Positions 1-33,586 of a stretch of DNA of 33,586 bases are shown here, piece by piece. Location: the NCBI GenBank assembly GCA_002070275.1, contig MWCY01000032.1:1-33586 (forward strand). The letters run 5' to 3'. Source of the stretch: Candidatus Hydrogenedentes bacterium ADurb.Bin170 (GTDB lineage: Bacteria > Hydrogenedentota > Hydrogenedentia > Hydrogenedentales > CAITNO01). Under the pieces are notes generated by a model, which worked only from the letters and a program-made list of their open reading frames with translations, was not told the DNA's origin and did no database searches. How positions within the stretch are numbered: position 1 is the first letter of the stretch; each line of letters begins with the position of its first letter. The translations under genes and the position numbers were made by a program.

Positions 1-551
1 TCCTTTTGGTTAGGCTCATAGGCCGTTTTTTTGTGTTCACCAAGAGTGAACCAAACGATGACCCCGTTTGTCCAAATAATTTACAGAAACTATGGTACGT
101 TATCTTGTCAACTTTTTAAATCGTCCCTAATAGCCGGATAAGGAGGCTGTAGATCGTTTGGGCGGGAGGCTTGGGTACGTTTTTGAATTATCTCAGTCCG
201 CATCAGGAAGATTGTCCTTTGCAGGTAAGAGAGCATCGTTTTGAGTGCGTGCCCGCCCCAGAAATCAGGGAGAACAGTCCTCTTCACCGAAACAACGATA
301 TTGAAAGCGCGTGTCACAACGCACAAGTAAATGGCATTGAGAAAGAAACTAGCCGACCGATGCATGGTTCGCCCAAGGCGCTGAGAAAAGCAGGCCCTTC
401 AACGAGGCGCATCTGGAAAGAGTGTCCCGCATAAACCCCGCCACTGGAGCCCCATCCTTCGCCGATTTCACACGAATTGATTTTTGTCATATCATCTCTT
501 CACATTGTTGACATTTTAGGATTTTCTTTGTGCATACCATTTAGGCCCACA

Positions 552-565
552 CCTTATCGATAAGG
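552..565. promoter_or_regulatory. 14-bp perfect palindrome, possible operator
   Basis: CCTTATCGATAAGG is a perfect palindrome lying about 80 bp upstream of the -35 element of the zinc-ribbon/LemA/M48 operon. Its symmetry would suit a dimeric regulator, but no second copy was noticed in the window, so the role is only a guess. Confidence 0.2.
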
Positions 566-644
566 CTTACTGACGAGGTGTTTCTTTTGTTCGCCTTCGT
601 TCGCCTTCGCCCGTGATGCTTATTTTTGGGGATACTGCTGTTCT

Positions 645-674
645 TTGATTATTCCGGATTTTTAAAGATACAAT
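645..674 (+). promoter_or_regulatory. sigma70-type promoter, probably leaderless transcript
   Basis: TTGATT, an 18-bp spacer and TACAAT end six bases before the ATG at 681. A normal start site 7 bp beyond the -10 box would fall on the ATG itself, and no Shine-Dalgarno sequence precedes it. The simplest reading is that the operon is transcribed from its start codon as a leaderless message. Confidence 0.45.
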
Positions 675-680
675 AGCTTT

Positions 681-1118
681 ATGAAATGTCCAGCCTGTTT
701 CGAAATATTGCTGACCCTCGAATATCAGGATGTCGAGGTGGATTATTGCGCCGCCTGTCAGGGTGTCTGGCTCGATGCGGGGGAACTTGAGCTGCTTCTC
801 GGCGAGGCACGGCTGTCGGAAGCGTTTCTGACAGCAGGCAGCAAAGCAGTGGCAGCCGGTGAAAAGAAACGGCTGTGCCCTCTGTGCGATCATGCCATGG
901 ACAAAGAAGTGACGGGAGGCGCGAAACCGGTTGTTTATGACCGCTGTCCAAAAGGGCATGGGCTTTGGTTTGATCACGGAGAATTGCTTGCTGTTATTCA
1001 GTCGGACTGCACAGAAGGGGACGTGCGCACTGTTTCTCTGTGGCTGCAGGAGATGTTTCCGCCTTCCACGGAGCAGTATGGCGTTGAAAATCAACCGGAT
1101 AAAGGAGTTTCATCATGA
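681..1118 (+). CDS. double zinc-ribbon (zf-TFIIB-like) protein
   Basis: A 145-residue soluble protein with two tandem zf-TFIIB-type ribbons. The first has CPAC at residues 3-6 and CAAC at 23-26, followed by the family signature GVWLDAGEL. The second has CPLC near residue 66 and a variant second knuckle, CPKGH, in which the fourth cysteine is replaced by glycine with a histidine next to it, followed by GLWFDHGEL. The ribbons should bind zinc structurally; the biochemical role is unknown. The stop codon overlaps the LemA start by 4 bp (ATGA), so the two are translationally coupled and probably act together with the M48 protease downstream. The start is chosen because the first cysteine knuckle begins at residue 3; there is no Shine-Dalgarno sequence. 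Confidence 0.8.
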   Translation: MKCPACFEILLTLEYQDVEVDYCAACQGVWLDAGELELLLGEARLSEAFLTAGSKAVAAGEKKRLCPLCDHAMDKEVTGGAKPVVYDRCPKGHGLWFDHGELLAVIQSDCTEGDVRTVSLWLQEMFPPSTEQYGVENQPDKGVSS

Positions 1119-1693
1119 CAGGTACGATTATCCTGATTGCCGCAGGGGCAGTGCTGCTTATTTTTGTATGGTGGATGATCGCCATTTTTAACGGACTTGT
1201 GCGACTTCGCAATGCTGTTAAAAATGCCTGGGCGCAGATAGATGTACAGCTGAAGCGGCGGCACGACCTGATTCCCAATCTGGTTGAAACGGCGAAGGGG
1301 TATATGAAGCATGAACGGGAAACGCTGGAAAGCGTAATAAAAGCACGGAACCAGGCGGCGGAAGCATCGAAAAATTCGGCGGGTGCATCGGCTCAAGGCG
1401 CCCTTGAAAGCGGATTGAGCGGCGCCCTTCGCAATTTTATGGTGGTGGTCGAGCGCTATCCGGATCTGAAAGCGGACACCTTGTTCAGCAATCTGCAGGA
1501 AGAGCTCGCCTCCACAGAAAACCGCATCAGTTTTGCCCGCCAGGCGTACAACGATGCCGTCATGATGATGAACAATAAAGTGGAAATGTTTCCGGGCAAT
1601 ATTGTGGCAGGCATGTTCAATTTCAGCAAGGAGAGTTTCTTCGAAATTGAGGTTGAAGCCGAACGTGCTGTTCCTGAAGTATCGTTTTCCTGA
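1115..1693 (+). CDS. lemA: LemA family membrane protein
   Basis: A 192-residue protein with one N-terminal membrane segment (about residues 4-24) followed by the hallmark LemA stretch around residues 36-60 (NAWAQIDVQLKRRHDLIPNL) and a helical soluble domain rich in Ala, Glu and Asn, with the usual LSNLQEEL- and ENRISFARQAYN-like segments. Length matches the family (about 180-200). LemA proteins are often encoded beside HtpX/M48 proteases, exactly as here, and are thought to work in envelope maintenance, although their molecular role is not settled. A strong AAGGAG lies 9 bp before the ATG, which overlaps the upstream stop. Confidence 0.92.
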   Translation: MTGTIILIAAGAVLLIFVWWMIAIFNGLVRLRNAVKNAWAQIDVQLKRRHDLIPNLVETAKGYMKHERETLESVIKARNQAAEASKNSAGASAQGALESGLSGALRNFMVVVERYPDLKADTLFSNLQEELASTENRISFARQAYNDAVMMMNNKVEMFPGNIVAGMFNFSKESFFEIEVEAERAVPEVSFS

Positions 1694-1747
1694 GCGTAGT
1701 TTCTTTGTCCCCGGCGTAACGGGCGACAATCGGCAAAGGGGCGGTTC

Positions 1748-3016
1748 ATGTTTGAATTGATTCAGGCGAATCAGCGCCGTTCCAGATGGCTCCTCGCAGG
1801 CATGTTTCTTGTGCTGCTGGGCGTGGGGTTTACCATCGGCGCGCTTATGCTGCCCACTCCCGAACAGGCGCTTGCCGGTGGTATCATCGGCATGGGCGTT
1901 GCCTTTATGATTTGGGCACTGCAGGCACTGATCGCCTGGTCTTCAGGCGACCGGCTCCTCATGGCAGTCGCAGGTGCCCGACAGATTCAAAAGGCAGATC
2001 ACCCGCAGCTTTTTAATGTAGTAGAAGAGATGACTCTTGCCGCCCGGCTTCCTGCTGTACCGCAGGTCTATATTATCGAAGACATGTCGCTGAATGCCTT
2101 TGCAACAGGCAGAAAACCGGAGAAGGCAGCTGTTGCTGTGACGGCGGGGCTGCTGTCCAAACTGAATCGGGATCAGCTGCAGGGTGTGATTGCCCATGAG
2201 ATAGCCCATATCGCCAATCGGGACACCGAGTTCATGACCTTTGCAGGCATTATGCTGGGCTCCATTATTCTGATCACAGAACTGTTTCATCGTTCCATCT
2301 GGTATGCGACCCGGACCACGGGAAGCATGCGCCGCTACAGTTCCAACCGTTCAGGAAAAGACGGAAATGCAGCCCTTCTTGTCCTGCTGGTTATTTCGAT
2401 GGTGCTCGCCGTTCTGGCTCCCCTGCTCGCACAGATTCTGTATTTCGCCTGCTCCCGGCGCCGTGAATATCTGGCAGATGCGGGCGGCGCCGTATTCACA
2501 CGCTATCCGGAAGGGCTGGCAAGCGCACTGGAAGTGATCGCCGGAAATCCCGGTGACAAAGAGACAACGAGCCGTGCCATGGCGCCTATGTATATCATCA
2601 ATCCGCTGCAGAGCGCCCGTTCTTTTAACAGCCTCTTCAGCACGCACCCGCCGGTGGATGAGCGTATCCGCATCTTGCGGAACATGAGCGGCGGAACAGC
2701 ATACAGGGATTATGCGGCTGCCTGGGAAAAAGTCAGCGGAAGCAAAGCCGTTGATATGCCCGCTTCCGCCATGGCCTTTACGGCAGCACAATCTGCCGTT
2801 CCGGCAGCTCAGGACAGTGCGGCAGCTGCGGCTTCTTCCGTTCCGGCGGATCAGGATGCCCGGCAGCGCCATCGGGAAACGGCTGAAATGCTTCGCCGCA
2901 TGCATCATTACCGCCTGATCACCTGCTCCTGCGGTCTGAAAGCCAAAATTCCGCCCCAGTATCCTCATGCCGCAGTGAAATGTCCCCGCTGCGGAAAAAT
3001 GCACAGAATTGCGTGA
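1748..3016 (+). CDS. M48 (HtpX-like) membrane metalloprotease with C-terminal zinc ribbon
   Basis: A 422-residue membrane peptidase. Two transmembrane segments near residues 14-36 and 40-64 are followed by the zinc-binding HEIAH (H150, E151, H154) and the third ligand in the segment RRREYLADA (E240); another hydrophobic stretch lies at about 207-235. These are the M48B/HtpX catalytic elements, so the enzyme should be active, with its active site at the cytoplasmic face and misfolded membrane proteins as the usual substrates of the family. Residues 345-375 are an Ala/Pro-rich linker, and the extreme C-terminus is a four-cysteine ribbon (CSC...CPRC) not found in E. coli HtpX. An AAAGGGG precedes the ATG. 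It lies 54 bp after lemA in the same operon. Confidence 0.93.
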   Translation: MFELIQANQRRSRWLLAGMFLVLLGVGFTIGALMLPTPEQALAGGIIGMGVAFMIWALQALIAWSSGDRLLMAVAGARQIQKADHPQLFNVVEEMTLAARLPAVPQVYIIEDMSLNAFATGRKPEKAAVAVTAGLLSKLNRDQLQGVIAHEIAHIANRDTEFMTFAGIMLGSIILITELFHRSIWYATRTTGSMRRYSSNRSGKDGNAALLVLLVISMVLAVLAPLLAQILYFACSRRREYLADAGGAVFTRYPEGLASALEVIAGNPGDKETTSRAMAPMYIINPLQSARSFNSLFSTHPPVDERIRILRNMSGGTAYRDYAAAWEKVSGSKAVDMPASAMAFTAAQSAVPAAQDSAAAAASSVPADQDARQRHRETAEMLRRMHHYRLITCSCGLKAKIPPQYPHAAVKCPRCGKMHRIA

Positions 3017-3052
3017 TCGGTTTCTTATTAAAAAAAAGTACAGGTGTGACCC

Positions 3053-4279
3053 ATGCCCGGATTAACTCATCGTGTATTGGTGGATTCCGTCCTTATCGGA
3101 GGCGGTGCGCCGGTTGTCGTGCAGGCAATGACCAATACAAACACGGAAGATGCGCTTTCCACTGCTGAGCAGTGTGCGGCTCTGGCTGCGGCCGGTGCGG
3201 AATTGGTGCGTATTACAGTGAACACGCCCCGAGCCGCCGGGGCAGTTCCGGAAATAGTGCTGCGCCTGAGAGATGCGGGATATCCCGTGCCCCTGATCGG
3301 CGATTTCCATTACAACGGGCACAAACTGCTGCAGAAGCATCCGCAGTGTGCCGAGGCACTGGCAAAATACCGGATCAACCCGGGTAATGTCGGTCAGGGT
3401 GATGCCCGGGCGATCCATTTTTCTGAAATTTGCGCCATTGCCCGGGATCTGAAAAAGCCGGTTCGTATAGGCGTAAATGCCGGATCGCTGGATCAGGCAT
3501 TGCTGGAAAAACTGCAGCGGGAAAACCTGAAACAGCCGCACCCCGACGCTGCGCAGGAAGTATTTAACCGGTGCATGGTGCTGTCAACACTGCAGTCCGC
3601 CGAGCAGGCACTTGAAGCGGGGCTTTCGGAAAACCAGATTATTCTTTCCTGTAAAAGCAGCCAGCCCGTCGATCTTATCACGGTCTACCGGAGTCTTGCA
3701 GAAAAAACACGACAGCCTCTGCATCTCGGATTGACCGAAGCCGGGCTGGGCGCAAAGGGGCTGATCTGGAGTGCCGCCGCCATGGGGATTCTCCTGGAAG
3801 CCGGTATAGGCGATACCATCCGTGTTTCTCTTACGCCTGAGCCGGGAGGCGACCGATGCGGCGAAGTCTATGCTGCCCAGGAACTGCTGCAGGCACTTGG
3901 CCTGCGCCAGTTTTCGCCTTCCGTCACTGCCTGCCCCGGATGCGGGCGCACCTCGGGCGATGCTTTTCAGCGTCTGGCGGCGGACACACAGGCATATATC
4001 CGGATGCGCCTGCCCCTGTGGCGGGAACAGTATCCGGGCGTGGAAACACTGAAGGTGGCGGTCATGGGGTGTGTCGTCAACGGCCCGGGAGAAAGCCGTG
4101 CCGCCCACATCGGGATTTCCCTTCCTGGCAGCAACGAAGCGCCTTTATGCCCCGTCTATATGGACGGTGAAAAGCAGTGCAGTCTTCAGGGAAGCATGGA
4201 GGAAATTACCCGGTCGTTTCTCGGTCTGCTGGAAGACTATGTGATACGGCGTTTCGGCACGCCGGAAAGCGCTGACTGA
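3053..4279 (+). CDS. ispG: 4-hydroxy-3-methylbut-2-enyl diphosphate synthase
   Basis: IspG (GcpE) reductively opens the cyclic diphosphate MEcPP to HMBPP in the penultimate step of the MEP isoprenoid pathway, using a [4Fe-4S] cluster. The 408-residue protein has the N-terminal TIM-barrel half with the INPGNVG segment near residue 107, and the cluster-binding C-terminal half with CPGCGR (near residue 294) and GCVVNGPGE (near residue 340), whose three cysteines and glutamate ligate the cluster. Length fits the two-domain bacterial form without the plant/chlamydial insertion. AGGTG lies 7 bp before the ATG. The gap to the M48 gene is only 36 bp, so read-through is likely. Its C5 products feed the polyprenyl phosphates needed by the prenyltransferase at 29900. 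Confidence 0.97.
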   Translation: MPGLTHRVLVDSVLIGGGAPVVVQAMTNTNTEDALSTAEQCAALAAAGAELVRITVNTPRAAGAVPEIVLRLRDAGYPVPLIGDFHYNGHKLLQKHPQCAEALAKYRINPGNVGQGDARAIHFSEICAIARDLKKPVRIGVNAGSLDQALLEKLQRENLKQPHPDAAQEVFNRCMVLSTLQSAEQALEAGLSENQIILSCKSSQPVDLITVYRSLAEKTRQPLHLGLTEAGLGAKGLIWSAAAMGILLEAGIGDTIRVSLTPEPGGDRCGEVYAAQELLQALGLRQFSPSVTACPGCGRTSGDAFQRLAADTQAYIRMRLPLWREQYPGVETLKVAVMGCVVNGPGESRAAHIGISLPGSNEAPLCPVYMDGEKQCSLQGSMEEITRSFLGLLEDYVIRRFGTPESAD

Positions 4280-4304
4280 ACGTCGCATCTGTCCGGCTTA
4301 TGCC

Positions 4305-4619
4305 TTATGCCTCCTCAGGAGGAACAGAGGCCCCGCTTTCATCAGCCTTTTCATGCGCTTCCTCTTTGTGCCTCTCACCTAAAAAAGTCTGCCTGAAAAG
4401 AGCACGTTCCTGTTTTTTGTAGACAAGCCGTGTAAAATGAATATCCAGAAAAGCGATATAGACCACTGCCCCCAGCAGGCAGAGCAGGCTGCCCCAGAAA
4501 ATCATGATGAACCGATAATCGGCGTCTCCCCGGAGCAGGGGATCACTGAAGAGTACGAGGACAAAGGCGCCTGCCAGACAAAGGAGGCCTGTCAGACGCC
4601 ATAATGTTCTTGCCTTCAT
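4305..4619 (-). CDS. small two-TM membrane protein, unknown
   Basis: A 104-residue protein that I do not recognise. Two hydrophobic segments (about residues 8-25 and 36-57) are followed by a charged tail ending in an acidic, Glu/Ala/Ser-rich stretch. Both termini are predicted to be cytoplasmic. AAAGG lies 7 bp before the ATG at 4619. It follows the glycine-zipper gene by 19 bp and is probably co-transcribed with it. It converges with ispG, with 25 bp between the stop codons. Confidence 0.7.
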   Translation of the reverse strand: MKARTLWRLTGLLCLAGAFVLVLFSDPLLRGDADYRFIMIFWGSLLCLLGAVVYIAFLDIHFTRLVYKKQERALFRQTFLGERHKEEAHEKADESGASVPPEEA

Positions 4620-4638
4620 GCTGTACCTTTCTGCAGAC

Positions 4639-5265
4639 TCAGGGAAGGGCTACACGCTCTTCATAACGTTCTCCCGATGGCGTAGTTACGGTGCGCACTG
4701 TAAAACGCTGTGCTGTGCCGGGAGCCGGAGCAGTTGATCGCACTGCCGGAGCTGCTGCCGCACCTGGTGCGGGAAGGGTCGCGATGGGGTGGGTGTCAAC
4801 CAGCGGCACGGCACGGGGAATCGGCGCCTGTACTGCCGGTACGGCGACGCGCCTCACAGGCACTGCCACTGCAGTACGGACGGGGACTCCGGCGGGACGA
4901 TACCAGGTCACCGGTCGGGCGCTATGGTATACGACCGGGCGCAGAGGCGGTCTTATGTGATAGTACGGGCGGGGTGCATAGTAGGCATGATGCCGCACGG
5001 GCATAATATACGGGTATGGCGCTGTGCTTCTGTAGTAGTGGGGGCGGCTGGCACTGCCAATGGCGGCACCCGCCAACGCGCCGATGCCCGCTCCGATAAG
5101 CGCACCTTCACCTGTCCGGCCCGAGTAGCTTCCGATAAGAGCACCGGTTCCTGTTCCGAAAGCGCCGCCGATGAGCGCACCTTCCGCCACATACTGTGCA
5201 AAGCCTGCAGGCACAGGAACCAGAAGGATGAGGAGAAGACAGAAGATTGTTTTTTTGAGTTTCAT
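4639..5265 (-). CDS. glycine-zipper envelope protein
   Basis: A 208-residue exported protein. A typical signal peptide (lysines at 2-5, hydrophobic core to about 20, cleavage near AGFA-QY) is followed at residues 28-73 by two rounds of the EGALIGxxxG glycine-zipper pattern with GxxxG spacing, as in YMGG/OmpA-type Gly-zipper proteins that insert in or stiffen outer membranes. Residues 75-130 are rich in Pro, Tyr, Arg and His, then an Ala/Pro-rich linker leads to a polar C-terminus. The AAGGAG 8 bp before the ATG at 5265 fixes the start. The function is unknown; an envelope-associated structural role is inferred from the zipper and the signal peptide. Confidence 0.8.
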   Translation of the reverse strand: MKLKKTIFCLLLILLVPVPAGFAQYVAEGALIGGAFGTGTGALIGSYSGRTGEGALIGAGIGALAGAAIGSASRPHYYRSTAPYPYIMPVRHHAYYAPRPYYHIRPPLRPVVYHSARPVTWYRPAGVPVRTAVAVPVRRVAVPAVQAPIPRAVPLVDTHPIATLPAPGAAAAPAVRSTAPAPGTAQRFTVRTVTTPSGERYEERVALP

Positions 5266-5410
5266 GGCAGATCTCCTTTCTACGCACGTCAGGCATCGTT
5301 TGTTCTGATAAAATAGACGCTTTCAGGAGAAAAAATATTCATTCGTCATGATGCCTCTTTCGCTTCCGTCCTTTTTTGCAGGCTTTTCGCCTGAACCTGT
5401 GTCACTTCAG

Positions 5411-5416
5411 TACAAT
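5411..5416 (+). promoter_or_regulatory. candidate -10 element for truA
   Basis: TACAAT ends 8 bp before the truA ATG, with no Shine-Dalgarno sequence between. The -35 region at 17-18 bp is not convincing. If functional, it would give an almost leaderless message, like the promoter at 645-674. Confidence 0.3.
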
Positions 5417-5424
5417 ACCAGTCT

Positions 5425-6207
5425 ATGGATACAACATGTCTAAAAGCTACGGTCCGCTATCAGGGCACCCGCTTTTGCGGATGGCAGCGTCAGGATAACG
5501 GCAGGACGGTACAGGGCGAAATTGAAACGGCACTGTCCCGGATCGCCGACCGACCGATTGCAGTGCAGGGCGCCGGCAGAACAGATGCAGGCGTTCATGC
5601 GCTGGGGCAGGTTTTTTCATGCCTGTGGCAGGGCAGCCCTCCGCAGCGGCTGGCACACGGGTTGTGCAAAATGCTTGCCCCGGAAATCCGCATCGAATCG
5701 CTTGAGCCGGTGCGGGATGATTTCAATGCGCGTTTTGATGCGAAAGGGAAACGCTACGTCTATTCCTTCTCATTAAACCGCCATGCCGATCCGCTGCAGT
5801 CGCTTTTTGTCTGGCACGTTCCCTACCCGGTCGATCTGGACCTTGTCCGGCAGGGTCTGTCAATCATTACAGGCCGCCACGATTTCGCCGGATTTCAGAG
5901 TCAGGGTTCGCAAAGCAGAACCACCGTGCGAACCCTCGTCTCGGCGCGTCTGTATCCTGGCGCCTGGTGCGGCCCTGCAGATGCGAAAAACACCTGGACG
6001 CTGGAGTTTATTGGCGACGGATTCCTGTACAAGATGGTCAGAAATCTGTGCGGCACGCTGATCGGAGTGGGGCGAGGCAGGTTTCCTCTGTCTTTCATTG
6101 AAGACAGCCTTTCCCGGGGTGCGCCTTTTCTCGGACACTGTGCGCCTCCCCATGGGCTGGCGCTGGCAGAGGTGTATTACGAGGATCTCCCGGGAAATAC
6201 TCACTGA
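5425..6207 (+). CDS. truA: tRNA pseudouridine(38-40) synthase TruA
   Basis: TruA isomerises uridines 38-40 in the anticodon arm of tRNAs. The 260-residue protein has the family landmarks in order: YQGTRFCGWQ near residue 10, the catalytic loop GAGRTDAGVHALGQV around residues 50-64 with the nucleophilic aspartate, NARFDAKGKRYVY near residue 96, HDFAGFQ near residue 152, and the C-terminal GDGFLYKMVRNLCGTLIGVG. Length is normal for the family. The ATG at 5425 gives the expected N-terminus although no ribosome-binding site is visible; a TACAAT box lies immediately upstream. Confidence 0.97.
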   Translation: MDTTCLKATVRYQGTRFCGWQRQDNGRTVQGEIETALSRIADRPIAVQGAGRTDAGVHALGQVFSCLWQGSPPQRLAHGLCKMLAPEIRIESLEPVRDDFNARFDAKGKRYVYSFSLNRHADPLQSLFVWHVPYPVDLDLVRQGLSIITGRHDFAGFQSQGSQSRTTVRTLVSARLYPGAWCGPADAKNTWTLEFIGDGFLYKMVRNLCGTLIGVGRGRFPLSFIEDSLSRGAPFLGHCAPPHGLALAEVYYEDLPGNTH

Positions 6208-6214
6208 CCAGGGC

Positions 6215-6244
6215 TTGTTTTTTAAACAATACATTCATCATAAT
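6215..6244 (+). promoter_or_regulatory. candidate promoter for the radical SAM gene
   Basis: TTGTTT and CATAAT are separated by 18 bp, placing a start near 6251 and leaving a leader of about 40 nt with AAGGAG just before the ATG at 6292. Confidence 0.35.
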
Positions 6245-6291
6245 TCCGGGGGCGGCAATCTTCCCCGACCGGTGCACATTAAGGAGCTTCC

Positions 6292-7404
6292 ATGGCAGAT
6301 AAAGCCAGACAGCAGATGATGGCATGGGCATACGACCTTTTCCAGCGTATGTACAGCGAGGCACCGTACCGCCTGTCTCCGTCCGGGAAAGCGCTTCCCG
6401 CCTGGCATTATTTTATTGAAGTGACCCGGCGCTGCAACCTGCGCTGCAGGATGTGCCAATATCTGTCCTATCTGGAAAATGTGCCCGTTGCCGAACAGAA
6501 AAAAGGCGAATTGTCTCTGGACGAGTGGAAAAATGTAGTCGACCAGACCAACCGGCTGGGGCTCATCACCTTCACCGGAGGGGAACCTCTGGTGCGTTCG
6601 GATTTTTTTGATCTGCTCGCCTATGCATCAGTCAGAAGGCGGACGCATTTTATCAGCAATGCCACCATGCTGAAAGAGGCAGCGGTTCACTCCTGTGTGG
6701 AACTTGCGCCTGCCCGGCTCGGCGGAAAAGGATTGAATGCCCTCGGCGTGTCTCTGGAGGCGCCGGACGAATTGCATGATGAAATCCGGCATCAGAAAGG
6801 CGCCTTCGAAAAATCCACCGATGGCGTAAGGCTGCTGACTGAAGCGCGGAAAAAAGCGGGCAAGACCTGCCCGCTGATCCATATTACAACGGTGATTCAG
6901 CAGGCAAATGTACATGTGCTGGCGGAGATGCCCGCACTGGCGGCGTCGCTCGGAGCCGATTCACTCAATCTGGTAACCGAAACACGGCTCCACGATCTCC
7001 CCGGTCTCGGGGAGGAACCGCCCGGAAAGTGGCGCGCATCCGATTTGGAATGGCCCCGTGTTGACCGGACTGCTCTGGAAAAAGCCCTGGCGGAAACGGA
7101 TGAAGCGGCGCGGCGTCACAACATTGAATTGCGTCTGCCCCGCATGCCCCGGGAGGAACTGCTGAAGTATTATGACGGCGGAATCGATGCGCGGCAGTAT
7201 ACCTGCCGCAGCCCCTGGAACACACTCATTATCGGGCGGACAGGAGATGTCTTCCCCTGCTGGCTTCAGAAAATCGGCAATGTGCGGGAAGAAAAACTGG
7301 CGACTATGTGGAATTCCGCACAGACCCGGGCTTTCCGGCGCGCATGCAGAAACTGTTTGTTTCCGGTGTGCCCGGGCTGTTGTTTTATAGAATACAAAAA
7401 ATGA
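6292..7404 (+). CDS. radical SAM / SPASM domain protein
   Basis: A 370-residue radical SAM enzyme. The cluster motif is CNLRCRMC (C48, C52, C55), followed by the TFTGGEPL SAM-binding segment near residue 94. The C-terminal third is a SPASM-type domain: cysteines in YTCRSPWN and DVFPCW, then CRNC, VCPGCC at the very end, enough to hold one or two auxiliary Fe-S clusters. The ISNATM and SLEAPDELHD segments occupy the usual strand positions of the barrel. SPASM enzymes modify peptides or small cofactors, or mature other enzymes; nothing nearby identifies the substrate. No small precursor-peptide gene is visible beside it. AAGGAG with 5-bp spacing supports the start. The next gene starts 72 bp later and may be co-transcribed. 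Confidence 0.88.
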   Translation: MADKARQQMMAWAYDLFQRMYSEAPYRLSPSGKALPAWHYFIEVTRRCNLRCRMCQYLSYLENVPVAEQKKGELSLDEWKNVVDQTNRLGLITFTGGEPLVRSDFFDLLAYASVRRRTHFISNATMLKEAAVHSCVELAPARLGGKGLNALGVSLEAPDELHDEIRHQKGAFEKSTDGVRLLTEARKKAGKTCPLIHITTVIQQANVHVLAEMPALAASLGADSLNLVTETRLHDLPGLGEEPPGKWRASDLEWPRVDRTALEKALAETDEAARRHNIELRLPRMPREELLKYYDGGIDARQYTCRSPWNTLIIGRTGDVFPCWLQKIGNVREEKLATMWNSAQTRAFRRACRNCLFPVCPGCCFIEYKK

Positions 7405-7476
7405 TACAGTTTGCTGTTCCGGGTCAATGCGCACCCTCAGGCGCCGTATCATCTAAAACCGGAGGGGTTTGTCTGT

Positions 7477-8430
7477 ATGGCTAATGCAGTTCAGATACTG
7501 CTCATCTTTCTTGCCTCGGTTCTTGTGGGACTCTGGGGCTGCGGCATGCTCATGGACACCGGACTTCTGCACGGGTTTGAAGCGGAAGTCGCTGTCGCCC
7601 TTTGTATTGCAGCCGCCTATGCGCTTGTGCAATGCCTGTTTCATGGAGGCACGCTCCTTTTGAAGCCAGCCCGGGGCGCGGGGGTACTTATTGCGGAATC
7701 TCTGTCGCAATTATCGGCGCTGATCCTGCTTCTCTCTCTGGCACATGTCCGGCTGCCTCTTCCTGCCGCAGCGTCTTCCCTGCCCGCACTGGTTACGCCG
7801 CTCCTCTACTTTGCACTTTTTGTGGGCTTGCATCTTTTCTTCAAGCTGATGTTTTTTTTCGCAGCCGTACAGGGAACGCCGGTATCCCGTGCTGCATCGC
7901 TGTTCTGGTTTTTGCCTGCAGGGCTGTCTGTTGTGGTAATGGCAGGGGCAGCGGGCAGTTATCTGCTGTCGCTGGAGAACGTAAGTCTGTTAAAACAGGT
8001 AACACCTGAACAGATCATGATAGGCGACGTTACTATGACCGCGCGCCTGCTTCCGGAGAAAAAAGCACTGCTTTTCCCCATGAAAAAGCAGCCGGGCAGA
8101 ACAATCAGCCTCTTTTTTGCGCTGCCGCCCGAATTAAAAAAGGAAGTGCCGCCGCTCTTTGTCCGTATCAGAAGCACTTCGGAATCTGCAGATACGGGAA
8201 AAGCGCTGTTCCGGGCAGCACCGTCCCGCACCACACGCTACCGGCTTGCACCGGTGGACGGCGCATGGAATGCCATCAGTTTCGACAGTGCACTGCTGGC
8301 GCCTGATACAGCATCCATTCTTGTTGACTGGACAGAGAAGGATCCCGCCGACTGGCGTGCGCGGCTGGGTCTGAAAAAAGCACCGGTCTCTTCATACCGT
8401 CTGTGGGTGGCAGATCCTGTGATTCAATAA
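7477..8430 (+). CDS. membrane protein of unknown function
   Basis: A 317-residue protein that I do not recognise. The N-terminal half has about five hydrophobic segments (roughly residues 5-26, 36-55, 65-85, 95-120 and 140-165). The C-terminal 150 residues form a soluble, beta-rich domain with no motif known to me. The ATG at 7477 is chosen over the in-frame TTG at 7411 because GGAGGGG sits 9 bp upstream and the protein then begins directly with a membrane segment. It probably follows the radical SAM gene in one transcript. The stop codon is only 3 bp from the stop of the convergent lipoprotein gene, so there is no room for a separate terminator. Confidence 0.7.
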   Translation: MANAVQILLIFLASVLVGLWGCGMLMDTGLLHGFEAEVAVALCIAAAYALVQCLFHGGTLLLKPARGAGVLIAESLSQLSALILLLSLAHVRLPLPAAASSLPALVTPLLYFALFVGLHLFFKLMFFFAAVQGTPVSRAASLFWFLPAGLSVVVMAGAAGSYLLSLENVSLLKQVTPEQIMIGDVTMTARLLPEKKALLFPMKKQPGRTISLFFALPPELKKEVPPLFVRIRSTSESADTGKALFRAAPSRTTRYRLAPVDGAWNAISFDSALLAPDTASILVDWTEKDPADWRARLGLKKAPVSSYRLWVADPVIQ

Positions 8431-8433
8431 GGC

Positions 8434-9027
8434 TCAGATGAAATAATGCGGCGCTTCCGGCTCTGCCTCCTGAAAAGTCCCGGACTCATTCATGACATCC
8501 ACCATATGGCGAAGCGTCTGGCTCAGTTCCTGAAGAAAAGACGATGCCGGATTGAAGCGCAGTCCTTCATTCACATGAAAGAGAGCTGTTTTCATGACAC
8601 CGACAGCGGTACGGGGCGGCATGCCCGCCTTTTCCGCTTCCACAACCGTCTGCAGCAGTGCTAAAGCGGTGTCACAATGAAGGGTCGCCCTGAATTCCTC
8701 TTCACTCATTTTTCCGGCAAGGACACTTAAATCGCCGTTTTTGTCAAGCAGCTGAAGTGCCAGATCGTATTCGCCTTTGGCACGGGTAAGCTGCGGGGGA
8801 GACTGGGTGAAAAAGCAGCGCCCCAGCAGATAGTGCGCCACGGCATTGCCCGGCGCTGCCTGAAGGCTTTCCAGTACCAGCGGGTAGGCTTCTGTATAGG
8901 AAAGCTTTTCGCAAAGGCGCCACGCATTCAGCAGGACTGTATCCGGATCCGGGTTGTGATGGCATGCCGCCAGCATACAGGAAAAGAGCGCCAGCATCGC
9001 CGCAAAAAACCGTACGCTTCCGTTCAT
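8434..9027 (-). CDS. small TPR-like lipoprotein
   Basis: A 197-residue lipoprotein. The signal peptide ends in the lipobox LAAC, with the lipidated cysteine at residue 22. The mature part is helical with TPR-like periodicity (AYPLVLESLQAAPGNAVAHY and neighbouring helices), resembling outer-membrane-anchored TPR scaffolds. The ATG at 9027 is preferred because AAGAGG lies 10 bp upstream; a second ATG at 9036 is too close to it. It starts 17 bp after the stop of the HtrA-like gene and is the last gene of the pseudopilin-HtrA operon. The function is unknown; a periplasmic scaffolding or sensing role alongside the HtrA proteins is a guess from position. Confidence 0.75.
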   Translation of the reverse strand: MNGSVRFFAAMLALFSCMLAACHHNPDPDTVLLNAWRLCEKLSYTEAYPLVLESLQAAPGNAVAHYLLGRCFFTQSPPQLTRAKGEYDLALQLLDKNGDLSVLAGKMSEEEFRATLHCDTALALLQTVVEAEKAGMPPRTAVGVMKTALFHVNEGLRFNPASSFLQELSQTLRHMVDVMNESGTFQEAEPEAPHYFI

Positions 9028-9043
9028 GGCAGGCATGCCTCTT

Positions 9044-10429
9044 TTACCAGCGCGGGCGCAGCCGGAGAAAACCCGTCTGTGCTCCGGCGCGGACAAATAG
9101 TGTGATTTCATCAGGCTTGTCCTGTTTAAAAAATTGTGCGGCTTCTTTATAGTCATCAAGATCGCGAATTGTCGCACTGTTCATGGACATGATGATCAGC
9201 CCCGGCTGGATACGTGCCGCCTGTGCGGCACTGCCCGACACAACCCGGCGGACAATCACGCCCTGCACCTCTTCACCCAGATTCAGGAGAATGCGAAGGT
9301 CGCGGGTAATCTCCCGGACAACCATGCCCAGATGCTCATCCTCGTATTCATCGGCATCCTGTGCGGCACGGGGCCGATGCCCCAGCGTGGCAGTCAGAGC
9401 AAGCTCTTCGCCATTGCGCAGCAGGGTGATTTCCACTTCCGACCCCGGCGCTTTCTCTTTGACCATCTGAGTAAAAGCCAGAACATCCCGGTCATGGATA
9501 GCCCGGATGGGATGCCCGTCAAAGGCACGGATAATGTCGCCGGGTACGATGCCGACGGCAGCTGCCGGAGAATCAGGTATGACTGTGCTCACGATCAAAC
9601 CGCCCGCTTCCGGAATATTCCAGTATCGTGCAAATTCTTCTTTCAGAGGCTGTGTAAAAACGCCCAGCCAGGCTTCTTCCGCTTCGACGGATTCCTGTGT
9701 CTGATCGGGAGGTGATGCGATGTGTTTTTCAAAAAGAGAAGCCTGATATACCAGTGGTACACCGCTTCGCGAAAAAAACTCACCGCCCTCCGCTACGGCA
9801 AGATCAAATCCGGTGATACCGACAACCTGTCCCCGACGGTTGATGACCGGACCGGTAACAAAGCCCATTTTCAGCTGACCGCCCAGACAATAGGTGGATC
9901 GGGGTGCGTCCAGAACGGAGATGATGCGGTCTTCCTGAATGGCGCGGTTGAAATCCAGCGTTTCCCCCATGATGCCGAGAATCGCCACGGGCTCGCCCAG
10001 CGAAAGCCCGGCGTCCGTGCTGAAGCGCACATAAGGCAGTGTAAGCGGTGTTTCGGACTGCAGGCGCAGAAGGGATACATTCAGATCATCCGGCTTCTTA
10101 AGCAGCACAGCCGGATAACTCTGTTCTTTTCCGTCAATGCGGAAAGTGACCCGGAAATTAAAACTCTGCACATTGTCCCGCTGCAGATGCCCGTTGGTTA
10201 AAAGCAGCCCTTCCGCCGAGACATTGAGCGCCACGGCAAAACCGTTCTGTCTGATCTGCTCGCCGCTTCGCGGGTCTGTGGTTTCCTGCGTGAAGGTGAG
10301 CACGCAGAGCGCAGGAGAGATGGTGTCATAGGCGCGCTGCAGCATTTCCTGTTCAAAGGAAAAGCCCGAACCGGAAAAAAGCAGCACGCTCAGGCAGAGG
10401 GCAAAGGGTAAGAAGGATTTAATCGACAT
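9044..10429 (-). CDS. HtrA/DegP-like protein lacking the catalytic serine
   Basis: A 461-residue secreted protein with a signal peptide (residues 1-24), a trypsin-like domain and two PDZ domains (about 240-345 and 360-460). The protease domain keeps His81 (LLLTNGHLQ) and Asp115 (PDDLNVSLLRL), but the GNSGGP active-site loop reads GFVTGPV at residues 189-195, so the nucleophilic serine is replaced by Val191. The oxyanion-loop glycine before it is also lost. The protein should therefore be catalytically dead and act as a binding partner or regulator. The start at 10429 (AAGGAAG 9 bp upstream) overlaps the stop of the active HtrA gene by 11 bp, so the two are coupled, suggesting duplication followed by specialisation into a hetero-complex. 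Confidence 0.85.
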   Translation of the reverse strand: MSIKSFLPFALCLSVLLFSGSGFSFEQEMLQRAYDTISPALCVLTFTQETTDPRSGEQIRQNGFAVALNVSAEGLLLTNGHLQRDNVQSFNFRVTFRIDGKEQSYPAVLLKKPDDLNVSLLRLQSETPLTLPYVRFSTDAGLSLGEPVAILGIMGETLDFNRAIQEDRIISVLDAPRSTYCLGGQLKMGFVTGPVINRRGQVVGITGFDLAVAEGGEFFSRSGVPLVYQASLFEKHIASPPDQTQESVEAEEAWLGVFTQPLKEEFARYWNIPEAGGLIVSTVIPDSPAAAVGIVPGDIIRAFDGHPIRAIHDRDVLAFTQMVKEKAPGSEVEITLLRNGEELALTATLGHRPRAAQDADEYEDEHLGMVVREITRDLRILLNLGEEVQGVIVRRVVSGSAAQAARIQPGLIIMSMNSATIRDLDDYKEAAQFFKQDKPDEITLFVRAGAQTGFLRLRPRW

Positions 10430-11822
10430 GATCAAGTACTTCCTTGTCCAGAATGGAGGACTTGCTGTTTGTCTGATCAATCAGCACAAAACGGGTCAGA
10501 GCGCCTTTCTGCACAAAAAGCATGGTCAGCGCTTTCCTGTTTTCCTGCACCGATTTATAGAGGTTCATAAAATCTGAAAGGGAAGCAACCGGCGTGTCAT
10601 CCAGTTTTAAAATAATGTCCCCCGGCGTAAGCCCCGACGATGCGGCAAGCCCGCCCGGCAGGCAGCCCGAAACAAGCACGCCCGTATGACCCGGCAGCTG
10701 TGCCCGGCGCGCAAGATCAGGGGTCAACTCCACAAGTGTGAAGCCCCATTCCGAAAACTCGGCGTTTCTGCCCTTGTATGCCGATTCTTCTTCCGTAACA
10801 ACAGAAAAGGACATCTCTTCACCGCCCCGCTCCAGCACAAGAGTCACCGGTTCTCCGACAGGCAGGTCAGCAACAGCTTTTCGGACGGCGGGCAGTTCCT
10901 CTTCGTGACGTGCATGCATGGGACGATTGCCCAGACGGATGAGAATGTCTCCGGGCCGGACACCTGCTTCATAACTGGCGGACAAAGGCGCAACATCGGC
11001 AATAACCACACCCCGTGCCGAAGGATCATCGGTTTTGGAAGTCATCTCCTGAAAGACCAGGCCCAGCGCACTGCGCCGGACACTGCCGTGATCAATGATT
11101 TGTGTCACAACCTGACGCGCAATATTGGCGGGAATGGCAAAACCCAGATTCTCGGCTCCGCTGAGCATGCGCGCATTGATGCCTACCACATCACCTTTTA
11201 AGTTGACGAGAGGGCCGCCGCTGTTGCCCGGGTTGATGGCAGCATCGGTCTGAATCCAGTTGTTGTAGGGAGAAGACATGCCGGACGCATTTTCAAGATA
11301 ACGGTCGCGGACACTGATGATCCCCAGAGAAACGCTTCGGGCAAGCCCATGGGGACTGCCCATGGCAAGCACCATCTGTCCCGCCTCGATAGCATCGGAA
11401 TCCCCCCAGCGTACATAGGGAAAAGGGCGGTCTGCTTCTATTTTGAGCACCGCCACATCCGTGTAAGGATCCACGCCTACGACCCGCGCCTCATGTTCCG
11501 TATTGTCGCTCAGGATGCACCATACCTCGCTGCTTTCTCCGGCGACATGTTCGTTCGTGACTATATACCCGTCTGCGCTGATGATAAAACCGCTGCCCAC
11601 TGTAAGCACTTCCGTTCGCTTCCCGGATACAAACACTTCCTTCACCGGACGAATGTGCACCAGCGCAGGAGCGACCCGGTTGCGGGCAGCAAGAACCCGG
11701 TCCTGAGTGTTTCCGCTGAGGCTGGCGCAGCCACCGGCAAGAACCACGGCACTCAAAAGCAGCAAGTATGAAAAACCGTGCCGCAGGCGGACGGATAAGG
11801 GCACGTGCGTATGAGGCATCAT
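10419..11822 (-). CDS. HtrA/DegQ-like serine protease, lipoprotein
   Basis: A 467-residue trypsin-like periplasmic protease with an intact triad: His92 (VTNEHVAG), Asp122 (DPYTDVAVLKI) and Ser201 (INPGNSGGPL). A lipobox LAGGC places a lipidated cysteine at residue 32, so it is membrane-tethered rather than soluble like DegP. Two PDZ domains follow, around residues 250-325 (with SASYEAGVRPGDILIRL) and 365-445 (with AASSGLTPGDIILKLDD). HtrA proteases remove or refold damaged envelope proteins, and their PDZ domains read exposed C-termini. The gene starts 33 bp after the pseudopilin gene and overlaps the catalytically dead paralogue. Two adjacent ATGs (11822, 11819) are possible starts, with GGAG 11-14 bp upstream. 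Confidence 0.93.
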   Translation of the reverse strand: MMPHTHVPLSVRLRHGFSYLLLLSAVVLAGGCASLSGNTQDRVLAARNRVAPALVHIRPVKEVFVSGKRTEVLTVGSGFIISADGYIVTNEHVAGESSEVWCILSDNTEHEARVVGVDPYTDVAVLKIEADRPFPYVRWGDSDAIEAGQMVLAMGSPHGLARSVSLGIISVRDRYLENASGMSSPYNNWIQTDAAINPGNSGGPLVNLKGDVVGINARMLSGAENLGFAIPANIARQVVTQIIDHGSVRRSALGLVFQEMTSKTDDPSARGVVIADVAPLSASYEAGVRPGDILIRLGNRPMHARHEEELPAVRKAVADLPVGEPVTLVLERGGEEMSFSVVTEEESAYKGRNAEFSEWGFTLVELTPDLARRAQLPGHTGVLVSGCLPGGLAASSGLTPGDIILKLDDTPVASLSDFMNLYKSVQENRKALTMLFVQKGALTRFVLIDQTNSKSSILDKEVLDHVD

Positions 11823-11855
11823 ATGTATCCGGTCTCCACAAAGGGTTGTCGGCAG

Positions 11856-12845
11856 TTATTCGCCAAGGCTGAAAAGAGAACCCAGCGACGCAAACCCTTT
11901 GGACGCCGGAAACTCATAAGGATATTGATTGAATTTCACATGACCGTCCATATACAGCGTATTGGCGCCGCCCGGCAGATGGTTGAACTGGGCGCTCGCC
12001 GTGGTGGTCGCAGAAACGACATCCCACATGACCGGCAGCATGCTCTGCGCCTGTGCGGAGGCGGCAGGGTTGTTGATATCCGTAATAAGAAAACGCTCTA
12101 TGCCTTCCCGAAGCCGGTAAAGCGTGGTGCTGTCTCCGTTGCCCAGAGGAACATTGGACGGGGTGGACATGGCCTGAAACATACCGTAGGCGGCAGGGTT
12201 ATCGAGGTCTTTATTGAGCGCCCAGTCATTCTCTGAATTCTTATCACCCAGTGTGCCGTTGAAAAGGGGCGGCATGAAGGAAAGACACGCCATCAGATAG
12301 GCCATTTGCGAAGAAATAAGGGACGAGGGAAATCCGAAAAGCCCCACGTCAAAAGACGGGTCGCTGTCGGATGCTTTGTCAATGACAAAGCCGTAATACA
12401 GATAACTGGCATCGGGCCGGGAGGGAAATCCTTTGTAGGCGCAGAGCTGCCCCGGCGCTTCAGCAATGATATGCAGCGGGTTCTTCTGGCTCCTTTCCGG
12501 ATCGGAAGGGCACAGCAGCACCTGCAGATCTGTCAGATATTCCGGATAGACAGCGGACATCTGCGGCGCCAGGCTGGCCCGGTTCTGCCCGTCTTCACAG
12601 CCTGACGGCAGGGAGGCACCCCACGGCTGGTCGGCATGTATACGGGGGAAAAGATCACTCGACTCGCCTGCGTACATCTTGAAGACAACGCCCATCTGCT
12701 TGAGGTTGTTCGCGCAGCTGGAGCGCCGTGCTGCTTCTCTGGCACGGGCAAGGGCTGGAAGCAGGATGGCGGCAAGAATTCCGATAATAGCAATGACCAC
12801 CAGAAGCTCTATGAGTGTAAAGCCTGGTTTATTTCCACGAAACAT
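11856..12845 (-). CDS. type II-secretion-like pseudopilin (H-X-DG family)
   Basis: A 329-residue class III prepilin-like protein. The N-terminus has the prepilin peptidase site [12 protein letters not shown] with Gly at -1, Phe at +1 and Glu at +5, followed by a hydrophobic helix ([15 protein letters not shown]) and the [18 protein letters not shown] segment. Near the C-terminus [17 protein letters not shown] is the H-X9-DG processing-associated motif, here with ten residues between His and Asp. This combination is abundant in Planctomycetota, Lentisphaerota and Hydrogenedentota, where large paralogous sets exist and functions are mostly unknown. AAGGGAAAGG sits just before the ATG at 12845. 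It leads the operon with the two HtrA-type genes, so quality control or maturation of this protein by them is possible. Confidence 0.92.
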
Positions 12846-12925
12846 AACCTTTCCCTTTCTTAAAAAGCAAGCAGATAATTAGAGTTGGAAGTGTGATTCT
12901 GAAGAAATGCGGAACCGCTTCGTTA

Positions 12926-12931
12926 ATTATA
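12926..12931 (-). promoter_or_regulatory. -10 element for the pseudopilin operon
   Basis: On the minus strand a perfect TATAAT lies about 80 bp before the pseudopilin ATG. No good -35 element is seen at 16-18 bp. An imperfect dyad GCGG-AA-CCGC at 12909-12918 falls near the expected start site and could be an operator. Confidence 0.4.
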
Positions 12932-13042
12932 CATCAACAGCGGATTCTTTTGTTTCAGTTTCTTCCTTCATTTCCCGACGGGGGGCAGTGCCTGTAAAGG
13001 GAACAGCGGAGGAAAAGTAAAATTCCGGATATCAGTACACTT

Positions 13043-13083
13043 AAAATCGACTGAGCGGATGAAGTGATCCTTCACCCGCTCAG
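13043..13083 (-). terminator. intrinsic terminator of the glutamate dehydrogenase gene
   Basis: Positions 13051-13083 form a long hairpin: CTGAGCGG pairs with CCGCTCAG, one A/C mismatch follows, then TGAAG pairs with CTTCA around a 5-base loop. Read on the minus strand it lies 60 bp after the gdh stop and is followed by TCGATTTT, a short U-run. It separates gdh from the pseudopilin operon. Confidence 0.75.
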
Positions 13084-13142
13084 TTAAATGAATTTCTCGT
13101 AGCTATTTGGCACAGAGCGGTGCTCTGTACATGTCCGTCCGA

Positions 13143-14429
13143 TCAGACCCAGCCGCGCAGGCGACAGGCTTCCGCCACGCGCTGAATGGCAATCATGTAG
13201 GCGGCATCACGCATGGAAACAGATTCCCGCTCCGACAGATCGGCAACTGCCTGAAAAGCGGATACCATTTTGCTTTCCAGCCGCTGCAGCACTTCTTCCT
13301 TGCTCCAGTAGAAGTTCATGTTGCACTGAACCTGCTCGAAATAGCTGCAGGTCACGCCGCCCGCATTGGTAAGAAAATCGGGAATTACATAGATATTTTT
13401 TTCTTTCAGCACAGCATCCGCTTCAAGAGTGGTCGGACCGTTGGCGCATTCCAGCAGCACTTTCACGGAAGGATTAATCCGGCCCACCGTGTTCGCATTG
13501 ATCTGGTTTTCGATGGCGGCAGGCATCAGGATATCCACTTCCTCTTCAATCCAGGCATCGCCCGGAAGCACTTCGTAGCCGTTCGCAGCTGCCTGGGCTT
13601 TATCGATGCCGCCGTAGCGGTTGGTGATGGACAGAAGAAAAGCCAGATCAACACCATCTTTTTTGCGGTAGGTGTAAGACACTTTGTCTGTCTGATCCCA
13701 GCAGGCAACGCAGGTGACGATACCGCCGTACGCCTGAAACAGCTGAATGGCGTACTGAGCCACATTGCCGAAGCCCTGTACCGAGGCGGTACACCCGGCG
13801 ATGTCAATATTCTTCAGCTTCAGTGCCTCACGAAGGACGTAGATAGCGCCGAAGCCGGTGGCTTCTGTCCGGCCCAGAGAACCGCCCATACTCAGCGGCT
13901 TGCCTGTGATGAATCCGGGATATTTCTCTCCGCGGATCGTTTCGTATTCGTCCAGCATCCACAACATATGCTGACCGGAAGTCATGACATCGGGCGCCGG
14001 CACATCGGCAAGAGGACCCACATTGCGGGCAACCTGGCGTACCCAGCCGCGGCAGATCCGTTCCTGTTCCTGCTGCGACAGATGATGGGGATCACACACA
14101 ACCCCGCCTTTGCCGCCGCCCAGAGGAATGTCCACAACAGCGCATTTCCAGGTCATCCACATGGAAAGCGCCTTGACGGTGTTGTCTGTTTCCTGCGGGT
14201 GGAAACGAATTCCGCCTTTATTGGGACCCCGCGCATCGTTATGCTGCACTCTGGATCCGCGGAACACCTGAACCGAACCATCGTCCATGCGCACCGGTAT
14301 GCTGAAATAGTACTCTCGCATCGGGTTGCGCAGCAGTTCGCGGGTTGCAGCATCCAGACCCAGCTTTTCGGCTACGGCGTCAAATTGTTTTTGGGCAAGT
14401 TCAAAGGCATTAAAAGATTGGTCACCCAT
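13143..14429 (-). CDS. gdhA: Glu/Leu/Phe/Val family dehydrogenase (glutamate dehydrogenase)
   Basis: A 428-residue amino-acid dehydrogenase of the hexameric small-subunit class, converting glutamate to 2-oxoglutarate and ammonia, or the reverse. Substrate-binding lysines lie in GPNKGGIRFHP (K71) and at K95; the catalytic lysine is K107 in IPLGGGKGGV; the catalytic Asp lies in ADVPAPD (141-147). The dinucleotide fold begins at VQGFGNVAQ (GFGNVA, 219-224). Length is typical of NAD-dependent bacterial/archaeal enzymes, and glutamate is by far the most likely substrate, although specificity within the Glu/Leu/Phe/Val family cannot be read with certainty. The start at 14429 has AAGGA 8 bp upstream; an in-frame ATG at 14486 has no such site. 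The gene is monocistronic, with its own promoter, long leader and terminator. Confidence 0.93.
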   Translation of the reverse strand: MGDQSFNAFELAQKQFDAVAEKLGLDAATRELLRNPMREYYFSIPVRMDDGSVQVFRGSRVQHNDARGPNKGGIRFHPQETDNTVKALSMWMTWKCAVVDIPLGGGKGGVVCDPHHLSQQEQERICRGWVRQVARNVGPLADVPAPDVMTSGQHMLWMLDEYETIRGEKYPGFITGKPLSMGGSLGRTEATGFGAIYVLREALKLKNIDIAGCTASVQGFGNVAQYAIQLFQAYGGIVTCVACWDQTDKVSYTYRKKDGVDLAFLLSITNRYGGIDKAQAAANGYEVLPGDAWIEEEVDILMPAAIENQINANTVGRINPSVKVLLECANGPTTLEADAVLKEKNIYVIPDFLTNAGGVTCSYFEQVQCNMNFYWSKEEVLQRLESKMVSAFQAVADLSERESVSMRDAAYMIAIQRVAEACRLRGWV

Positions 14430-14624
14430 CGTACTGTTCCTTATGAGGCTGGTGAACCTGGTGTGTAAACCCTTGACTTCGTGCAAGGGCGCAATGAAAA
14501 GAACTGAATTGAGCCGGACTGGAAAGGAAAAATCGGGATCCCGCCACGGTCTTTTTCTCCGACAGTTTTACTGTCGTGCATTGACTGGATTTCAGATTCC
14601 GGGCACCCCCGATCGTTTTTAAGC
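14430..14624 (-). promoter_or_regulatory. long structured 5' leader of gdh
   Basis: The predicted transcript has about 195 nt before the ATG. It contains a perfect hairpin at 14560-14576 (CGACAG, 5-base loop, CTGTCG), a palindrome CGGGATCCCG at 14534-14543 followed on the minus strand by ATTTTTCC (attenuator-like, with a complementary A-rich segment upstream), and a hairpin CCCTTG/CAAGGG at 14470-14489 just ahead of the ribosome-binding site. The arrangement would suit attenuation or a riboswitch, but I recognise no known class. Confidence 0.35.
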
Positions 14625-14630
14625 CTCCAT

Positions 14631-14660
14631 ATTTTATTCCAATGCGGACGGGCTCGGCAA
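14631..14660 (-). promoter_or_regulatory. promoter for gdh
   Basis: On the minus strand TTGCCG (14655-14660) and TAAAAT (14631-14636) are separated by 18 bp, predicting a start near 14624. Confidence 0.45.
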
Positions 14661-14740
14661 ATTTTCTTCAAAGGAGCCGACACAAAGGGATATCGAAAGG
14701 AAATACAGGCGTTTTTACGGGAAACACCCAGGAAAAATGC

Positions 14741-14769
14741 TTGCCATTTCAGGAAATCTGAAGTATAAT
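14741..14769 (+). promoter_or_regulatory. strong sigma70-type promoter
   Basis: TTGCCA and a perfect TATAAT are separated by 17 bp, the best consensus match in the window. It predicts a start near 14776 and a leader of about 50 nt to the beta-helix gene at 14828. It also rules out the in-frame ATG at 14768, which overlaps the -10 box. Confidence 0.7.
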
Positions 14770-14827
14770 GCAGACGGTCTTTTATGGTGCTTTAACTGTT
14801 GCTTCGTTACGAATAGGAACGCTCACG

Positions 14828-16498
14828 ATGAAATCCGTGTCTCTGGCCGGTTCTGTATATAACAGTGCTTTTTTACTCGCCGTCTTTTGTGCTGCCTTTG
14901 CCCCGGCTTATTGCGACACGTATCATGTCGATATCCGGAATGAAACAGGTACTGCTGACGGCTCGCCTGCACACCCTTACACGGATATACAAAGCGCACT
15001 GGATGCGGCACACTCCGGTGATTCGATTCTGGTTGCCCACGGAAAATATGCCGGAAACATCACTGTGAACAACAAACGGGTGATCTTGCGCGGCGGATAT
15101 GCAGGCGGATCATCTGATCAGTACAACAGCGGCAGCAGCGGCGACTTTTCAGAACAGCTGCCGAAGACGTATGTGACTGAAATTGCCGGTGAGTCAGACG
15201 CGCCGGCGTTGCTGCTGATTTACGATCAGACATCCGGGACGGAAATCAGCGGCCTGACCGTATCAGGCGGCAGCTGCGGTGTAGTGTTTGATCATGACTA
15301 CACCTGGCCTCGGCTGGAAAATATTACCCTCTCTGATATGGTGATTCAGGGCAATGGCACTCAGGACCAATATACCACAGGCGGCGGCATGTTCGTCACA
15401 GGAAGCGGACACAGTATCCGGAACAGTGCCATCCGTGACAACGAGTCAGGTTTCGGTGCCGGCATTTATCTCAATGCGGACAATGTCACTATACAGGACT
15501 GCCATATTGCGGATAATCAGGGGCACGGAGACCATGGTGCGGGTATCTATCAGGGCGGAAGCGCTGTCATTGAACGGTGCATCATTTCCGGCAACAGGGT
15601 GGGCGTAACCGCCGGACATGGATGGGGCGGCGGGTTGCTGCTTGCCGGAACAGTGACAATGCGGCATAACCGTATCTATGAAAATTATTCGCCCTCCGGC
15701 GGCGGTGGCGTTTTTGCCGACGAAGGGGCGGTTGTAACGCTGGATCATGAACTCATTTACGGGAACCGCTCCGAAGACTGGTTTCGCGGGGCTGCCGGTA
15801 TTTATGTGGACGGAGGCCCGGGCGGCCCTTCTGCTGTCGAAATCACACACTGCACCATAGCCTTTAATCAGGGGGACGGATCAAGCGGCGGCAACGGCGT
15901 CTACGTGGAACTGGAGTCTTCCGCTGTGCTGCGCAACTGTATCCTTTGGGGTAACGGCGGCGATGACTTTTACACGGACGAAAGTTCCACTGTTACAGCC
16001 ACTTATACACTCAGTGAAGAGGTGATAGACGGAACAGGCAATTTTTCTCTTGATCCTTTATTTGCTGATGCCGCCGGCGGAGATTTCCATCTTCGCTCCA
16101 CGGCAGGCCGTTTCGAACCCGCCGGAGGCGGTGCAGGGAATTGGGTGGCCGATGCTGCAGACAGCCCCGCCATTGATACGGGTGATCCCGGCTCACCCTT
16201 CGCTCTGGAACCGGAACCCAACGGGGGGCGCGCGAATCTGGGGGCCTATGGCAATACGCCGGAAGCAAGCAAAAGTGCTGATGCATCCGAAGGAGAACCG
16301 CCGGCGGTGCCTCATCCCGCTGATGCTGACGGCAACGGTTTCCTGAAGAAGGAAGATGCGATAGGCTTTATTGAGGGGTGGCAGCAGGGAACAAATGCAA
16401 TGGCGACAGCGATACGTGCGCTTTATATATCGGAAAAAGGCGGATCCTATAGTTATGATCCCGCATTGCCCGAACCTGAGTGCTGGGTCAGCAGATAA
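14828..16498 (+). CDS. secreted right-handed beta-helix protein with EF-hand/dockerin-like tail
   Basis: A 556-residue exported protein. The signal peptide ends near AYC-DTYHVD. Residues 35-75 have the DGSPAHPYTDIQSALDAAHSGDSILVAHGKY pattern of DUF1565/polymorphic-outer-membrane-type beta-helices, and residues 90-420 contain repeated Gly/Asn-rich coils (e.g. NSAIRDNESGFGAGIYL) with PbH1-like periodicity. Near residues 499-510 a 12-residue calcium loop DADGNGFLKKED fits an EF-hand/dockerin repeat, the only one visible. Such proteins bind or cleave polysaccharides at the cell surface; no catalytic residues can be assigned. The start at 14828 has AGGA 9 bp upstream and lies behind a near-consensus promoter, so it is probably well expressed. 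Confidence 0.85.
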   Translation: MKSVSLAGSVYNSAFLLAVFCAAFAPAYCDTYHVDIRNETGTADGSPAHPYTDIQSALDAAHSGDSILVAHGKYAGNITVNNKRVILRGGYAGGSSDQYNSGSSGDFSEQLPKTYVTEIAGESDAPALLLIYDQTSGTEISGLTVSGGSCGVVFDHDYTWPRLENITLSDMVIQGNGTQDQYTTGGGMFVTGSGHSIRNSAIRDNESGFGAGIYLNADNVTIQDCHIADNQGHGDHGAGIYQGGSAVIERCIISGNRVGVTAGHGWGGGLLLAGTVTMRHNRIYENYSPSGGGGVFADEGAVVTLDHELIYGNRSEDWFRGAAGIYVDGGPGGPSAVEITHCTIAFNQGDGSSGGNGVYVELESSAVLRNCILWGNGGDDFYTDESSTVTATYTLSEEVIDGTGNFSLDPLFADAAGGDFHLRSTAGRFEPAGGGAGNWVADAADSPAIDTGDPGSPFALEPEPNGGRANLGAYGNTPEASKSADASEGEPPAVPHPADADGNGFLKKEDAIGFIEGWQQGTNAMATAIRALYISEKGGSYSYDPALPEPECWVSR

Positions 16499-16570
16499 AC
16501 CGGTCTTGCACCTGCTTTATTACGGTTATCAGATGCAAAGCACAGGAAGCGGCGCAAAGGGCAGACGGTG

Positions 16571-16867
16571 ATGGCAGCAACGGAGAACAGTTCCATGGAT
16601 ACTCCTGAACAGTGCGTAACATGCCGGTATAAGAGAACCATCAGGGGGGAGGCACGATGCGCAAAAAGGATGATGCAGTTCTGTGCGCACGAGAAGGGAC
16701 TGCAGACTTTGCAGATGGTTCCGGGAATCTGCGCCGTGCTGAATCCGGAAAATAACTGCGCTGATTATCGCCGACGGAACTTCCATCGTCTGCGCACTGC
16801 TCTTGAGACGAACCGATGGCTGTGCTTTCTGACAGTTGTTGTGTTTGCTGTTCTGATTGTCATGTAG
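16571..16867 (+). CDS. small Cys-rich protein with C-terminal membrane anchor
   Basis: A 98-residue protein that I do not recognise. Seven cysteines fall in the N-terminal two thirds (CVTC at the start, then single cysteines in ARCAKR, QFCAHE, GICAVL and NNCADY), a pattern that could bind zinc or an Fe-S cluster. A single hydrophobic helix (WLCFLTVVVFAVLIVM) ends the protein, so it would be tail-anchored with the Cys-rich part in the cytoplasm. AAAGGG lies 10 bp upstream of the ATG. The gene follows the beta-helix gene by 72 bp; no terminator separates them. Confidence 0.55.
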   Translation: MAATENSSMDTPEQCVTCRYKRTIRGEARCAKRMMQFCAHEKGLQTLQMVPGICAVLNPENNCADYRRRNFHRLRTALETNRWLCFLTVVVFAVLIVM

Positions 16868-16924
16868 CGGCAGCACGGCAGGGGACGATATGATTCAAAG
16901 AAAGGCGGCCTCAGAAGAAGAAGT

Positions 16925-17072
16925 CCACTCTGCCCACTCTGTCCACTGATTCTCGTGTGGAATGCAGCTCTGTTAAACGAAAGCCGTCCTTACCCTGGTT
17001 AAGATTCCTGCCTTCGCAGGAATGACGGGAAATGGCAGGAATGACGGGAAATGGCAGGAATGACGGGAAATG
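16925..17072. repeat. composite repeat, copy A
   Basis: Order of parts: three 9-bp units (CCACTCTGC, CCACTCTGT, CCACTGATT; 16925-16951), a conserved 33-bp segment starting CTCGTGTGGAATGC (16952-16984), a 29-bp element beginning TTAAGATTCC (16999-17027) that contains a perfect 8-bp hairpin ATTCCTGC/GCAGGAAT with loop CTTC (17004-17023), and three perfect tandem copies of GCAGGAATGACGGGAAATG (17016-17072). The same modules recur at 17100-17213 and 33111-33240. No protein is plausibly encoded here. Confidence 0.9.
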
Positions 17073-17099
17073 GGTGGCATGACGGCAGGAAGAAGAAGC

Positions 17100-17213
17100 C
17101 CACTCCATCCACTCTGTCCACTCCGTCCACTCCGTCCACTCTGTCCACTCTGTCCACTGTGCCCACTCTGTCCACTGATTCTCGTGTGGAATGCGGCTCT
17201 GTTAAACGAAAGC
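17100..17213. repeat. 9-bp minisatellite and composite repeat, copy B
   Basis: Nine consecutive 9-bp units of the form CCACTCYGT run from 17100 to 17180, against three in copy A and about two in the copy at 33111. They are followed by the same 33-bp segment as copy A (17181-17213) with a single mismatch (A/G). The hairpin module is missing after this copy. The unit-number difference between otherwise near-identical copies shows expansion or contraction by slippage. Confidence 0.9.
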
Positions 17214-17276
17214 AGCACTTTCCCGACGGAGTTGATGGCAATATCTTCAGAGCCGAAGCGTTCTTCCGCCTCGTCA

Positions 17277-18296
17277 CTACTGACGAAGCCGTGGATCCAG
17301 CGCGTCGCGGAGACCGTCCCCCACAAGATTGAAAGAGACGACGGTCATGAAGATCGCAATCCCGGGGAAAGCAACGAGCCACCAGCCGAAGTCGACATAG
17401 TTCTGGCTCTGTTTCAGAATTTCGCCCCAGCTGGCAGTGGGCGGCGGAACGCCGAAGCCGAGAAAGCTCAGGGCGGATTCGGTGAGGATAGCCCCTGCTA
17501 CACCGAAAGTCGCGCTGACAAAAACCGGGCTCAGCGAATTGGGCAGGAGATGGCGGAAGATGATACGGCGGTCATTAAGTCCCGCCGCCCGGGCGGCAAT
17601 AGCATATTCCTGCTGCTTTTGTTTAAGAAATTCGCCGCGCACCAGCCGGGCAATGCCGGGCCAGCCGGTGAGCCCGATGACGACCATAATATTGATAATA
17701 CTGGGATCGAGGAACGCCATAACGGTGATGACCAGAAAAAAAGAAGGGACACAGATCCAAATTTCCACCAGGCGCAGCACGAGCATATCCACTTTACCGC
17801 CGTAATAGCCTGCCAGCGCACCGAGGATCACGCCCAGAAGAACGGCGATGCCTTCGGCGATAAAGCCCACGGACATGGAAATGCGGGTGCCCCAGATGAT
17901 GCGGCTAAGCACGTCTCTGCCCCGGTCATCGGTGCCGAGAAGATGTTTGCGGGAAGGAGGCTCAAGCCGTTCGCGGAGGCTCTGGCGCAGCGGTCCGTGC
18001 GGCACTGGCGGGCGCCAGGCAAATTCTCCGGCGCCGGGCTCCCAGCGGTCGAAGTTCTGATAGAGATTCTGTTCCTGCAATCCCTGATAGGTGAACAGAT
18101 TGGGCAGAATATACAGATGCCCATTCTGTTTCATCAGGATAGGGATATCCCCTGCGAGAAAAGGCGCAAAAAGTCCGACCAGTCCCATGGCGATGGCGAG
18201 GATCAGCCCCGCCAGAGCGGGCTTGTTTTTCGTGAACTGCCTCCAAACGAGGCTTTTCCGCTTTTTCGTTTCTATTACAGTGACAGGGTTATTCAT
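17277..18296 (-). CDS. dppC: Dpp/Opp/Yej-type ABC transporter permease (DppC-like)
   Basis: A 339-residue inner-membrane permease of the peptide/nickel importer family. The N-terminal OppC segment (TKNKPALAGLILAIAMGLVGLFAPFLAGD, residues 22-50) is followed by a long extracytoplasmic loop (about 50-115) reminiscent of YejE of the microcin C/peptide transporter, then HLLGTDDRGRDVLSRIIWGTRIS, five further membrane segments, the EAA loop (AARAAGLNDRRIIFRHLLPN) that docks the ATPase, and the family C-terminus VGDGLRDALDPRLR. Its start overlaps the DppB-like stop by 4 bp (ATGA). It is the last gene of the operon; no OppD/OppF ATPase genes follow, only the repeat island. Confidence 0.93.
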   Translation of the reverse strand: MNNPVTVIETKKRKSLVWRQFTKNKPALAGLILAIAMGLVGLFAPFLAGDIPILMKQNGHLYILPNLFTYQGLQEQNLYQNFDRWEPGAGEFAWRPPVPHGPLRQSLRERLEPPSRKHLLGTDDRGRDVLSRIIWGTRISMSVGFIAEGIAVLLGVILGALAGYYGGKVDMLVLRLVEIWICVPSFFLVITVMAFLDPSIINIMVVIGLTGWPGIARLVRGEFLKQKQQEYAIAARAAGLNDRRIIFRHLLPNSLSPVFVSATFGVAGAILTESALSFLGFGVPPPTASWGEILKQSQNYVDFGWWLVAFPGIAIFMTVVSFNLVGDGLRDALDPRLRQ

Positions 18297-19288
18297 CCGA
18301 GTTTGATCCTGGGATCGACAAAGACATACAAGATATCGCTGAGGAGAAGTCCGGCGAGGGTCAGGAGCGCCACAATAGTGACATCACCCATAATCAGGGG
18401 ATAATCCCGGCTGAGCACGGCTTCGAAGGCGAGGCGACCCATGCCCGGTATGGAGAAAATCGTTTCTATGATGATGCTTCCGCCGATCAGTCCGGGGAGT
18501 AATCCGCCCAGCAGCGTTACAATGGGAATGAGTGCGTTGCGCAATGCATATTTCCAGGTGACGGTTTTTTCTGAAAAACCATAAGCCCGGGCGGTGCGTA
18601 TGTAATCCTGCCGGAGCACGTCCAGCATGCCGGAACGCATATAGCGGGAGAGAAAAGCAAGCCCTCCATAGGTCATGCAGAAGAGAGGCAGCGCCATATG
18701 CCAGAGGAGATCCAATAAGCGCATGAGCGGTGAATAACTGTCGGCATCGGCGGAGTGCAGTCCCTGAATGGGAAAAAGATTCAGGTACTCGCCGCCGCCC
18801 AGAAAGAGCACAAGCAGCATGGCGACCCAGAAAGCGGGCATGCTGTAGAGCAGGAAGAGGGAGAAGGTGAGCGTGCTGTCCTGCCAGGTGCCGCTGTGGG
18901 TGGAAGAAAAAAGCCCGAGGGGAATGGCGATCATATAAATGAGAATCAGGGACAGCACGTTAAAGAGCAGCGTGATAGGCAGCGCCTCGCCGATTTTTTC
19001 AATGACAGGCCGCTGATCTTTCATGCTGTTTCCGAAATCAAAGCGCGCCATACGCCCCAGCCAAAGGAGATACTGCACAGGCAGCGGCTTATCCAGTCCG
19101 TAGAGCGCCTTGGTCTGCTCGATAATTTCCTGCGTTGCCGCATCAGCCTTCATGGAGCCATCCATCCCGCGGAGCTTGAAAGCAATAGGACTTCCCGGGG
19201 CAAGCTGGATCAGCATAAAAGTCAGCAGGCTGATCCCGATGAAAGTAGGGATGATGAGGAGCAGCCGTCGGATAATATACGCACGCAT
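18293..19288 (-). CDS. dppB: Dpp/Opp/Yej-type ABC transporter permease (DppB-like)
   Basis: A 331-residue permease, partner of the DppC-like protein. It begins with the OppB signature MRAYIIRRLLLIIPTFIGIS, followed by QLAPGSP, a periplasmic segment with ALYGLDKPLPVQYL, five more membrane segments, the EAA loop (TARAYGFSEKTVTWKYALRNALIP) and the C-terminal FVDPRIKLG. A loop with FPIQGLHS before the fourth helix resembles the YejB branch. The start at 19288 has AGGGGA 7 bp upstream; an upstream in-frame start would overlap the substrate-binding gene and delays the membrane segment. It lies 14 bp after the substrate-binding protein gene. Confidence 0.94.
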   Translation of the reverse strand: MRAYIIRRLLLIIPTFIGISLLTFMLIQLAPGSPIAFKLRGMDGSMKADAATQEIIEQTKALYGLDKPLPVQYLLWLGRMARFDFGNSMKDQRPVIEKIGEALPITLLFNVLSLILIYMIAIPLGLFSSTHSGTWQDSTLTFSLFLLYSMPAFWVAMLLVLFLGGGEYLNLFPIQGLHSADADSYSPLMRLLDLLWHMALPLFCMTYGGLAFLSRYMRSGMLDVLRQDYIRTARAYGFSEKTVTWKYALRNALIPIVTLLGGLLPGLIGGSIIIETIFSIPGMGRLAFEAVLSRDYPLIMGDVTIVALLTLAGLLLSDILYVFVDPRIKLG

Positions 19289-19302
19289 GGCATTTCCCCT
19301 GA

Positions 19303-20976
19303 TCAGGGCGGCGTGACGCCGGCGGTATTGGTGAAACGCTGCATCGTCCGGGGCACAAACCATTCACGCTGATCGATGCCGAAGGGATAGATGCGTATAC
19401 CCTGAATGCGTTTATCACCTGCTGCCAGCACTTTCGGCGCCAGAAGAAAGAGATAGGGCTGTTCCTCGTGAAGGATTTCCTGAAAGCGATGGTAGAGGCG
19501 GATACGCTCCTGCCGGTCGAAGGAAAGACGTGCCTCTTCGACGAGCCGGTCCGCTTCAGGATTGACAAAGCCGATATAGTTGGAGCCGTGGTCTGCCTGA
19601 GAGGAATGCCATACCTGATAGGGGTCGGGGTCGGGCGGCATACTCCATCCCATGAGGATGGCATCAAACTCACGTTTGTCGACCCGCTCGAGGAGTGATG
19701 CCCATTCCATGAGCCTTATGGTGAGGTCGATGCCGATACGCGCCAGTTCTTCCTTGTACAGTGTCAGTACCTTTTCCGCCACGGGATTCTGATTGGTCGT
19801 TGCCGCTTCGAAGCGGAAGGGTATTCCGTTTCTTTCCAGCAGGCTGGTGCTCCTGTTAAAAACCCATCCGGCTTCGTTCAGCAGCTGCTGCGCTTTTTCC
19901 GGATCGAAGGGGAGCGGTTTCAATGCGCTGTTGCATTCCGGCGTGCCGGGCATGAAATTGCCGGCGATAACTTCCGCCTGCCCGTAATAGATTTCGTCCC
20001 GGATCAGGTCCCGGTCAAGCAGCATGGTCAGCGCCTGACGTGTCTCTTTGTCGCTGAACATGGCTTTGCGCAGATTCCAGCCGAGGTAGTTATAAGCGGG
20101 TCTGAAATAGGCAAAACGGTTGAACTGCTGCTGAAAGCGGGGGGTATTGGCACGGCGCATGAACAGTTCGGCAGGCATACTCATGAAATCGAGCTCCCCT
20201 TTGGCGAGCACCTGAAAGGCCGTATTGTCATCGGGGATGATGGCGTATTCGATGCGGTCGAACCAGGGCCTTCCTGCCTCGAGGGCGCCACGGTAGCGGG
20301 GGTTCCGCTGCAGGAGGAGGCGCTGTCCCGTGTCCCATGCTTCGAGAGTATACATGCCGGAACCGACGGGCTTCCGGTTGTTCGGGTGCCGGTTGAAATC
20401 CCCCTCGCCATAAATATGCTTTGGCATGATGCTGAGCCCGCCAAGCATGATCAGATGCTGATAATAGGGCTTGTCGCAGGTGAAGCGTACCGTGTATGCA
20501 TCAACGGCAATGCATTCTTTGATATCGATGAAATAGTTGCGCAGGTTGGGTGCATCTACGGCCGGATCCATGACTGTGTCAAAAGAGAATTTGACGTCCT
20601 GCGCTGTCAGCGGCGTACCATCGGAAAAAACAATATCATCCCGGAGGTAAAAAGTGTAGGCAAGATGATCCTCGGACACTTCCCAGCGTGCCGCGATGGC
20701 GGGCCTGCTTTCGAGCGTTGCGGGGTCCCGGTCGAGGAGCGTGTCGAAGATCCATTCCAGTACTGTGCTGGCGTAATAATCCGTGCTGGTGAGGGGATTC
20801 AGATGAGGCATTTCCGCCGGGAGCAGCAGCCGGAGCACGTCACCCTGCTCCGGCATCGCATCCGGCATGTATTCCGTGAGGATATCGCCGGGACCGGAAG
20901 TGCTTCGTCCGGTATCGCCGCATCCTGCAAAAAGCAATGCCACGAAAAGCAAGCACACGAATATGTACTGTTTCAT
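19303..20976 (-). CDS. peptide ABC transporter substrate-binding lipoprotein (SBP_bac_5)
   Basis: A 557-residue family 5 extracellular solute-binding protein. The lipobox FAGC puts the lipidated cysteine at residue 19. Family landmarks include the LEWIFDTLLDRDP segment near residue 72, AIAARWEVSEDHLAYTFYLR, DGTPLTAQDVKFSFD, VGSGMYTLEAWD near residue 200 and RQALTMLLDRDLI near residue 315. It captures oligopeptides (or nickel, glycans or opines in some relatives) and delivers them to the DppB/DppC pair encoded immediately downstream. AGGA precedes the ATG by about 8 bp. It follows the PIG-L deacetylase by 53 bp, and the four genes probably form one transcript. Confidence 0.94.
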   Translation of the reverse strand: MKQYIFVCLLFVALLFAGCGDTGRSTSGPGDILTEYMPDAMPEQGDVLRLLLPAEMPHLNPLTSTDYYASTVLEWIFDTLLDRDPATLESRPAIAARWEVSEDHLAYTFYLRDDIVFSDGTPLTAQDVKFSFDTVMDPAVDAPNLRNYFIDIKECIAVDAYTVRFTCDKPYYQHLIMLGGLSIMPKHIYGEGDFNRHPNNRKPVGSGMYTLEAWDTGQRLLLQRNPRYRGALEAGRPWFDRIEYAIIPDDNTAFQVLAKGELDFMSMPAELFMRRANTPRFQQQFNRFAYFRPAYNYLGWNLRKAMFSDKETRQALTMLLDRDLIRDEIYYGQAEVIAGNFMPGTPECNSALKPLPFDPEKAQQLLNEAGWVFNRSTSLLERNGIPFRFEAATTNQNPVAEKVLTLYKEELARIGIDLTIRLMEWASLLERVDKREFDAILMGWSMPPDPDPYQVWHSSQADHGSNYIGFVNPEADRLVEEARLSFDRQERIRLYHRFQEILHEEQPYLFLLAPKVLAAGDKRIQGIRIYPFGIDQREWFVPRTMQRFTNTAGVTPP

Positions 20977-21029
20977 AAGCCTGTTCCTGTGCAGTTGAAG
21001 GCGGGATACACTATGTACCCGGAAGCCCG

Positions 21030-21878
21030 TCAGGACATTTTGCGGATTCTGCCGGTCACATCCTCGTTGAAGCGTTTCATATGCGCTTCGACCAGCGCTT
21101 CCAGGGTCAGCGAATCATCAGTAAGAAGCGGACTGAGGTCTATAGCGTAAATAATTGCGACGGCAGTGTCGACAGCGTGTGATGCGCTGTAAGTGGCATG
21201 GGCACGACGCCTGCCGAGTGTGGCGAGGTCATAGCGTTTTCCTCCTGCCACCTGAGAATCAAACACACCGACGAGCGCCGCCTGCAGATTTTCATGGGCG
21301 GAAACATCAAAAGCGACTTTATCTTCATCACAGAGCCAATCCAGATCACGCCAGACTTCGCATCCGTAAAGATGTTTCGGCCGTTCTTCCTTCGGGAGGC
21401 GGCGCAGTGCGGCAATCAGTTTCAGCAGCACACCCACATGGGTGTCGTGTTTATCGGCTGGGTTGTGTGTGTAAATGACTTCAGGGCGGGTTGCTTTCAG
21501 CACAGCGACAAGGTCATCCACTACCGCCTGATTGGCGCCATCTTTCACGGCGCTGCTGGGATGGTTGAGAAGAAACTGTGCACCGTAGTCGCCGATGATG
21601 GCGGCTTTCTTCTGCTCGATACGCCGGACAGCCATCATCTCATCATCATTGAGATGGGCATAGAGTCCCGTCCGGGGCGAACCGCCGCCGTTGGTGACGA
21701 CAACACCGGCAAACCATTTGTCGCTCTGCTGAAAGCATTTGAGAATGCCGTCAGCCGCCATGATTTCGAGATCGTCCTGATGGGCACCCACAGCAAGATG
21801 GGTCACCCGGCTGAGCGCTTCGGGCATGGTCGCCTGATCAGGAACAAATACTTCAGCATCGGCAATAGAAAAGTTCAT
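21030..21878 (-). CDS. PIG-L/LmbE family deacetylase
   Basis: A 282-residue zinc-dependent N-acetylglucosaminyl deacetylase-like protein. The metal/catalytic motif is AHQDDLE at residues 32-38 (usually AHPDD/E; Gln replaces Pro), with the second signature HNPADKHDTHVGV giving the HxxH metal ligands. GGGSPRTG near residue 80 matches the substrate loop. Family members deacetylate GlcNAc-PI, the mycothiol and bacillithiol precursors, or antibiotic sugars; here the substrate is unknown. The start at 21878 has AAGGA 8 bp upstream, and an in-frame ATG at 21923 is rejected because its N-terminal extension is low-complexity and unlike the family. It heads the operon with the peptide importer, suggesting action on an imported amino-sugar-containing compound or peptide. 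Confidence 0.9.
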   Translation of the reverse strand: MNFSIADAEVFVPDQATMPEALSRVTHLAVGAHQDDLEIMAADGILKCFQQSDKWFAGVVVTNGGGSPRTGLYAHLNDDEMMAVRRIEQKKAAIIGDYGAQFLLNHPSSAVKDGANQAVVDDLVAVLKATRPEVIYTHNPADKHDTHVGVLLKLIAALRRLPKEERPKHLYGCEVWRDLDWLCDEDKVAFDVSAHENLQAALVGVFDSQVAGGKRYDLATLGRRRAHATYSASHAVDTAVAIIYAIDLSPLLTDDSLTLEALVEAHMKRFNEDVTGRIRKMS

Positions 21879-22006
21879 GATGAAATCCTTTATATAGGTG
21901 AAAGCAAAAACAAACACAAACACACCGCCTCTGCAGCAGAGACAGCTGTGCCGCAGCGCCCGGCACTATTTAATCCACCAGGCTGTTCCTGCGGAGAATA
22001 AAGGGT

Positions 22007-22015
22007 ATTATATCA
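22007..22015 (-). promoter_or_regulatory. extended -10 promoter for the PIG-L/ABC operon
   Basis: On the minus strand TGATATAAT combines a perfect -10 hexamer with the TGn extension. It predicts a start near 22000 and a 120-nt leader. No -35 box is needed for this class. Confidence 0.5.
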
Positions 22016-22090
22016 GGTTCAGCCGTGTGTTCCCATACAGGGACGGCGTGTCTGATTCTGTTGGGCGTCTCTTTTAACCGCAGAAGCAAT

Positions 22091-25000
22091 TTAGTTTTCT
22101 GCCGCCTGAGCCCGTGCGGTATCGAGTTTGTCCCGGATCTCCTGCCAGTCAGGCCGTTCCAGCAGAATGCGCTGGTATTCCCGGATAGCGGAAGGCGCAT
22201 CGCCTGTGAGCATGCGCATGTCGCCCAGAAGTGCCCGCACACGGAGATTATCGGGCTCAAGACGGAGCGCTGTTTCCAGCACTTCCACAGCCGGGGCTGC
22301 TTCTTTTTCCCGGGCATAGAGGCGCCCCAGATTCAGAAGCACGCTCGTGTTTTCCGGTTCGAGAGCGCGCGCCCTGAGATAGGCACTGATCGCTTCCTGC
22401 GTCTGCCCCTTCCTTGCGAGAAGATCACCGTAGTTGTTCCAGGCGAGAGCGAAATCGGGATACAGCTCCACGGCTTTCTGATAATAGCTTTCGGCACGTT
22501 CCAGTTCACCGCGGGCAAAAGAAACATCGCCCAGTCCGCAGTAAAGCCCCGCATCATAAGGCAGCGCTGCGCGTGCCGCCTCAAATTTTTCGAGGGCTTC
22601 AGCACTTTTTCCCTGACGCACCAGCAGGAATCCGTACTGTTTGAGGGCAACGGCATTGTCAGGACTGAGACGCAGCGCATGCCGGTACGCCGCTTCGGCT
22701 TCGTTGAGGTTATTTTCCGCCAGAAGCACATCCCCCTGCCCGATATAGGCTTCGGCATCATCGGGTGCCTGTTCCTGCGCCTGCAGAAAGAGCTCTTTCG
22801 CTTCGGCAAGACGCCCGAGCTCCACGAGCGTGAAACCAAGATTGACGGCGGTGCTCTGATTGCCGGGATCCAATTCCCGCGCCTGCCGGTAATGTCTGAG
22901 CGCCTGTTCCCGGTCGCCTTTCCGGCGGAGCAGCCCGGCAAGGTGATGATGTGCCAGCGCAAGGCCGTTATTTTCTTTTAATGCAGCCTCAAACTGTGCC
23001 AGTGCCTCCTCGGGGCGCTGCTGCATTTCCAGAATCAGTCCCCGGTTGAGGAGGGCGGTGCTGTGATGGGGATTCAGGCGCAGGAGCGCAAGGAACAGGC
23101 GGTCGGCCGCTTCCAGATTGCCGAGAAGATGGAGGGCATGGCCGGTATTGAAAAGGGCATCCTGATTCTCCGGATCCTGCGCAAGCGCCAGATCAAGCCA
23201 TTCCAGTGCCTCGGCGGGTCTGCCTGACATGGACAGCGAAAAAGCAAGGGCGTTTATGGCAATCAGATAGGCGGGATCGAGCAGCCAGGCGACGCGATAT
23301 GCCTGTAATGCCTCGTCGTGCTTTGACAGAGCGGCAAGGGCTCTTCCATAATCGCAGAAGAGGTCTTTCCGGTGGGGCAGCTGTTTCAGAAGCGGTGCCA
23401 ATGTATCGGCGGCAGATGCGGCGTCTCCCTCTTCGAGTTCGGCAAGGCCGAGCCGGTAGCGGAGCAGCAGGTTGTCCGGATCCAGCGCAACGGCTTCCCG
23501 GAAACGGGCTACAGCGTCCCCAAAGTTATGCCGGGCAATGGAAACCAGCGCCTGGTGGGTTCGAATAGCTGCGGATCCGGGCGCCAGCTGTGCCGCTTCG
23601 TTCAGCGCCTGTCCGGCTTCATCAAAACGGCGCAGGTCGTAGAGTGCCACACCGTATTCGTAATGCAGTGCGCTGTCGTCTGCCGCTTCGGAAGCTTCGA
23701 GCGCCGCCTTCAGGTAAGGGAGCGCATCGGCGGAACGCCCTTCGCTGCGGAGAAGGGTACCGAGGCTCCTGTTGGCGCCGAAGTGGCCGGGATCCAGCTG
23801 CAACGTTTCCAGAAAGAGACGCTGTGCCTCATCGGATGCATACTGTTGCTGCCGGATGAGCCCGAGATTGTAGCACACCTCCGGGTCGCCTGACAGAATG
23901 GTACGTGCCCGGTTGAGACGGATAAGGGCATTGTCCAGTGCTTTTTCTTTAATGTCCAGCAGCGCCAGTTCGAAGAGTGCTTTTCCATGATCGGGTGCCT
24001 GTTCCAGCACGGCTTCAAAATAGCGGCGCGCGCCTGCGGTGTCGCCAAGAGAATTCAGCGAGCATCCGTAATTGTAAAGAGTGTCGCTGTCCTCGGGGAG
24101 CAGTTCAAAGGCGCGGTCGAAGGCGTGTTTTGCTTCTTCTTCGTGATGGCGTCTGGCTTCGGAAAGACCGAGATTGGAATAGACTTCGGGATAGTCGGGC
24201 CGCAGACGCAGCGCCTCATGAAAATGCCGGACCGCCTCTTCATATTGCTTCAGCTGAATCAGCGCCAGCCCGGTATTGTAATGAAAATCGGCGCGGTCGG
24301 GTGCGTGCGTGAGTGCGGATTCAAAAAAGGAAAGGGCTTTGCTGTAGCTTCCTTCACCGGCGAGGAGGAGCCCGAGGTTAAATTCCGCCATGGCATAGCC
24401 CGGTGCGGCTTCCAGCGCTTTTTCCAGCAGAGCCTGCGCCCGGTCCCGGCTGCCCTCCTGCAGGAAGAGTGTGCTGCGGTCCACGAGCGCTTCCGGATAA
24501 CCTGGCTTCAGAGACAGGGCATGATCCAGCGCTTCACGCTGCAATCCGGTATCTCCCAGCATCTGCTGTGCCTGCGCCAGACCGAACCAGGCTTTTTCAT
24601 CGTTCGGCACACGATCCAGACGGATTCTGAAAGATTCGAGAGCTTCCTCCGGTCTGTTCAATTTGAGCAGCACAATGCCCTGATTGTAATAGGCGGCATC
24701 GTAGCCGGAATCGAGCGCAATGGTTCGCTGCAGGCAATTCAGCGCTTTCTCGTAGTCCCCTTTTTCAATCAGAAGGAGAGCAAGATGATACTGTCCGCCC
24801 GGGCTCTGCGGATGGCGTATATTCCACGCTTCCTGATCGGCGATGCCCTCATCGATCCTGTCGGTCTTCACCCAGAGCCGCCGCCGTTCATCCAGCCATC
24901 TCTCGGTGTCGGGCGTAAATGGAACAAGGGGTCTGCTGAGCAGTGCTGTGAGGAGGAGGAAGGCGGTAAGTCCGACAGCGGCTTTTTTAAACGCTTTCCG

Positions 25001-26428
25001 TCGCAGCCATTCAAACCAGTCAGAAACCGCCACAGCACCGAAGAGCAGCATGAAAGGAATGACGGGAACCCGATACCGCGCCGTGACATAAAAAAGAACG
25101 AATATTCCGCTGTATCCTGCCATTGCCAGCAGAAGGAGCGTCCATGCCGCCAAGTTTTCCTTTGTGCAGTTTTTTTCTTTGCGGATTGCCCGAATGAAAA
25201 GGAGTACGGCTCCCAACAGGAACAGCGCCATCGCCGGTGGAAATCCCGGCAGATAACGGAGGACGGCAAAATAGTCCTTTTCACAGGCAACCACTTTGTT
25301 CTCGTCAACCTCAACGGGCCCCCAGAAGAGAGCAGCCTTTTTAAGCATTAGCCAAAAGAGACGCTTTTTTTCTGTTGCTATGTATTTTCGATTGAGCTGT
25401 TTAAAATGTTTTTGGAGTTCTCTATAGGAGAGCGGCGTAATATTCTGAGCGCGAGCGCAAGCCTCCTGTATTGCAGGAAAAGAGAAAAAAGTCCATTCGT
25501 CATTTTTTTCCAGAGCACGCAAATCAGGGGAGTCGGGGTTTGTTCCAGTTGCCCATTGATTATTTGAACAATAGAAAACATAGGTTCCTTCGCCACCAAC
25601 AATAGGCAATACCTGCGCATGCTGATAGTTGTATACAGAAACCGGCGTGACGGGAATAATGCTAAACAGGCACCAGAGAGTGGTTCCTGCCAAGATCTTT
25701 TTCCAGTTCTTGCTTTTTAAATAACTAAACAGATGCACGCCCAGAAAAATAATTCCAAAGGGCAAAAATTCATTTCTAACAAGAAGAAGTATCCCGAATA
25801 GCAAAGCATTGATTGTTAAAAATAACAGGTGCTGTTTTTTAACAGCTTTGCTGCCAAACAGCGTTAAAAGAAGTAACAAAAAAACGATAAGGCTGGTTTG
25901 CCCCAGATCCATTTCGTAGAAGGGAAAAACGAAATAAAGGCTCATCAGGGCGGCGGCGGCGATACCGGCTTTATCGTTGTAAAGCCGTCGTGCAATGTCG
26001 TAGAGGAGCAGGATGCTGATCAGACCAAGGAACATCTGTATCAGCCGCGGCGCATCGTATCCGAGTCCGAAAATGCGGTAGATGCCCGACAACAGCCAGG
26101 AATAGCCGGGCGCATGCGGGTAGGGCAGCCAGTCGGCAAAAGGCTGTTCCCGTCCCGGCGGCGGCGTCCAATCGCCGGTAACGATAGCCCGCGCCCAGTA
26201 GTCCCTGAATTCAGCATCATGAAGAGGGTGCGCATAATCCGGGCCGCTACGGCTTTCGAGGAAGAGCGAGCAGCGGATGCCTGCTGCAATGAGGAGGCAA
26301 AGAACCAGGAGGATGCGCCGGAGCCGGGGATTCATGGTTCCGGTTCTGTCGCAGGTATCCGCCGATTGGCCCTCCGATGAAGATTCATGTCCACCGGGAG
26401 CGTCAATAGGGTGTACAGGCGGAGCCAT
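22091..26428 (-). CDS. GT-C (family 39-like) glycosyltransferase fused to a long TPR superhelix
   Basis: A 1445-residue protein. After a 31-residue polar leader, residues 35-510 contain about eleven membrane segments with the first-loop acidic motif (HDAEFRDYWARAI, near residue 70) and the PHAPGYSWLLS segment of PMT/ArnT-like GT-C enzymes, which take sugars from polyprenyl-phosphate donors on the periplasmic side. Residues from about 540 to 1440 are roughly 25 consecutive 34-residue TPRs (YNQGIVLLKLNRPEEALESF and the like). The same order of parts defines animal TMTC O-mannosyltransferases. Start 26428 is preferred because GAGGAAAGG lies about 8 bp upstream inside the J-domain gene, 4 bp after its stop; 26335 is an alternative. 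Codons around residues 170-370 are markedly AT-rich compared with the rest. Confidence 0.9.
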   Translation of the reverse strand: MAPPVHPIDAPGGHESSSEGQSADTCDRTGTMNPRLRRILLVLCLLIAAGIRCSLFLESRSGPDYAHPLHDAEFRDYWARAIVTGDWTPPPGREQPFADWLPYPHAPGYSWLLSGIYRIFGLGYDAPRLIQMFLGLISILLLYDIARRLYNDKAGIAAAALMSLYFVFPFYEMDLGQTSLIVFLLLLLTLFGSKAVKKQHLLFLTINALLFGILLLVRNEFLPFGIIFLGVHLFSYLKSKNWKKILAGTTLWCLFSIIPVTPVSVYNYQHAQVLPIVGGEGTYVFYCSNNQWATGTNPDSPDLRALEKNDEWTFFSFPAIQEACARAQNITPLSYRELQKHFKQLNRKYIATEKKRLFWLMLKKAALFWGPVEVDENKVVACEKDYFAVLRYLPGFPPAMALFLLGAVLLFIRAIRKEKNCTKENLAAWTLLLLAMAGYSGIFVLFYVTARYRVPVIPFMLLFGAVAVSDWFEWLRRKAFKKAAVGLTAFLLLTALLSRPLVPFTPDTERWLDERRRLWVKTDRIDEGIADQEAWNIRHPQSPGGQYHLALLLIEKGDYEKALNCLQRTIALDSGYDAAYYNQGIVLLKLNRPEEALESFRIRLDRVPNDEKAWFGLAQAQQMLGDTGLQREALDHALSLKPGYPEALVDRSTLFLQEGSRDRAQALLEKALEAAPGYAMAEFNLGLLLAGEGSYSKALSFFESALTHAPDRADFHYNTGLALIQLKQYEEAVRHFHEALRLRPDYPEVYSNLGLSEARRHHEEEAKHAFDRAFELLPEDSDTLYNYGCSLNSLGDTAGARRYFEAVLEQAPDHGKALFELALLDIKEKALDNALIRLNRARTILSGDPEVCYNLGLIRQQQYASDEAQRLFLETLQLDPGHFGANRSLGTLLRSEGRSADALPYLKAALEASEAADDSALHYEYGVALYDLRRFDEAGQALNEAAQLAPGSAAIRTHQALVSIARHNFGDAVARFREAVALDPDNLLLRYRLGLAELEEGDAASAADTLAPLLKQLPHRKDLFCDYGRALAALSKHDEALQAYRVAWLLDPAYLIAINALAFSLSMSGRPAEALEWLDLALAQDPENQDALFNTGHALHLLGNLEAADRLFLALLRLNPHHSTALLNRGLILEMQQRPEEALAQFEAALKENNGLALAHHHLAGLLRRKGDREQALRHYRQARELDPGNQSTAVNLGFTLVELGRLAEAKELFLQAQEQAPDDAEAYIGQGDVLLAENNLNEAEAAYRHALRLSPDNAVALKQYGFLLVRQGKSAEALEKFEAARAALPYDAGLYCGLGDVSFARGELERAESYYQKAVELYPDFALAWNNYGDLLARKGQTQEAISAYLRARALEPENTSVLLNLGRLYAREKEAAPAVEVLETALRLEPDNLRVRALLGDMRMLTGDAPSAIREYQRILLERPDWQEIRDKLDTARAQAAEN

Positions 26429-26432
26429 GCAC

Positions 26433-26753
26433 TCAGCCTTTCCTCAGCTTCTTGATATAGTTGTACGCTTCGTTGAGTGCGCGCATGGCATCTTCATCGC
26501 CCCCCAGATCAGGATGATGCACCTTTGCTTTGGAGCGGTAGGCTTTCTCTATTTCTTCCCATTTAGCGGAGGGGGTCACGCCGAGGAGCCGGTAACATAC
26601 TTCCGCATCACCGGCACTTTTTCCGGGTGCATCCGCCTGCGCCATGCTTTTTTTCACCTCATCGAAAAGACGACGAAAAAAACCGAGCAGCCCTGTGGCA
26701 TGAAGGATATAAAAGACGATTGCAAAAAATATAATTTTCGGTAAGCCGGGCAT
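26433..26753 (-). CDS. membrane-anchored J-domain protein
   Basis: A 106-residue protein with an N-terminal membrane helix (IIFFAIVFYILHATGLLGFF, residues 7-26), a short linker and a C-terminal J domain (about residues 50-105) that contains the obligatory HPD (KVHHPDLGG) and the helix II/III segments EEIEKAYRSKAK and MRALNEAYNYIKKL. It should stimulate DnaK ATPase activity close to the inner membrane. AAGGA lies 9 bp before the ATG at 26753. It is placed 51 bp after the rhomboid gene and 4 bp before the GT-C/TPR gene, which suggests chaperone help during synthesis of that very large repeat protein, although this is only positional inference. Confidence 0.88.
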   Translation of the reverse strand: MPGLPKIIFFAIVFYILHATGLLGFFRRLFDEVKKSMAQADAPGKSAGDAEVCYRLLGVTPSAKWEEIEKAYRSKAKVHHPDLGGDEDAMRALNEAYNYIKKLRKG

Positions 26754-26804
26754 CCGGAAAATCCTTTGAGTACGTTCAGGAAACTGTGTCTTTGTTTGTC
26801 CGGG

Positions 26805-27476
26805 TCAGCGTCTTCTGCTTCGCCGCCAGCTGTGATATCGGGGAATGCCTTTCATGAGCGCACCGCCCGCAAGCATCCCGCCGAAGTGGGTGGCAACGGA
26901 AATACCTGAATTGCCGGATCGTGCCATGAGGATATTGAAAATGACCACAAGAATAACGAGCCATACGGCCGTTACGGGAACAGGCAGCGGGAACAGCAGA
27001 AACTGGCGCTGCGGATCGATCATGGCAAAGGCAACCAGCACACCCATGGTCGAGCCGCTCGCCCCGATAATCAGCGCTCCGTGTCCGGTAGCCAGATAAG
27101 GCACCAGCGAAGCAAGTACGCCCAATGCACCGCAGGCGATATAAAAAAACAGGAACTGACGCGAGCCCAGCAGACGCTCCACATCGGGCCCGAAAACGAA
27201 AAGCCACAGCATGTTCATAAAGAGATGGAGGAGCCCGCCGTGGAGAAACTGATAGGTGAAGGGCATCCACAGGAAGCCGTGCAGAAAAGCTGCCGGCTGA
27301 AAGCCGAACCACATATCCAGCCGGAGCCAGGACGAAGCGAGCCCCGTTTCAAAAGGATAGGCAATGAGCTGCAGGGCAAAGCAGGCGGCATTCACCAGAA
27401 TAAGCATCTGCACCGCCCAAGTGATGCGGGGCGTATGAAAAAAAGCACCTTGCTGCTGAAAAGAAAATTGCTGCAT
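26805..27476 (-). CDS. rhomboid family intramembrane serine protease
   Basis: A 223-residue six-helix membrane protease. The catalytic dyad is Ser140 in GASGS (GxSG, fourth core helix) and His197 in ATHFGG (last core helix). The HGGLLHLFMNMLWL segment (79-92) supplies the conserved L1/helix 2 His and Asn residues that stabilise the oxyanion. Rhomboids cut single-pass membrane proteins near the membrane surface. A basic tail (SWRRSRRR) ends the protein. The ATG at 27476 is chosen because a promoter at 27547-27576 would start transcription only about 10 bp before the alternative TTG at 27530; its Shine-Dalgarno sequence is weak. It is the first gene of the operon with the J-domain and GT-C/TPR genes. 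Confidence 0.92.
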   Translation of the reverse strand: MQQFSFQQQGAFFHTPRITWAVQMLILVNAACFALQLIAYPFETGLASSWLRLDMWFGFQPAAFLHGFLWMPFTYQFLHGGLLHLFMNMLWLFVFGPDVERLLGSRQFLFFYIACGALGVLASLVPYLATGHGALIIGASGSTMGVLVAFAMIDPQRQFLLFPLPVPVTAVWLVILVVIFNILMARSGNSGISVATHFGGMLAGGALMKGIPRYHSWRRSRRR

Positions 27477-27546
27477 ATGACCGATACCGTAAGAGTAGTG
27501 CCGGCTGTCTTCCTGTTCGATGAAATCCAAAGCCAGTCTTTCACTT

Positions 27547-27576
27547 ATTGTACACTATGCACGGAGGGCTGCCCAA
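27547..27576 (-). promoter_or_regulatory. promoter for the rhomboid/J-domain/GT-C operon
   Basis: On the minus strand TTGGGC (27571-27576) and TACAAT (27547-27552) are 18 bp apart, with a predicted start near 27540. It is back to back with the dprE1 promoter, about 85 bp away. Confidence 0.45.
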
Positions 27577-27659
27577 TAACGCTTCCCTGCGTGAGCCCGG
27601 ATAGCGCTGCGGCCTTTACAGAAAAAGACGGCGTATTTTCTCTTTTCTCTTTATGACCT

Positions 27660-27689
27660 TTGTTACCTCCGGCGCTTTTTCGGTATACT
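27660..27689 (+). promoter_or_regulatory. promoter for dprE1-dprE2-ubiA
   Basis: TTGTTA and TATACT are 18 bp apart. The predicted start near 27696 leaves a leader of about 59 nt to the GTG at 27755. Confidence 0.45.
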
Positions 27690-27754
27690 GAACTGCCTGA
27701 CTTTTCCTGTCAGAGTGCTCTGTGTCTGGTTTTCCACGGATGGAAGGACGTTCT

Positions 27755-29113
27755 GTGCTTCTCAATACTGCCTCAATAAATCTTGCCGGCTGGGGGCGTT
27801 ACCACCCGAAAAAGTGCTCTGTTTTCCGTCCGGAGCGGACGTCGGAGCTGAAGAATTTTCTGGAAGAATCCGGAGATATGTCTTTTATTGCCCGGGGGCT
27901 CGGGCGCAGCTATGGCGATACGGCGGTGAATTCAGCAGGGCTGGCGCTGGACATGTCCCGTATGAACCGCATGCTGTATTTTGATGAAGAGCACGGCATT
28001 CTTGAATGCGAGGGCGGGGTTACTCTGGCGGAAATTCTTGACGCATTTGTCTCCCGGGGCTGGTTTTTGCCGGTAACGCCGGGCACCAAATTTGTCACAG
28101 TCGGCGGTGCCATCGCCAACGATGTGCACGGAAAAAATCATCATGTCGACGGCACCTTCTGCCAGTTTGTTGATTCCTTCGACCTGTGGGTGCCGTCCAA
28201 AGGCGTGCTGACCTGTTCCGCTTCAGAAAACAGCGATCTCTTCTGGGCGACAGCGGGCGGTGTCGGGCTGACAGGTGTTATTTTAAAAGTGCGCCTTCAG
28301 CTCCGTGCGGTGGAGACAGCCTATGTAAAGGTGGATTACCGGCGCTGTGCGCATCTGGATGACGTGCTGGAAAAAATGGCGGCTACGGATCAGGATTATC
28401 TTTACTCTGTCGCGTGGATCGATTGTCTTGCGCGACGCCAGCAGCTTGGCAGGTCGGTTCTGATGCAGGGCGCTCATGCCCGCCTTCGCGATCTGCCTGT
28501 GCGTCTTGAGCGCAATCCCTTCCGGCTTCCGAAAAAGGCGCCCCTGGCAGTACCTGTTGACTTCCCGGGCTTTGTGCTGAATAACTGGAGCATCAAGGCG
28601 TTCAACACGCTTTTTTATCTGCTGAACCGGGATAAAGAGCAGGCTATTATCAATTACGACAAATATTTTTATCCCCTCGACGGAATTCACGACTGGAACC
28701 GTATGTACGGGCGGCGCGGTTTTATCCAGTATCAGGCGGCTTTTCCCTACGAAGGGCGCACGGGTCTGGTGAAGATGCTTGAATTGCTGTCCGAGAAAAA
28801 ACGGGCTTCTTTTCTGGCTGTGCTGAAATGCTTCGGCGCTTCAAATCCGGGTCTGCTCTCCTATCCCATGCCCGGCTATACGCTGGCACTGGATATTCCG
28901 TGCAAAAAAGGAATTGAAGACTTCACAAAAGAACTTGACCGCATTCTGCTGGATCATGGCGGCAGGCTTTATCTGGCAAAAGATGCCGTAACCGATGCCG
29001 CCACATTTGCATCGATGTATCCTGCGCTGGAAAGGTTCCGGAGTCTGCGCCGGGAACTGGACCCGCAGCAGCTCCTCTCATCGGATCAGGCAAAACGCCT
29101 GCACCTGGTATAG
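27755..29113 (+). CDS. dprE1: decaprenylphosphoryl-ribose 2'-oxidase-like FAD enzyme (DprE1)
   Basis: A 452-residue FAD-dependent oxidase that in mycobacteria converts decaprenylphosphoryl-ribose to its 2'-keto form. It shows the FAD-binding ARGLGRSYGDTA near residue 46, PGTKFVTVGGAIANDVHGKNHH ending at about 130 (the flavin-contacting histidine region), GGVGLTGVI near 168, and the C-terminal GGRLYLAKD with the catalytic lysine (about residue 409, equivalent to Lys418 of M. tuberculosis). The position aligned with M. tuberculosis Cys387 is Ala378. GTG at 27755 is chosen because GAAGGA sits 6 bp upstream and the length then matches the 461-residue mycobacterial enzyme; GTG 27722 and ATG 27740 have no ribosome-binding site. 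It is the first gene of a three-gene operon. Confidence 0.92.
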   Translation: MLLNTASINLAGWGRYHPKKCSVFRPERTSELKNFLEESGDMSFIARGLGRSYGDTAVNSAGLALDMSRMNRMLYFDEEHGILECEGGVTLAEILDAFVSRGWFLPVTPGTKFVTVGGAIANDVHGKNHHVDGTFCQFVDSFDLWVPSKGVLTCSASENSDLFWATAGGVGLTGVILKVRLQLRAVETAYVKVDYRRCAHLDDVLEKMAATDQDYLYSVAWIDCLARRQQLGRSVLMQGAHARLRDLPVRLERNPFRLPKKAPLAVPVDFPGFVLNNWSIKAFNTLFYLLNRDKEQAIINYDKYFYPLDGIHDWNRMYGRRGFIQYQAAFPYEGRTGLVKMLELLSEKKRASFLAVLKCFGASNPGLLSYPMPGYTLALDIPCKKGIEDFTKELDRILLDHGGRLYLAKDAVTDAATFASMYPALERFRSLRRELDPQQLLSSDQAKRLHLV

Positions 29114-29127
29114 AAAGGACAGCGGTC

Positions 29128-29886
29128 ATGACAGCTATTTCCAGAAAAACCGTTGTGATTGTCGGTGCGCTTTCTTCCGTGGCGCGCGCTGTTGCCGATC
29201 AGTTTGCGAGACAGGGCTTTTCCATCCTTCTCGCCGGGCGGGATGTTGAGGAGCTGCGCCGTATTGCAAAAGATCTTACTATCCGCCACGAAGTGCCGTG
29301 TCATGTGCGCTTTTTTGATGCCCTGGACAACGCCGGGCACAGCAGCTTTCTGGATCAATGCAGTGAAAGCTTCGGGAATCTGCCCGGCGGAATCGTATAC
29401 TGTGCGGGTTATATGGCGGACCAGCAGCTGGCACAGATGGACACGGCAGCGATGCGCCGGACGATGGAAGTCAATTTGCTGGGTGCCATTTCCATTCTGG
29501 AAAAGTTTGCCGCCGCCTTCGAAAAACACGGCAGCGGATTTATTGCCGCCATCAGTTCCGTGGCGGGCGAGCGGGGCCGCAAGTCCAACTATATCTACGG
29601 TGCCGCAAAAGCCGGACTGACCGCCTATTTAAGCGGTCTGCGCAACCGCCTGTATACTGCCAACGTTCAGGTTACCACCATTCTTCCCGGATTTATCGAT
29701 ACGGCAATGACCTTCGGTTTGCCGTTGCCCGGTCCGCTGGTGGCATCCCCTGAAGGGGCGGGCAAAGTGATTGTGAAAGCCATTCTTCGGGGAGCCAATA
29801 CTATTTATGTGCCCTTTTTCTGGCGCTGGATCATGCTGATCATCAGAAATATCCCTGAGTGGCAGTTCAAGAAAATGAGCATATAA
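29128..29886 (+). CDS. dprE2: decaprenylphosphoryl-2-keto-ribose reductase-like SDR (DprE2)
   Basis: A 252-residue short-chain dehydrogenase. The nucleotide loop is GALSSVA (residues 13-19), the degenerate TGxxxGIG form typical of DprE2; NAG-like CAG lies at 92-94, Asn115 in EVNLLG, the catalytic Ser in ISSVAG (about 144), and the YxxxK pair is Y157/K161 in YGAAKAG. Position directly after dprE1 (14-bp gap, AAAGGA before the ATG) supports the assignment: it would reduce the keto intermediate with NADH to the arabino epimer. A hydrophobic, aromatic C-terminus (FFWRWIMLIIRNIPEW) suggests membrane association near the lipid substrate. By sequence alone another SDR function would be possible; the context makes DprE2 very likely. 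Confidence 0.9.
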   Translation: MTAISRKTVVIVGALSSVARAVADQFARQGFSILLAGRDVEELRRIAKDLTIRHEVPCHVRFFDALDNAGHSSFLDQCSESFGNLPGGIVYCAGYMADQQLAQMDTAAMRRTMEVNLLGAISILEKFAAAFEKHGSGFIAAISSVAGERGRKSNYIYGAAKAGLTAYLSGLRNRLYTANVQVTTILPGFIDTAMTFGLPLPGPLVASPEGAGKVIVKAILRGANTIYVPFFWRWIMLIIRNIPEWQFKKMSI

Positions 29887-29899
29887 GAAAGAACAGATT

Positions 29900-30772
29900 A
29901 TGGGCCGCTTTTCTGACTGGATACGCCTGCTGCGTGTTTATCAGTGGACAAAAAACGCTCTGGTTCTTATGCCATTGGTTTTTGCGCAGCAGCTGCTCAA
30001 TCCGGAAGCAGCGGTGCGAAGCCTCCTCGCCACTGTTGCCTTTTGCCTGGCTTCCAGCGCCACCTATATCGTGAACGACCTGCGCGACCGGGAAAGTGAC
30101 CGGAACCATCCGACCAAACGCATGCGCCCTCTGGCATCCGGCGCTGTGGCACCTGTTCCTGCTTCGCTCTTTTCCGCCGCACTGCTGGTACTGTCTCTGG
30201 CACTCGCCTTTCATCTGAACTGGGCATTTCTGTTATCGCTGCTGACCTATCTGGCGCTGACGGCATCCTACAGCTTTTTCCTGAAAGACCTGTTTATTGT
30301 GGATGTGATTGCCGTGGCGCTGGGCTTTGTTGTTCGCGCCATTGCCGGTGCCGTGGTCATCGACGTGGTTTTTTCCAATTGGCTCATTGTCTGCACGCTT
30401 TTTCTGGCGCTCTTCCTCGGTCTGGGCAAACGCCGGGGCGAGATTGCCCTGCTGGAAGAGGATGCCGCCGATCATCGGGAAGTACTGCACCATTACAGCA
30501 TCGACTTTATCGATAAAATGCTGATTGTTGTGGCAGGCGGTGCCATGATCACCTTCACCATCTACACCTGCAGCCCCGAAGTGGTGTCCCGCATCGGCAC
30601 AGACAAGCTGTATATGACCCTGCCCTTTGTGATTTACGGACTGGCACGCTACCTCTGGCTGGTGGAACAAAACGAAACCGGCGACCCCAGTCAGGTGCTT
30701 CTGAAAGACCTGCCGACCTGTGTCGCTGTTCTGCTCTGGGCGATCACCTGCGCTCTGATTATTTACAGCTGA
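29900..30772 (+). CDS. UbiA-family prenyl-phosphate phosphoribosyltransferase (DPPR synthase-like)
   Basis: A 290-residue integral membrane prenyltransferase with about eight or nine helices. The first Asp-rich motif is NDLRDRESDRNHPTKRMRP (N59, D60, D63, D67), where the HPTKRxRP continuation is characteristic of decaprenyl-phosphate 5-phosphoribosyltransferase (Rv3806c branch) rather than of quinone or haem UbiA enzymes. The second motif region reads LFIVDVIAVALGFVVRAIAGA. The expected reaction transfers 5-phosphoribose from PRPP to polyprenyl phosphate, giving the precursor that, after dephosphorylation, DprE1 and DprE2 epimerise. It starts 13 bp after dprE2 with only a weak purine-rich site, so coupling is likely. 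It converges with the beta-helix gene, 7 bp between stops. Confidence 0.92.
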   Translation: MGRFSDWIRLLRVYQWTKNALVLMPLVFAQQLLNPEAAVRSLLATVAFCLASSATYIVNDLRDRESDRNHPTKRMRPLASGAVAPVPASLFSAALLVLSLALAFHLNWAFLLSLLTYLALTASYSFFLKDLFIVDVIAVALGFVVRAIAGAVVIDVVFSNWLIVCTLFLALFLGLGKRRGEIALLEEDAADHREVLHHYSIDFIDKMLIVVAGGAMITFTIYTCSPEVVSRIGTDKLYMTLPFVIYGLARYLWLVEQNETGDPSQVLLKDLPTCVAVLLWAITCALIIYS

Positions 30773-30779
30773 AGACGAA

Positions 30780-32819
30780 TCAGAAGGCGCAGTCCGGATG
30801 GCTGTACGTACCCATTTCGTTCACCGGAATTTCCCGGATGCCTTTGGCGCGTGCCGGTGAATCGGGCGGCAGGCTGTAATCACCCGCTTTCGCATCAGCG
30901 AAGCAGGAGGGATCATTCAGCAGGTTGTCTTCAAAACGGAGAAGATCCCGCGCTTTGTCTTCCACTTCATCCCAGGTTCCGCCTAAACAGATATTGCGGG
31001 CGATGAGATTACCGCAGGGCGCTTTAGGGTTTTCTGCCAGAATGGCGGGCAGCTCCGGATATCGGGTGCTGTAGGGCGGCTCCTGATAACGGATGCCTGA
31101 AAGAGTGCCCTTCTCTTTTCCTTCCGCGACCCACTCGTCTGCATGGTAGGCAGCCCAGCCCAGCGCCCGTGCATCCACATGAAGCGCAGGAACGCAATCG
31201 ATGAACACATTGTTCACAACGTCGCAGTCTCTGCCGCCGCCGATAAAAGCAGCCCGGGTTACCCGCTCAAAAAGATTGCTGATCATATCCGCCGATGCGA
31301 ACATATCATCCAGATAAATGCCGACACAGCCTTTGTCCTGAAAGCCCTGAATGTCATGGAGATGGTTGAACCGGATCAGATTGCCGCGCATGGTCCAATT
31401 CCGCCCGGCATAAATCGCACCGGCATCGTTGGATTCCAGGCACACATGATGGATCAGGTTATATTCCAGCAGATGGTCATTGCCGGAAAAGAAAATGCCC
31501 ATATGCGGCGCATGGTGGATATGATTGTGCCGGGCGCAGTTGCCCACACCGATGAGATTGATCCCGGCGCGGTACATGCGGTACCACTGGCTGAAATCGG
31601 TGATAAGATTGTTCTCGGCGCGGTGTCCTGCAGGAGTAAGCGTGGTACGATCGCCGCCGGTCAGACTGATCCCCTTGCCGCCCACCTGATAGATATGGCA
31701 TCCGAAAACGAGATGTCCCTGTGCGCCGGAAAGCGACATGGCATCACCGCCGCAGTTGCACACTGTACAGCCCATAACCTGCACCCCTGCCCCGTCGGTC
31801 ACTTCCAGTGCAAGATCCCGGGCATGCTCCAGGCTCAGCCCTTTCAGAAGGATATTGCTGCATTCCCGAATCTCGATCAGCTTGGGCAGCACTGAAAAAC
31901 AGGCATCTTCTTTTTCCGGTGTTTCCGGCGGCCAGAAGTAGAGAATACCCTCCCCGCGATCCAGATACCATTCGCCGGGCTCATCGATTTCCGACAGCAG
32001 GTTGTAGGCGTAATACCACTGCCCTTTTCTGTAGCCGTAGCCGTGGGCGGGCTCGGCAACACGGATCTGTGAGAGCTCCGGATGGATGGCGGCAATGGGC
32101 TTTCGTTCGTCCGACCAGTCCCAGAACCAGTAGCCGTGCAGCCAGCCGTCTTTTTCATCGACCCACCGGGCAGGCCGGTCGCCTTCATAGGTGAAAAGCC
32201 CGGTCATGCTTCCCGGTACGCCATGAATTGAATGACCGTCCTGCACCACGAGATCGACAATGGACGTGAAGCCTTCATTAGGCCACCGGGACAGAGTCAT
32301 CGGGGTATTGCGAAAATAAAGGGCTGCTCCGCCTTCAGGCGTTCCGAAGGAACTGATACCCAGCGCCTTCAGATCTGCCGACAGCACATGTTCCCGGGCT
32401 GCAGGATCCAGCCGGTCCAGAACAGCCTGATCCTTTACCGGAACAAAATTGCTGATGGCTCGACCGCCGCTGATATGCACCGTGTTTTTTTCCTGTGCCT
32501 CATAAACGATAGGGCAGCCGGGCATACCGGTATCTTCCGCATCCAGAACAAAGCTTTCCTCAAGCCTGTAAATACCCGGAGCAATCAGAACCCTGATGCC
32601 GCCCGAAGGCAATCCCTTTTCGCTGCGGAGAACACGGATGCGGTCGCGGGCTCCGGCAAGGCTTTTCAGAGGGCCGTCGGTACGATCGCCGTTGACGGAC
32701 GCAGCGGATCCGGAGAAGAGATCTTCACCGTCCGGCGCCACGTAAAGCGTGAGAGCAGCCCCTGCCTGAAGTGTGAGAAATAATCCAGCGGTAAGGAAGG
32801 TCAGCAGTATCCGGTTCAT
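30780..32819 (-). CDS. secreted right-handed beta-helix protein, GH141-like
   Basis: A 679-residue exported protein. A signal peptide (residues 1-21, cleavage near AGA-ALT) is followed by LYVAPDGEDLFSGS, TDGPLKSLAGARDRIRVLR and a GIYRLEESFVLDAEDTG segment, a leader common to beta-helix proteins of the GH141 type and to many unassigned beta-helix proteins in PVC bacteria. An IYFWPPE-like insertion precedes the coil region from about residue 320 (ECSNILLKGLSLEHARDLALEV), with His/Asn-rich turns such as ARHNHIHHAPHMGIFFSGNDHLLEYN. GH141 members include fucosidase and xylanase activities; the substrate here is unknown. AAAGGG lies 7 bp before the ATG and an extended -10 promoter 30 bp upstream. 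Confidence 0.82.
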   Translation of the reverse strand: MNRILLTFLTAGLFLTLQAGAALTLYVAPDGEDLFSGSAASVNGDRTDGPLKSLAGARDRIRVLRSEKGLPSGGIRVLIAPGIYRLEESFVLDAEDTGMPGCPIVYEAQEKNTVHISGGRAISNFVPVKDQAVLDRLDPAAREHVLSADLKALGISSFGTPEGGAALYFRNTPMTLSRWPNEGFTSIVDLVVQDGHSIHGVPGSMTGLFTYEGDRPARWVDEKDGWLHGYWFWDWSDERKPIAAIHPELSQIRVAEPAHGYGYRKGQWYYAYNLLSEIDEPGEWYLDRGEGILYFWPPETPEKEDACFSVLPKLIEIRECSNILLKGLSLEHARDLALEVTDGAGVQVMGCTVCNCGGDAMSLSGAQGHLVFGCHIYQVGGKGISLTGGDRTTLTPAGHRAENNLITDFSQWYRMYRAGINLIGVGNCARHNHIHHAPHMGIFFSGNDHLLEYNLIHHVCLESNDAGAIYAGRNWTMRGNLIRFNHLHDIQGFQDKGCVGIYLDDMFASADMISNLFERVTRAAFIGGGRDCDVVNNVFIDCVPALHVDARALGWAAYHADEWVAEGKEKGTLSGIRYQEPPYSTRYPELPAILAENPKAPCGNLIARNICLGGTWDEVEDKARDLLRFEDNLLNDPSCFADAKAGDYSLPPDSPARAKGIREIPVNEMGTYSHPDCAF

Positions 32820-32848
32820 GGTATATCCCTTTCAGTTGCCTGTTGCGT

Positions 32849-32857
32849 ATTATAGCA
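32849..32857 (-). promoter_or_regulatory. extended -10 promoter for the GH141-like gene
   Basis: On the minus strand TGCTATAAT joins a perfect -10 hexamer to a TGn extension; the start would lie near 32842, leaving a leader of about 23 nt that holds the AAAGGG site. Confidence 0.5.
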
Positions 32858-32902
32858 ATGTCCTGGGACATACTCCCATAAAGATAGTCCTCACCTGCCT
32901 CT

Positions 32903-32930
32903 TGCCAATACGGAGATTGGCGTTCCCAGG
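32903..32930 (+). repeat. 28-bp inverted repeat, left arm
   Basis: TGCCAATACGGAGATTGGCG... is matched in inverted orientation at 33251-33278 with a single difference (A/G) over 28 bp. Each arm also contains its own hairpin, GCCAAT paired with ATTGGC around six bases. The unit ends in GTTCCCAGG. Confidence 0.9.
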
Positions 32931-33110
32931 CTGGCGGATTTTATGTTTTTAGTCAGCGTATTTTGGTGTGAAGCCCATATAAGTCTCAGCAGAAATTCAT
33001 GCCCATTCGTGTTCATTCGGGGTTCTTCCCTATGACAAGGAGTCGATTGGTGCTCGCAGAAGATGCGGCGACGGCTTTATAAGGGTGGGGTCATGCGCAG
33101 AACACACAGT

Positions 33111-33240
33111 CCACTGTGTCCACTCTGTCCACCCACTTTGGTGTGGCATGCAGTCCTGTAAGGCAAAGACGCCCATAACCTGATTAAGATTCCTGCCTTC
33201 GCAGGAATGACGGTGGAAAGGCAGGGATGACGGGAAAAGG
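33111..33240. repeat. composite repeat, copy C
   Basis: Two 9-bp units (CCACTGTGT, CCACTCTGT), a degenerate third, then a segment aligned to the 33-bp block of copies A and B (GTGTGGCATGCAG...), the spacer CGCCCATAACCTG, the 29-bp TTAAG element with its hairpin, and two diverged 19-bp-type units. It is more diverged from A and B than they are from each other. Confidence 0.85.
33184..33212 (+). repeat. 29-bp element with perfect hairpin, left inverted arm
   Basis: A 29-bp sequence starting TTAAGATTCC and ending AATGACG, identical to 16999-17027 and to the reverse complement of 33408-33436. Its core is the 8-bp stem ATTCCTGC/GCAGGAAT with loop CTTC (33189-33208). Confidence 0.92.
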
Positions 33241-33250
33241 CAATTCTTCC

Positions 33251-33278
33251 CCTGGGAACGCCAATCTCCGCATTGGCA
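33251..33278 (-). repeat. 28-bp inverted repeat, right arm
   Basis: The reverse-complement partner of 32903-32930, with one mismatch, beginning CCTGGGAACGCC on the plus strand. Together the arms enclose about 320 bp. Confidence 0.9.
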
Positions 33279-33407
33279 TACAAGCGGGTCATGACCAAGA
33301 CAGTCACCCGGATCCGTCGCGGAAATATGCCTTGCAATATGCCTCCTCCATCAGCCCGACACACGACGCTGTCATTGCTCCCTTCCGCCGTTACGTCCAC
33401 CCTCCGG

Positions 33408-33436
33408 CGTCATTCCTGCGAAGGCAGGAATCTTAA
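33408..33436 (-). repeat. 29-bp element with perfect hairpin, right inverted arm
   Basis: A perfect reverse complement of 33184-33212, with the stem at 33412-33431 and loop GAAG. The two arms enclose 195 bp with no reading frame of note. Confidence 0.92.
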
Positions 33437-33586
33437 CGCGAGTTGCTCTTGATGAGGGTCGTGCCGTTGTTGTCAACTGCGCGGGAATACCGTCAAGGCA
33501 TTTCTCATTTGCGAAGTGTGTTGAGTTATGTGCTCTGAAGTCTTTGATGTGGATCAGAGCGAAATGTCACTCAAAGCGCCCATAAC

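Follow-up and report, generated by a model that had tools for sequence, protein, structure and literature searches.

An AT-rich, fast-diverging segment in the GT-C domain of a putative Hydrogenedentota glycosyltransferase, with trees and synteny pointing to vertical descent

The window, i.e., the whole stretch of DNA analyzed here, is a complete 33,586-base contig from an assembly of 164 contigs and 3.5 Mb. It carries a long gene for a GT-C + TPR protein, which we compared throughout with its orthologue in G001, one genus-mate (Candidatus Hydrogenedens) returned by the family search. The features discussed below are as follows:

26805..27530, minus strand: rhomboid-family ORF, upstream of the transferase gene; syntenic with the genus-mate (79%)
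26433..26753, minus strand: DnaJ-domain ORF, 106 aa, immediately upstream; syntenic with the genus-mate (58% identity)
22091..26428, minus strand: GT-C (PMT_2) + TPR protein gene, 1445 aa, from its ORF and translation, Pfam, the AF2 model and the ArnT match
26216..26218, minus strand: codon of D71, the presumed EL1 active-site Asp; invariant in 44 aligned sequences (alignment A1, column D42); outside the patch
25338..25938, minus strand: AT-rich patch, approximately residues 164–364, 39.6% GC, from ML segmentation of the gene
25070..25072, minus strand: codon of R453 (ARYR motif), the presumed lipid-phosphate-binding Arg; invariant in 44 sequences (A1 column R424); outside the patch
21030..21923, minus strand: PIG-L-family ORF, downstream; syntenic with the genus-mate (84%)

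The DnaJ-domain and rhomboid-family ORFs (26433–27530) lie on the transferase strand in the same order as in the genus-mate, and the three genes may form an operon that connects the transferase with a chaperone co-factor and a membrane protease. Downstream (17277–21923), oligopeptide-type ABC permease and binding-protein genes and the PIG-L-family gene also keep the genus-mate order, with identities to the genus-mate of 79–92%, well above the 64% of the transferase itself.

The reading frame of the GT-C + TPR gene is open through all 1445 codons, uninterrupted as the earlier note had reported, and encodes an N-terminal membrane sugar-transferase domain (approximately residues 34–500) followed by a long TPR array. 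Pfam matched PMT_2 (PF13231; E 2.8e-16, 62.9 bits vs a gathering cut-off of 26.1, residues 105–260) as well as TPR families, and PMT_2 was the only Pfam match at E 0.01 in residues 1–520. The predicted fold of the N-terminal domain is GT-C, based on an AF2 model of residues 30–600 (mean pLDDT 92.9) and its structural matches: ArnT (5f15) came first (Z 23.5, rmsd 3.3, 310 residues aligned), with the best oligosaccharyltransferase chain at Z 21.9 and the best PMT chain at Z 20.2. The input to this model was alignment A1, i.e., 44 of the 47 sequences, with the near-duplicates L041, L125, and L129 left out. The match to the NCBIfam LA_3751/LA_3752 putative glycosyltransferases (34.1 bits) was under the curated cut-off of 200. 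Overall, 37 of the 60 genomes searched contained a GT-C domain match at E 0.001, several within open frames of 1300–1500 codons, and the genome studied here has seven GT-C domain matches, this gene included. A literature search returned no paper on the gene or on intragenic AT patches in its family.

The earlier note had put positions 25321–25920 at about 41% GC and the flanks near 55–60%. Both values hold up: we measured 40.7% for these positions and, by part, 60.6% for residues 1–160, 40.5% for the patch, 54.5% for residues 370–520, and 58.8% for the TPR part. Outside the segment delimited by ML segmentation, the remainder of the gene has 58.5% GC, and over the window 600-bp GC reaches its minimum at 25341–25940 (40.0%; 600-bp mean 55.1%, sd 3.0). 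Segmentation on third positions singled out residues 180–366 (39% vs 62% elsewhere), with a log-likelihood gain of 17.8 vs 11.2 for the best of 100 codon permutations. The boundaries, which had been called abrupt, are so on the N side; on the C side the transition is gradual, with overlapping 60-codon windows at 0.41, 0.44, 0.52, 0.52, 0.52, and 0.56. Among overlapping 600-bp windows drawn from a 400-kb genome sample, 0.47% had ≤40% GC. Among 150 ORFs of at least 350 codons, mechanically called from this sample and the window, the GT-C + TPR gene displayed the deepest 200-codon GC3 dip (-0.22, followed by -0.18, -0.17, and -0.15), and the patch is the end of a continuous range in this set. Its contrast is sharpened because the flanks exceed the genome-sample mean GC of 52.8%. 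Elsewhere in this genome, two adjoining genes at locus L104 (G000:C16, 537–5684), possibly an acquired cluster, exceed all others in the 400-kb sample in their codon-corrected AT shift.

Part of the dip follows from the protein itself. With genome-sample average codons, the amino acids predict 57.7% GC for the N part, 46.5% for the patch, 53.8% for the C part, and 56.2% for the TPRs, so that amino-acid content accounts for about half of the drop. That the amino-acid content of the membrane core is the whole cause is nevertheless very improbable, and this is refuted by the third positions, where GC3 falls by 0.21. Total GC in the patch drops by 0.167 relative to the flanks here, vs -0.057 to +0.033 in the same segments of 46 homologues, none of which goes past -0.057. 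The earlier claim of a dip beyond amino-acid content thus stands, and the same dip in orthologues, named there as evidence to the contrary, was seen in none of the 46 homologous segments compared. Nor does hydropathy account for much of genome-sample GC3 (r = -0.13 over 1048 windows), and the patch is itself hydrophilic in its second half. We likewise rejected a general AT preference of membrane-coding windows as too weak (mean codon-corrected GC3 of -0.029 in 45 hydrophobic windows and -0.002 in the others).

The 46 homologues are extracted loci, near-duplicates among them, and not all GT-C matches: loci L024–L031 were unused as short matches, L037, L115, and L116 were dropped at <70 bits, and L114 has no 400-codon frame. 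The latter (G001:C115:19001-23000) is a GT-C paralogue of the genus-mate with internal stop codons and a second match at overlapping coordinates, apparently a frameshifted or decayed copy. Genomes G013 and G016, classed as separate species, have three common GT-C orthologues that are 98–100% identical in the compared segments and a fourth pair at 85–89% (the pairs being L041/L042, L125/L128, L127/L129, and L126/L130). The uniqueness of the dip holds for the patch segment and not for the whole open frames of the homologues, where the 200-codon GC3 dip of L023 is deeper (-0.25, located right at the beginning of its stop-to-stop frame) and those of L056 and L043 measure -0.17.

Between flanks and patch, the drop expected from amino acids amounts to -0.085 in this gene and -0.061 in the G001 orthologue, the two largest of the 47 genes. 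In these two, Phe, Ile, Asn, Lys, Tyr, and Met together contribute 33% and 34% of patch residues, vs 23–25% in the four g3 orthologues. The synonymous residue of the dip, in turn, lies 6 sd from the 46 homologues. Therefore, the protein-level bias is partly common to the genus, and no other genome compared shows the codon-level bias. Four-fold sites of the patch have a base composition (A.19, C.23, G.19, T.39) similar to that of the genome's own windows with four-fold GC of 0.4–0.5 (A.22, C.23, G.23, T.32); four-fold GC ≤0.42 occurs in just 3 of 457 200-codon windows of the genome sample.

Structured RNA, repeats, and promoters were considered as well and rejected. Rfam gave no match at gathering scores in 22000–27700, and 24800–26500 contained no direct repeat and a single 17-nt inverted pair (82%). 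Promoter-like and terminator-like signals in the latter interval numbered 2 and 4, vs 1.1 and 2.3 in shuffles, respectively. A virus-borne copy was rejected as well, since none of the 26 pattern-matching stretches in a viral scan encoded a relative.

Next, we evaluated the descent of the patch. An assembly chimera, conceivable for an assembly in this many contigs, is the least probable account we weighed and close to negligible: the frame is uninterrupted, the match to the G001 orthologue is gap-free across residues 40–520 (121/121, 209/209, and 151/151 residues aligned), and synteny is kept, with seven consecutive genes including this one co-linear with G001. Separate trees for residues 40–160, 161–369, and 370–520 (12 taxa) all pair the gene with the G001 orthologue (UFBoot 97, 100, and 100). 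For the patch, the AU test gave p 0.995 for this pairing and ≤0.007 for each of five alternatives tested; the SH test left trees 2 and 3 unrejected (p 0.14), and these two trees had borderline AU values (0.051–0.053) when only the first half of the patch was analyzed. The topology tests covered 12 of the 30 sequences then aligned, and a TPR tree comprised 11 sequences. The best non-self patch match across 68 phylum genomes is the G001 orthologue (50% identity), and the matches keep the order of the flanks, with four g3 genomes at 38–41% and G011 at 31%. A scan of genome contigs matched the patch in four relatives, the best at 49%.

Because the trees are congruent, the best match is G001, and synteny is conserved, a distant or paralogous donor is not supported, and the patch and both flanks point to a common family history with vertical descent as far as the sampled relatives show. 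A recombination event involving a divergent homologue or paralogue would fit the composition contrast, yet it is highly improbable given these congruent trees, the rejection by the AU test of five alternative placements of the whole patch, and the paralogues found in the genome itself, just 24–29% identical over the patch. The origin in a divergent lineage proposed by the earlier note is thus not supported; congruent patch and flank phylogenies are what it had itself named as evidence against such an origin.

The divergence of the patch is nonetheless unusual. The patch is 49% identical to the G001 orthologue vs 72% for the flanks. The patch/flank divergence ratio of 2.13 exceeds that of every other listed pair whose flanks are ≥0.50 identical, except for a near-identical pair at 2.61. 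For three further pairs from these two genomes, whose orthology was assumed from their identity, the ratios are 0.59, 0.76, and 1.05. Other subfamily pairs range from 1.05 to 1.70, with L045/L046, L044/L046, and L043/L045 at 1.58–1.70; thus, the segment tends to vary across the subfamily. On a fixed topology (9 taxa, 5–95% ranges from 60 bootstraps), the patch/flank branch-length ratio is 3.4× for this tip (2.1–9.0), 1.6× for the orthologue tip (1.0–2.4), 1.04× for the stem, and 1.3× for the whole tree. Polarized changes follow the same direction, with 23 of 126 informative patch sites vs 14 of 192 flank sites changed in this lineage (Fisher p 0.004), and 29 of 126 vs 28 of 192 in the G001 orthologue (p 0.07). 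The excess divergence is therefore mainly on this lineage. Its changes cluster best at residues 186–208 (equalled in 3 of 200 permutations), and those of the orthologue at residues 201–279 (equalled in 0 of 200). Set against the composition breakpoints, the changes of this lineage cluster at 186–208 only, with informative sites being few and synonymous sites near saturation. Synonymous divergence was rejected as a clock: four-fold identity to the orthologue is 0.33–0.43 in the four parts vs 0.24–0.28 at saturation, so that no dating can be drawn from these sites.

Two readings can be weighed against these patterns. The main rival is a short-range homologous replacement, in which the patch came from an orthologue of an unsampled AT-richer lineage within or just outside the genus. 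Such a donor would fit the composition break, which occurs in this gene only of the 47 compared, together with the long patch tip, 3.4× the flank, and the divergence ratio of 2.13. It would also give a slightly short stem and a slightly long orthologue tip relative to the 1.3× average, as observed, albeit within error. However, no patch closer than that of G001 was found in 17 family or 68 phylum genomes (own genome in both counts), the contig scan, or the viral scan; the changes of this lineage do not appear block-like or matched to the composition edges; the four-fold composition is host-like; and other subfamily members diverge in the same segment (the pairs at 1.58–1.70 above). We consider this replacement possible, with a probability that is appreciable but well short of even. 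The recombination proposed in the earlier note is thus partly supported: the dip goes beyond amino-acid content and the patch is unusually diverged from the genus-mate, a divergent donor is not supported, and a replacement from an unsampled close relative is the form in which it may still apply.

We prefer, with slightly better than even confidence, a lineage-specific, fast, AT-drifting evolution of the membrane/periplasmic segment in place. The patch would then belong to an otherwise ordinary bacterial GT-C + TPR glycosyltransferase as an integral, vertically inherited part that evolves fast, its amino acids probably changing in this lineage at approximately two to three times the rate expected from the flanks and the remaining tree. 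The AT drift would have proceeded through Phe/Ile/Asn/Lys/Tyr/Met-rich residues, common to the genus-mate, and through AT-ending synonymous codons in this genome only, either under weaker constraint or through a diversification of substrate-contacting residues. In-place drift alone does not explain why the synonymous shift is seen only here, nor the sharp N-side edge; the 6-sd synonymous residue, the three same-genome pairs without extra patch divergence, and the rarity of four-fold GC ≤0.42 also count against it.

Residues 161–369 correspond to residues 132–340 of the AF2 model, in which D71 sits in the loop after the first helix, consistent with an acidic residue in the first periplasmic loop. 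On the presumed topology, the patch would comprise membrane helices past this first loop and a second long loop read as periplasmic. By analogy with ArnT, TMTC, and the sugar transferases described in PMC7801869, this long loop would line the substrate groove with both its substrate cavities, and D71 and R453 are the candidate active-site and lipid-phosphate residues, respectively. Both presumed functional residues lie in the flanks, and none of the 11 invariant columns of alignment A1 falls within residues 161–369; the segment that the earlier note called catalytic does not hold the presumed catalytic Asp. Of six patch positions conserved at ≥90%, five are kept here (G212, R218, P262, N267, and P301; residue 354 is K, not P), so that the patch reads as part of a putative working enzyme. 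Its reaction would be sugar transfer to an acceptor from a polyprenyl-phosphate donor, and the TPR arm may bind a partner or that acceptor.

In these respects the protein resembles bacterial PMT_2/ArnT-type GT-C enzymes, with its PMT_2 match, ArnT-nearest predicted fold, and invariant Asp past the first helix, but it adds a TPR part of approximately 900 residues and is only 14% identical to ArnT over the structural alignment. The paralogues in its own genome and phylum have the same GT-C domain, and those among the 46 compared lack the patch dip. Like animal TMTC1-4 O-mannosyltransferases, it combines a membrane GT-C domain with subsequent TPRs. The TMTC-specific Pfam domain, DUF1736, was however not matched in residues 1–520 (Pfam, E 0.01). 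The EL1 motif also differs, being D-D in TMTCs, according to PMC7801869, vs D-A here (H-D-A-E at 70–73), i.e., the DD motif is absent. That paper further describes full-length prokaryotic GT-C + TPR homologues of TMTCs, e.g., AMJ42_05695, and the architecture is thus of an already known kind.

Taken together, this locus is a caution: a sharp intragenic GC dip resembled recombination, yet trees and synteny indicate vertical descent among sampled relatives. An unlikely extension would be that close relatives within the Hydrogenedentota exchange the substrate-lining segment as a cassette, with the EL1 catalytic part and the TPR arm remaining unchanged, so that donor or acceptor choice would evolve by short intragenic replacements. 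If short-range replacement were true, the patch would mark a GT-C segment under diversification and would offer a way to study how substrates are chosen in a large, uncharacterized bacterial family.
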